From the NCBI GenBank assembly GCA_946403755.1, contig CAMJBC010000002.1, positions 62,001 through 126,000 of the forward strand: a DNA stretch of 64,000 bases, in the 5' to 3' direction. The DNA is from an uncultured Mycoplasmatota bacterium (lineage in GTDB: Bacteria > Bacillota_I > Bacilli_A > RF39 > UBA660). The position numbers and the translations under genes are program-made. A model generated the notes under the pieces. That model was not told the DNA's origin and ran no database searches. It worked only from the letters and a program-made list of their open reading frames with translations. This document shows, piece after piece, positions 1 to 64,000 of this stretch; positions within the stretch are counted from its first letter, which is position 1, and the number at the start of each line of letters is the position of its first letter.

Positions 1-1543
1 TTGTAGTAACTTTCTTTTCAGTAGCTTTCTTCTTTTCTTCATCATATTTGTTACATGTTGTTTTTTCTAATTTATATCCAGATGGACAACTATAAGTTGT
101 TGTTCCAGATACTGTTCTAGTACATTCTTTACCTTCTAATTTCCATCCTGAATCACATGAGTACTTAATGCTTCCACTAGTTACTTTATAACATTTTAAG
201 TTAGCTCCTGTACCTTCTTTAATTGTTGTTTCAGCAGGACAACTATAAGTTTTAACTTCTTTAGTACATTTTGTACTTGTTCCATCTCCACTCTTAGTAT
301 ATCCAGATGGACAACTTGTTTTATAACACTTTAAGTTAGCTCCTGTACCTTCTTTAATAGATGTTCCAGATGGACAACTATATGTTGTTGTTGACTTAGT
401 ACATTTTGTACTTGTTCCATCTCCACTCTTAGTATATCCAGATGGACAACTTGTTTTATAACATTTTAATGATGCTCCTGATCCTTCTTTAATAGAAGTT
501 CCTGATGGGCAACTATAAACATCTTGAGTTTCTGGACAGCTTCCAGTATATGGTACAGATACTGTTCTACAAGTTTCTACTGGTACAGTGTAATAACATG
601 TACTACATCTTGAGAAAGGCATTCCTGTAGAATCTACACCAGATGTACAGTTACAAGAATAACTACGAGTTTCATTATGAGTAGAACACTGTCTTTCATC
701 TTTATATTTTGTACAATCCTTATAAACTGTTGTTGTAGTATGACTTGTAGGTAATTGTGACTTAATATAAGGTTGACTATCAGTTGATGTACTTGTTTGT
801 GTATTTAATTTTTCTTTATTATAATTAGTACTTTCAGTTTTTGTATCAACGATAGTAGTTAATTGGATTTTCTTACCATCAATTACTGTAGCTTTAGCAG
901 GTATTCTTTCAATCTTAGTTCCTGTTGTTTCTGTAGCAGGTTTAGAATCTACTAATACAGTTTTATAACAATATTTACCTTTTAATTTATATCCACTAGC
1001 ACAACTATAAGTTGAACTTGTTTTCTTTACTAGTTTTTTAAATTGATATTGAGTTATTTTTTCAGTTGTACATTCTTTTTCTTCATCAGGTTCAACATTT
1101 GGATTACAAGATCCATTTGGACAGTAAGTATGACAACCTAACATTTTTAAAGTATAATTTGTTTCTTTAGGACAAACTAAGTTAGTTTTTAGTTCATATC
1201 CTTCTTCTAATTTAGTAATACTTACATAAGATTCTTCAGTATTACATTCTTTTCCATCTTCATCAACGAAAGGTAAAATTAAATTACTATCAATCATTTC
1301 TTTTAATGATAATTTTTTACTTTCACCTATTTCAGATGGCATTCTATCATCAGTGAAATAATTTTCACCAGCTTCTTGCATATATTTAATATTTTCTCTA
1401 AACACATTACTATAGAATGGTTTCATATTTGGTACTTTCTTTTGGAATAACCAAATAAGGATGAAAATAAATAAACCAGCAAATATAATTTTAACAATTA
1501 GATCTAATATACTAAATCCTTTTTTGCTATTATTGCTATACAT
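1..1543 (-). CDS. Surface protein with prepilin-like N-terminus and Cys-rich repeats (C-terminus runs off window)
   Basis: Open minus frame from ATG at 1543..1541 to the window edge. N-term MYSNNSKKGFSILDLIVKIIFAGLFIFILIWLF resembles a class III (prepilin-like) signal with one TM helix; later region has repeated CPSG(Y/T)...C motifs. Confidence 0.7.
   Translation of the reverse strand, partial: MYSNNSKKGFSILDLIVKIIFAGLFIFILIWLFQKKVPNMKPFYSNVFRENIKYMQEAGENYFTDDRMPSEIGESKKLSLKEMIDSNLILPFVDEDGKECNTEESYVSITKLEEGYELKTNLVCPKETNYTLKMLGCHTYCPNGSCNPNVEPDEEKECTTEKITQYQFKKLVKKTSSTYSCASGYKLKGKYCYKTVLVDSKPATETTGTKIERIPAKATVIDGKKIQLTTIVDTKTESTNYNKEKLNTQTSTSTDSQPYIKSQLPTSHTTTTVYKDCTKYKDERQCSTHNETRSYSCNCTSGVDSTGMPFSRCSTCYYTVPVETCRTVSVPYTGSCPETQDVYSCPSGTSIKEGSGASLKCYKTSCPSGYTKSGDGTSTKCTKSTTTYSCPSGTSIKEGTGANLKCYKTSCPSGYTKSGDGTSTKCTKEVKTYSCPAETTIKEGTGANLKCYKVTSGSIKYSCDSGWKLEGKECTRTVSGTTTYSCPSGYKLEKTTCNKYDEEKKKATEKKVTT
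187..515. repeat. 135-bp (45-aa) in-frame tandem repeat, about 2.5 copies, in the Cys-rich protein
   Basis: TATAACA(T/C)TTTAA... starts at 187, 322 and 457 (exact 135-bp period); encodes CPSGTSIKEGTGANLKCYKTSCPSGYTKSGDGTSTKCTK-type units. Confidence 0.85.
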
Positions 1544-1564
1544 ATTTAAAACCCCCTTTATTAA

Positions 1565-3067
1565 TTATTGTTCTGGTGTTAGTCTTGGTACAAAACCACT
1601 TGGCTCTTTATCAAATTTATCTTCGAAATAAATTTCATATCTATCAGCAAAATCTCTATATAATGAATGTCCTCTATGTGCTTCAATGTATTGAGCTAAA
1701 GTTCCAGCTCTAGCAGCAACATGATCAGGAATTACTCCATTTACTAACATATCGAATAGTTCTGATAATGACATTTTATCAACTTCTTCTGTATTGTTGT
1801 TGTAACAATAATCGAAACAAATATCTATATTATATTTTTGAGAATATTCAAAGATTGTTGAAATATATTGAGCATACCATCCGATAAGTGCTGAATATCC
1901 ATGTGATGCATCAGTATGATACATATTAACATATTGACCATCGAAATCTATATATACACACATATTTAACATTGCAGTTCCAAAATCTTCTGCAGCTGCT
2001 CTAAATTCATCCTGATTTCCACTTCTAATTGCATTTACAACTCTTAGCATGATTGAATCCATTTTTAATGCAGCTTCTTGAGCTAAAGAACCATCTTCAA
2101 ATAATGGAGCCATTGGAACAAATTGTATTTGATCTCCCATTTGTTGGAAAGAAGCAAAGTTCCAAATTGAACACAATGTATTTCCAACATCTTGTCTATA
2201 AGTCTTATTATAATCTATAGTTCCATCTTCTCTACGAACAAATTCTCCATTAATCATTGTAAGAACTCTTCCTAATTTTTCTGCATTAACTTCTTTAAAA
2301 GTTATACCATTATAGCAAAGATTTTCTAAATAAGTATCATAATACCATTGAGCTCTAGCTTCAACTTGATCTTGATTATATGCATCTGTGAATTGACCAT
2401 AAGTTTCAAATGGTAATTCTTCTACTACTTCTTCAATAGCAGCTTCAACTTCATCAGTTGGAACTGGTGTTGGTGCAACAGTTGCTAATGGTGTAGGTTC
2501 AGCTGTTGGTGCAGCAGTTGGAACTGGAGTTGGTACAGCTGTTGGAACTGGTGTTTCAATAATTAAGCCATCAACTGGAGTTGGTACAGGTGTTTGTGCA
2601 GTTTCTTCAATATGAGTTCTAGTTAATAAAGATTCTTTATTATTAGAACATCCTCTAAGACCAAATCCTGCTCCAAGACCTATAGCTGCTGCTAATATTA
2701 TAGCAATTGCTCCTTTTCCATTTTTCTTCTTAGGTTCTCTAACAGTAACAACTTCTACTTTTTGTTCCTTAACATCATATTTTTTCATTAATTCACTTTG
2801 TAAAAGTAATAATGCAGAATAGTCATCAATATTTTCAGTTTCTACATATTTTTTATATGCAGCAACATAACTATCCCTTTCTTCTCTCATTAGTTTAATT
2901 TCTTCAACTAATTTTGTTTGTTCAGCTATTAATTCATCTTTTTCTTCTTTACTTAATTTAGCTTTATGTTTTTCATAAAATTCTCTGTTTTTTTCAGATT
3001 GTTTTTCAGCTTCATCAAGTCTTCTTTGAATTTTAGCCACTAACTCTTTATTTAATTCTAAATTCAT
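1565..3067 (-). CDS. Single-pass membrane protein: N-terminal coiled coil, TM helix, Pro/Thr/Val-rich linker, unknown extracytoplasmic domain
   Basis: 500-aa ORF; TM AIAIILAAAIGLGAGFGLRGC; linker PVPTAVPTPVPTAAPTAEPTPLATVAPTPVPT. Confidence 0.75.
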   Translation of the reverse strand: MNLELNKELVAKIQRRLDEAEKQSEKNREFYEKHKAKLSKEEKDELIAEQTKLVEEIKLMREERDSYVAAYKKYVETENIDDYSALLLLQSELMKKYDVKEQKVEVVTVREPKKKNGKGAIAIILAAAIGLGAGFGLRGCSNNKESLLTRTHIEETAQTPVPTPVDGLIIETPVPTAVPTPVPTAAPTAEPTPLATVAPTPVPTDEVEAAIEEVVEELPFETYGQFTDAYNQDQVEARAQWYYDTYLENLCYNGITFKEVNAEKLGRVLTMINGEFVRREDGTIDYNKTYRQDVGNTLCSIWNFASFQQMGDQIQFVPMAPLFEDGSLAQEAALKMDSIMLRVVNAIRSGNQDEFRAAAEDFGTAMLNMCVYIDFDGQYVNMYHTDASHGYSALIGWYAQYISTIFEYSQKYNIDICFDYCYNNNTEEVDKMSLSELFDMLVNGVIPDHVAARAGTLAQYIEAHRGHSLYRDFADRYEIYFEDKFDKEPSGFVPRLTPEQ

Positions 3068-3266
3068 ACATTTTACCCCCTTCGTAAATGTGCCTTATAT
3101 AATAGCACTAAATCTAGAACTTGTCAAATACTATCGTATATGACCAAAGTGCATGGATTATAATATCAAACCATTTATAATATTTCAATACTATTTTTAT
3201 CCTCTACCCCTTCTTAAAATTCGCCCATATTATACCATAAAAAAAAGGAAAAGTCAAGTTTTTCCT

Positions 3267-3692
3267 TTATTTATCGCGTTTTTTGTTTTTTATTAACAAT
3301 TTATCAAGTTTAAATTCTAACAAAATAAATATTAAAATTATAAAATCTATTATCGGTTTTAATATATTTTTTATAACAAAGATCTTCTTAATATATAAAT
3401 TTGATGCATCTACATATCCTATATTCTTTAAAATAATTATTTGAAGAATAAAGCTTGTAAATATGATAAGTAAGAAAGTTATTATTAATTTGCTCAATCT
3501 TGCTGATGAAAAGTATTTGTTATAGTTGTATGATATTGGTACTAGCAAAAAAATAATAAACAAATTGATAATTATGTATATTAGGCCAAACAAATTATTT
3601 TTTGCAAACAAATATAATATTACTTCTAATATAGATAATAATATATATATACATGTAATGAAATTAATTGTAATCTTTTTATATTTATACAT
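3267..3692 (-). CDS. Small multi-pass membrane protein, unknown
   Basis: 141-aa highly hydrophobic ORF. Confidence 0.55.
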   Translation of the reverse strand: MYKYKKITINFITCIYILLSILEVILYLFAKNNLFGLIYIIINLFIIFLLVPISYNYNKYFSSARLSKLIITFLLIIFTSFILQIIILKNIGYVDASNLYIKKIFVIKNILKPIIDFIILIFILLEFKLDKLLIKNKKRDK

Positions 3693-3773
3693 ATATACTC
3701 CTTAATTAAATTATAACATAATTACTTGTTTTATTAAAATATATTTGATATTATTAAGAAGTGTGAGGCAAAT

Positions 3774-5522
3774 ATGGATGAAGGCTTAGATTTTAATGAT
3801 GCTATTATACAAGGTGTTTTCAATCAAGAAATCATTAACAATCTTTTAGCGTCCTATAATTGTACTGAAAAGCAATTAATTAAAAAGGCCTTTAAATATC
3901 TTAATTATTACATAGGTTTAAGTAATTTAGAAAACAAATATAATGATATTATGTCTAATATAGTAGATTTAATATCATTTTTATGTGATAAAAATCAATT
4001 TAAAAAAGAAGAAATATTAGCAAATAGAGAAAGAATTAAAAAATCTAGAGAATCTCTATTAGCATTATCTAATAAATATGATGATCCAAATTTATTGGAC
4101 ACAGCTAATAAATTAGATGAAGTTGTAGTTGCTAAAACCATTGAAGCTAAAGATGTGGTTACTCTTATTAAAATGCTTATTGATAAAAAGGAAGATGTTA
4201 ATGTTATTAAAAAGTTAATTGCTAATAATAAAGCAGCTATACTAAGTAATAATAATGAACTATTTGATATAGTATTTAATTTAGCTGTAGAAGCTATTAA
4301 GAATGAAGAAAGAGAAATATATTACTATATAACACTTTTAAAAATATTTTATACATCTAAATTAGATAGAAAAAAATATGTAGAAGAATTAAATAAAAAT
4401 TTTAATGAAAGTAATCCTCTAGCAACAGAGATCTATAATATTATATTTGGTGTTAGAAGGTCATTATCACCTGATCAAATATTGGATAAATATGAGGTAT
4501 GGAATGATTTACCTAGTGCTAAAATATATGTTCCTAAAAGTAGTTTTACTGACGATGATACTTTAATAACTATAGATAGTAGCTCAACATATATTAGAGA
4601 TGACGCTTTAAGTGTAAGAAGAGATGGTAATTTATATATAGCTGGTGTTCATATAATAGATTTTCCTTCTATTATTAAACCAGGTACTCCTTTAGATTTA
4701 TTTGCTCTTAATAATTTTGAATGTAAATTCTTATCTGGGGGTGCAAGAACCAATTTATATCATAGGGATGTTGAATCACAATTATCACTAAATGAAGGTG
4801 AATATAGAGCAGTACTATCATTATATGTAGTTTTAAATGAATATGGTGAAGTACAAGATTATTATTTTCTACCACAAAATGTAAGAATAGCTAGAAATTT
4901 AACATATTCACAATGCGATGATATGATAGACCATAAAGGTAGATATGAAGAAGGACCTATCTTATATGATATGTATAAATTAGCTAAAGCTCTAGAAAGT
5001 AAAAACTCAGATAGATTAAAATATTGGAATATTAAAAATCTATCAAGTAATGAATTACTTAGAGATACTAAAAGTGATGCTATTGTTCGTGAAAATATGA
5101 TTCTATATGGAACTACTATGGCTTCTGAAGCTAAAGAAAAAGGTATTCCTTTTGTATATAGAATACAAGATCAAGAATATATAAGTTATTTAATAGATCA
5201 AGCTGGTATTAGCGTTGATGATTCAACTAAAAAAATAATTAGTGATATATATTTGCAAAGTCAGTATTCATCTACTCCTAGAAGACACACTGGTTTAAAT
5301 ACTCCAGTATACTGCCAGGCAACATCTCCTGGAAGAAGATATCCTGATTCCTATGATCAAAGATTATTTCATCACTTTATTTTAAATGATATACATTTTA
5401 ACTTTACACCAGAACGACATGAATTATTAGTTCATTATTTCAATCAAAGAGCTGGAGAACTAGCACTTATGAGCTCTGAATATAATAGAGAGATGAAACT
5501 AGTTAGGAAAAAAGTATCTTAA
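3774..5522 (+). CDS. RNB-domain (RNase II/R-like) protein without recognisable cold-shock or S1 domains
   Basis: TIDSSSTYIRDDAL and TSPGRRYPDSYDQRLFHHF match the RNB catalytic and RRYPD motifs; LSLNEGEYRAVLSLYV also matches. Confidence 0.75.
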   Translation: MDEGLDFNDAIIQGVFNQEIINNLLASYNCTEKQLIKKAFKYLNYYIGLSNLENKYNDIMSNIVDLISFLCDKNQFKKEEILANRERIKKSRESLLALSNKYDDPNLLDTANKLDEVVVAKTIEAKDVVTLIKMLIDKKEDVNVIKKLIANNKAAILSNNNELFDIVFNLAVEAIKNEEREIYYYITLLKIFYTSKLDRKKYVEELNKNFNESNPLATEIYNIIFGVRRSLSPDQILDKYEVWNDLPSAKIYVPKSSFTDDDTLITIDSSSTYIRDDALSVRRDGNLYIAGVHIIDFPSIIKPGTPLDLFALNNFECKFLSGGARTNLYHRDVESQLSLNEGEYRAVLSLYVVLNEYGEVQDYYFLPQNVRIARNLTYSQCDDMIDHKGRYEEGPILYDMYKLAKALESKNSDRLKYWNIKNLSSNELLRDTKSDAIVRENMILYGTTMASEAKEKGIPFVYRIQDQEYISYLIDQAGISVDDSTKKIISDIYLQSQYSSTPRRHTGLNTPVYCQATSPGRRYPDSYDQRLFHHFILNDIHFNFTPERHELLVHYFNQRAGELALMSSEYNREMKLVRKKVS

Positions 5523-5551
5523 TATGATATAATTCTAATAGAGGTAATAAT

Positions 5552-6040
5552 ATGAAAAGAATAGACAAAAATAACTACTATTTAGATCTTGCTGAATCAG
5601 CACTTGAAAGATCAACTTGCTTAAGACGTAAATGGGGAGCAGTAATTGTAAAAGATGATGAAATAGTTTCAACTGGTTATAATGGTGCTCCAAGAGGAAG
5701 AAAAAATTGTACAGATGTTGGAACTTGTATAAGAGAAGAATTAAATATTCCTAGAGGTGAAAGATATGAATTATGTAGAAGTGTTCATGCAGAACAAAAT
5801 GCTATTATATCTGCTGCTAGAAAAGATATGTTAGGGGCTACTCTCTATATAACAGGTATTGATGCTAAAACAGGCAAATATGTAGAAAATGGTATGCCAT
5901 GTGCTATGTGTAAAAGATTTATCATAAATGCAGGTATTTCTAAAATAGTACAAAGAGATACTAAAACAAAATATAGAGAAATTGATGTTCAATCTTTCAT
6001 AGATAATGATGAATCATTAAATGGAACTAAAGGATATTAA
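5552..6040 (+). CDS. comEB: dCMP deaminase family (ComEB-like)
   Basis: HAEQNAI and PCAMC zinc-deaminase motifs; CLRRKWGAVIVKDD. Confidence 0.85.
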   Translation: MKRIDKNNYYLDLAESALERSTCLRRKWGAVIVKDDEIVSTGYNGAPRGRKNCTDVGTCIREELNIPRGERYELCRSVHAEQNAIISAARKDMLGATLYITGIDAKTGKYVENGMPCAMCKRFIINAGISKIVQRDTKTKYREIDVQSFIDNDESLNGTKGY

Positions 6041-6067
6041 AAAAACACTAGATAACTAGTGTTTTTT
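6041..6067. terminator. Bidirectional intrinsic terminator between convergent genes
   Basis: A-run, ACACTAG-ATAA-CTAGTGT, T-run. Confidence 0.8.
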
Positions 6068-7071
6068 TATTGTAATCTTACGCTGCTTTGAGCATTTGTT
6101 GATAATGGCGCAAATTTTTTATTTTTATATAATACATATGCAGCAGCACCTATCATAGCTGCATTATCTGTACAATATCTTTTTTCAGGCATATGCATTT
6201 CTACTCCTATACTTTCACACATTTCTTTTAATGCTTCTCTTATATGTGAATTAGCAGCAACTCCACCGCTTATTAAAAATGTTTTTAATTTGTATTTAAG
6301 TAATGCTTTTTTAGTTTTATCTACTAAATGATTAGTTACACAATCTTGAAAAGATCTGGCTAAATCATTTTTATTTATTTCTTCTCCTCTTTGATGAGCA
6401 TTGTGAACTATATTATTGCAATGACTTTTTATACCACTAAAACTAAAGTTAAATGAATCATCATTTAATATTTGAGGCATTTTATATGTAGGTTGTCCTT
6501 CTAAAGCATATTTTTCAACATTAGGACCACCTGGATAAGGTAAATCTAGTATTCTAGCTACTTTATCATATGCTTCTCCAATAGCGTCATCTAAAGTTTG
6601 TCCTAAATATTCAAATGAGTTTTCATCTTTCATAAGAATTAAATCAGTATGTCCACCACTTACTATAAGAGATAATAATGGGTATTCTAAATGATTTCCT
6701 ATCATATTAGCATATATATGTCCCATCATATGATTTGTTGCTATAAATGGCTTATTATAGATAAAAGCAAGTGCTTTAGTTGCTTCTACACCTACTAATA
6801 AACTGCCAAGTAATCCAGGAGCATATGTACATGCAAAAGCATCTATATCTTCTAGTTTCATATTAGCTTTTTCTAAACATTGATCAATGACCATTGTAAT
6901 ATTTTCCAAATGAAGTCTACTTGCTACTTCAGGAACTACACCACCATATTTAGTATGTACATCTATTTGTGAATTAATAATAGTGGATACATCTTCAAAA
7001 CCATTTTTAATTATACTTACACTTGTTTCATCACAAGATGATTCCACTGCTAAAATATATACATCTTTCAT
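6067..7071 (-). CDS. tsaD: tRNA N6-adenosine threonylcarbamoyltransferase TsaD
   Basis: MKDVYILAVESSCDETSVSI..., HMMGHIYAN, SGGHTDLILM. Confidence 0.95.
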   Translation of the reverse strand: MKDVYILAVESSCDETSVSIIKNGFEDVSTIINSQIDVHTKYGGVVPEVASRLHLENITMVIDQCLEKANMKLEDIDAFACTYAPGLLGSLLVGVEATKALAFIYNKPFIATNHMMGHIYANMIGNHLEYPLLSLIVSGGHTDLILMKDENSFEYLGQTLDDAIGEAYDKVARILDLPYPGGPNVEKYALEGQPTYKMPQILNDDSFNFSFSGIKSHCNNIVHNAHQRGEEINKNDLARSFQDCVTNHLVDKTKKALLKYKLKTFLISGGVAANSHIREALKEMCESIGVEMHMPEKRYCTDNAAMIGAAAYVLYKNKKFAPLSTNAQSSVRLQ

Positions 7072-7403
7072 TATTTCACCTTCTCCATAATAATAGCTGT
7101 ATCTTCACCATAATATCTATCTCTTAAACTAATTTCTTTAAAACCTAATTTTGAATATAATCTTATAGCTTCATTATTATTTTCATTAACTTCAAGCATT
7201 ATTCTATTATAATCTTCTTTTTCAATCATTTCATTCATTAAAGATGTTGCTATACCTTTTCTTCTAGAATCTTCGCTAACAAAAAGATTCATTATATCTA
7301 TAACACCATCTACTAATCTTATTTCTAAATATCCAAGAACAGTTTCTCCATCCATATAGTTATATACACTATCTGTTTCACTAATTATTTCTTTTTGTAT
7401 CAT
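7071..7403 (-). CDS. rimI: GNAT acetyltransferase (RimI-like)
   Basis: SRRKGIATSLMNEMI motif; located between tsaB and tsaD. Confidence 0.85.
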   Translation of the reverse strand: MIQKEIISETDSVYNYMDGETVLGYLEIRLVDGVIDIMNLFVSEDSRRKGIATSLMNEMIEKEDYNRIMLEVNENNNEAIRLYSKLGFKEISLRDRYYGEDTAIIMEKVK

Positions 7404-7945
7404 TTTTCCACCTCAATTTTCTTAATATAATTTGCTTTAACAAAATGAGGATTTTCACTTTTCATATTAGAACAATAGTCTATAATTTTTTCTACATCTA
7501 ATTTTTCTTCTACTTGTGGATAATCTTCATTATCTTCTTCACTGTAATATTCTGGTACTAAAACATTATTATTTTCATCAAAAACACTAATATAAAAACC
7601 TTTATTATCTTCTATAACAGCTTTTCTTTTTTCATTAGTATTATTACTTACTAAATATGCAGTTAAACTAGATATAGTATTAATATCAATCTTTAATGCA
7701 TAAGCCATAGTTTTAGCTATAGAAAGACCTATTCTAATACCAGTAAAACTTCCTGGTCCATTAACCACTATGATTTTATTTAAATCTTTAACATCCAATT
7801 TATTTTCTTTAAATATTTCTTCAATCATAGGCATAGTAAAAACTGAATGACTATATTCACTCTCTTTAGTTTTTATATATAATTTATCTTTATTTTTTAA
7901 TGCTATTGTTATTAATTCTGCATGAGTATCAATAAATAAAATCAT
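7400..7945 (-). CDS. tsaB: TsaB, tRNA t6A biosynthesis
   Basis: NGPGSFTGIRIGLSIAK motif, synteny with tsaD. Confidence 0.9.
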   Translation of the reverse strand: MILFIDTHAELITIALKNKDKLYIKTKESEYSHSVFTMPMIEEIFKENKLDVKDLNKIIVVNGPGSFTGIRIGLSIAKTMAYALKIDINTISSLTAYLVSNNTNEKRKAVIEDNKGFYISVFDENNNVLVPEYYSEEDNEDYPQVEEKLDVEKIIDYCSNMKSENPHFVKANYIKKIEVEK

Positions 7946-7967
7946 ATTATCCCTCTTTTCTATGAAT

Positions 7968-8879
7968 TTAATTCCATAATTTACTTGGGTACTTCTTATC
8001 TTCTATCAAACTATTAATGTAGAATACTACCATATCTTTATCTTCTTTATATGTTACTCCTACCCATTTAGCAGTAGTATCTAATACTTTAACTTTGCAT
8101 ATATTTTCTTTAATTCCATCACTAATAACAGTTGGTATTAAAAACTCTGATTTTGTTAAATCTGAATTTTCTAAAAAATCTACTAACTTTTCTTCAATAT
8201 AATTAAAGAATTCAGGATAAAAACATATCATATTCATAGATACTTTCTTTTCTTTTTCTATTTCAGATAATTTTCCTGTAACTAAGGATTTAGTTTTAAT
8301 TATTTCTTTATCTACCCATATTTCACTTTCATCTAATTCACTTAGATATCCATTTTTAATATGACAAACTCCTCTTTTAACAGTACCATTTTCAGTTAAA
8401 GTATTTATTACACTATAACCTACTAAACCTATTTCATTTTTATCATTACTATCTATAAAATCAGCACCAGCTGCATATGCATCATAACCATAAAAATCAT
8501 CAGCATTAATAATCATAAATGGTTCCTTTATTGCATCTTTAGCACATAAAATAGCATGAGCAGTTCCAAGTGGTTTAACTCTTTCTTCAGGTATTTTATA
8601 TTTACTAGGAATGTTATCAGTTTTTTGAAAAACATATTCTATTTTAACATTTTTTTTCTTAGCATATTTTTCTATTCTTGAACCAATAGTTTCTTTAAAT
8701 ATATCTTGATGTTCTTCTTTAATAATAAAAACTATTTTATTAAATCCACATCTAATAGCATCATAAATAGAATAATCTATTATGAATTCTCCATTTGGTC
8801 CAACTGGCTCTAATTGCTTTAATCCTCCAAATCTACTACCCATTCCAGCAGCCAGTATTAATAATGTTTTATCTTTCAT
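7968..8879 (-). CDS. NTP-transferase family nucleotidyltransferase
   Basis: LLILAAGMGSRFGGLKQLEPVGPNGEFIIDYSIYDA. Confidence 0.85.
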   Translation of the reverse strand: MKDKTLLILAAGMGSRFGGLKQLEPVGPNGEFIIDYSIYDAIRCGFNKIVFIIKEEHQDIFKETIGSRIEKYAKKKNVKIEYVFQKTDNIPSKYKIPEERVKPLGTAHAILCAKDAIKEPFMIINADDFYGYDAYAAGADFIDSNDKNEIGLVGYSVINTLTENGTVKRGVCHIKNGYLSELDESEIWVDKEIIKTKSLVTGKLSEIEKEKKVSMNMICFYPEFFNYIEEKLVDFLENSDLTKSEFLIPTVISDGIKENICKVKVLDTTAKWVGVTYKEDKDMVVFYINSLIEDKKYPSKLWN

Positions 8880-8898
8880 AAATTCTCCTTTATTAAAA

Positions 8899-8924
8899 AG
8901 AGATTACTAAAAAAAGTAATCTCT
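8899..8924 (-). terminator. Intrinsic terminator between ftsH and the nucleotidyltransferase gene
   Basis: AGAGATTACT hairpin pairing with AGTAATCTCT, U-run on minus strand. Confidence 0.75.
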
Positions 8925-8930
8925 AATTTT

Positions 8931-10862
8931 TTATTTTTCTTGTTTTTTACTTTTTTTATTATCCTTTTCTTCAGATTTAGTATCTTCTTCTTTTCTCTCT
9001 TTTTCATCATGAACAATTTTATAATCACTGTTTTGTTCAACTAAAGTTTCTATTTCTTCTTTAGTAAGAGTTTCTTTTTCAATTAATGTTTGAGCTAAAA
9101 TATCAATAAGTTTCTTTTCTTTACCTACTATTCTTTTAGCTTCAGAATAACATCCTTCAATTATTTTCTTAACTTCTTGATCAATTTGTAATGCAACTTG
9201 ATCTGAGAAATCTTTAGTTTTATTATAATCTCTACCTAAGAAAACACTTTCACTTCTATGTTCAAATTGCATAGGTCCTAGAGAACTCATACCATATTCT
9301 GTAACCATGCTTCTAGCAATCTTAGTAGCACGTTTTAAATCATCACTAGCACCTGTTGAAATTTCATGCATATATGTTTCTTCACTTGCTCTACCTGATA
9401 GTAATGTAATAATTTGTTCTTCTAATTCTTTCTTAGTATAAACTAAAGTTCTTTCTTCTTTTGGAAGCATTTGAGTATAACCACCAGCCATACCACGTGG
9501 AATAATTGTAATCTTATGTACTTCTTCACCATTTGGAAGAACTATTCCTGATACAGCATGTCCTGCTTCATGATAAGCAACTATTTTCTTTTCATATTCT
9601 GTTACTTTTCTACTTGTTTTAGCAGGTCCCATTAATACTCTATCACTTGCTTCATCAATTTCATCCATTGTAATTGATTCTTTATCTCTTCTAACAGCAA
9701 GTAATGCTGCTTCATTAAGTAAGTTTTCTAAATCTGCTCCTGAATAACCTGGAGTTCTTTCAGCTATATTTTTTAAATTAACTGTTGGTGCTAAAATTTT
9801 ATTTTTAGCATGAACACCTAGTATTTCTTCTCTTTCTTTAACATCTGGTCTATTAACTGTAACTTGTCTATCAAATCTTCCTGGTCTTAATAATGCAGGA
9901 TCTAATACATCTGGTCTATTAGTAGCAGCAAGTATTATGATTCCTTCATTTTCACCAAAACCATCCATTTCAGATAATAATTGGTTTAAAGTTTGTTCTC
10001 TTTCATCATGTCCACCACCAAGTCCAGTTCCTCTTTCACGACCAACTGCGTCTATTTCATCTATAAATATTAAGCATGGTGCTGTTTGTTTTGCTTGTTT
10101 GAACATATCTCTTACACGAGATGCTCCAACACCTACAAATAATTCTACAAAATCAGATCCACTTATATAGAAGAATGGAACTCTTGCTTCACCTGCAACA
10201 GCTCTAGCAAGTAAAGTTTTACCTGTTCCTGGAGGACCTACTAATAATACACCTTTTGGTATTCTAGCACCCATTTTAGTAAATTTCTTAGGATTTTTTA
10301 AGAAATCTATTAATTCTTGAACTTCTTCTTTTTCTTCCTTTAATCCAGCTACATCTTTAAATGTTTTTCTACCATTTTCTTCTGCTAATTTAGCTTTACT
10401 TTTACCAAAATCAAATGTTCCTTTGTTACCATTTCCTAATTTAACTAACATCATGTATGCTATTAGTCCAAATAATAATATTGGTACAAAATTAATTAGT
10501 ATAGTAATCCATGCACTATTTTCTGGATTAGTATTAGTTTCAACTTTTAATCCTTTAGATTCGGCTATTTCATATAATGAGGAAATAACTGTATCAGTAT
10601 AAGGAACAGTTACACTAAATGATTCATTACTTTTATAGTTTTTTAATTTACCAGTAATAATGTATACACCTGATCCACTCTTAGGAGTTACAGCAAGTTC
10701 TGTAACTTGTTCTTTATTAAGTGATTCAGTTAATTCTGTATAACTTAATTGATTTACTTTTGTTCCTAAAGTATTAAGAAATAAATATGACCCAACTATT
10801 ACCATTAATAGTAATAAATAAGGCATAAAATTAATTGTTTTTTTAGTTCTTTTAATATTCAT
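8931..10862 (-). CDS. ftsH: ATP-dependent zinc metalloprotease FtsH
   Basis: [24 protein letters not shown], two N-terminal TMs. Confidence 0.97.
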
Positions 10863-10881
10863 AATTGTTTCCTTTCTCCTC

Positions 10882-12210
10882 TTAATAATACTTTAATATT
10901 ATATCATACTCTTCGCTATTTTTCTTGTCAAGTTTGGATTTTTTTAGTCCTGGAATCCATACAACAGTATCACTAGAATCAAGAACTACAGGCCATAAAT
11001 GCCTATCACTAGTCTTAATTTTTTTATCTATAAAAATATCACTAATTTTTTTACTTCCATTAAGACCTTTTACTTCAATTTTATCTCCCTCTTTTTTATT
11101 TCTAACATATAAAGGCAAATTAATATCTTTACTATTAAGTCTAATTATATTATTTGAATTATCATTTATGTCATCTTCTATTTTTTCAATTATTTTACCA
11201 TTAGGTAAATTAACTAAATCATTTATTTCAATTTCATAATCTTCATATTCTTCTTCATCATACTTGAAATATAATTCATTATAAGCTTTTATTGCTATTA
11301 CATTATTTGGTAAATGAACTATACTATTAGATCTATTAGAATTAATTAAATTGAATAATAAATCTACATGAGCATCTCCAATTATTAATAAATCATCCCC
11401 ATATATTTTTTCTAAAATTGTATAAATAATATTAGTTTGAATTATTTTATCTAAAACAACAAACTTTTCAATATCTAATATTCCATTTTGAAATACTTTA
11501 TTGAATACTTTATCAACTTCTTTATTAATATAGTTACTGTTTTCTAATAAAATTTCACTAAATTTTATAAACTTTTTATGAACATTAGGATTTTCATTTT
11601 TTAAAAATGGCAATATTTCATGTCTATATCTATTTCTAGTATATTTTAAATCAAAATTAGATTTATCAATACAATATTTGATTTTATTTTTCTTGCAAAA
11701 TTCTTCTATTTCAGCTTTAGTTAATGTTAATAATGGTCTAACTATTTTATAATTACCTTTATCAACTATTCTAGAAAAACCACTATATCCTTTTAATGTA
11801 GAACCTCTAACAATTCTCATTAAAATAGTTTCCATTAAATCATCTGCATGGTGAGCAGTCATTAAATATTTAGCATTATATTTTTCAACTAATTTTTCAA
11901 AGAAAGCATATCTAACTGTTCTAGCTTCATTTTCAAAATTGTCATCTCCCCATTTTTCTACTTTTTTACATTCAAAAATAATTTTGTTTTTCTTACAAAA
12001 TTCAGATAAATCAGCCTGTTCTTGATCACTTTCCATTCTCTTATTATGGTTTAAATGGGCACACACTAATTTTAAATCCATTATATTTTTAAATTCATTT
12101 AATATATATAAAAGTGCCATAGAATCAGGACCACCTGATGTTCCTACGACTACAACATCACCTGGTTTTAAAGATATTTTATTTCTAATGAAATTATATA
12201 CTTCTTCCAT
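10882..12210 (-). CDS. tilS: tRNA(Ile)-lysidine synthetase
   Basis: SGGPDSMALLYIL, MTAHHADDLMETILMRIVRG. Confidence 0.93.
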   Translation of the reverse strand: MEEVYNFIRNKISLKPGDVVVVGTSGGPDSMALLYILNEFKNIMDLKLVCAHLNHNKRMESDQEQADLSEFCKKNKIIFECKKVEKWGDDNFENEARTVRYAFFEKLVEKYNAKYLMTAHHADDLMETILMRIVRGSTLKGYSGFSRIVDKGNYKIVRPLLTLTKAEIEEFCKKNKIKYCIDKSNFDLKYTRNRYRHEILPFLKNENPNVHKKFIKFSEILLENSNYINKEVDKVFNKVFQNGILDIEKFVVLDKIIQTNIIYTILEKIYGDDLLIIGDAHVDLLFNLINSNRSNSIVHLPNNVIAIKAYNELYFKYDEEEYEDYEIEINDLVNLPNGKIIEKIEDDINDNSNNIIRLNSKDINLPLYVRNKKEGDKIEVKGLNGSKKISDIFIDKKIKTSDRHLWPVVLDSSDTVVWIPGLKKSKLDKKNSEEYDIILKYY

Positions 12211-12222
12211 AAAATAGCCTTT

Positions 12223-12513
12223 CTATTCTTCTATTTTAATAACAATTTCATCATCCTTTGAATATAAATATTTTTCTCTTGCATATTTAGCCATATATTC
12301 AGGATCTTGTAATTTATTAATTTCATCTTTCAATTTTTCTTCTTCAGCAAGAGATTCTTTATATGAATTTTCTAACATAGCCATCTCTTTTTTAGTATCG
12401 CTAATTTGTGAAATATAAGAGAAAATTGAAGACACAAAAAGAACACTAGTTATTATAAAACATAGCATAAGAAATGTCACTCTAAATTTAGTTTTTTGAC
12501 TCATTCTCTTCAT
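12223..12513 (-). CDS. divIC: Septum formation initiator (DivIC/FtsB-like)
   Basis: Short TM plus coiled coil, YAREKYLYSKDDEIVIKI; adjacent to tilS. Confidence 0.75.
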   Translation of the reverse strand: MKRMSQKTKFRVTFLMLCFIITSVLFVSSIFSYISQISDTKKEMAMLENSYKESLAEEEKLKDEINKLQDPEYMAKYAREKYLYSKDDEIVIKIEE

Positions 12514-12613
12514 ATTACACCTATCTAGAATAATTATATATTTTATAGGCTTTTAATTCAATTGAGCCAAAATGTATTTACACTGACTTTTACAATTTTT
12601 TTGTAAAGAAAAA

Positions 12614-12629
12614 AGACTTAATTAAGTCT
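12614..12629 (-). terminator. Intrinsic terminator after spoVG
   Basis: AGACTTAATTAAGTCT with U-run on minus strand. Confidence 0.7.
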
Positions 12630-12634
12630 CTTAA

Positions 12635-12907
12635 TTATTCCTCTTCTTTCTCAGCAACATCTTCAGTTTCTTCATATTTATCGAAGATTGCTTTTTCAAA
12701 CATTGTTCTTACTTCTTGTTTGATTGGATGAGCAATATCATGTTTTGTTTTATCACTTGGCATTCCAAGATATAAACCATTGTCGCCTTGTAGAACCTTT
12801 ATACCATGAATAGCAACAGCATCATCAATTGTTACTTCAGCATAAGCTCTTAATTTAGAACCTTCTCTAACAGATACTTTATGCACTCTAACTGATGTAA
12901 TTTCCAT
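12635..12907 (-). CDS. spoVG: SpoVG family regulator
   Basis: MEITSVRVHKV...LRAYAEVTIDDAVAIHGIKVLQGDNGLYLGMPSDK. Confidence 0.95.
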   Translation of the reverse strand: MEITSVRVHKVSVREGSKLRAYAEVTIDDAVAIHGIKVLQGDNGLYLGMPSDKTKHDIAHPIKQEVRTMFEKAIFDKYEETEDVAEKEEE

Positions 12908-12982
12908 AAGATACCTCCTTAATTGCTATCTTAATTATATTATAAAAAATGTCAATATTCAATATTTTTATGCCTTTTTTAT

Positions 12983-13768
12983 CTATAATTCATTAGATAT
13001 TTGTGCAAATTCTCCCACTTTTAACTCTTCAGCTCTACATGTTAAATCTTTATTGAATTCTGATAATATATTTTTTATTTTTTCTAAATCATAATTATTA
13101 AGATTATTTCTTAAATTTTTTCTCTTTTGTCTAAATGCATCTTTTATTAATTTATAGAACTTATCTTCATCTTTTACATCATATTTTTTATTAGTTTTTA
13201 ATTTTAAAACAGTACTATCAACTTTAGGTATAGGTTCAAAACAATTCTTACTAACATTACATACTTTTTCAATATCAAAATTGTATTGTAAAAACACAGA
13301 TAAAGATCCATATTGTTTAGTACATGGTTTAGCATTAAATCTATCAGCTACTTCTTTTTGTATCATTATTACTATTTCATATGGTTTAGATTCAGTAACT
13401 ATTTTATTTATAATTGCAGTAGTAATGTAATATGGTAAATTACCAACAAAATAAATATTCTTATATTTAGTATAATCAATATATTCATTTAAATTTACAT
13501 TTAAAAAGTCTTTAAATACAATTTTTAAATTACTACATTCTAAAACTGATAGTTTTTCTTTTAATCTTTCATCTATCTCAAAACATATTACATCGCAATT
13601 CTTTTTAATTAATTCTTTAGTTAAAGCTCCACTACCTGGACCTATTTCAATAATTAAATCATAATTATTAGGATTTATTGATTCAGATATCTTATTAATA
13701 ATATTTTTATCAATTAAAAAATTTTGACCTAAAGATTTCTTATAATCAAAATTTTTCATTTTTTCCAT
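12983..13768 (-). CDS. rsmA: 16S rRNA dimethyladenosine transferase RsmA/KsgA
   Basis: KKSLGQNFLIDKNI, EIGPGSGALT, VGNLPYYITT. Confidence 0.95.
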   Translation of the reverse strand: MEKMKNFDYKKSLGQNFLIDKNIINKISESINPNNYDLIIEIGPGSGALTKELIKKNCDVICFEIDERLKEKLSVLECSNLKIVFKDFLNVNLNEYIDYTKYKNIYFVGNLPYYITTAIINKIVTESKPYEIVIMIQKEVADRFNAKPCTKQYGSLSVFLQYNFDIEKVCNVSKNCFEPIPKVDSTVLKLKTNKKYDVKDEDKFYKLIKDAFRQKRKNLRNNLNNYDLEKIKNILSEFNKDLTCRAEELKVGEFAQISNEL

Positions 13769-14313
13769 CCTTTTCTTAGTACTTCAAATTCTAAGTTTCT
13801 AACTCTACCAACTTTTCTAATAGCATAATTTACATCATCAGTAAGTAGGTCTATTGTATTACCACCTACTCCTCTATCTAATACAATTGCTATAATTGGT
13901 TCACTTGATAATTTATTAACTTTAAATCTTAATATAGTTCCACAAGGATAATTTCTACTACTAGCTACTATTCTTACAGTACCATATGTTTTATCTTTAT
14001 AATATATTCCTTCTTTTAATACATTTGTTCTTGGAGGACAAGCCAAATATCCTGTACATAGTGGACAATCTCCAACATATCCAGTTAACTCACCTTTAAA
14101 TGAGAATAATGGATTGTATGTTCCTTGTTTATAAATATTATTTTGTGTTTCTTGTATTACTTCTCTATCTAAAGCTTTAGCAATACTTTCATTTTCTACT
14201 GTTGTTGTAGTGGTTTTATTAATACATTCTTTTTGCATGCAAAAAACAGCTATTAATACTACAATTAATACTTCAATACTACTTTTAATTTTGAATCGAA
14301 TGTATTCCTTCAT
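13756..14313 (-). CDS. Membrane-anchored 3D-domain protein
   Basis: GELTGYVGDCPLCTGYLACPP...RIVASSRNYPCGTILRF...DRGVGGNTIDLL. Confidence 0.75.
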   Translation of the reverse strand: MKEYIRFKIKSSIEVLIVVLIAVFCMQKECINKTTTTTVENESIAKALDREVIQETQNNIYKQGTYNPLFSFKGELTGYVGDCPLCTGYLACPPRTNVLKEGIYYKDKTYGTVRIVASSRNYPCGTILRFKVNKLSSEPIIAIVLDRGVGGNTIDLLTDDVNYAIRKVGRVRNLEFEVLRKGWKK

Positions 14314-14347
14314 TCCACTATCTCCTTAACTAATATTATATTACATT

Positions 14348-15097
14348 TTACATATGTATGTCAAAGATTTGAAGTGCATTTTTCCTAGTAATTTCTATTA
14401 CTTTTTCAACATCTAAATTTTTTATTTCAGCTATTTTTTTGGCAACAAAATATACATTAGATGGATCATTTTTTTTGCCTCTATTTGGTTCAGGTGTTAG
14501 ATATGGACTATCTGTTTCTATTAATATATTTTCTAAGTCTATTTTTTCTATTAACTCACCTAATTTAGAATTTTTAAAAGTTATTACTCCACCAATTCCT
14601 AATTTATAGCCAAGTTTTATAAATAATTGAGCCATTTCATAACTACCATTAAAACAATGAATTACGCCTTTTAGTTTTCTATCCTTTAATTCATCATAAA
14701 TATCTTGTATAGAATCTCTAGTGTGTATTATTACAGGTAAATTATATTTTTCAGCTAAATCTAATTGTTTATTTAATAATTCTTTTTGTTCTTTTTTATT
14801 ATCCTTAGTGTAATAATAATCTAATCCTATCTCACCAACTGCATATATTTTATTATTTTTAATTAGTTCCTCTAATTCATTTAATTTATTTATTTCATCA
14901 ACATGTTCTGGGTGAATACCAATACATGGTAAAAGAAAGTTTTCATACTTTTTTGATAGCATTAAAACTTCTTTAGCTGTTTGCATTTTATCTGATGCAT
15001 TTATTACATAAATTAAACCTTTTTCTTTTAATTTCTTAACAATTTCATCAATATTATCATAGTTTTCACTTAAAATATGTGCATGAGAATCAATCAT
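14348..15097 (-). CDS. tatD: TatD family DNase
   Basis: MIDSHAHIL, GEIGLDYYY, IETDSPYLTPEPNRGKKNDP. Confidence 0.93.
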   Translation of the reverse strand: MIDSHAHILSENYDNIDEIVKKLKEKGLIYVINASDKMQTAKEVLMLSKKYENFLLPCIGIHPEHVDEINKLNELEELIKNNKIYAVGEIGLDYYYTKDNKKEQKELLNKQLDLAEKYNLPVIIHTRDSIQDIYDELKDRKLKGVIHCFNGSYEMAQLFIKLGYKLGIGGVITFKNSKLGELIEKIDLENILIETDSPYLTPEPNRGKKNDPSNVYFVAKKIAEIKNLDVEKVIEITRKNALQIFDIHM

Positions 15098-15106
15098 TTT
15101 ATACTC

Positions 15107-18100
15107 CTATTTTTTATAAGATAAGTCTATTATTTTTTCTAAAAATTCTTCTAAATAGAAAATATAATTTTTTTCTAATGTAGCTTTTAATAAAGTTACT
15201 AAAATATAATCATTTTTATATGAAAAACTTAATTTAGAACTTATCTTAGTTGATTCATAAAATAAGTCTTCAATACTTAAATTAGTATACACTTCTTTCT
15301 TTATTTTTAATATAGTTTTTAAATTATCATTAGTATTTATTATTACACCAGTTTTTTCTATTAACTTCTCTAAGTATTTTTCATGAGCATAAGTTTCCAT
15401 TTGTTGATTAGTAATACCAAATCTATCTCTTATTTCAAATAATACATTATTTAAATCTTCTTTAGTTTCAATACTGTTAATCTTTTTATGTAATTCAATT
15501 AATATTTCAGAGTCTTCAGAATATTCTTTACCTATATGAGTTTCTACATCAATTAAATTATTTGTATTATTATCTTCTTCTTGATCTAAATCTATTCCTT
15601 TAACTTCTTCATTTATTAAATCTAGATACATATTTACACCAATTGAATCAATAAATCCAGCTTGTTCTCGTCCTAAAATATCACCTGCTCCTCTAATAGC
15701 AAGATCTCTCATAGATATTTTATAACCACTACCTAATTCAGTAAATTCTTTTATAGCTTCTAATCTCTTTAAAGCTGTACTATTTAATACTTTTTCTTTT
15801 TTATACATTAAATATGCATAAGCAATTTTATCACTTCTACCAACTCTACCTCTAATTTGATATAACTGACTAAGTCCAAATCTATCAGCATCTATAACAA
15901 TAATTGTATTTGCATTAGGTATATCAATACCATTTTCTATTATAGTTGTACTAATTAAAACATCATACTTTTTATTAGTAAAATCATAAATAATATCTTG
16001 CATCTCATCTTTTTTCATTTTTCCATGAGCAAAACATATTCTAGCTTCAGGTATAAGTTTAGAATATTTTCTTACAAGTGTATCCATATTACCAATGTTG
16101 TTATATAAAATGAATGCTTGTCCTTTTCTAGACATTTCTTTTAATATAACTTCTCTAATAAGCATTTCATTGTATTCAATAACATATGTTTGTACAGGAT
16201 ATCTATTTTTAGGAGCACTTTCAATTAGTGATAAATCCCTTATTCCTACTAAAGACATTTGAAGACTTCTAGGAATTGGTGTTGCTGAAACAGATAAAAC
16301 ATGAACATTGGATTTTAACTTCTTAATTTTTTCTTTTTGTTCTACACCAAAACGATGTTCTTCATCAATTACTAGAAGACCTAGGTCTTTATATTCAATA
16401 TCATTACTTAATAGTCTATGTGTTCCAAAAACAATATCTGTTTTTCCATCTTTTAATTTTTTTATTTTTTCTGCAATCTGTTTATTAGTAAAATGTCTAT
16501 TAATAATATCTATGTTAATTCCATAATTTGCAAATCTTTGTATAGCAGAATCATATTGTTGATGAGATAACAAAGTTGTAGGACATAAATAAGCTACTTG
16601 TTTACCATTTATTATTGTTTTAAACATAGCTCTAAATATAACTTCCGTTTTTCCATAACCAACATCTCCACATAGAAGTCTTTCCATTGGTCTAGGTTTT
16701 TCTAAATCCTTTTTAATTTCAATAGATGCTTTTAATTGATCTGCTGTTGTTTCATATTCAAATTCATTTTCAAATAATAATTGATTTTCATCATCTTCTT
16801 TAAAAGGAAGAATAGTAGCTTTATTTCTTTCTTTATATATTTGTAATAATTCATTTGTAATATTTTTTATTCTTTGTTTAATTCTTAATTTAGTTTTAGT
16901 CCACTCAACACTATTTAATTTATTAATAGTTGGTTTAGCACCTTCTTTAGCAGCATACTTATACAGTTTAGAAATATCTTCTACTGAAACATATAATTTA
17001 TCATTACCCTTATATTCAATTAAAATATAATCTTTCTTAAGACCATTTTTTTCAATAGTAGTTAATCCTCTATATATTCCAATACCACTTTTTCTATGTA
17101 CTACATAATCTCCAATTTCAAGATTGTCAATTGACATTATCTTAGTTCCATATGACATTTCCTTTAATTTATTTGATCTATTATAAGCATCAATTAAATC
17201 AAATTCTGAAAAATAATAAATATTTTTATACACAAATCCATGATTTAGTGTGTTTTTTACTATTTTTATATTTTTATCAGCTTTTTTAATATAATTAATT
17301 AAATTATTATTTGTTGTATATAAAATTCCATTAAATTTCTCTAAATCATTAACAAATTTTTCTTTGTTATTTTCATATTTATCAACACTTTTAGCATCAA
17401 TTACTAAATCACAATTTTTATTATTAATTGTATCTAAATATATATCACTTTCATTTTTTAATTCTTTTAATTTAAATATTTCATTTTCAATATCTAGATA
17501 TTTAATTTGAGGTAATATCATTTTTTCTTGTTCAACTATTTGATTATAGTTAGTATATATTACTCTGTTATTACCAACATAATCTAAAATTGATGATGTA
17601 AGATCATCATAGTCATCTTTAATAACACCAATTTTAATATTATCAATACTTTCACAAGTTATTTGTTTTTGCGGATCAAAATATTTAATTTTTTCTATTT
17701 CATCATCAAAAAATTCAATTCTAACAGGTTTTTCTTCACTAATAGGAAAAACATCTATTACAAATCCTCTAACAGCATATTCTGATATATCATAAACCAT
17801 GCTATCTCTTTTATATCCAATTGAATCTAATTTTTTAATTAATTCATCTCTATTTACTCTTTGACCAACTTTTAAACTAATCTTTTCAACTATGAATTTA
17901 GACTTTGAAGGTAATTTTTTAATAAAACTATTTAAATGAGCAATAACTATCTTCTTATTATTATCATTTATTTTATTATATAGTTTTGATCTCATAAATA
18001 ATAATTCAGGAGAACTTGCCACTGCTCTTTTAGTTATAAAATCATCTTCTGGGAAAATATAAACATCATCTATATAATTTTTTAATTCATTATACACTTC

Positions 18101-18262
18101 AGTAGCTTCATTTAATGTTGGATATACTAGTATCAAATTATTTTTAGATGAAAAAAACATATATAATACTAGTTGATTATATATTTCATTCTTGCTAACT
18201 GATATTTTTTTATATTTGTCAATATCAAAATCAAATAATTCTTTACATAAATTATTATTCAT
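15107..18262 (-). CDS. mfd: Transcription-repair coupling factor
   Basis: [40 protein letters not shown]; CarD-like RID domain. Confidence 0.96.
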
Positions 18263-18818
18263 TATTTAGTCCATTATATTTTTGCATCAATTCATCAATA
18301 CTTAAAATTGAAAAATCATTAATAATATCACTAATAGTAGGATAAAGATTATTTAATATTTCTTTATCTTTTTTACTAAATTTTCCAAGTACATGATCCA
18401 TTAATGCATCTTTTGGCATAGATATTCCCATTTTTATTCTAGCAATATCTTGAGTATGTAAAACTGAAATAATATTCTTTATTCCATTATGTCCTCCATC
18501 ACTACCATTTCTTTTTATTTTAAATTTACCTACTTCAAAATTTTTATCATCATAAATTATTAAAATATCTTTTGGTTCTATATTATAAAAATTAACAAAT
18601 TCTATTACTGCATTACCAGATAAATTCATATATGTTTGAGGTTTAACTAATATCATTTTTTCATTGTTAACAACTTGTTCACAATATTCTGCATTAAATT
18701 TCTTTTTAAATTCTAAGTTATTTTTTGCAGCATAAAAATCTAGTGCATTAAATCCACTATTATGTCTTGTGTTTTTGTATTTTTTTCCTGGATTGCCTAG
18801 ACCAACAATTAGTTTCAT
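18255..18818 (-). CDS. pth: Peptidyl-tRNA hydrolase
   Basis: MKLIVGLGNPGKKYKNTRHNSGF. Confidence 0.96.
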   Translation of the reverse strand: MKLIVGLGNPGKKYKNTRHNSGFNALDFYAAKNNLEFKKKFNAEYCEQVVNNEKMILVKPQTYMNLSGNAVIEFVNFYNIEPKDILIIYDDKNFEVGKFKIKRNGSDGGHNGIKNIISVLHTQDIARIKMGISMPKDALMDHVLGKFSKKDKEILNNLYPTISDIINDFSILSIDELMQKYNGLNNE

Positions 18819-18819
18819 A

Positions 18820-19674
18820 TTAAACCTCCTTATACATATTATATAATTTATTCTTACTTACATTATACCTTTCAGCAGTCTCTTTAATAGCATCTCTTTT
18901 AGAATATCCTTTATCTATTAAATTATTTATTATTTCTTCATAATTATTATCATCTTTGTTTTCTTCTTTATAACCTTCTACTACAATTACTATTTCTCCC
19001 TTAATTGTACTAGCTACTTTTATTATTTCACTTATTTTATTTCTAATTATTTCCTCATGTAATTTAGATATTTCTCTTACAAGTGCTATATTTCTATCAC
19101 CTAAAACATCTAACATTAAATTAAGCGTTTCCTCTATTCTATGAGGAGCCTCATAAAATATTAGTGTTTGTTTTATTTCTTTTAAATCAATTAATTCTTT
19201 TCTAGCTATAGATTTTTTACTATCTAAAAAACCATAAAATAAAAATCTTTCATTACTAATACCAGACATATTAATAGCTGGTAATAAAGCACTAGCACCA
19301 GGTAAAGCAATAACATTTAAATTATTTTTAATAACCTCTTCTACTATTATATTACCTGGATCACTTATTAATGGTGTTCCCCTATCAGTAACGTAACCTA
19401 TATTTTTACCACTTAACAATATTTCAACAATTTTATTTTTATGTTTCATTTCAGTATATTTGTGGCAAGATTCTACTTTTTTGTTTATGTCATAGTATTT
19501 AAGAAGATTAATTGTCTGTCTAGTATCTTCTGCATAGACAATATCAACCATTTTTAGTGTGTTTATACCCCTTAATGTAATATCATCAAGATTTCCTATT
19601 GGAGTAGGAATTAAATATAAACATCCCTTATCAGTTTTTTCATAACTTTTTTGTGTCATATTATCACTTTCCAA
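18820..19674 (-). CDS. rsmI: 16S rRNA 2'-O-ribose methyltransferase RsmI
   Basis: GCLYLIPTPIGNLDDITLRGINTLK, AEDTRQT. Confidence 0.94.
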   Translation of the reverse strand: MESDNMTQKSYEKTDKGCLYLIPTPIGNLDDITLRGINTLKMVDIVYAEDTRQTINLLKYYDINKKVESCHKYTEMKHKNKIVEILLSGKNIGYVTDRGTPLISDPGNIIVEEVIKNNLNVIALPGASALLPAINMSGISNERFLFYGFLDSKKSIARKELIDLKEIKQTLIFYEAPHRIEETLNLMLDVLGDRNIALVREISKLHEEIIRNKISEIIKVASTIKGEIVIVVEGYKEENKDDNNYEEIINNLIDKGYSKRDAIKETAERYNVSKNKLYNMYKEV

Positions 19675-20395
19675 ACATCTTTAATACTTCCTGCGTATAA
19701 CTACCATCTTCATTATGAACATATAATGGAGGTAATATTTTTAAACCTGTTTTACCATTCTTATGTCCATCAACAAGTACCAAATTAGATTCTTTACCAT
19801 CTTTTGGATAAATAAATCTAATTCTTTTTGGTTCAATATTATTATTTTTCATAGAAATAATAATATCAATTAATCTATCTGTTCTATGAACAATACAAAG
19901 AGAACCATTATTTTTCAACAATTTTTTAGACACTTTCATTATATCATCTAAATTAATTTTTATTTCATGCCTAGCTATTGATTTTACACTATTATCGTTT
20001 AATATGCTATCTTCATTTAGTTTAAAATATGGTGGATTACATGTTATTAAATCGAAATAGTCGGTTTCATAATACTTGTCAATTTTACATGCATCTTCAT
20101 TAATTATTTTAATTTTTTTATCTAAATTATTAATTTTTACACTTTCTTTTGCTAAATCGTATATATTTTTTTGAATTTCAACACCAACTATCTCCCCATC
20201 ACACATTGTAGATAAAACTAATGGTATAGGTGCATTGCCAGTGCAAAGATCTAGTATTCTTTTTGTACTTTTATTAACAATACAAAAGTTTGGAAGCAAA
20301 ATTGAATCCAAACTAAAATTAAAATACTTCTTATTTTGTACTATTTTTAAATTATCAAAATAAACTAAATCATTTATTACCTTTTCTTCTGTCAT
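19664..20395 (-). CDS. tRNA1(Val) adenine methyltransferase family (YabB/TrmN6-like)
   Basis: LDLCTGNAPIPLVL, ITCNPPYFK. ORF track start at 20452 overlaps ricT; internal MTEEKVINDL at 20395 is the more likely start. Confidence 0.85.
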   Translation of the reverse strand: MTEEKVINDLVYFDNLKIVQNKKYFNFSLDSILLPNFCIVNKSTKRILDLCTGNAPIPLVLSTMCDGEIVGVEIQKNIYDLAKESVKINNLDKKIKIINEDACKIDKYYETDYFDLITCNPPYFKLNEDSILNDNSVKSIARHEIKINLDDIMKVSKKLLKNNGSLCIVHRTDRLIDIIISMKNNNIEPKRIRFIYPKDGKESNLVLVDGHKNGKTGLKILPPLYVHNEDGSYTQEVLKMFGK

Positions 20396-21209
20396 TCTTT
20401 TTGAATTCTTTTCTATTCTTATTTTCATTCTTTTCTTTTTCTTTTTTAGCATCTACTTCTATTTTATTCTCATCTTCATCTGTAATAACTACATATTTTT
20501 GTCTTGGTATATCAATAGATATTACAGTTGCATCTTTACCTTCAACTTTAACTTTATCACCTACTTCAGGTAATCCTTTTCTATATTCAGTATAAAGACT
20601 ATCTTCATAGTTTAAGCAACAAAGTAATCTACCACAAAGTCCGTTAATTTTAGTAGGATTTAAAGCTAAATTTTGATTTTTTACCTGAGCTATACCTACT
20701 GAATCTAAATCACTTAAAAAAGATGAACAACATAGTTTTCTACCACATGGTCCTAGGCCTGATATTTCCTTAGCTTTGTCTCTAGCTCCAACTTGTCTTA
20801 ATTCTATTCTAGTTTTATAAATTGCTGCTAATGATTTTGCTAATTCTCTGAAATCTATCCTATTATCTGCTAAGAATTGAAATACTAATTGCTTTCTATC
20901 AAAAGTAAAACTAGCATCTATAAATTTCATATCTAATCCATATTCATCAGCTATTTCTTGTGCCTTAGTTGTTGCTGTAGAAGCTTCTTTTATATTTTTT
21001 TCATTTTGTTTTACATCATCTTTAGTAGCTTTTTTATATACTAAAGCATGATCATTATTATCATCATTCTCTATAGAAACAACTTTTCCAAATTGAAGTC
21101 CTCTTTCAGTATTAACAACAACATTATCATCTTTTTCTAATTCGATATTGTTATCAAAAAATTTATAAGGTTTTCCACCTTTTTTAAATTCAACATTAAC
21201 TATTTTCAT
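20370..21209 (-). CDS. ricT: PSP1/RicT (YaaT) family protein
   Basis: GPCGRKLCCSSFL, GLCGRLLCCLNYE Cys motifs. Confidence 0.9.
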   Translation of the reverse strand: MKIVNVEFKKGGKPYKFFDNNIELEKDDNVVVNTERGLQFGKVVSIENDDNNDHALVYKKATKDDVKQNEKNIKEASTATTKAQEIADEYGLDMKFIDASFTFDRKQLVFQFLADNRIDFRELAKSLAAIYKTRIELRQVGARDKAKEISGLGPCGRKLCCSSFLSDLDSVGIAQVKNQNLALNPTKINGLCGRLLCCLNYEDSLYTEYRKGLPEVGDKVKVEGKDATVISIDIPRQKYVVITDEDENKIEVDAKKEKEKNENKNRKEFKKNDRRKGNK

Positions 21210-21993
21210 TTTTACATCTCCACATCTCTATGATGAATCTATCTATTGATAAGTTTTTATTTAGAGGTATCTCTAATCTACTAATACTTTCATCTATTAC
21301 TAATATTTTTCTAGATATTTCTTCAATATTATTATTCTTATTTATAATATCACTTTCTACATTTTTTATTAAACCATCAAGTGATTTTTTATATCTTAAT
21401 AACATATTTTGTAATATATCTACAAACATTTTTCTATCTTCTATTATACTATAAATATCATATTTTTTTGAAATAGTTTTAATCTCTAATTTTTCAATAT
21501 AATCTATTATTTTATCAGTTATTTCATCCAATTCTTCTGTATTTTCTTTCATGCTAGCTGAGGAAGATACAAATATCTTCTGACATCTACTGTAAATAGT
21601 ATCTTTTACATCATCCATATTACTTGATAATAATATAGCATAAACATTAGCTGGAGGTTCTTCAAGTGTTTTTAATAGTGCATTACATGAAGGATCATTT
21701 AATTTTTCACTATTTTCAATTACATATACTTTTGCATTATGAAATTGAGAAGTTTTATTCAAATTACCTATTAACTCTCTAATATCATCTTTTGATACTG
21801 CATCTTCATTATTTCTTAGAATAAAAACATCTGGATTTTCATTTATATTCATATTTGATTTAACAAAAAAATCATTAATAATCATAGCTAATTCTTCTTC
21901 AATATCATCATAAAAAACATTTCCAATAAGAAATGCATGTGATAGCTTGTTTTCACTATATAATCTATTAAAATATGAATACAATTCTTTCAC
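21196..21993 (-). CDS. holB: DNA polymerase III delta' subunit
   Basis: SHAFLIGN, NALLKTLEEPPANVYAILLSS; synteny. Confidence 0.88.
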   Translation of the reverse strand: MKELYSYFNRLYSENKLSHAFLIGNVFYDDIEEELAMIINDFFVKSNMNINENPDVFILRNNEDAVSKDDIRELIGNLNKTSQFHNAKVYVIENSEKLNDPSCNALLKTLEEPPANVYAILLSSNMDDVKDTIYSRCQKIFVSSSASMKENTEELDEITDKIIDYIEKLEIKTISKKYDIYSIIEDRKMFVDILQNMLLRYKKSLDGLIKNVESDIINKNNNIEEISRKILVIDESISRLEIPLNKNLSIDRFIIEMWRCKNENS

Positions 21994-22071
21994 TCTTCCT
22001 CCAAATACATAATATATTATATAATTTTATATATAAATGTCAAAACAAATTAAAACTCCTTTTTTAGGAGT

Positions 22072-22671
22072 TTATGATATTATTTTACGATCATCTAATG
22101 CCTTTGAAATCATAATCGGATCAAGATATTCAATATCACTACCCATTGGTATTCCATAAGATAATCTAGATACTTTTACATCATATTTATCTAACAATTT
22201 TTGTAGATACATTGATGTTACTTCACCCTCAATACTAGGATTTAATGCAATTATAATCTCTTTTACATCATCATTTATTCTTTCTTTAAGTAATTTTTCA
22301 ATGTTTAAATCTTCTGGATTAATCCCTTCAATTGGTGAAATTAAACCATTTAAGACATGATAATAACCTCTATATTTACCTGTTTTTTCTATAAAAAATA
22401 CACTTTTTGAGTCTTCTACTACACAAATAGTACTTTTATCTCTTCCAGATTCAGTACATATTTCACATTCATCAAAATCACTCAAACATCCACAATTTTT
22501 ACAAGTTCTAATATTCTTTTTAAAATCCAGTAAAGATTGTGAAAGATTTTCTATTTCATCCATTTCTTTTTCATATAATGAATAAACATATCTTTCTGCT
22601 GTTTTTTCACCCACACCAGGTAATATAGTTAGATTTGAAACCAAATTAGTAAAACTCTTTGGTAGTGGCAT
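22072..22671 (-). CDS. recR: Recombination mediator RecR
   Basis: LPGVGEKTAERYVY, CxxC zinc site, Toprim domain. Confidence 0.95.
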   Translation of the reverse strand: MPLPKSFTNLVSNLTILPGVGEKTAERYVYSLYEKEMDEIENLSQSLLDFKKNIRTCKNCGCLSDFDECEICTESGRDKSTICVVEDSKSVFFIEKTGKYRGYYHVLNGLISPIEGINPEDLNIEKLLKERINDDVKEIIIALNPSIEGEVTSMYLQKLLDKYDVKVSRLSYGIPMGSDIEYLDPIMISKALDDRKIIS

Positions 22672-22673
22672 TA

Positions 22674-22967
22674 TTAAAATAATCCTCCTAATCCACCAGT
22701 TAATCTACCTAATTTTTTCTCTTTTTCAGCCTTAATTTGTCCTAAAACATCGTTAATAGCTACTACTAATATATCTCCTAACATCTCTTGATCTTCTAAA
22801 ATATCATTATTTTTAATTTCTATTCTTTTTACTTCATTACTTCCTAAACATTCCACTAAAACGTTTTCATTTTCAAATATAAATGTTTTACCTTCAATTT
22901 CCTTAGTTGTTTTTTCTAAATCAGCTTGTAGTCTTTTGGCTTGAGCCATCATAGCTTGCATATTCAT
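22674..22967 (-). CDS. ybaB: YbaB/EbfC nucleoid-associated protein
   Basis: MNMQAMMAQAKRLQADLEK..., between dnaX and recR. Confidence 0.93.
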   Translation of the reverse strand: MNMQAMMAQAKRLQADLEKTTKEIEGKTFIFENENVLVECLGSNEVKRIEIKNNDILEDQEMLGDILVVAINDVLGQIKAEKEKKLGRLTGGLGGLF

Positions 22968-22980
22968 ATTAAATTACCTC

Positions 22981-33353: not shown

Positions 33354-34748
33354 AATTTTTTCTTTTAATATTTTTATTTCTTCTTGAAGTTTAGTATTTG
33401 TTTTTAACTCTTTAGAAATTTTATCACAAGAATAAATAACTGTTGAATGGTCTCTACCTCCCATTTCAAGCCCTATTCTTTCTAATGTTTCATCTGTCAT
33501 AAATTTACACAAGTACATTGCTATGCTTCTAGCATCAGTAACTTTCTTTTTCTTCATTTTACCTTTTAACATAGATACTTCTAAATCATAGAATTTAGCA
33601 ACTACATCTATTATCTTAGCTAAAGAATTTGTTTTATAAACTCTTTCTTGAACATATTCTTCAAGTGCATTTTTAGCTTCATCTAATGAGAAGTTATCTA
33701 TATGAAACATTGTTTTGTAATAAAATAATCTTTTTAAGCATCCTTCTAGATTTCTAATATTAGATCCACAATAATTAACTATATAATCAAGTACTTCATT
33801 ATTTAAATCTAAATCAAAATCATATACTTTATTTTTATTAAGAATAATTTTCTTCTTTAACTCATTATCTGGTGGATTAATACATTCTGTTAATCCCCAA
33901 CTAAATCTAGTTTTTAATCTATCTTCTAATAATTTAAAATCATTAACAGATCTATCTGATGCCATAATAATTTGTTTATTAGAATCATATAATTCATTAA
34001 ATGTATTATAAAATTCAGTTTGTGTTTTTGTATAACGTTCAAATTGCTGTATATCATCTATTATTAATACATCTATATTTCTATATTTATTTCTAAACGC
34101 TGTTATATATTTAATGTTATTATCATTACTTCCTTTAGTATTAGCTATTACTCTATAATCATTCATAAATTGATCAGCAGTAACGTACAATACTTTTTTA
34201 TCTGAATTACTAACAATATAATTACCAATAGCATGCATTAAATGTGTTTTACCAAGTCCGCTCTTAGAATATAAGAAATATGGATTATATAATTTACCTG
34301 GATTTTGTGCTACTGCTAAAGCTGATCCGTAAGCTAACTTATTAGATTCACCAACTACAAAATTATCAAAAGTATATAACACATTAAAATTACTACTATA
34401 ATTATAGTTATTTAAATCATCTTCTAATTTAATATCAACAGAACTATTATCTTCTATCTTTTGTATTATCTTTTTAGTATCTTCTTTCTCTTTTAAACTA
34501 GAAAACTGTTCATACTTTATTACACATGAATCATTAGTAATATCATTTAATATTTCTTCTATTGTAGAACTATAATTCTTTTCTATAGTTTGCAATAATA
34601 ATTCATTTTCTCCATTTATTGTTAAAACGATTTCATTATCTTTATAGGAATATATATACAAGTCTTTTAGCATTGTATTAAATGACATCAAAGAAACTTT
34701 ATTTTTTAAGTTAACAAGTAATTTTTCCAAAACCTCATCCTTTGTCAT
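33345..34748 (-). CDS. dnaA: Chromosomal replication initiator DnaA
   Basis: YSKSGLGKTHLMHAIGNYI, LIIDDIQQF, GGRDHSTVIYSCDKI. Confidence 0.97.
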   Translation of the reverse strand: MTKDEVLEKLLVNLKNKVSLMSFNTMLKDLYIYSYKDNEIVLTINGENELLLQTIEKNYSSTIEEILNDITNDSCVIKYEQFSSLKEKEDTKKIIQKIEDNSSVDIKLEDDLNNYNYSSNFNVLYTFDNFVVGESNKLAYGSALAVAQNPGKLYNPYFLYSKSGLGKTHLMHAIGNYIVSNSDKKVLYVTADQFMNDYRVIANTKGSNDNNIKYITAFRNKYRNIDVLIIDDIQQFERYTKTQTEFYNTFNELYDSNKQIIMASDRSVNDFKLLEDRLKTRFSWGLTECINPPDNELKKKIILNKNKVYDFDLDLNNEVLDYIVNYCGSNIRNLEGCLKRLFYYKTMFHIDNFSLDEAKNALEEYVQERVYKTNSLAKIIDVVAKFYDLEVSMLKGKMKKKKVTDARSIAMYLCKFMTDETLERIGLEMGGRDHSTVIYSCDKISKELKTNTKLQEEIKILKEKICE

Positions 34749-35040
34749 TTCTACATTCCTTTCGTATAAATGTTCTTTCTATAAAAATTATAAAAATTAA
34801 TTATTTTAATGTCAAATAAAAAAACTTATTAACAAATATACTAACAAGTTATACACAATTTGTAAATAATTTTTTCATTATAAATAAAGGTAAAAAATAT
34901 AGTTATCAACAATATCAACATTTTTAAATACAAATTAACATAAAAATGTTCATAACTTGTTGATAAGTTAACATAAAATGTTAATTTAGTGTTTATAACT
35001 TAACATAATGTTAAAAAAATATGGTATAAAATTATTAATA
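34749..35040. other. oriC subregion upstream of dnaA
   Basis: TTATACACA (34849..34857), TTATCAACA (34903..34911), TGTTGATAA (34958..34966), strongly AT-rich, gene orientation diverges here. Confidence 0.75.
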
Positions 35041-35065
35041 TGATAAAATAATAATAGGAGAGAAA

Positions 35066-36526
35066 ATGAATAATAAGGAAGATATAGAAAATTATTTTTT
35101 AGAATTATATAGAAAAACTAAAAATTATAGTTATGAAAAATTTTTAGAAAAAGTTTATCATTATAATGTATCAATTGGTGATTATAATAAACCAATATTT
35201 TTTGATTTACAAAAAACTATATTTGAAGCTTTAAAACAAGATACTAATGTAAAACCAGAAATTAAGTATTGGGATTCTTTAGGATGGACTAATACTTTTA
35301 TTCTTTTTAATAAATTTTTTAATTATTATAATAAGGTTATATTAGATTTTCCTATTTTTAATTATGATATGGATAAAATATGTCCAACTATTATAAACTT
35401 TATTATATATAATAGTATTACTTGTAAAATTAGTGTTCATAAGAATAATAAGAATCCTCTATTTAAAATTGAAGTTTATGATATTAAAGATGCTAATAGA
35501 TTAATAGATTTCTTTGAAAGTAATAATAAAATAAAAAATGTAGTTAAATCTAGAGTTTTTCCTTTATTAATTCAAAAATATTATATAGGTATATATAGAG
35601 AATATGATCCATATGATTTTAAAAGTACATATTTAAGATATTTATATGAATTTTTTTCTATATGCAAAGAAGAAAAAGAAGTACTAATAAGTAGATTTAG
35701 AGATTTTTTAAGTAAAATATATAGATTTGAAATAAATCCTAATGAAAAAAGAATGTTAGGTTTTATAATTGATTATATATATCAATATGAAAATATAAAT
35801 AGTTATGAAAAATTATTTATAAATAATAAAAGTTTAAAACTTAGTGGATATAATTGTAATTATTATAATTTTATAGCAGATGAACAAGGCAATATGAAAT
35901 TTATTCTAAAAGAAGATCAAAGTGTAGTAGTGCAATATGGTAGTTTAGAATTTTTAAGTTTAGTATATTCTAAGTTTTATGAAAATAATGTTAAGACTCA
36001 TGATTCAGATAGAATATATGATGATTTTTGTGGTATGTATGATAGTATCTTATCTAATAATTTTGAAAATATAAATGTATTATTAAAGCTAGTAGATGAC
36101 AATAAAATGAATATGACATATAAAAAGATGTATTTAATGGCAAGTGCATATTTTGCACACAAAAAATTAGGAATAGGTATAGAAATTATTGATAATATTT
36201 TAGATAGACTATTATCTGAATTAGAAGGTGTAAAGTATACAAAAGAAAAAAGTATAGATTTAGGTAACAAATATATATTGACAGAAGAGTATGGAAATAA
36301 AATTGTAAATTTAAATAACGGTAAAATGATAACTATAAAAGATTACTTTGTTAAAAATAATATAACATCAATTATTAATCCAGAAGATATTATTAATTTA
36401 AAAGATGGATCTACTACTAATGGAAAAGTATTTCTTGATAACATTTCTAAATTAATATCAAAATATAATGATTTTAATGAATTAATAAAAAATGAAATAA
36501 GTAGTATAGAAAAGCAAAATAATTGA
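35066..36526 (+). CDS. Uncharacterised 486-aa protein between oriC and rpmH
   Basis: Long ORF with GGAGAG RBS; no motif recognised. Confidence 0.7.
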   Translation: MNNKEDIENYFLELYRKTKNYSYEKFLEKVYHYNVSIGDYNKPIFFDLQKTIFEALKQDTNVKPEIKYWDSLGWTNTFILFNKFFNYYNKVILDFPIFNYDMDKICPTIINFIIYNSITCKISVHKNNKNPLFKIEVYDIKDANRLIDFFESNNKIKNVVKSRVFPLLIQKYYIGIYREYDPYDFKSTYLRYLYEFFSICKEEKEVLISRFRDFLSKIYRFEINPNEKRMLGFIIDYIYQYENINSYEKLFINNKSLKLSGYNCNYYNFIADEQGNMKFILKEDQSVVVQYGSLEFLSLVYSKFYENNVKTHDSDRIYDDFCGMYDSILSNNFENINVLLKLVDDNKMNMTYKKMYLMASAYFAHKKLGIGIEIIDNILDRLLSELEGVKYTKEKSIDLGNKYILTEEYGNKIVNLNNGKMITIKDYFVKNNITSIINPEDIINLKDGSTTNGKVFLDNISKLISKYNDFNELIKNEISSIEKQNN

Positions 36527-36581
36527 CAATTAGAAATTGTTATAATATAATCTTAGTCAGTTGAAGAAAGGGAGGATAATA

Positions 36582-36704
36582 ATGAAAAGAACATTTCAAC
36601 CAAATAATAGTAAAAAGAGTAAAACTTCTGGATTTTTAGCTAGAAGAGGAACTAGTGTATTAAAATCAAGAAGAGCAAAAGGAAGAAAAGAATTAGCAAA
36701 ATAA
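36582..36704 (+). CDS. rpmH: 50S ribosomal protein L34
   Basis: [40 protein letters not shown] (below ORF-track length cutoff); GGGAGG RBS. Confidence 0.95.
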
Positions 36705-36749
36705 AATACTTTAAATAAAGTATTTTTTTTTATATAATAATGTTGCCAG

Positions 36750-37079
36750 GTGAGTTATATGAATAAAAAGTATATAATAAGGAAAAATGAAGAAATACAA
36801 AGTATAATAAATAATTCATCTAAAAAAGTTAGTAAATCTTTTGTAATTTATTATTTAAAAAATAATTATGATTACAATAGATATTGTATAAGTGTTAGTA
36901 AAAAAATAGGTAAGGCAAATATAAGAAATTTATATAAAAGAAGAATAAAAGATATATTAATGAAAAATAAACTAGATAAATCTTATGATTGTGTTATAAT
37001 ACTTAGGAAAGCGATTTTAGATATTAATTATATTAATATAAAAGAAGAATTATTAAATATTTTGGAGGAGTTAAAATGA
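36750..37079 (+). CDS. rnpA: Ribonuclease P protein component
   Basis: Between rpmH and yidC; SVSKKIGKANIRNLYKRRIKDIL. Confidence 0.92.
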   Translation: MSYMNKKYIIRKNEEIQSIINNSSKKVSKSFVIYYLKNNYDYNRYCISVSKKIGKANIRNLYKRRIKDILMKNKLDKSYDCVIILRKAILDINYINIKEELLNILEELK

Positions 37080-37987
37080 AGAAAAAAATAATAGTATTAG
37101 TTTTACTATTAGTAATGTTATGTGGTTGTACAAAGAGAGCTCAATTAGTTAATGAAGATAATAGTACTAAATCATATGTTACAAATATAATATGTAGACC
37201 TGAAAGTAAAGAATTAGTTGAAGCATATGATAGATTAGGAAATGAAACAAAAGTTGATTATTCTGAATTACCAGCTTGTAAAGATTTAAAAATTAATTCA
37301 GGTGGTTATGAAGGATTATGGACATCATTATTTGTAAAACCATTAGCATGGTTAATAGTAAAAATAGGTTTAATAGTTAAAAATAATGGTGTTGCTATTA
37401 TGATAATGGGATTTGTTTTAAGAGCAGCATTATATCCAATATCTAAAAAATCTACAAATATGAGTGAAAATATGAAAAAAGCTCAAAAAGATATGGAAAG
37501 AATAGAAAAGAAATATCAAGGAAAAGATGACAAAGATTCAATGATGGCTAAGAGCCAAGAAATGATGTTAATATATAAAAAATATGATATTAATCCATTT
37601 GCTAGTTGTTTATTTGCATTTTTGCAAATGCCTATATTCTTTGCTTTCTTAGAAGCAGTTTATAGAGTACCAGCTTTCTTTGAAAAAGATTTCTTAGTAT
37701 TTAATTTAGGAACAACTCCATTAGAAGGATTTCAAGTTGGAAATTATTGGTATATATTATTAGTTGCAATAATAATAGGATGTACATATTTCTCATTCAA
37801 GAATATTAATTCAACAACTGGTGATGAAACTCAACAAAAACAAATGAAAATAATGAGTATATCAATGGTAGTATTTATTAGTATTATGTCATTCTCATTA
37901 CCAACTTCAATAGCTTTATATTGGATCGTATCTAGTGGATTTACAATAGTTCAAAACTATATAGTCAAAAAGAAAGGAACAAATTAA
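37076..37987 (+). CDS. yidC: Membrane insertase YidC/SpoIIIJ
   Basis: Lipobox VLLLVMLCGC; LRAALYPISKKSTNMSENMKKAQKDM... Confidence 0.94.
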   Translation: MKKKIIVLVLLLVMLCGCTKRAQLVNEDNSTKSYVTNIICRPESKELVEAYDRLGNETKVDYSELPACKDLKINSGGYEGLWTSLFVKPLAWLIVKIGLIVKNNGVAIMIMGFVLRAALYPISKKSTNMSENMKKAQKDMERIEKKYQGKDDKDSMMAKSQEMMLIYKKYDINPFASCLFAFLQMPIFFAFLEAVYRVPAFFEKDFLVFNLGTTPLEGFQVGNYWYILLVAIIIGCTYFSFKNINSTTGDETQQKQMKIMSISMVVFISIMSFSLPTSIALYWIVSSGFTIVQNYIVKKKGTN

Positions 37988-37988
37988 T

Positions 37989-38618
37989 ATGGAAAAATAT
38001 AAATTTCAAGCAAAGAGTAAAGATGGTCTATTAGAAAAAGCTTTAGAAGAATTAAATGAAAAAGAAGAAAATATAATTACTAATTTATATGAAGAAAAAG
38101 GTGGATTATTTAGTGGTAAAAAATATACATTAGAAGTAGTTAAATTATCTGATGTTGCTGAAATAGGTAAAGAAGTATTAAAAGAATTATTATTATCTTT
38201 AAATATTAAAGCTAATGTTGAAACTAAAATAAGAGAAGGAAAAATTAAATATGAAATTTATTCACAAAATAATTCAGTATTAATTGGTAAAAAAGGTCAT
38301 ATTTTAGATTCAATTCAAACTTATGTAAGACAAGCTATTTATAATGCTATAGATTTATATGTTAATATTACAATTGATGTTGAAAAATATAAAGAAAAAC
38401 AAAATTATTTCTTAGAAAAGAAAGTTAAAAAAATAGCTAGAGATGTAACTTTATCTAAAGTAGATGTTAAATTAGATCCGATGAACTCATATGAAAGAAA
38501 ATTAGTACATGAAGCACTACAAGGATTTAAATATATAGTTACTGAGTCTGAAGGTGAAGAACCTAATAGATGTGTAGTAATAAAATATAGTGAAAATAAA
38601 GAAGAAACAGAAGAGTAG
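37989..38618 (+). CDS. jag: Jag/KhpB RNA-binding protein
   Basis: IGKKGHILDSIQTYVRQA and R3H domain; downstream of yidC. Confidence 0.9.
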   Translation: MEKYKFQAKSKDGLLEKALEELNEKEENIITNLYEEKGGLFSGKKYTLEVVKLSDVAEIGKEVLKELLLSLNIKANVETKIREGKIKYEIYSQNNSVLIGKKGHILDSIQTYVRQAIYNAIDLYVNITIDVEKYKEKQNYFLEKKVKKIARDVTLSKVDVKLDPMNSYERKLVHEALQGFKYIVTESEGEEPNRCVVIKYSENKEETEE

Positions 38619-38684
38619 AAATACTCTTTTTTGTTTACTTTATATAGTGTTTATGCTATAATCTTGTGGAAAGAAGGGACATAT

Positions 38685-40034
38685 ATGAATGATACAATAT
38701 GTGCAATAGCAACACTTGTTGGTGAAAGTTCAATTAATGTTATAAGAGTTAGTGGAAATAAATCTCTAGAAATAGTTAATAAAATATTTGATAAAGATTT
38801 ATCTAAAAAAGAATCTCATACTATAACATATGGTTTTATAATGGATAAAAATGAACAAGTAGATGAAGTATTAGTATCATATTTTAAAAGTCCTAAATCT
38901 TTTACAACAGAAGATACAGTAGAAATAAATACACATGGTGGTAAGACTTGTGTTAATAAAATAATGGAATTATTATTATCAAATGGATGTAGACTTGCTG
39001 AACCAGGTGAATTTACTAAAAGAGCTTTTTTAAATGGAAGAATAGATTTAATAGAAGCAGAATCAGTTGCTGATATGATTGATTCTAAAACAGATGCTGC
39101 AAGAAAAATGTCTATGAGAGGAATTAATCATGAATTATCTAATAAGATAAATGATTTAAGAAGTAATATATTAACATTAATAGCTAATATAGAAGTAAAT
39201 ATAGATTATCCAGAGTATGAAGACGCAGTAGTAGTTACTAAAGAATTAGTCGATGAAAAAGTTAAATATATAGAAGATAAAATAAAAGAATTATTAGATA
39301 ATAGTAAAAATGGTTTAATAATTAAAAACGGTATTAATATTGCAATAGTTGGTAAACCTAACGTTGGAAAAAGTAGTATTTTAAATGAATTATTAGGTGA
39401 AGAAAAGGCTATTGTTACCGATGTAAAAGGTACTACAAGAGATATAGTTGAAGGAAGTATTACTATTAATGGTATAGAAGTTAATTTCTTTGATACAGCT
39501 GGTATAAGAGAAACTAATGAAGTAGTTGAATCTATTGGTATAGAAAAGAGTATTAAAAAAATTAATGATTCAGATCTTATATTATTTGTAGTAGATTCAT
39601 CAAATGATTTTGATAAAGAAGATGAAAAAGTATTAGATAAAATAAAGAATAAAAAAGTATTAGTTGTGTATAATAAAATTGATTTAGGTAAAAAGAAAAA
39701 TAGTAAATTAGATAAATTTGATAGTATAGAAATAACTACTAAAGAAAAAGATAATATCAAACTATTAAAGGATAAAATAGTAGAAATATTTGATTTAGAT
39801 GACATAACTAATTCAGACTATACATATATATCAAATGCAAGACAAATAGGATTACTTAATAACTGTTTAAGTATTATTAAAGATATAAAGAAAGAATTAA
39901 AAAGTGACACACCAGTTGATCTAATGGAAATTAATATAAAATTATTATGGGAAACATTAGGTGAAATAACTGGTAGTGTATATAAAGATGATTTATTAGA
40001 TGAAATATTTAGTAAATTTTGCTTAGGAAAGTAA
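38685..40034 (+). CDS. mnmE: tRNA modification GTPase MnmE
   Basis: TICAIATLVGESSINVIRVSG, GKPNVGKSSILNELLGEEKAIVTDVKGTTRD, C-terminal FCLGK. Internal start preferred over ORF-track 38631. Confidence 0.95.
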   Translation: MNDTICAIATLVGESSINVIRVSGNKSLEIVNKIFDKDLSKKESHTITYGFIMDKNEQVDEVLVSYFKSPKSFTTEDTVEINTHGGKTCVNKIMELLLSNGCRLAEPGEFTKRAFLNGRIDLIEAESVADMIDSKTDAARKMSMRGINHELSNKINDLRSNILTLIANIEVNIDYPEYEDAVVVTKELVDEKVKYIEDKIKELLDNSKNGLIIKNGINIAIVGKPNVGKSSILNELLGEEKAIVTDVKGTTRDIVEGSITINGIEVNFFDTAGIRETNEVVESIGIEKSIKKINDSDLILFVVDSSNDFDKEDEKVLDKIKNKKVLVVYNKIDLGKKKNSKLDKFDSIEITTKEKDNIKLLKDKIVEIFDLDDITNSDYTYISNARQIGLLNNCLSIIKDIKKELKSDTPVDLMEINIKLLWETLGEITGSVYKDDLLDEIFSKFCLGK

Positions 40035-40035
40035 G

Positions 40036-41907
40036 ATGATTAATATGAAATATGACATTATTGTAGTTGGAGGAGGCCATGCAGGATGTGAGGCTTCTTT
40101 AGCATGTGCAAGAATGGGTAAAAAAACATTATTAATCACAGGCAATTTTAAAAATATAGCTGATATGCCATGTAATCCATCTATAGGAGGTTCTGCTAAA
40201 GGAATAGTAGTTAGAGAAATAGATGCTTTAGGTGGAGAAATGGGTTATAATGCTGATAAAACTCATTTACAAATTAAAATGTTGAATACTAAAAAAGGAC
40301 CTGGAGTTAGATCTTTAAGAGCACAAGGTTGTAAAGTAAATTATCCTAAAGAGATGTTAAAAACTCTTCAAAATCAAGAAAATTTAGATTTATTGGAAGA
40401 CCTTGCTAAAGATTTAATAGTAGATAATAAAGTTATTAAGGGGATTAAAACAGAATCAGGAAAAGAATTTGAATGTAAGGCAGCTATATTAACAACAGGT
40501 ACTTATTTAAATTCAGATATTTTATGTGGACATGAAAGTTATAAAGGTGGACCACATGGTGAAAAGAATTCTATGTATTTAAGTGATTCTTTACAAAAAA
40601 ATGGTATTAAAATAATTAGATTAAAAACTGGTACTCCTCCTAGAATATTAAAAAGTTCAATTAATTTTGATGAAGTAACTATAGAAGAAGGAGATAAAGA
40701 AAAATTAACATTTAGTAATTTTTATGAAGCTAGTTATGATCCTAAAAAGCAAAGACCATGTTATTTAACATATACAAATAAAGAAACTCATAAAATAATA
40801 ATGGATAATTTAGATAAATGTGCTTTATATAGTGGACTAATTAAAGGCGTTGGTCCAAGATATTGTCCATCTATAGAAGATAAAGTAGTTAAATTTAATG
40901 ATAAAGATAGACATCAAATATTCTTAGAGCCAGAACGTAGTGATGATATTGAATATTATGTAGGTGGTTTTAGTACAACAATGCCTCATGAAATACAAGA
41001 ACAATTATTACATACAATGGCTGGTTTAAAAGAATGTGTTATTACTAAATATGGTTATGCTATTGAATATGATGCTATTGATCCAACTCAATTAAATATG
41101 AATTTAGAGAGTAAAATAATAGAGAATTTATTTACTGCTGGTCAAATAAATGGAACAAGTGGATATGAAGAAGCAGCTGCTCAAGGATTAATGGCTGGAA
41201 TAAATGCAGTATTAAAAATAGATAATAAAGAACCATTTATTTTAAAGAGAAATGAAGCATACATAGGTGTTTTAATAGATGATTTAATTAATAAGGGAAT
41301 AACAGAACCATATAGATTATTAACATCAAGAGCAGAATTTAGATTATTATTAAGACATGATAATGCATCATTAAGATTAACTGAATTTGGAAGAAAATTA
41401 GGTTTAATAAATGATGAAAAGTATAATATTTTTAAAAATAAATTAAAAGAAATAGATAAATTAAATGAATATTTAAATAATAATTATTTTGAAAATAATA
41501 AAGAAAATAACAAATTTTTAGAAGCAAATAATTCATCTAAATTAACTGGTAAAGTAAAATTAAGTGAATTAATTAAAAGACCTGAAATAGAATTAAATAG
41601 TTTATTAGATTATTTAAAATATGATTATGATAGAGAAATATCAGAAATAGTTGAAATAAATATTAAATATGAAGGCTATATAAAAAAGACTCAAAATGAA
41701 GTAAATAAGATGTTAAAATTAGAAGAAAAACAAATTCCTGAAGATATAGACTATAATAAGGTTAGAAATATAGCTACAGAAGCAAGACAAAAATTTTCTA
41801 AAATCAGACCATTAACAATAGGTCAAGCATCTAGAATAAGTGGAGTAAATCCATCTGATATTACAATGTTACTTGTATATTTAAAAAAGGAATATAATAA
41901 TGAATAA
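40036..41907 (+). CDS. mnmG: tRNA uridine-5-carboxymethylaminomethyl modification enzyme MnmG
   Basis: VVGGGHAGCEASLACARMG, PCNPSIGGSAKGIVVREIDALGG. Confidence 0.97.
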   Translation: MINMKYDIIVVGGGHAGCEASLACARMGKKTLLITGNFKNIADMPCNPSIGGSAKGIVVREIDALGGEMGYNADKTHLQIKMLNTKKGPGVRSLRAQGCKVNYPKEMLKTLQNQENLDLLEDLAKDLIVDNKVIKGIKTESGKEFECKAAILTTGTYLNSDILCGHESYKGGPHGEKNSMYLSDSLQKNGIKIIRLKTGTPPRILKSSINFDEVTIEEGDKEKLTFSNFYEASYDPKKQRPCYLTYTNKETHKIIMDNLDKCALYSGLIKGVGPRYCPSIEDKVVKFNDKDRHQIFLEPERSDDIEYYVGGFSTTMPHEIQEQLLHTMAGLKECVITKYGYAIEYDAIDPTQLNMNLESKIIENLFTAGQINGTSGYEEAAAQGLMAGINAVLKIDNKEPFILKRNEAYIGVLIDDLINKGITEPYRLLTSRAEFRLLLRHDNASLRLTEFGRKLGLINDEKYNIFKNKLKEIDKLNEYLNNNYFENNKENNKFLEANNSSKLTGKVKLSELIKRPEIELNSLLDYLKYDYDREISEIVEINIKYEGYIKKTQNEVNKMLKLEEKQIPEDIDYNKVRNIATEARQKFSKIRPLTIGQASRISGVNPSDITMLLVYLKKEYNNE

Positions 41908-42610
41908 AGAAGAATTTATTAATTATTGTAAAGATCTTAGTATTGAAATAACAGAAGAATTATATAATGATTTATATAATTATTTTGTTATGTTAAAAGA
42001 ATGGAATGAAAAATTTAATTTAACATCTATATTAGAAAAAAAAGATGTATTCTTATTACATTTTTATGATTCCTTATGTTTATCTAAAGCAATAGATTTA
42101 AATAATGTTAATAGTTTGTTAGATTTTGGTACAGGAGCAGGATTTCCTGGTATGGTAATAGCATTATTATTTAAAAATATTAATGTTACTTTAATTGAAT
42201 CTAATAATAAAAAGTGTAATTTTCTAAATGAATTAAAAAATAAATTTAATTTAAATAATGTAGAAGTAATTAATGATAGAATTGAAAATTATGGAATAAA
42301 TAATAGAGAAAAATATGATGTAGTTACATGTAGAGCAGTTACATCTATTCCAATGATTATTGAACTTTCTACATCTACTGTAAAAGTAGGGGGTTATTTA
42401 TTACCATTAAAATCAGATTGTGAAGAAGAATTAAATAAATATAAATATTTAAATAAAGAATTTAATTTAGAATTAAAAGAAGTTATTAAATATAATTTAC
42501 CAATTACTGATGCAGTAAGAATGATACCAGTTTTTAAGAAAAATAAAGAGACAAATAAAAAATATCCTAGAAATTATGGAACAATTCTTAAAAAATATAA
42601 AAGTCATTGA
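41900..42610 (+). CDS. rsmG: 16S rRNA m7G methyltransferase RsmG
   Basis: KEWNEKFNLTSI, LLDFGTGAGFPGMVIALLF. Confidence 0.94.
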   Translation: MNKEEFINYCKDLSIEITEELYNDLYNYFVMLKEWNEKFNLTSILEKKDVFLLHFYDSLCLSKAIDLNNVNSLLDFGTGAGFPGMVIALLFKNINVTLIESNNKKCNFLNELKNKFNLNNVEVINDRIENYGINNREKYDVVTCRAVTSIPMIIELSTSTVKVGGYLLPLKSDCEEELNKYKYLNKEFNLELKEVIKYNLPITDAVRMIPVFKKNKETNKKYPRNYGTILKKYKSH

Positions 42611-42667
42611 TAAAAATTAAAAAATGAATTAAAATTATAATAGGGAAAAAGATAAAAGGAGAAAGCT

Positions 42668-43780
42668 ATGGAAGACAAAAATAAAAAAGAAATTGTTTTA
42701 ATACCATTAGATGAAATAATACCAAATAGATTTCAACCAAGACTTGCTTTTGATGAAAAAGAATTAAATGATTTAGCTAACTCTATAATTAAATATGGTG
42801 TAATTCAACCTATTGTTGTAAGAAAAATAGGTGAAAAATATGAAATAATAGCAGGTGAAAGAAGATATAAAGCCTCTACAATCGCAGGAATTAAAAAAAT
42901 ACCAGCTATTATTAATAATACTGATGATAATACAAGTGCAGAAATTGCATTATTAGAAAATCTTCAAAGAAAAAATTTAACAGTTATTGAAGAAGCAAAA
43001 TCATTTAAGAAATTAATGGATAGAGGATTCAAACAAGAAACTATTGCGTCTAAATTAGGAATTAGTCAATCTTCTATAGCAAATAAAATTAGACTTCTTA
43101 GTTTACCTAAGAGTGTTCAAAATAGTCTTTTATATAATAAAATATCTGAAAGACACGCTAGAAGTTTATTAACATTAGAAAATGAAGAACAACAAGAAGA
43201 ATTATTAAAGAGGATAGTTAATGAAAAATTGACTGTTAAACAAACAGAAGATGAAGTAAGTAAAATTCTAAATAAAGGAAAAGAGCCAGAAGAACCTGAA
43301 ATAGAAATATTTGATCCAAGTAGTTTTACTTCTTCAGTTAGATATGATAGTGAACCTCCAAAAGAGTATTTCAATCCTAATGTTTATAAAGAAAATGTAA
43401 GTGATAATAAACTAGAAGAAACTAAAAAAATACTAGATAGTATTAATGATAAAAATAGTACTGGTGAAGGTTTGGTAGATGATATAGAAATATTACCTAA
43501 TATAGAGGCTATACCAGATGTATATAGTCAAATTAATCCATTTCAAAATAAAGGATTAATTGATCAAATGTTAGATAATAATGATATGCCTAAAGAAAAA
43601 ATAGAAGAAAAAATAAAAGAAGAAGAAACTAAATATAATTCTAAATTAAATAAGACAGTTGATAGAATTAGAAATTGTATAAAAGAATTAGATATTAACA
43701 AAGAAAGTGTTAAAACAACTGAGATAGATTTAGATAATAAATATAGAATTATAATAGAAATTGATAAAGACGCTGTATAG
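42668..43780 (+). CDS. noc: ParB/Noc family protein, Noc-like
   Basis: ParB CTPase motif AGERRYKA, ENLQRKNLTVIEEA, HTH GISQSSIANKIRLL; downstream of rsmG as noc in Bacillus. Confidence 0.88.
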   Translation: MEDKNKKEIVLIPLDEIIPNRFQPRLAFDEKELNDLANSIIKYGVIQPIVVRKIGEKYEIIAGERRYKASTIAGIKKIPAIINNTDDNTSAEIALLENLQRKNLTVIEEAKSFKKLMDRGFKQETIASKLGISQSSIANKIRLLSLPKSVQNSLLYNKISERHARSLLTLENEEQQEELLKRIVNEKLTVKQTEDEVSKILNKGKEPEEPEIEIFDPSSFTSSVRYDSEPPKEYFNPNVYKENVSDNKLEETKKILDSINDKNSTGEGLVDDIEILPNIEAIPDVYSQINPFQNKGLIDQMLDNNDMPKEKIEEKIKEEETKYNSKLNKTVDRIRNCIKELDINKESVKTTEIDLDNKYRIIIEIDKDAV

Positions 43781-43790
43781 TGTCTTTTTC
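43766..43790 (+). terminator. Intrinsic terminator after noc
   Basis: AAAGAC...GTCTTTTTC. Confidence 0.7.
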
Positions 43791-43868
43791 TTTTTTAAAA
43801 AAATATTTTACTATAATTAAAATAAATGTTATACTAAAGATGTATTAATAAAGAAAAGAGGTAGAAAT

Positions 43869-45113
43869 ATGGGATTAATCAAAGCTTTATCTAATGCAGC
43901 TACAACAGCATTAGGTGATCAATTTAAAGAGTTTGTCAATTGTCCTACTATTGAAAAAAACGTTCTTATTCAAAGAGGAATCGTAAAACATGGTGAAGGA
44001 AATACAAATCCATCTGAAGGAGTAATTTCTAATGGTAGTACAATCGTAGTTCCACAAGGAATGGCTATGATGATTATTGACAACGGAGAAATTAAAGAAT
44101 TTACTGCTGATGCTGGTACATTCTATTATGATACTAGTTCTGAACCAAGTATCTTTGCAGGAAACTTAGGAGAAGCAATTATCCAAACATTTAAAACTAT
44201 TGGAAAACGTTTCACTTATGGTGGACAAACTGCTAAGGATCAAAGAGTTTACTATGTAAATTTACTTACTATCACTGGTAATAAATTTGGTTCTCCACAA
44301 CCAAAGAAAATTACTGATGAAAAATATGGTATGTTAGAAGTAACATTCTTTGGAGAATATGCATTCAAAGTTGTAGATCCAATCTTACTAGTTAATAGTG
44401 TTATTGGTGCAAATCCAAAAGATACAGTTACTTACGAAGAAATTGTAGGAACTCAACTACAAGCTAAATTTGTAGAACAAATTACTCAAGCAATTTCAGT
44501 TGTTATGAGAAAACATAAAGTTTCATTTGGAGATATTCAATTATATAATGGAGATATTTCTAATGAAATGAATACTTGTCTTGATGATTCATGGAGACAA
44601 AATTATGGTTTAGAAATTACAGATGTTGCTATTGGTGATATTAACTTAACTGAAGAATCAATGGCTAAAGTTAATAAAGTTGATGAAGCAGCAATTTTCT
44701 CAAATCAAGGAATGCAATCAGGACTTATGGCAAGTGCTACTGCTGAAGCTCTTAAGAATGCATCTAGTAATGCTAATGGAGCTATGATGGGATTCATGGG
44801 AATGAATATGGCAGGTATGGCTGGTCAAAATGCTATGGGAGCTGCTAATGGAGCACCAGCAGGACCAGGATTATATAATCCACAACCACAACAACCTGAA
44901 CCAGGTTCATTATTTGCAGGAGCTGCAGTTGTACCTGAACAACCAGTTGTTGGAAAAGCTTGTCCAAAATGTGGTTCAGTAGTAACAGGTGCATTTTGTA
45001 GCAATTGTGGTACTAAATTAGAAGAAGCTGCACCAGCAGCAGAAGTACCTGCAGAAGCACCTGCACCAGAGGCACCAGCTGAGACTCCAGCAGAGGAAAC
45101 ACCAGCTGAATAA
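43869..45113 (+). CDS. SPFH-domain protein with C-terminal zinc ribbon and Ala/Pro/Glu tail (YdjI-like)
   Basis: Virion-core/SPFH pattern (IVVPQGMAMMIIDNGEI, GEYAFKVVDP), CPKCGSVVTGAFCSNCGTKL. Confidence 0.75.
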   Translation: MGLIKALSNAATTALGDQFKEFVNCPTIEKNVLIQRGIVKHGEGNTNPSEGVISNGSTIVVPQGMAMMIIDNGEIKEFTADAGTFYYDTSSEPSIFAGNLGEAIIQTFKTIGKRFTYGGQTAKDQRVYYVNLLTITGNKFGSPQPKKITDEKYGMLEVTFFGEYAFKVVDPILLVNSVIGANPKDTVTYEEIVGTQLQAKFVEQITQAISVVMRKHKVSFGDIQLYNGDISNEMNTCLDDSWRQNYGLEITDVAIGDINLTEESMAKVNKVDEAAIFSNQGMQSGLMASATAEALKNASSNANGAMMGFMGMNMAGMAGQNAMGAANGAPAGPGLYNPQPQQPEPGSLFAGAAVVPEQPVVGKACPKCGSVVTGAFCSNCGTKLEEAAPAAEVPAEAPAPEAPAETPAEETPAE

Positions 45114-45121
45114 TATGAAAT

Positions 45122-45149
45122 AAAAAATCCTATTTTTTAGGATTTTTTT
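45122..45149 (+). terminator. Intrinsic terminator
   Basis: AAAAATCCTATTTTTTAGGATTTTTTT. Confidence 0.8.
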
Positions 45150-45240
45150 ATTTGGAAAAAAAGTAGTAAAAAAAACTTGATTTATTATAAAAAATAAGTA
45201 TAATTTTAATGGAAAGAAACAGAAAGAATTTGGAGGCTAT

Positions 45241-45690
45241 TTGAATATGAAATTTAAAACAGTTACTAAAGAAGAATTAGAAGTTTTACCTTTTGATGAT
45301 ATAGCTTATATTATCTTAAAAGAAAAAGGTAAAAAAATGAAAATAACTGATATATTTAGAATTATATGTGATTCACTAGAACTTGGTGATGAAGTATATG
45401 AAAATCAAATGGGGGATTTTTTCTCATTAATGTCTACTGAAAAAAGATTTATTCAGTTAGAAAAAGGATATTGGGATTTAAGAGAAAATCATACAGCTGA
45501 AATTAGTATCAAAGAAATAGAAGATGAACTAGATGATGATGTAGAGATTGCTGAAGATAAATATGAAGATGAAGAAGAGGAAACTGGTTATTATGATGAA
45601 CTAGATGACTCTGAAGATGATAAAGAAGACGATGATTATAAAGATTTAGTTGTTGTTGATGAGGATGAAGAATTTGATGCTAATCTTTAG
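45241..45690 (+). CDS. rpoE: RNA polymerase delta subunit
   Basis: N-terminal HARE-HTH-like domain and highly acidic C-terminal tail. Confidence 0.85.
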   Translation: MNMKFKTVTKEELEVLPFDDIAYIILKEKGKKMKITDIFRIICDSLELGDEVYENQMGDFFSLMSTEKRFIQLEKGYWDLRENHTAEISIKEIEDELDDDVEIAEDKYEDEEEETGYYDELDDSEDDKEDDDYKDLVVVDEDEEFDANL

Positions 45691-45725
45691 ATAGACTTTC
45701 TATTTATTAAGAAAGGAAGGATATT

Positions 45726-46787
45726 ATGAAAGAAAGATTAGATATAATTGAAGAAAGATATAATTATTTAGAACAAGAATTATTAAAACCAGAAGTATAT
45801 AATGATTATAAAAAGATGCAAGGTATCTTAAAAGAAAAGAATTCAATAGAAAAAACAGTGGAAACATCTAAAAGATATAATACTGTTATAGAAGATATTG
45901 AAGCTGCTAAAGAAATGGCAAAAGATCCAGAAATGAGAGAATTTGCTAATGAAGAATTAGATAAATTGCATTCTGAAAAAGAAAAATTAGAAAATGAAAT
46001 AAAAAGATTATTATTACCTAAAGATCCTAATGATGAAAAGAACGTTATTATGGAAATTAGAGGTGCAGCTGGTGGAGATGAAGCAAATATATTTGCTGGA
46101 GACTTATTTAGAATGTATTCTAAGTATGCTGAACACCAAGGTTGGAAATTAGAAGTTACTCATGAAGTTGAAGGTGAAAGTGGAGGATATGCTCAAATAG
46201 AATTTCAATTAAGTGGAGAAGCAGTTTATTCAAAACTTAAATATGAAAGTGGAGCACATAGAGTTCAAAGAGTACCTGAAACTGAATCTCAAGGAAGAGT
46301 ACATACTTCAACAGCAACAGTACTTGTTATGCCTGAAGTAGAAGAAGTTGAAGTAGAAATAAAAGATTCTGATATTAGAGTAGATATTACTAGAAGTAGT
46401 GGAGCAGGTGGTCAATGTGTTAATACAACAGACTCTGCTGTAAGACTTACTCACATACCTACTGGTATTATTGTTTATTGTCAAGTTGAAAGAAGTCAAA
46501 TCAAGAATAAAGAAAGAGCTATGCAAATTCTTAAATCAAGATTATATGACTTAAAACAAAGAGAACAAGATGAAAAAGTAGGTAATGAAAGAAGAAGTAA
46601 GATAGGTACTGGAGATAGATCAGAAAAAATTAGAACATATAATTATCCACAAAACAGATTAACAGATCATAGAATAAATTATACTGTAATGCATTTAGAT
46701 AAAATCATGGAAGGTGATTTAGAAGATTTAATAGAATCTTTAATTGCTGAAGATGAAAGAATGCGTTTAGAGGAAAATAATGATTAA
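45726..46787 (+). CDS. prfA: Peptide chain release factor 1
   Basis: RSSGAGGQCVNTTDSAVRLTHIPTGI (GGQ). Confidence 0.97.
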   Translation: MKERLDIIEERYNYLEQELLKPEVYNDYKKMQGILKEKNSIEKTVETSKRYNTVIEDIEAAKEMAKDPEMREFANEELDKLHSEKEKLENEIKRLLLPKDPNDEKNVIMEIRGAAGGDEANIFAGDLFRMYSKYAEHQGWKLEVTHEVEGESGGYAQIEFQLSGEAVYSKLKYESGAHRVQRVPETESQGRVHTSTATVLVMPEVEEVEVEIKDSDIRVDITRSSGAGGQCVNTTDSAVRLTHIPTGIIVYCQVERSQIKNKERAMQILKSRLYDLKQREQDEKVGNERRSKIGTGDRSEKIRTYNYPQNRLTDHRINYTVMHLDKIMEGDLEDLIESLIAEDERMRLEENND

Positions 46788-47520
46788 TAAAATAGTTGAT
46801 TTAGGTTATTCAAGATTAGAAGCTGAAGAATTATTAAGTGTTAGTAATAATATTGAAGAAGACTATAAAAAACTATTAAATAAATACCCAATCCAATACT
46901 TGATTGGGTATGTTAATTTCTATGGATATAAAATATATGTTAATGATAATGTTCTAATACCTAGATATGAAACTGAATTTTTAGTTGAAAAGACTATTAA
47001 ATATTATAAAAAAATATTTAATAATAAAATTAATGTATTAGATATAGGAACTGGTAGTGGAGCTATATCAATAGCATTAAAGAAAAATATTGATTGTGAT
47101 GTTACTGCATGTGATATATCTGAAAAAGCTCTAGAAGTGGCTAAAAACAATGCTAAAAGTAATAATGTTAATATTAATTTTATTGAAAGTGATATTTTTA
47201 ATAATATTAATGATAAATATGACATAATAATTAGTAATCCACCATATATATCTAATAATGAAGAAGTGGAATATAGTGTTGATAAATATGAACCTCATTT
47301 AGCTTTATATGCAAATGATAATGGATTATATTTTTATAAAGAAATAATTAAAAATGCTAGTAAATATTTAAATAATAAATTTATAATTGCATTTGAAATT
47401 GGATATCAACAAGCAGATGATATTATTAAAATAGTAGATAATAATTTTACCAATGTAAAAACAATTATTGAAAAAGATTTATCTGGAAAAGATAGATATT
47501 TATTTATTATTAAAGATTAG
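46780..47520 (+). CDS. prmC: Release factor glutamine methyltransferase
   Basis: LIPRYETEFLVE, IISNPPYI. Confidence 0.95.
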   Translation: MINKIVDLGYSRLEAEELLSVSNNIEEDYKKLLNKYPIQYLIGYVNFYGYKIYVNDNVLIPRYETEFLVEKTIKYYKKIFNNKINVLDIGTGSGAISIALKKNIDCDVTACDISEKALEVAKNNAKSNNVNINFIESDIFNNINDKYDIIISNPPYISNNEEVEYSVDKYEPHLALYANDNGLYFYKEIIKNASKYLNNKFIIAFEIGYQQADDIIKIVDNNFTNVKTIIEKDLSGKDRYLFIIKD

Positions 47521-47616
47521 CCTATAAAAAGGCTTTTTTTATGTAAATAAAATTGTATTTTGTTGATAAAATGGCTAATAAATAGTATATTATAAGTAAG
47601 AGGAGCGTGGCATTAT

Positions 47617-48870
47617 ATGTCAAAAATTATAATCAACGGTCAAAAAGAATTAACAGGTGAAATAGAAATAAGTGGTGCTAAAAATAGTGCAGTTGCATTA
47701 TTACCAGCAGCAACTTTATGTAAAACTAAAAGCACTATATATAATGTACCTGAAATAAGGGATATAGATTATTTAATAAAAATAATGGAACATTTAAATT
47801 GTAAGGTTACAGTAGATAATGGAGCTATTACAATAGATTCATCTAAATTAAAAAACAAACCAATACCAGAAGATTTAAGTGTTCAAATGAGAGCATCATA
47901 TTATTTTATGGGAGCTTTACTTGCTAAGTTTGGTAAAGTAGAAATGTCTTTCCCAGGAGGATGTAATATTGGAGCAAGACCTATAGATATTCACATTAAA
48001 GGATTTCAAGAATTAGGTGCTCATGTTGAAATAATTAAAAATAGATATATTATAACAGCTAAAAAATTAAAAGGTAAAAAGATTTATTTTGATTTTCCAA
48101 GTGTAGGAGCAACAATTAACTTAATGTTAGCAGCATCAGGAGCAGAGGGAACAACTATCATTGAAAATGCCGCTATGGAACCTGAAATAGTTAATGTAGC
48201 GTCTTTCTTAATTAATATGGGTGTTAATGTAAGAGGAGCAGGTACAAAAACTATTGAAATAGATGGTACTAAGAATGTAGATAATGGTGTAGTTGATGTT
48301 TTTCCAGATAGAATTGAATGTGGAACATATATTATACTTGGAGCTTTAATAGGTAAAAATTTAAGAATTAGAGGAATTATTAAAGAACATATTGGAGCTT
48401 TATTAATGAAATTAACTGAGATAGGTGTAAATTATGAAATAAATGGAGATGTTCTTACAATATCAAAATGTGAAGATATAAAGCCAGCTAATATTAAAAC
48501 TCAAGTTTTCCCTGGTTTTCCAACTGATTTACAACAACCTATAACAACATTACTTACTCAAGCTAAAGGTGTTTCAAATATAGAAGAAACATTATATGAA
48601 AATAGATTTAAAAACACATATGATTTAAATAGAATGGGAGCTATTACTAATGTATTAACACTTAATAAATTAGAAATAAAAGGTCCTAGAAAATTAAAAG
48701 GAACTCATGTAATAGCAACAGATTTAAGAGGTGGTGCTTCTTTATTTCTTGCTGGATTAATAGCAAGTGGTACTACTGAAATAGAACAATGCGATGTTAT
48801 TCTAAGAGGATATAGTAATATTGTAGAAAAATTAAGAGCAGTTGGAGCTGATATAGAATACGTAGAATAG
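47617..48870 (+). CDS. murA: UDP-GlcNAc 1-carboxyvinyltransferase
   Basis: GAKNSAVALLPAATL, PGGCNIGARPIDIHIKGF. Confidence 0.95.
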   Translation: MSKIIINGQKELTGEIEISGAKNSAVALLPAATLCKTKSTIYNVPEIRDIDYLIKIMEHLNCKVTVDNGAITIDSSKLKNKPIPEDLSVQMRASYYFMGALLAKFGKVEMSFPGGCNIGARPIDIHIKGFQELGAHVEIIKNRYIITAKKLKGKKIYFDFPSVGATINLMLAASGAEGTTIIENAAMEPEIVNVASFLINMGVNVRGAGTKTIEIDGTKNVDNGVVDVFPDRIECGTYIILGALIGKNLRIRGIIKEHIGALLMKLTEIGVNYEINGDVLTISKCEDIKPANIKTQVFPGFPTDLQQPITTLLTQAKGVSNIEETLYENRFKNTYDLNRMGAITNVLTLNKLEIKGPRKLKGTHVIATDLRGGASLFLAGLIASGTTEIEQCDVILRGYSNIVEKLRAVGADIEYVE

Positions 48871-48963
48871 AAAATGCTTGACATTTAAACATATATTTAT
48901 GTATAATACCAAATGAAGTTATTTCTATAACTATCAATTAGTTATGGCGAGGAGGATAAAAAT

Positions 48964-49164
48964 ATGAAAAAGGGAATACATCCAGTACAAAAAGTTTGTA
49001 AAGTTAAATGTGCTTGTGGTAATGAATTTGAAGTAAGATCTTCTAAAGAAGAAATTCAATTAGAATCTTGCAATAAATGTCACTCATTCTATACAGGTAA
49101 ATTTAAAACAGTTAAAACTGGAAATGTACAAAAGTTTAAAGATAAATATGGAATCACTGATTAA
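48964..49164 (+). CDS. rpmE: 50S ribosomal protein L31
   Basis: MKKGIHPVQKVCKVKCACGNEFEVRSS...CHSFYTGKFK. Confidence 0.95.
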   Translation: MKKGIHPVQKVCKVKCACGNEFEVRSSKEEIQLESCNKCHSFYTGKFKTVKTGNVQKFKDKYGITD

Positions 49165-49191
49165 TAGTGATTTTTTATTTTGGAGTTATAT

Positions 49192-49458
49192 ATGCAAATA
49201 GATAATCAAAATATAGATATTGATGATTTAGTTAGTGATAAATATATGCATAAAGAAATAAAAAAAGGAATATTCTTATCAGAATATCAAATAGAAGTAT
49301 TAACTAGATATCAAATAGATTTAGATAAAATATCATCAGTAGAAGAATTAATAATGATAATGGATGATATTATAGATGAAGACCCAGATTCTGATGATTT
49401 AGAACAAATATCAAAAGAAATATCAGAGTTCAATTATTATTCCAATACTAACAAATAA
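49192..49458 (+). CDS. Small acidic protein, unknown
   Basis: ORF after rpmE; ATG at 49192 preceded by TTTGGAG. Confidence 0.5.
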   Translation: MQIDNQNIDIDDLVSDKYMHKEIKKGIFLSEYQIEVLTRYQIDLDKISSVEELIMIMDDIIDEDPDSDDLEQISKEISEFNYYSNTNK

Positions 49459-49493
49459 TTGAAAAATAGTGGTGTTTTTGCTATCATTATAAT

Positions 49494-50291
49494 ATGAAGA
49501 ATAAAAGGATTACATACATTATTTATTTTATGTTAGTTATAATAATTGTAACTCTTTTTGTTTTGATTAAATACCTTCCAACAAAGATTGAAAATAGACT
49601 TTTATATAAAACATGGTATAAGTATGAAACTAACACAGGATATTATAGTACTTTATATTTTGAAGAAAAAAATTTTACTTATAATAAACCAAGCAATACT
49701 AATGTAAGAGGAAAATATGATTATTGTTCTAAATATACATATGATAAAAGAAAAAAAATATTAAATCTTAATTGTGGGGAAAAATTTGTATTAGATAAAG
49801 TAAATGATAATAAATTAGTATTAATAATTAATGATAAAAAAACTGTATTCTATGATACACCAGAAGAATCATTAAATTATGAATTTGAAAACTATTTTAA
49901 TAAATCAATTAGTGAATATAAAATAGAAAAGAAACAAAATACTGAATTTATTAAAATTAATTATGAAAGATTAATAGAAGTAATATCAGAAAAAGAAAAT
50001 TCTACTGTAATATTTTTTGGTAGCAATTGTTCTAGTATAGAGTGCACATTATTTCTAGATGTATTAGAAAAATGGATAACTACTAATGAAAAAGTATATT
50101 ATGTAGATATAGAAGAATTTACTGATAAAGAAATAGAAAATATAGCTAATAAAGTAACTAAATTTAATTTAAATAGAGAATATTATAATGATATTTATCC
50201 AAGAATTATATTATTTAAAGAGAACAAAATACTAGATCAATATCAAATTAAATGTAATGGATTTAATTGTACTAAATATATTAAGTACTAA
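49494..50291 (+). CDS. Membrane-anchored protein, possible thioredoxin-like C-terminal domain
   Basis: N-terminal TM; STVIFFGSNCSSIECTLFLDVLEKWITTNEKVYYVDIEEF resembles a thioredoxin-type strand-helix-strand. Confidence 0.5.
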   Translation: MKNKRITYIIYFMLVIIIVTLFVLIKYLPTKIENRLLYKTWYKYETNTGYYSTLYFEEKNFTYNKPSNTNVRGKYDYCSKYTYDKRKKILNLNCGEKFVLDKVNDNKLVLIINDKKTVFYDTPEESLNYEFENYFNKSISEYKIEKKQNTEFIKINYERLIEVISEKENSTVIFFGSNCSSIECTLFLDVLEKWITTNEKVYYVDIEEFTDKEIENIANKVTKFNLNREYYNDIYPRIILFKENKILDQYQIKCNGFNCTKYIKY

Positions 50292-50300
50292 GGAGAAACT

Positions 50301-51815
50301 ATGAAAAAATATATGTGTGAAAAATGTGGATATATAGAAGAAAAAGAAGACATAACAAAAAATTATATATGTCCTATGTGTGGTGCACCTAAAGAAAATT
50401 TTAAAGAATTAGAAGAAACTAATATTTCACCAGAAGAAATTAATGCAGTAATAGATTCAGTAATTGATAATATATTAGATGACACAGCTGAAAAAATAGT
50501 AAATGATGTAGAAGAAGATAAAAGAATTAGAATAAGTGACTATAATCCATCAATTATGAGAATAATGGAAAAGTGTATTAATTGTGGTCAATGTAAGAAA
50601 ACATGTGAAAATATAGTTAATTTAAAATATGATTTAAATAAATGTAAAGAACCAATATGTTTAGGATGTGGTCAATGTATTTTAAATTGTCCAACTGGAG
50701 CATTAGTTCCTAGATATGAATATAGAGAAGTAAAAGAAATATTAGATGCTAATGAAAAAATAGTTGTTACTATTATTTCACCCGCAGTAAGAGTATCTAT
50801 AGGTGAAGCTTTTGGATTAGAACCTGGTGTGAATAGTGAAAAGAAATTAGTAACAGCACTTAAAAATTTAGGATTTGATTATGTATTTGATACAGCATTT
50901 GGAGCAGATTTAACTATATTAGAAGAAGTAGCTGAATTTGCTACTAGATTAAAGAATAAAGAACAACTACCTCAATTTACTAGTTGTTGTCCATCATGGG
51001 TAAAATATGCTGAAATATATCATCCTGAATTAATACCTAATATATCTAGTTGTAAAAGTCCAATTGGAATGCAATGTGCAATAATTAAAGAATACTTTGC
51101 TGAGAAAAAAGGATTTGATCCAAGTAAGATAGTAACTGTTGCAATAACACCATGTACATCTAAGAAAATGGAAGCAAAAGAATATACTTTAAATATTGAT
51201 CATGTCATAACAGCTAGTGAATTAGCTATACTACTACATGAAGAAAACATTAAATTAGATGAATTAGAGGAAGAAGAATTTGATAATATGCTAGGAAGTA
51301 GTAGTGGTAGTGGAGTAATGTTTGGTACTTCAGGTGGAGTTTGTGAATCAGCTATCAGAACACTATATAGAATAATGTTAAATAAAAACCTAGAAGGAGA
51401 TCAATTAGTATTTGAAAATCTTCGTGGTTATGATGGTATAAAAGAAGCTACTATACAAATAGGAGAATACAAATTAAGAGTAGCTGTTGTACAACAAATG
51501 GAAAATTTAGAAAAATTATTAGAGAATGACAAGTATAAACAATTTCATTTTATAGAAGTAATGAATTGCAAAGGTGGATGTGTTGGAGGAGGAGGACAAC
51601 CTCTAGGACAAATACCTAAGATGGATGAAATAAAACAAAAACGTAGTGAAGGTTTATTCAATATAGATAAGCAAAGGGTTAAAAGGTGTGCTCATGATAA
51701 TTCAGAACTAAAAGAATTATATAGAGAATATCTAAAAAATCCACTTAGTGAAACAAGTTTAAGATTACTTCATACATCATATTCTGATAAGAGTAATTTA
51801 CTAGGTGACAAATAA
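50301..51815 (+). CDS. [FeFe]-hydrogenase-family protein with N-terminal rubredoxin-like and 2x[4Fe-4S] ferredoxin domains
   Basis: YMCEKCGYIEEK...ICPMCGAPKENF; CINCGQCKKTCEN, CLGCGQCILNCPTGA; H-cluster motifs TSCCPSWVKYAE, TPCTSKKMEA, MNCKGGCVGGGGQP. Confidence 0.9.
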   Translation: MKKYMCEKCGYIEEKEDITKNYICPMCGAPKENFKELEETNISPEEINAVIDSVIDNILDDTAEKIVNDVEEDKRIRISDYNPSIMRIMEKCINCGQCKKTCENIVNLKYDLNKCKEPICLGCGQCILNCPTGALVPRYEYREVKEILDANEKIVVTIISPAVRVSIGEAFGLEPGVNSEKKLVTALKNLGFDYVFDTAFGADLTILEEVAEFATRLKNKEQLPQFTSCCPSWVKYAEIYHPELIPNISSCKSPIGMQCAIIKEYFAEKKGFDPSKIVTVAITPCTSKKMEAKEYTLNIDHVITASELAILLHEENIKLDELEEEEFDNMLGSSSGSGVMFGTSGGVCESAIRTLYRIMLNKNLEGDQLVFENLRGYDGIKEATIQIGEYKLRVAVVQQMENLEKLLENDKYKQFHFIEVMNCKGGCVGGGGQPLGQIPKMDEIKQKRSEGLFNIDKQRVKRCAHDNSELKELYREYLKNPLSETSLRLLHTSYSDKSNLLGDK

Positions 51816-51850
51816 TTTACAACAAAATTAAAAAACTTTTAAAAAAAGTG

Positions 51851-51879
51851 TTGACATTATAATCCATATATTATAAAAT
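51851..51879 (+). promoter_or_regulatory. Promoter of tandem ncRNA copy 1
   Basis: TTGACA (51851..51856) - 17 nt - TAAAAT (51874..51879). Confidence 0.75.
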
Positions 51880-51885
51880 AAAATT

Positions 51886-52631
51886 GTCCAATAGATAACA
51901 AGCTAATTTTAATTAATTAGCACACAATATTTATTAAGACACTAATATATTATTGTAAATATATCCCTTATATTAATATTATATATTTAATTATATATAA
52001 TCTATTAATACAATATATATTTAATTTGTAGAAATACTCAAAAATATAATATATCTATTCTTAATTAAAATATTTTAGTTATCAAGTGAAATAATTCTAT
52101 AGTTGTTATATTTAATTATATAACAATATATGTAATATTAATTTATTACATATACTACCTATTATAAATAACTAAAGTTATTTATAATATAGTTATTAAT
52201 AATACTAATACTATTATTAATAAATAATATATATATTATCTTATATATTAATTTATATAAATAATCCCTATATATTATATAAATATTACTAATACTAATA
52301 TTTATCTAGTATAATTAAGTATTATAGAATATATAATATTTGGACTTGTTATTTGTATCATATTATTAATATTAATTTATTAATAATATGAATACTTCAA
52401 TAACATTCCTTGTATAACAACATTTCTTATTTTTATAAGATATAGAATAACTTATCTACTAAGGACAAATGGTATATCGTTGAGAAAGAAAACTCAAAAT
52501 GATAAGTGATAATGCTGAATACTGATAATATTCAGAAGTGTTAATAATAAAGTAATATTTATTATTAATGATTCATTATTCTTTTTCGGAAACTCGAAGC
52601 AACTACTTTTTATCAGAAAGGGTTGCTTTTT
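51886..52631 (+). ncRNA. Large structured non-coding RNA, copy 1 (~746 nt)
   Basis: No ORF; promoter upstream; at least nine strong hairpins; 3' core near-identical to copy 2; AAGCAAC...GTTGCTTTTT terminator. Confidence 0.8.
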
Positions 52632-52647
52632 GATTACAGGAGAAACT

Positions 52648-53016
52648 ATGAGATATTATATAATTTTTGGTGTTACTATTATTCTAGCAATATTTATTTT
52701 ATTCTTTGATCCTTATAAAGATTATCTTGGCGTATATAAAAATTCAGCAACATTAGAATATACACAAAAAGAAGAAGGATATGAATGGGTTTTAATTCCT
52801 TCTAATGATAATTTAATTGTAAAGGAAGAAAATAATAATAAATGGACTATTCATATTAATAAAGTTGGTGAAACAGATATTGAAGCTAACTTCATTAATT
52901 TAGATACTAATGATATAAAATATAAGATAAATTATAAGTTCGACAATAACGGTAAAAAGCTGTTTTGGCTAGATGGAATGGCCAAAGGATTAGATGATTT
53001 TATTAATCCATATTAA
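52648..53016 (+). CDS. Small membrane-anchored protein, unknown
   Basis: ATG at 52648 with AGGAG RBS; TM YYIIFGVTIILAIFILFF then beta-rich-looking domain. ORF track starts at 52630. Confidence 0.6.
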   Translation: MRYYIIFGVTIILAIFILFFDPYKDYLGVYKNSATLEYTQKEEGYEWVLIPSNDNLIVKEENNNKWTIHINKVGETDIEANFINLDTNDIKYKINYKFDNNGKKLFWLDGMAKGLDDFINPY

Positions 53017-53044
53017 TATAAGTGTAAACTTATATTTTTTTTTA
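53015..53044 (+). terminator. Intrinsic terminator
   Basis: AATATAAG-TGTAAA-CTTATATT then T-run. Confidence 0.85.
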
Positions 53045-53053
53045 ATTTGGTCA

Positions 53054-53082
53054 TTGACATTTAAATATATATATTATACAAT
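53054..53082 (+). promoter_or_regulatory. Promoter of tandem ncRNA copy 2
   Basis: TTGACA (53054..53059) - 17 nt - TACAAT (53077..53082). Confidence 0.8.
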
Positions 53083-53087
53083 TAACT

Positions 53088-53855
53088 TGTCCAATAGATA
53101 ATTTTAGTAGGTTTTACTACAGTTATTATTTTTATTAGACGTATATATTTTTTTTAAAATATTATTTATATTAATTTATTTATAATATTACTTATATACA
53201 CTTAATATATTTAACTATATATTAATTATCTAATATTTTTAATAATTAATTATCAAGTGAAATAATTCTATGGTTGTTATATTTGATCATATAACAATAA
53301 AGTAATAATTTAATTTTTATATTTTATATTATTATTAAGTTAATTTTATATCTTATATTAATTGTTACTTATTATAAATAATATTAATTTATTATTTATA
53401 ATTATAGATTATATTTTTAGATATTAATAATATTTATTAATTTAACTATTATTAATAAAATATATATTAATTTATATATTTTAATATTACTAATACTAAT
53501 ATTTATCTAATTTATATTTTTAATCTATATTTTTTATTACTTATATTATGATTGAGTATTATAGAATATGATATTTGGACTTGTTATCCAGTTCATATTA
53601 TTAATATTAATTTATTAATAATATGATTACTCTATAACATTCCTTGTATAACAACATCTTTATTTTAAGACATAGAATAACTTATCTACTAAGGACAAAT
53701 GGTATATCGTTGAGAAAGAAAACTCAAAATGATAAGTGATTATGCTGAATACTGATAATATTCAGATTAATTAATAATTTAACTATTATTAATGATTCAT
53801 AATTCTTTTCGAAAACTCGAAGCAATTTGCTTTATCAGAGCGGGTTGCTTTTTTG
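53088..53855 (+). ncRNA. Large structured non-coding RNA, copy 2 (~765 nt)
   Basis: Paralogous to 51886..52631: TGTCCAATAGATAA start, shared hairpins, 94-nt core with one mismatch, terminator AGCAATTTGCTTTATCAGAGCGGGTTGCTTTTTT. Confidence 0.8.
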
Positions 53856-53953
53856 TTGGTGTAAAATAGTATTTTATTAATGTTATACATAAATTTTATG
53901 GTTTATGTATATTTTTTTATTAATTTGTGTTATTATTATAATGGAGGTAGGAT

Positions 53954-55030
53954 ATGGAACCATATAAAGCTAAAAAATTACCTATAGAGTTTACAGTAAA
54001 TAAAGAATTAATTAATTTATTATCTGAAGTAGAAGAGGTATATGGAGAATATAAAGGATATTTAAAAAATATGAATTATGATTATCCATCTTTTCTAGAA
54101 TGTGCTTTTGTAAGTGATTTATATTATTCATTTAAAATAGATGGAGCTAAGATAGATAAAGAATACATGTTTCATGCTCCATATATGATTAAAAATAATG
54201 ATTATATAGAATTTAATAATATGAAAAAAGCATTGTTAATTGGAGTTAATGATTCTATTAATAATAATATATCATTAGATACTTTTAATAAAATTAATAA
54301 AACTTTATTTATGAATTGTAAAAAGAATAATTTAACTAAAGGTAGTGGTAAATTAAGAAAGAGTCAAAATTATATATTAAAACCTGGTATAGCAGGATCT
54401 AGTGTATCTTTTATACCACCAGTATATAATGAATTAAGTTCTTTAATGAATAATTTAATAAATTATATTAATTTAGAAGGTGAACATCCAATTATATCTT
54501 CTATTATTACACATTATCAATTTGAAAAATTACATCCATATATTTCTGGTAATGGAAAGATTGGTAGATTAATAATGCCAATTCAAATATCTTCTAAAAA
54601 GAAAGAACCTCCAATATTATTCTTATCTGAGACACTAGAAAAATTAAAAAACACTTATTTTACTTTATTAAGTGGTGAAGTAGAAGAAGATATAGATAAA
54701 TTTATTAAGTTTATATTACAATCTATTATTGAACAATGTAATTTAAATATTAAGAGAATTAAAAAACTAAATAAAATGTATAAAAATGATTATGAAGAAT
54801 TTAAAGAAACAATCGGAGGTACTACTATTAATAAAGTATATCCATATATATTAAAGAAAGTAGTATTTACCACTAATGATATTGTAGTTGATTGTAAATT
54901 ACATATAAATTCTGTTAATAAAGTATTAAATAAAATGGTTGAACATGGATATTTAATAAAGGAAAAGAAAAAAGGTTCTAATAGAGTTACATTTTGTTAT
55001 AAAAACCTATATGAAGTGTTTATGAGTTAA
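53954..55030 (+). CDS. Fic-domain protein with C-terminal winged helix
   Basis: Fic core HPYISGNGKIGR; N-terminal YYSFKIDGAKI resembles Fic_N SxxIEG motif. Confidence 0.85.
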   Translation: MEPYKAKKLPIEFTVNKELINLLSEVEEVYGEYKGYLKNMNYDYPSFLECAFVSDLYYSFKIDGAKIDKEYMFHAPYMIKNNDYIEFNNMKKALLIGVNDSINNNISLDTFNKINKTLFMNCKKNNLTKGSGKLRKSQNYILKPGIAGSSVSFIPPVYNELSSLMNNLINYINLEGEHPIISSIITHYQFEKLHPYISGNGKIGRLIMPIQISSKKKEPPILFLSETLEKLKNTYFTLLSGEVEEDIDKFIKFILQSIIEQCNLNIKRIKKLNKMYKNDYEEFKETIGGTTINKVYPYILKKVVFTTNDIVVDCKLHINSVNKVLNKMVEHGYLIKEKKKGSNRVTFCYKNLYEVFMS

Positions 55031-55103
55031 TCATAAACATTTTTCTTGAAAAAAATAATAAAATATTGTATTATTATTAGCGTGCTAAAAAAGGGTGATT
55101 TTT

Positions 55104-56906
55104 ATGGAAAAAATAATAAATTTTGCAGTAGTTGCACATGTTGATGCTGGAAAGAGTACACTTGTAGATGCATTATTAAAACAAGGTGGAGTTTTCAGAG
55201 AAAATGAAAACGTTGTTGATTGTGTAATGGATAGTGGAGATCTTGAAAGAGAAAGAGGAATTACTATCACAGCAAAAAACTGTGCTATTAGATATAAAGA
55301 CTATAAGATGAATATAGTTGATACTCCAGGACATGCAGATTTTTCTAGTGAAATAGAAAGAATTATTAAAACTGTTGATACTGTTGTATTACTTGTTGAT
55401 TCAGCTGAAGGTCCTATGCCTCAAACAAGATTTGTTTTAAAAGAAGCATTAAAGAATGGATTAAGACCAATATTATTTATAAATAAAATAGATAAAAAAG
55501 ATGCTAGAGCAGAAGAAGTTGTTAATATGACTTTTGACTTATTCTGTGAATTAGGTGCTGATAATGAACAATTAGATTTTAAAATCATTTATGGTATTGC
55601 TAAAGAAGGAATAGCTAAATATGATGAAAATGATGATAATAAAGATATATTACCATTATTAGATACTATTATTGAAACTACAAAACCTTTTGAAGGAAAT
55701 GAGAATGATCCATTACAATTCCAAATTTCATCATTAGATTATGATGATTATATTGGAAGATTAGGTATTGGTAGAATAAATAAAGGTAAGATTAGTGTAG
55801 GACAAATGGTATCAATATCTAAAAATGACGGATCTGTATATAAAGAAAAGATTGTTAAATTATTTGTTAATGAAGGTATTAAGAAAAAAGAAGTTCAAAC
55901 TGCATATTATGGAGATATAGTTACAATAGCAGGTTGTCCTGAAATATCTATTGGAGATACAATTTGTGATGTTAATCATATTGACCCATTGCCAAGTATT
56001 GAAATAGAAAAGCCAACATTATCTATGAATTTCTTAGTAAACACAAGTCCATTTGCAGGTAAATCAGGTAAATTTGTAACATCTAGACATTTAAGAGATA
56101 GATTACATTCAGAGTTAGAAAGAAATGTAGGTTTAGAAGTAGAAGAATTACCTGGTGGAGATGGATATAAAGTATCTGGACGTGGAGAACTTCATTTATC
56201 TATATTAATTGAAAATATGAGACGTGAGGGTTACGAACTTAGTATTTCAAAACCTGAAGTTATTTTTAAAGAAATAGATGGTGTAAAACAAGAACCATAT
56301 GAAAAAGTAATAATAAATGTTCCTAATGAATATTCTGGTACTATTATTAATGATTTAAGTGAAAGAAAAGGTACTATGGAATTAATGGAACCAGCAGAAG
56401 AAAATTATGTTAGACTTGAATTTTCAGTTCCTACAAGAGGCTTATTAGGATATAGAAGTAGTTTTATTACTAATACTAAAGGTGAAGGTATTATGGTTAG
56501 AAGCTTTGATTGCTATAAACCATATGCTGGAGAAATTAGTGGTAGAAAGAATGGTGCTCTTGTTTCAACTGAAACTGGCCAAACATTTGGATATGCATTA
56601 TATAACTTATTAGATAGAGGAACTATGATAGTAGAACCATCTACTGAAGTATATGAAGGTATGATAGTTGGAATTCATAATAAAGAAATAGATTTAAATG
56701 TTAATCCATGTAAAAATAAAGAATTTTCTAATACAAGAAGTAAGAGTAGTGATGAAGCTATTATTCTTCCTAAAGCTAAAACATTTACTTTAGAGGAAGC
56801 ACTAGAGTTTATAGAAAGTGATGAACTTGTAGAAGCTACTCCAGATGCTATTAGATTAAGAAAGAAAATATTAGATCAAAAAGAAAGATTTAGAAGTAAT
56901 AGATAA
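55104..56906 (+). CDS. typA: Ribosome-associated GTPase TypA/BipA
   Basis: AHVDAGKSTLVDALL, RGITITAKNCAI, DTPGHADF; full-length TypA architecture. Confidence 0.95.
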   Translation: MEKIINFAVVAHVDAGKSTLVDALLKQGGVFRENENVVDCVMDSGDLERERGITITAKNCAIRYKDYKMNIVDTPGHADFSSEIERIIKTVDTVVLLVDSAEGPMPQTRFVLKEALKNGLRPILFINKIDKKDARAEEVVNMTFDLFCELGADNEQLDFKIIYGIAKEGIAKYDENDDNKDILPLLDTIIETTKPFEGNENDPLQFQISSLDYDDYIGRLGIGRINKGKISVGQMVSISKNDGSVYKEKIVKLFVNEGIKKKEVQTAYYGDIVTIAGCPEISIGDTICDVNHIDPLPSIEIEKPTLSMNFLVNTSPFAGKSGKFVTSRHLRDRLHSELERNVGLEVEELPGGDGYKVSGRGELHLSILIENMRREGYELSISKPEVIFKEIDGVKQEPYEKVIINVPNEYSGTIINDLSERKGTMELMEPAEENYVRLEFSVPTRGLLGYRSSFITNTKGEGIMVRSFDCYKPYAGEISGRKNGALVSTETGQTFGYALYNLLDRGTMIVEPSTEVYEGMIVGIHNKEIDLNVNPCKNKEFSNTRSKSSDEAIILPKAKTFTLEEALEFIESDELVEATPDAIRLRKKILDQKERFRSNR

Positions 56907-56919
56907 CTTCTAAATCTTT

Positions 56920-57435
56920 TTATTTAAAATTACTAATTATTTTAGCAACTATGAATACTATTTCATCACTGTTCTTAGTTGCATATTTTTTTCCTATAGC
57001 TTTACCACCAACTGTTAAAGATGATATTAATGAACTAATTACTAAAGTAGTAAGAACTACATTTATAAATAAAGAATTTGCAATATATATAGATAATATT
57101 GCTCCACAAGAACCACTTATTATTCCACATATATCTCCAATTACATCATTACATATACTAGCTATTCTAGGAGAATTTTTAATTAATTGAACTCCTTCTT
57201 TTGAACCTTTTATCTTCTTAGCACTTTTAGCATGAAAAGTTGATTCGTTAGCTGTTAATACAGCAGTACCAATTATATCAAATAAAACTCCAAATAGTAT
57301 AAAGAATATTGTAATGATAATTAAAACTATTACATTATTGCATCTGTTTATAATGACATTTGATAAGCTACTAAAAATTATAGCTATAAAAAAAGTCATT
57401 AAAAATGCTTTAATGATCCAATTATCTTTTGACAT
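56920..57435 (-). CDS. Multi-pass membrane protein, unknown
   Basis: 171-aa hydrophobic ORF with GGGAG RBS. Confidence 0.6.
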   Translation of the reverse strand: MSKDNWIIKAFLMTFFIAIIFSSLSNVIINRCNNVIVLIIITIFFILFGVLFDIIGTAVLTANESTFHAKSAKKIKGSKEGVQLIKNSPRIASICNDVIGDICGIISGSCGAILSIYIANSLFINVVLTTLVISSLISSLTVGGKAIGKKYATKNSDEIVFIVAKIISNFK

Positions 57436-57480
57436 TTTAATAACTCCCTAAGTAAAAATTGTATGGAATATTATAAATTA

Positions 57481-57917
57481 ATTTTACGGCTTTGGTCGAG
57501 TTGAATTTCTCTAGTATTTACTCTTGGTTACCCGTAAGCGATTTCTCTTTGAAAATACTAACCATATGTTACCGCGTATGATCACTCGATCACCACTTAG
57601 TCCGCACTTCAATCCTTATAATAAAGACACACTAGAGGTTTTCCCAAACAAACTTGTACTACTTTTATTCGCTTTTGCAAATTATTTTTCAATTACTATC
57701 CCAATAATTCACTCACGACATGTACGTTCATATCCTCTGGAATGAAAAAAGGAAGCCGATATATGCCGTTACATCTTTTCCTCATTTCTTAAATCATATA
57801 TATGCCCCAATCTGGGCGAATGAAGCAAAATATATAAAGTACCTATTTGTACAATTAATGGATTTTTAGCCCCATCTTCTAGTAGTATGTTTGACTAGCA
57901 TAGTGCTCCACACACAT
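57481..57917 (-). ncRNA. Unassigned structured RNA or very long 5' leader
   Basis: No convincing ORF, higher GC than flanks, local stems (e.g. TGATC-GAGT-GATCA, TAGTATTT/AAATACTA), perfect consensus promoter upstream. Confidence 0.6.
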
Positions 57918-57922
57918 AAGAA

Positions 57923-57951
57923 ATTATATCACACTTTACATAATTTGTCAA
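57923..57951 (-). promoter_or_regulatory. Consensus sigma-A-type promoter
   Basis: Minus strand TTGACA (57951..57946) - 17 nt - TATAAT (57928..57923). Confidence 0.85.
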
Positions 57952-58073
57952 AAATTTAATATAATACACATAATTTTAAATATTTGTGTTTAATAAATTT
58001 AAATAATTAAAAGATTAACTAATTCATTTAAAATGTGTTATAATCTAATCATGTAAAGAAGGAGAAAGAGATT

Positions 58074-59798
58074 ATGAGCTATATTAAAGAGACTGAAGAA
58101 TATTTAAAAAATGTTCTAAAAGATTGTGGTTATGAAATAGACAATGTTGTCTTGGAGTCATCTCAAAGACGTGATCTTGGTGAATTTCAAATTAATTGCG
58201 CTATGAATTTAGCTAAACAATATGGTAAGAATCCAAGAAAAATAGCACAAGATATAGTTGATCACTTGGATGATAGATTTGTTGATATTAATATAGCTGG
58301 TCCTGGCTTTATTAATGTAAAAGTAAATGAAAAGAATCTTGTAAATAAAATGAATGAATCAATTAATGATTTTGATAAATTAATTGATAAATGTGAACCT
58401 AAGACAATAGTAATTGATTATGGTGGCGCTAATGCTGCTAAAGCATTACATGTTGGTCATATGAGATCTGCTAATATTGGTGAATCATTAAAAAGACTTG
58501 CAGTAGTATTAGGAAATAAAGTAATTGGAGATGTTCATTTAGGAGATCTTGGTAGACAATCAGGAATGGTAATTTCTGAAATAAAGAAAAGAAAACCTGA
58601 TTTATGTTATTTTGATCCTAATTATAAAGGAGAATATCCTAAATTAGAAATAACTCCAGAAGAATTAGCTGATTATTATCCAACAGCAAGTGCAGCGGCT
58701 AAAGAAGATGAAAATAGATTAGAAGAAGTAAGACAAATAACTGCTTGGGTAGATGAAGGTAAAGAACCATATCTAAGTATGTGGAAAGATATAGTTGAAG
58801 TATCTAAAAATGAAATTAAAAAGACATATGATTTCTTAAACTGTAATTTTGAATTATGGGAAGGAGAAATGAGTTCTTTAAATTATGTAGATGATACCTT
58901 AAAAATATTAAAGCCATTTATGTATGAATCAGAAGGTGCTCAAGTTATAGATGTAGCTAAAGAAGATGATAAGATAGAAATACCACCTCTAATAGTAATT
59001 AAAAATGATGGTGCTACAATATATGCTACTCGTGATTTAGCTACAATATATAGTAGAATGAAAAATAATAATCCTGATGAAATATGGTATGTAGTAGATG
59101 CAAGACAAGGTATGTATTTTGAACAAGTATTTAGAGCATCATATAAATCTAAATTAGTTCCTGAAAATGTTAATTTAGCACATTATTATTTTGGAACTAT
59201 GAATGGTAAAGATGGTAAACCATTTAAAACAAGAGATGGTGGAGTTCTACAATTAAATGATTTATTATCAATGATAAGAGAAGAATTATCTAAAAAGATG
59301 GATAAATATGAAGATGGTAGTGAAAAAGAAGAAATATTAGATAAACTAACAGTAGCAACTGTAAAATTTGCAGATTTATTACCATTTAGAACAACTGACT
59401 ATATATTTGATATAGAAAAGTTTAGTTCTTTTGAAGGAAAAACTGGACCATATATTTTATATACTATGGTTAGAATAAATTCTATTTTAGAAAAAACTAA
59501 TATTAATAATATTAAGATAGATAAAATATGTAGTGAAACTCAAAGAAGTATTTATATTAAACTATTAGAATTATCTAGAACATTAGAAAAATCTTATAAT
59601 GAAAAAACATTAAGTTATATATGTGATTATTTATTTGAAGTATGTAGTTTATTTAATAAATTCTATGGAGAATGTAATATAGTAAATGAAAAAGATGAAA
59701 GTATTAAAAACAATTATATTTCTATGTTACATTTAATATATAATACATGTACTAAATTATTGGATATTTTAGCTATAAAAGTACCAAATAAGATGTAA
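58074..59798 (+). CDS. argS: Arginyl-tRNA synthetase
   Basis: VIDYGGANAAKALHVGHMRSANIGESLKRL. Confidence 0.95.
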   Translation: MSYIKETEEYLKNVLKDCGYEIDNVVLESSQRRDLGEFQINCAMNLAKQYGKNPRKIAQDIVDHLDDRFVDINIAGPGFINVKVNEKNLVNKMNESINDFDKLIDKCEPKTIVIDYGGANAAKALHVGHMRSANIGESLKRLAVVLGNKVIGDVHLGDLGRQSGMVISEIKKRKPDLCYFDPNYKGEYPKLEITPEELADYYPTASAAAKEDENRLEEVRQITAWVDEGKEPYLSMWKDIVEVSKNEIKKTYDFLNCNFELWEGEMSSLNYVDDTLKILKPFMYESEGAQVIDVAKEDDKIEIPPLIVIKNDGATIYATRDLATIYSRMKNNNPDEIWYVVDARQGMYFEQVFRASYKSKLVPENVNLAHYYFGTMNGKDGKPFKTRDGGVLQLNDLLSMIREELSKKMDKYEDGSEKEEILDKLTVATVKFADLLPFRTTDYIFDIEKFSSFEGKTGPYILYTMVRINSILEKTNINNIKIDKICSETQRSIYIKLLELSRTLEKSYNEKTLSYICDYLFEVCSLFNKFYGECNIVNEKDESIKNNYISMLHLIYNTCTKLLDILAIKVPNKM

Positions 59799-59870
59799 AA
59801 AGGATATGTAAAAAACATATCTTTTTTTTGAAAAAAACCATTGTATTAATGGTTTTTGTATGCTATAATA

Positions 59871-59934
59871 CCTTCGAACGAAAGTTCCTTGCTTCATTTT
59901 ATGTGAAGCCGTTAGACCAAAAGGAGGTGTAATA
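59871..59934 (+). promoter_or_regulatory. Possible rpsF (S6/S18) autoregulatory leader
   Basis: GCTTCA...TGAAGC hairpin followed by CCGTTAG just upstream of the rpsF RBS. Confidence 0.45.
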
Positions 59935-60222
59935 ATGAATAAATATGAAATAATGTTTATCGTTAGAGCAGATATCGATGAAGAGACTCAAAAGAAAACA
60001 GTTAAAACTTTTGAAAAAGTTCTTACTGATATGAAATCTAAAATTGAAAGTAACAAAGATATGGGTCAAAAGAAATTAGCTTATCCTATTAACAAACAAG
60101 TTAGAGGAAACTACTATTTATTTAATGTAGTAGCTACTGCTGAAGCAGTTAAAGAATTTGATCGTAAAGCTAAAATTGATGAAAACATATTAAGACATAT
60201 CATAATAAGAGAAGAGGAGTAA
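59935..60222 (+). CDS. rpsF: 30S ribosomal protein S6
   Basis: MNKYEIMFIVRADIDEE..., LAYPINKQVRGNYYLF. Confidence 0.95.
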   Translation: MNKYEIMFIVRADIDEETQKKTVKTFEKVLTDMKSKIESNKDMGQKKLAYPINKQVRGNYYLFNVVATAEAVKEFDRKAKIDENILRHIIIREEE

Positions 60223-60226
60223 TAAT

Positions 60227-60697
60227 ATGAATAAAATAATTTTAGTAGGAAGATTAACAAAGGATCCTGAAATTAGAAGTACTAGTGCTGGATTTGCAAC
60301 TGCTAACTTTACAGTAGCTGTTAATAGAAGATATAAGAATAAAGAAGGCGGATATGATGCTGATTTCTTACCTTGTGTAGCTTTCAGAACAACTGCTGAA
60401 TTTATTGGTAAATTCTTCAAAAAAGGAAGTATGATTGGATTAGAAGGAAGCGTTCAAACTAGAAGTTATGATGCTCAAGATGGAACTAAGAGATATGTAA
60501 CTGAAGTTAATGTTGAGAATGTTGAATTTGTAGGTGGTAAGAATGAATCTTCTACTTCAGCATCAAGTGGTGATTTTGTAGATGCACCAGCAGATGCTCC
60601 AATTGATGATATTCCAGAATATGATGTACCAAGTCAAGATCCTTATGAAAATTATGATAAAGAAGTATCACTAAGTGATAATGATTTACCATTTTAA
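60227..60697 (+). CDS. ssb: Single-stranded DNA-binding protein
   Basis: MNKIILVGRLTKDPEIRST...; acidic C-term DNDLPF. Confidence 0.96.
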   Translation: MNKIILVGRLTKDPEIRSTSAGFATANFTVAVNRRYKNKEGGYDADFLPCVAFRTTAEFIGKFFKKGSMIGLEGSVQTRSYDAQDGTKRYVTEVNVENVEFVGGKNESSTSASSGDFVDAPADAPIDDIPEYDVPSQDPYENYDKEVSLSDNDLPF

Positions 60698-60709
60698 GGA
60701 GGAATAATA

Positions 60710-60922
60710 ATGGCAGAATTTTATAGAAGAAAAAAAGTATGTCAAATGTGCGCAGGTAAAGATGTTGATTATAAAGACGTAATGATTGTTTCTAAATATA
60801 TTAATGAAAAAGGAAAGATTTTACCAAGAAGAATGACTGGAGCTTGTGCTAAACATCAAAGACATATAGCTAATCAAATTAAAAGAGCTAGATATATGGC
60901 TTTATTACCATATACAAAATAA
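60710..60922 (+). CDS. rpsR: 30S ribosomal protein S18
   Basis: [20 protein letters not shown]...[32 protein letters not shown]. Confidence 0.96.
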
Positions 60923-60971
60923 TGATAGTGAAAACTATCATTTTTTTATGCATAAAAAAAGAAGATATTTA

Positions 60972-61649
60972 TTATCTTCTATTTCTACTTATTAAGAATA
61001 AACGTAATATTTGTGCAGCTGTAGCTAAGAAACCAGCTACATATGTTAGTGCTGCTGCATTTAATACTTTATTAATTCCATTTTTATCTTTCTTTTCTAT
61101 AAAACCTAATTGTTCCAATTGCTTTTTAGCTCTTGCAGAAGCATTATATTCAACTGGCAAAGTAATTAGTTGAAATAATAAGCTCGCTAGCATTAAAAAT
61201 ATGCCTATATAAATTAAATCACCAAATTGTAATATAAAACCTAATAATACAACAATTGATGCTACTTTAGACGTAAAATTAACTGTAGGTACCATAGCTG
61301 ATCTAAATCTTAAAAATGAATATGCTTCTTTATCTTGAATAGCATGACCACATTCATGAGCAGCTACAGCTACAGAAGCTATTGAATGTTCTTCAAATAT
61401 TCTATCAGATAAATTTATCATTTTAGTTTTAGGATTATAATGATCAGTTAATTCACCATATGTTTTATTAACTTTAACATATGATAGACCATTCATTTCC
61501 AATATTTTTCTAGCTACTTCATATCCAGACATATCAATACTATTCTTAACTTTAGCATATTTTTCATAGTTTGATTTAACACTAGATTGAGCTATTAAAG
61601 GCACAATTAATATAATTAATATTAATAATATATCCATGTTCATCACCAA
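60972..61649 (-). CDS. Zinc-dependent membrane metallopeptidase (YugP-like)
   Basis: HECGHAIQ, DHYNPKTKMINLSDRIF. Confidence 0.88.
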   Translation of the reverse strand: MVMNMDILLILIILIVPLIAQSSVKSNYEKYAKVKNSIDMSGYEVARKILEMNGLSYVKVNKTYGELTDHYNPKTKMINLSDRIFEEHSIASVAVAAHECGHAIQDKEAYSFLRFRSAMVPTVNFTSKVASIVVLLGFILQFGDLIYIGIFLMLASLLFQLITLPVEYNASARAKKQLEQLGFIEKKDKNGINKVLNAAALTYVAGFLATAAQILRLFLISRNRR

Positions 61650-61700
61650 TAATATTTTATCATAAAATAAGACATAAAAAAAGAATGCTTAAGCATTCTT

Positions 61701-64000: not shown

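What the first reader, a model, noticed from the sequence alone, without database searches (positions are those of the whole stretch)
51886..53855. Two tandem ~750-nt paralogous large non-coding RNAs with their own promoters and terminators
Both units have TTGACA-N17-TA(A/C)AAT promoters, begin TGTCCAATAGATAA, share TATCAAGTGAAATAATTCTAT(A/G)GTTGTTATATTT, and share a 94-nt 3' core (52442..52535 vs 53672..53765) that I read with one mismatch, while intervening AT-rich parts have diverged. GTCCAA near the 5' end (51886, 53089) can pair with TTGGAC ~450-490 nt downstream (52340, 53575) in both, enclosing a 5' domain. Around the conserved terminator loop UUAUCAG the flanking pairs change U-A to C-G and U-A to G-C between copies, i.e. 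compensatory. Size and ornateness recall large bacterial RNAs such as ROOL, GOLLD or OLE, but I cannot assign a class.
Basis: partly seen in the sequence, partly recalled or inferred. Interest (0 to 1): 0.88.

Follow-up and report, generated by a model that had tools for sequence, protein, structure and literature searches.

The report
Tandem PGK RNAs built to pair
The window carries two side-by-side copies of a little-known gut-bacterial RNA (Rfam "PGK RNA", catalogued as a gene-control leader), and comparison with about 120 relatives indicates that it is a free-standing, knotted RNA that joins to a second copy of itself, and in some relatives to a separately encoded partner RNA with matching changes.

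Summary
In detail: two complete transcription units (51886-~52632 and 53089-~53855). The "94-nt core" of each is Rfam RF03040, PGK RNA (85.4 and 87.2 bits), so the class is known, though filed as cis-regulatory with only three hairpins.

Relatives (101 hits in one gut-bacterial family) show more. Most have their own promoter. The 5' end pairs with the core (P0, covarying, 85-790 nt apart), making a pseudoknot with P1. A P4 helix covaries. The P3 loop CUGAUAA is complementary to the terminator loop UUAUCAG, with compensatory variants.

An octamer between P0 and P2 is almost always self-complementary while its sequence changes (ACAAUUGU, GAUAUAUC, AUGUACAU, AUGAUCAU...). Its two central, adjacent bases always match, which implies pairing between molecules. 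In a subtype the palindrome is gone: RNA A and an adjacent RNA B carry mutually complementary octamers (10 of 12 loci), and B, not A, has the UUAUCAG hairpin.

So this is most likely a stand-alone, dimerising RNA with homodimeric and heterodimeric forms. Cellular role unknown. The ~560-590-nt 5' part is a variable AT-rich insertion; the shortest relatives are ~275-300 nt. No RNA was tested.

The parts
51851..51879 (+). unit 1 promoter TTGACA-N17-TAAAAT
   Evidence: sequence. Same-strand promoters within 360 nt upstream in 75 of 99 homologues, against 6 on the opposite strand and 9 of 97 in a downstream control.
51886..52632 (+). unit 1 RNA, PGK RNA with a ~560-nt AT-rich 5' insertion
   Evidence: fold z = -11.6
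51884..51889 (+). unit 1 P0a UUGUCC, 5' end of the RNA, pairs with 52463-52468
   Evidence: covarying across the family; MFE fold
52443..52535 (+). unit 1 PGK core (RF03040)
   Evidence: 85.4 bits
52451..52456 (+). unit 1 P1a CUUAUC, pairs with 52501-52506
   Evidence: helix 1: 93% paired, 5 of 6 pairs with changes on both sides
52463..52468 (+). unit 1 P0b GGACAA
52471..52478 (+). unit 1 self-complementary octamer GGUAUAUC, proposed dimer interface
52480..52497 (+). unit 1 P2 hairpin UUGAG/CUCAA
   Evidence: inner three pairs 99.5% paired
52501..52506 (+). unit 1 P1b GAUAAG
52508..52514 (+). unit 1 P4a GAUAAUG, pairs with 52574-52580
   Evidence: 13.8 own vs 10.9 swapped
52515..52535 (+). unit 1 P3 hairpin with loop CUGAUAA (52522-52528)
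   Evidence: helix 5
52574..52580 (+). unit 1 P4b CAUUAUU
52590..52596 (+). unit 1 conserved AAACUCG motif before the terminator
52597..52631 (+). unit 1 terminator hairpin; loop UUAUCAG (52610-52616) complementary to the P3 loop
   Evidence: 7 pairs, 99% of cells paired
52651..53016 (+). small membrane-anchored protein gene directly after the terminator of unit 1, conserved in the genus
   Evidence: no Pfam family above its cut-off
53054..53082 (+). unit 2 promoter TTGACA-N17-TACAAT
53089..53855 (+). unit 2 RNA, PGK RNA with a ~590-nt AT-rich 5' insertion
   Evidence: fold z = -10.6
53087..53092 (+). unit 2 P0a UUGUCC, pairs with 53693-53698
53673..53765 (+). unit 2 PGK core (RF03040)
   Evidence: 87.2 bits
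53681..53686 (+). unit 2 P1a CUUAUC, pairs with 53731-53736
53693..53698 (+). unit 2 P0b GGACAA
53701..53708 (+). unit 2 self-complementary octamer GGUAUAUC
53731..53736 (+). unit 2 P1b GAUAAG
53738..53744 (+). unit 2 P4a GAUUAUG, pairs with 53798-53804 CAUAAUU
53752..53758 (+). unit 2 P3 loop CUGAUAA
53832..53838 (+). unit 2 terminator loop UUAUCAG

Best explanation
Each unit encodes a stand-alone non-coding RNA whose conserved part is PGK RNA. It is transcribed from its own sigma-A-type promoter and ends at an intrinsic terminator. The 5' end folds back onto the core (P0), crossing P1 to form a pseudoknot; P2, P3 and P4 complete the core. The P3 loop (CUGAUAA) kisses the terminator loop (UUAUCAG), tying the 3' end to the core. 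A self-complementary octamer between P0 and P2 pairs with the same octamer of a second molecule, so the RNA works as a dimer: a homodimer, or a mix of units 1 and 2 here, since both have GGUAUAUC. In a sister subtype two diverged RNAs, A and B, form the dimer: their octamers are complementary to each other, and A supplies the CUGAUAA loop while B supplies the UUAUCAG hairpin. The loop-loop contact is therefore probably between molecules in that subtype and may be so in the homodimer. Shown by comparison: own promoters, P0-P4, loop complementarity, palindrome covariation, A:B complementarity. Inferred: transcription, actual dimerisation, loop contact in cis or trans. Cellular role: unknown; my guess is a trans-acting scaffold or ribonucleoprotein RNA rather than a leader of the next gene (about 0.3 for any specific role).
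For: Family: RF03040 hits; 18 of 18 genomes of the genus, 74 of 386 in the order sample. Free-standing: promoters on the RNA strand in 75 of 99 vs 6 on the opposite strand. pgk has its own TTGACA-N17-TATAAT between the RNA's terminator and the gene (L003, L068). The next gene is convergent within 100 nt in five loci. spoIVA follows the RNA on the same strand in one genus but lies convergent to it in another. P0: own score 16.3 vs 12.1 +/- 3.4 swapped, and pairing of 7-12 bp in all 15 newly found loci with a detected promoter. P4: 13.8 vs 10.9. Loop-loop: 7 pairs, 99% of cells, U-A to C-G in 7 sequences, also CUAGUAA/UUACUAG (L026, L164). Palindrome: 87 of 98 octamers fully self-complementary; 19 of 28 distinct ones vs mean 3.9, maximum 11 in 2000 half-swaps; second copy in the transcript 2 of 85 vs 1.3 expected. 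Central adjacent pair complementary in 70 of 70 with five pair types. Departures are 21 G.U vs 6 mismatches, which points to RNA. Heterodimer: 10 of 12 subtype-II loci have B nearby, mean score 20.3 vs 10.6 +/- 2.4 for shuffled B. Genus g35: paralogues on separate contigs with reciprocal AUAAUUGU / ACAAUUAU.
Against: No transcript, gel or structure data. In this genus the gene after unit 1 starts about 20 nt after the terminator with no room for a promoter, so a leader role for that gene is not excluded. Two subtype-II loci (L181, L182) show no B within 6 kb, and a narrow genome-wide pattern did not find one, but it missed known Bs too. Two A:B pairs (G756, G793) have only 6 bp, and about 10% of shuffled Bs score as well. 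In the window the octamer is GGUAUAUC, with G.U pairs, so a weaker self-duplex. B sites were located by eye and by complementarity, so the A:B score is not a blind test; its support is position next to P2 and upstream of the UUAUCAG hairpin. Row counts overstate independent events, since related sequences share changes.
Confidence: 0.75

Rival explanations
1. PGK RNA is a cis-regulatory leader (riboswitch or attenuator), as Rfam classes it: the terminator is controlled by the core and the downstream gene is expressed by read-through.
For: Rfam type Cis-reg. In the genus the small-protein gene follows the terminator of unit 1 by about 20 nt with a ribosome-binding site. The terminator is built into the fold through its loop.
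Against: Downstream genes vary widely (pgk, murG, spoIVA, PrsA-like, sigma factor, coat-like). pgk has its own promoter. Five loci end at a convergent gene. Window unit 2 is followed by a second hairpin-plus-U-run and a Fic gene. The loop-loop contact can form only after the terminator hairpin exists. A leader needs neither the covarying palindrome nor a separate RNA B.
Confidence: 0.12
2. The palindrome is a DNA-level dyad, such as an operator for a dimeric protein inside the RNA gene, not an RNA-RNA contact.
For: Dimeric regulators bind dyads, and sites can drift with their regulator (general knowledge; no tool result supports it here).
Against: Departures from Watson-Crick symmetry are 21 G.U against 6 other mismatches, expected for RNA. 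The A:B subtype keeps complementarity between two genes while each loses symmetry. Position relative to P2 is fixed.
Confidence: 0.05
3. The architecture is right but the RNA is monomeric: the octamer pairs with another RNA (an mRNA or a second ncRNA), or the extended palindrome forms a small hairpin.
For: Some palindromes are 12 nt long (UUACAAUUGUAA) and could close a 4-bp hairpin with a 4-nt loop.
Against: The central four bases are self-complementary in 96 of 98 although a loop would not need it, and in most sequences the outer two pairs alone could not hold a hairpin. A foreign target would not explain symmetry.
Confidence: 0.08

Closest known systems
PGK RNA (Rfam RF03040)
   Same: The 92-nt core is this family; same P1, P2 and P3 hairpins.
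   Different: Rfam's model stops at P3 and calls it cis-regulatory. Found here: own promoters, P0 pseudoknot with the 5' end, P4, loop complementarity with the terminator, a covarying palindrome, and A:B paired forms. No paper on this family was found in the held library; the original description (Weinberg et al. 2017, from memory) is not held, so what it said about terminators is not known to me.
OLE, ROOL and GOLLD RNAs (PMC12286853)
   Same: Bacterial structured RNAs forming RNA-only homo-oligomers. OLE L9.3 and GOLLD L21a show the same signature, covariation of adjacent bases in a palindromic loop, which those authors take as support for intermolecular pairing.
   Different: Unrelated sequence and fold; conserved part much shorter; loop complementarity to the terminator; separately encoded complementary partners (the word heterodimer does not occur in that paper).
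HIV-1 DIS palindromic kissing dimer (PMC7357161)
   Same: Palindromic contact giving RNA homodimers.
   Different: Viral genomic RNA hairpin loop; here a cellular ncRNA with the palindrome between P0 and P2.

Membership tests
PGK RNA (RF03040) | match above the curated covariance-model score | tested here: met
   85.4 and 87.2 bits against 50.8
PGK RNA (RF03040) | three hairpins P1, P2 and P3 with covariation | tested here: met
   helices 1, 4, 5
PGK RNA (RF03040) | cis-regulatory position upstream of pgk or other genes (Rfam type) | tested here: not met
   next genes vary or are convergent; pgk has its own promoter. This is the annotation of type, not the structural definition.
OLE RNA (RF01071) | match to the covariance model | tested here: not met
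   no OLE match at 51886-53855; the window's OLE is at 57447-57927 on the minus strand
ROOL / GOLLD | match to their Rfam models | tested here: not met
   no match in the window to any of the 4227 families other than OLE, PGK and small SRP RNA
homo-oligomeric ornate RNAs (as a kind) | covarying adjacent-base palindrome as intermolecular contact | tested here: met
homo-oligomeric ornate RNAs (as a kind) | measured oligomeric state | not testable with these tools
   needs mass photometry, native gel or cryo-EM

The most novel reading that the evidence does not exclude
PGK RNA is a dimeric ncRNA in which both contacts (octamer duplex and P3-terminator kiss) are between molecules, and gene duplication has turned the homodimer into an obligate heterodimer at least twice: the A:B pairs of subtype II and the reciprocal paralogues of genus g35. 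This would be the RNA counterpart of the homomer-to-heteromer route known for proteins.
Probability: 0.55. Interest if true: 0.9.

Novelty: new variant of a known kind. Interest (0 to 1): 0.78.

Why it matters
Natural RNA multimers are described as rare, and their biological relevance outside viruses was long undemonstrated (PMC12286853, PMC7357161). Here sequence evolution itself performs the compensatory-mutation experiment: the contact stays complementary while its sequence changes, and it splits into two matched halves when the RNA becomes two genes. It also reclassifies a catalogued "cis-regulatory" motif as an independent gene, and gives a short, testable model RNA for how RNA quaternary structure evolves.

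Tried and rejected
GTCCAA/TTGGAC helix: TTGGAC in place only in this genome. ROOL or GOLLD membership: no Rfam match. Viral or phage origin: 5 viral contigs and 5 odd genomes matched a loose DNA pattern, but none holds PGK RNA by Rfam, so they are chance. Wide spread: RF03040 and a new model R1 found members only in the window's own family. Link to OLE: adjacent in this genus by synteny, on different contigs in G079, so no linkage claim. Second copy of the palindrome within the same transcript: not above chance. Genome-wide search for missing B RNAs by one pattern: too narrow, found only G404. Terminator stem in the pair count: misaligned by MAFFT (34.7% paired), so not used as evidence. First A:B scoring picked wrong B sites for two loci and was redone.

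Full report
What is there. Rfam assigns both cores to PGK RNA, RF03040 (85.4 and 87.2 bits, gathering 50.8). The class is therefore catalogued, but its model covers only three hairpins and its type is cis-regulatory. No paper on it was found in the held library, and the original description is not held.

Where it occurs. All 18 genomes sampled from the window's genus have it, several in tandem. In the order it is in 74 of 386 genomes, all of the window's own family. A broader model (R1, 55 cores) found 48 of 295 in the family and 2 of 299 in a phylum sample, both of that family. Matching named genomes are mostly uncultured Bacilli from rumen and rabbit gut. The OLE RNA next door is short, like the RF39-clade variant in PMC11332333, so an RF39-type organism is likely (inference).

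A free-standing RNA. A strict promoter lies within 360 nt upstream on the RNA strand in 75 of 99 homologues, against 6 on the opposite strand and 9 of 97 downstream. The core starts 85-790 nt after the -10 box. The shortest transcripts are about 275-300 nt, so the 560-590-nt AT-rich 5' part of the window copies is a variable insertion, although it folds well. Downstream genes are not constant: pgk, murG, spoIVA, a PPIase, a sigma factor and others. pgk itself has a perfect promoter between the RNA's terminator and the gene (L003, L068). In five loci the next gene is convergent within 100 nt, and spoIVA is found in both orientations. In this genus the small gene after unit 1 is the exception that could still depend on read-through.

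Structure beyond Rfam. P0: the 5' end pairs with the core between P1a and P2, for example UUGUCC/GGACAA here, and CUUAG/CUAAG, UUGAACCUAG/CUAGGUUCAA and GUUUAGAG/CUCUAAAC elsewhere; own score 16.3 against 12.1 when partners are swapped between genomes. Loci found later by R1 alone have it in 15 of 15 cases with a detected promoter. P0 crosses P1, hence a pseudoknot. The MFE fold of both window units finds P0 independently, extended by UAGAUAA/UUAUCUA, which would compete with P1; a switch is possible but not tested. P4 joins the stretch after P1b to the stretch before the conserved AAACU motif and covaries. The P3 loop and the terminator loop are complementary over 7 nt in 99% of cells, with U-A to C-G in 7 sequences and CUAGUAA/UUACUAG in L026 and L164.

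The palindrome. Between P0b and P2 lies an octamer that is fully self-complementary (G.U allowed) in 87 of 98 sequences. Nineteen of 28 distinct octamers are; shuffling the right halves gives 3.9 on average and never more than 11 in 2000 trials. The two central, adjacent bases are complementary in 70 of 70 aligned rows with five pair types. Adjacent bases of one strand cannot pair, and the same reasoning was applied to OLE and GOLLD contacts seen by cryo-EM (PMC12286853). Departures are 21 G.U against 6 mismatches, pointing to RNA rather than a DNA dyad. A second copy within the transcript is no commoner than chance.

The heterodimer subtype. In a set of genera the palindrome is missing and the RNA's own terminator lacks UUAUCAG. 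In 10 of 12 such loci a second RNA, B, lies nearby: downstream, upstream or convergent. B has its own UUAUCAG hairpin and, just before its P2, an octamer complementary to A's: AAUUGUAAUUUUU/AAAAAUUACAAUU (G404), UUGUAAUUUCA/UGAAAUUACAA (G380), CUGUAACC/GGUUACAG (G771, G811), CUGUAACU/AGUUGCAG (G450). Separately, in genus g35 two ordinary copies on different contigs carry AUAAUUGU and ACAAUUAU; the second self-pairs over only 4 bp, but the two pair with each other over 12. Both cases are what a dimer interface would do after duplication.

Limits. Nothing here is experimental. Counts of sequences are not counts of events. B sites were chosen by inspection. The tool's terminator-stem count is spoiled by misalignment and not used. 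No cellular function is established.

Noticed in passing
57447-57927 (-) with ORF 56920-57435 (-): A genuine OLE RNA (221.6 bits) with a small CNNM-like membrane protein gene just downstream, probably OapA, about 4 kb from the PGK RNAs. It is shorter than the model, like the RF39-clade variant already published.
   Followed up: partly
52651-53016 (+): Small membrane-anchored protein (MRYYIIFGVT...) directly after the terminator of unit 1, kept in most units of the genus, with no Pfam family; a possible partner or client of the RNA in this genus.
   Followed up: partly
53884-53920 (+): A second simple hairpin-plus-U-run (TATACATAAA...TTTATGTATATTTTTTT) after unit 2, also after the second copies in G001, G004 and G008, then a Fic-domain protein with a winged-helix-like end.
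   Followed up: partly
51884-51899 and 52451-52468: The 5' UAGAUAA can also pair with UUAUCUA of P1a, so an extended P0 would displace P1: a possible switch in this genus.
   Followed up: no
G244 (L087, L110) and G182 (L099, L134): Genomes with two copies whose palindromes differ and cannot cross-pair (ACAAUUGU with GCGCGCGU; ACAAUUGU with AUGAUCAU), as if to keep two dimers apart.
   Followed up: no
L026 and L164: A third subtype with loop pair CUAGUAA/UUACUAG and no palindrome in place of the octamer.
   Followed up: no

What the first reader, a model, noticed from the sequence alone, without database searches (positions are those of the whole stretch)
51902..53625. Repeated identical hairpin loops (UUAAUU and CUAAUAC) on different stems in both ncRNAs
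Copy 1 has six hairpins with a TTAATT loop: 51902-51921 (GCTAATT stem), 51979-52000, 52102-52127, 52127-52154 (TATATGTAATA stem), 52241-52260, 52359-52390 (13-bp stem). It also has two with loop CTAATAC: 52193-52223 and 52279-52305. Copy 2 has TTAATT loops at 53158-53189, 53371-53402 (13-bp stem), 53457-53482, 53594-53625, near variants TTAACT (53202-53225) and TTGATC (53273-53298), and CTAATAC at 53483-53503. The same hexaloop on unrelated stems is unlikely to be a by-product of AT richness alone. UUAAUU contains self-complementary UUAA/AAUU, so kissing-loop oligomerisation or a repeated protein-binding site are testable ideas.
Basis: partly seen in the sequence, partly recalled or inferred. 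Interest (0 to 1): 0.75.

Follow-up and report, generated by a model that had tools for sequence, protein, structure and literature searches.

The report
Hairpin array extending PGK leader RNA
Two long RNA leaders in an uncultured gut bacterium carry many hairpins that share one six-base loop; the loop is kept in related bacteria while the stems change, so it is a real but, as far as I could check, undescribed building block of a known orphan RNA class (PGK RNA), probably a repeated recognition site.

Summary
The two copies have 12 hexaloop hairpins of the form UU[A/G]AN[U/C] (stems of 7-14 bp), all on the + strand. Dinucleotide shuffles average about 0.01-0.02 TTAATT hairpins per copy, against 6 and 3 observed. 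The 1.19-Mb genome holds no other cluster. The RNAs are two full-length members of Rfam PGK RNA (RF03040), whose model covers only their 92-nt core. Homologs (97 core loci plus 32 from whole genomes, overlapping) show three things the model lacks. (1) The 5' end right after the promoter pairs with the core in a covarying helix P1, a pseudoknot with P2. (2) The terminator's loop UUAUCAG can kiss the core loop CUGAUAA. (3) Between P1 and the core, this genus and a second lineage (upstream of sigK) carry a variable number of hairpins with the same loop, consensus UUDANU, on covarying stems. The kept letters are those of a U-turn (YUNR) loop, not of the self-complementary UUAA/AAUU, so self-kissing is not the main constraint. 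Best reading: a repeated recognition module inside an attenuator leader, bound by an unknown partner. The partner is inferred, not shown. New variant of a known kind.

The parts
51851..51879 (+). copy 1 promoter: TTGACA, 17-nt spacer, TAAAAT
   Evidence: the same promoter position relative to P1 in homologs
51884..51889 (+). copy 1 P1 5' strand TTGTCC (pairs with 52463-52468)
51902..51921 (+). array hairpin, loop TTAATT, 7 bp
51978..52001 (+). array hairpin, loop TTAATT, 9 bp
52102..52127 (+). array hairpin, loop TTAATT, 10 bp (copy 2 counterpart 53273-53298 has loop TTGATC)
52127..52154 (+). array hairpin, loop TTAATT, 11 bp
52193..52223 (+). array hairpin, heptaloop CTAATAC, 12 bp
52241..52260 (+). 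array hairpin, loop TTAATT, 7 bp
52279..52305 (+). array hairpin, heptaloop CTAATAC, 10 bp
52358..52391 (+). array hairpin, loop TTAATT, 14 bp
52443..52535 (+). copy 1 PGK RNA core (RF03040), with P2 CTTATC 52451-52456 / GATAAG 52501-52506, P1 3' strand GGACAA 52463-52468, and hairpin 52515-52535 with loop CTGATAA 52522-52528
   Evidence: Rfam match 85.4 bits; coordinates
52597..52631 (+). copy 1 terminator hairpin and T-run; loop TTATCAG 52610-52616 complementary to CTGATAA 52522-52528
52648..53016 (+). small membrane-anchored protein gene directly behind copy 1 (Shine-Dalgarno AGGAG 52638-52642, ATG 52648)
   Evidence: no Pfam or NCBIfam family
53054..53082 (+). copy 2 promoter: TTGACA, 17-nt spacer, TACAAT
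53087..53092 (+). copy 2 P1 5' strand TTGTCC (pairs with 53693-53698)
53202..53225 (+). array hairpin, loop TTAACT, 9 bp
53273..53298 (+). array hairpin, loop TTGATC, 10 bp
53371..53402 (+). array hairpin, loop TTAATT, 13 bp
53456..53483 (+). array hairpin, loop TTAATT, 11 bp
53483..53503 (+). array hairpin, heptaloop CTAATAC, 7 bp
53593..53626 (+). array hairpin, loop TTAATT, 14 bp
53673..53765 (+). copy 2 PGK RNA core (RF03040); loop CTGATAA 53752-53758
   Evidence: Rfam match 87.2 bits
53819..53856 (+). copy 2 terminator hairpin and T-run; loop TTATCAG 53832-53838

Best explanation
Each copy is a full-length, long-form PGK RNA: a leader of about 750 nt that starts at its own promoter and ends in an intrinsic terminator. 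SHOWN by comparison of sequences: (a) the 5' end pairs with the core (helix P1); the strand order makes P1 a pseudoknot with P2. (b) The terminator loop UUAUCAG is co-conserved with and complementary to the core loop CUGAUAA. (c) Between P1 and the core lies an array of hairpins, one to about eight per RNA, whose stems change freely and covary while the loop stays UUDANU; all members point the same way relative to transcription. (d) In copy 1 the T-run is followed within a few bases by the ribosome-binding site of the next gene. INFERRED: the leader acts in cis as a transcription attenuator, because folding of the core and kissing of the terminator loop would favour termination. The array is a multivalent recognition module: each hairpin presents the same U-turn loop, and a partner that reads the loop binds many of them, with the number of hairpins setting avidity. 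I think a trans-acting RNA-binding protein is somewhat more likely than RNA-only docking, because number, spacing and stem length vary freely while the loop does not.
For: PGK core in both copies and in 18 of 18 genomes of the genus; 97 core loci from genome contigs. Loop enrichment repeats in homologs: 64 TTDANY hairpins of at least 6 bp in 19 RNAs of the genus against 2.8 +/- 1.6 shuffled, and 33 in 12 RNAs of a second lineage against 1.0 +/- 1.0. Stem covariation of one array hairpin: 100% paired, 17 both-side changes against 4.5 +/- 1.7 in shuffles. P1: 93% paired, 7 of 8 pairs with both-side changes, 30 cells against 9.0 +/- 2.3; promoter-anchored permutation test 7.79 against 6.51 +/- 0.12; P1 also appears in the unconstrained minimum-energy folds, z = -12.7 and -10.7. 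UUAUCAG in the terminator loop in 80 of 97 loci, all 80 inside a hairpin followed by T's, background 2.8%. Next gene on the same strand 86 of 90. The loop is not a generic cap in this genome: 10 of 191 hexaloops on Watson-Crick stems of at least 8 bp outside.
Against: No partner is identified. The upstream gene is also co-oriented in most loci (74 of 83), so orientation alone does not prove cis action; the strongest cis evidence is the T-run to Shine-Dalgarno spacing in this genus. No other cluster of the motif exists in the genome, so there is no visible regulon for a trans-acting protein. The loop could be kept because it docks inside the RNA. A PGK-like variant group lacks the UUAUCAG partner in its terminator. 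No expression, probing or binding data exist here.
Confidence: 0.5

Rival explanations
1. RNA-only architecture: the U-turn loops dock into helices (A-minor contacts) within the RNA or between copies, building a large compact or oligomeric particle in the manner of OLE, ROOL and GOLLD.
For: The kept letters (U-turn pattern, A4, purine-rich position 3) are those expected of a docking loop. The RNA is large and strongly folded. OLE, ROOL and GOLLD form homo-oligomers through kissing loops and A-minor contacts (PMC12286853).
Against: The number and positions of the hairpins vary from one to about eight between homologs, whereas fixed docking sites would keep them. No receptor sequence was identified. 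No Rfam similarity to ROOL or GOLLD.
Confidence: 0.3
2. Self-kissing through UUAA/AAUU, as proposed by the first reader.
For: In this genus the loop keeps A3 and A4 in 51 of 53 distinct hairpins of the class, so UUAA is present.
Against: The second lineage mostly has G or U at position 3 (21 of 32) and position 5 varies, so neither palindrome is conserved. Four A-U pairs would be weak. The heptaloop CUAAUAC has no such palindrome.
Confidence: 0.07
3. Generic stable cap: in an extremely AT-rich genome UUAAUU is just the preferred hairpin cap, as GNRA or UNCG are elsewhere.
For: The loop recurs on unrelated stems, as generic caps do.
Against: Elsewhere in the genome the class caps only 10 of 191 hexaloop hairpins (Watson-Crick stems of at least 8 bp) and 18 of 276 hexaloop terminator-like hairpins; GAAA and others are commoner.
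Confidence: 0.1
4. Recent local duplication: the hairpins are copies of one ancestral unit and the loop simply has not diverged yet.
For: The two RNA copies share several homologous hairpins (52102/53273, 52279/53483, 52358/53593).
Against: 25 different 6-bp closing stems among 53 distinct hairpins in the genus and 19 among 32 in the second lineage; stems covary with conserved loops; when the loop changes between the copies it stays within UURANY (TTAATT to TTGATC).
Confidence: 0.03

Closest known systems
PGK RNA (Rfam RF03040)
   Same: Both copies match the whole 92-nt model far above the gathering score; homologs lie upstream of pgk among other genes.
   Different: The Rfam model has none of the 5' half: no P1, no hairpin array, no terminator kissing loop. 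The RNAs here are about 750 nt, eight times the model length.
CsrB/RsmZ sponge RNAs and CsrA-bound leaders
   Same: The same short motif repeated in the loops of many hairpins in one RNA.
   Different: The motif is UUDANU, not GGA; here it sits in a leader that runs into a terminator; no partner protein is known. Analogy only.
TRAP-regulated trp leader
   Same: Repeated short elements upstream of an attenuator (from general knowledge).
   Different: TRAP reads unpaired GAG/UAG triplets; here the repeats are hairpin loops, and no TRAP-like partner was looked for.
OLE, ROOL and GOLLD RNAs
   Same: Large ornate bacterial RNAs; those form oligomers with kissing loops and A-minor contacts (PMC12286853). 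An OLE RNA lies 4 kb away in the same window.
   Different: No covariance-model match of these RNAs to OLE, ROOL or GOLLD; the architecture is different; oligomerisation is untested.
YUNR U-turn loops of antisense RNAs
   Same: All recurring loops (UUAAUU, UUAACU, UUGAUC, CUAAUAC, CUGAUAA) begin with YUNR, the U-turn motif that speeds loop-loop recognition (PMC4485353).
   Different: No complementary target loop is known for the array hexaloops; only CUGAUAA has one (the terminator loop).

Membership tests
PGK RNA (RF03040) | match to the covariance model above the gathering score of 50.8 bits over positions 1-92 | tested here: met
   85.4 and 87.2 bits, full length
PGK RNA (RF03040) | cis-regulatory position upstream of a gene on the same strand | tested here: met
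   copy 1: T-run 52627-52631, Shine-Dalgarno 52638, ATG 52648; 86 of 90 homologs have the next gene on the same strand. Position only; regulation itself is untested
PGK RNA (RF03040) | phosphoglycerate kinase gene downstream (origin of the name, from memory; not part of the RNA model) | tested here: not met
   the downstream genes here are a small membrane protein and a Fic-domain protein; pgk follows in 7 homologs
ROOL / GOLLD / OLE | covariance-model match | tested here: not met
   only RF03040 and two chance-level hits in the region; OLE matches a different place, 57447-57927
OLE/ROOL/GOLLD-like oligomeric RNA | homo-oligomer formation | not testable with these tools
   needs native gels or cryo-EM
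CsrA/RsmA sponge | multiple hairpin loops carrying GGA | tested here: not met
   the repeated loop is UUDANU, without GGA
U-turn (YUNR) loop | 5'-YUNR at the start of the loop | tested here: met
   UUAAUU, UUAACU, UUGAUC, CUAAUAC and CUGAUAA all fit; the three-dimensional turn itself was not tested

The most novel reading that the evidence does not exclude
The hexaloop array is the binding platform of an unknown RNA-binding protein that controls attenuation by PGK leaders: a new regulatory system that works like CsrB or TRAP but with U-turn hairpin loops as the repeated site, expanded to about eight sites in this genus.
Probability: 0.3. Interest if true: 0.8.

Novelty: new variant of a known kind. 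Interest (0 to 1): 0.6.

Why it matters
PGK RNA is an orphan class held in Rfam only as a 92-nt model. The results give it a full length, a covarying pseudoknot, a conserved terminator contact and a repeated loop module with a sharp sequence rule (UUDANU), so its mechanism can be tested directly with defined mutants. A loop that is repeated up to about eight times and kept while its stems change is strong evidence for a specific partner that has not been identified.

Tried and rejected
DNA-level palindrome function: rejected as the main reading, because all 12 hexaloops have the same orientation relative to transcription (none of 18 hexaloop hairpins on the other strand is of the class) and the array lies between a promoter and a terminator. 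Motif as a genome-wide regulon: no other cluster in 1.19 Mb. Viral carriers: the core pattern gave three chance-like hits in viral contigs. Array in all PGK RNAs: no; the groups upstream of pgk and behind efp lack it. Other Rfam families in the region: none. Literature on PGK RNA: searches gave nothing usable, and the paper that I recall as its source (10.1093/nar/gkx699) is not held. One search used a bracket string placed two columns off and serves only as an off-register control. An extended P1 (UAGAUAA with UUAUCUA, seen in the minimum-energy folds) would exclude P2; in L019 and L021 P2 changes in a compensated way (CUAAUC/GAUUAG) but the 5' strand does not follow, so I do not claim a switch. 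The first hairpin survey of homologs was run before minus-strand loci were turned and is superseded.

Full report
WHAT IS THERE. The window lies in a 1.19-Mb draft genome; its relatives are mostly rumen, rabbit and other gut assemblies labelled as uncultured Bacilli. Between a [FeFe]-hydrogenase gene (50301-51815) and a Fic-domain gene (53954-55030) lie two related AT-rich RNA genes on either side of a small open reading frame. Each has a TTGACA promoter with a 17-nt spacer (51851 and 53054), an AT-rich middle, a full match to Rfam PGK RNA (52443-52535 and 53673-53765) and a terminator.

CHECK OF THE OBSERVATION. Against dinucleotide shuffles, six TTAATT hairpins in copy 1 compare with a mean of about 0.01, and three in copy 2 with about 0.02; no shuffle of 2000 reached either. 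With near variants counted (TT[AG]A[ACT][CT]), 12 of 17 hexaloop hairpins of the two RNAs on the + strand are of this type, against none of 66 elsewhere on the + strand of the window and none of 18 on the other strand of the same region. I then read the whole genome: outside the two RNAs 74 of 2722 hexaloop hairpins are TTDANY, scattered and with no cluster of three; the three CTAATAC hairpins of the genome are all here.

WHAT THE RNA IS. The Rfam core occurs in 18 of 18 genomes of the genus and in some other genera of the family. A pattern scan of genome contigs gave 97 core loci, some of them from the same genomes. Comparison shows what the 92-nt model leaves out. First, the segment right after the promoter pairs with the core: TTGTCC with GGACAA in this genus, TTGCTTAG with CTAAGCAA elsewhere, and other versions such as TGTTTAG/CTAAACA, GTTTAGAG/CTCTAAAC, ATAACCTAG/CTAGGTTAT. 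Anchored on the promoter alone, the longest complementary run averages 7.79, against 6.51 +/- 0.12 when partners are permuted among loci. On 19 aligned examples 93% of cells pair, and seven of eight pairs change on both sides, 30 cells against 9.0 +/- 2.3 in shuffles (the register was chosen by eye, so the permutation test is the less biased one). Because the 3' strand of this helix P1 lies inside helix P2, P1 and P2 form a pseudoknot. P1 also comes out of unconstrained folding of both copies, with z-scores of -12.7 and -10.7. Second, the loop CUGAUAA of the last core hairpin is complementary to UUAUCAG, which sits in the loop of a terminator hairpin in 80 of 97 loci (background 2.8%). Third, the next gene is on the same strand in 86 of 90 loci. 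In most loci of this genus the T-run is followed within about 6 to 35 bases by a Shine-Dalgarno sequence and ATG (copy 1: T-run to 52631, AGGAG 52638, ATG 52648), which leaves hardly any room for another promoter. A leader that attenuates transcription is therefore the likely function, but it is inferred; the upstream gene is co-oriented almost as often (74 of 83).

THE ARRAY. Between P1 and the core the genus carries one to about eight hairpins whose loop is UUAAUU, UUAACU, UUAAAU or close to it: 64 in 19 RNAs against 2.8 +/- 1.6 in shuffles. A second lineage, whose downstream gene encodes the sporulation sigma factor SigK, carries three hairpins in a row with UUGAUU, UUAAUU, UUUAUU and similar loops: 33 in 12 RNAs against 1.0 +/- 1.0. 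In one of these hairpins the stem is paired in all ten distinct sequences with 17 both-side changes (4.5 +/- 1.7 in shuffles) while the loop stays UU[AGU]A[UG]U. The class TTDANY makes up 53 of 94 distinct hexaloop hairpins in the genus and 32 of 39 in the second lineage, on 25 and 19 different closing stems, and positions 3 and 5 vary within it (positions 1, 2 and 4 are fixed by the definition of the class). Over the contig loci the stricter class is enriched about 18-fold (odds ratio) within the RNA region over its flanks (57 of 183 against 21 of 850; Fisher P about 1e-29, although related loci are not independent). Groups with short 5' regions, such as those upstream of pgk or behind efp, lack the array.

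HOW IT MAY WORK. The kept letters are the YUNR pattern of a U-turn, a loop fold known to speed RNA-RNA recognition (PMC4485353); the heptaloops CUAAUAC and CUGAUAA fit it too. The loop is not a generic cap: elsewhere in the genome the class closes 10 of 191 hexaloop hairpins on long Watson-Crick stems. Something most likely recognises it. Free variation in number and spacing favours a multivalent partner in trans, as CsrA reads repeated loops of CsrB; an RNA-only solution, as in OLE, ROOL and GOLLD (PMC12286853), remains possible. Neither was tested.

VERDICT. The object is a long form of a known orphan RNA class with parts that its Rfam model lacks; I mark it a new variant of a known kind. 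Whether these parts are described in the paper that defined PGK RNA could not be checked, because that paper is not held.

Noticed in passing
window 56920-57927, - strand: OLE RNA (RF01071, 221.6 bits) directly upstream of a short membrane protein with a weak CNNM match, as expected for an OLE-associated protein.
   Followed up: partly
L058, L111, L119, L131 and about a dozen other loci (listed): A PGK-like variant group keeps GAGAAAG..AAACTC, GATAAG, CTGATAAT and P1 but lacks the TTATCAG terminator loop; the members tested do not reach the RF03040 gathering score. Several lie near ribosomal protein L10 / L7-L12 genes.
   Followed up: partly
window 51884-51898 with 52450-52468; 53087-53101 with 53680-53698: In this genus the 5' strand UAGAUAA could extend P1 by pairing with UUAUCUA, which would exclude P2 (CUUAUC/GAUAAG): a possible switch, but compensation fails in L019 and L021.
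   Followed up: partly
window 52648-53016: Small membrane-anchored protein conserved behind PGK RNA in the genus (15 loci), with no Pfam or NCBIfam family.
   Followed up: partly
window 53954-55030: Fic-domain protein with a C-terminal winged-helix-like region, second conserved neighbour; in several related genomes a second, shorter PGK RNA precedes it, whereas here the second copy is long and resembles copy 1.
   Followed up: no
homologs among L033-L137: PGK RNA precedes quite different genes in different lineages: pgk, sigK, a lysylphosphatidylglycerol-synthase-like membrane protein, an unknown protein behind efp, and others.
   Followed up: partly
window 25107-25203, - strand: Bacterial small SRP RNA (RF00169).
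   Followed up: no
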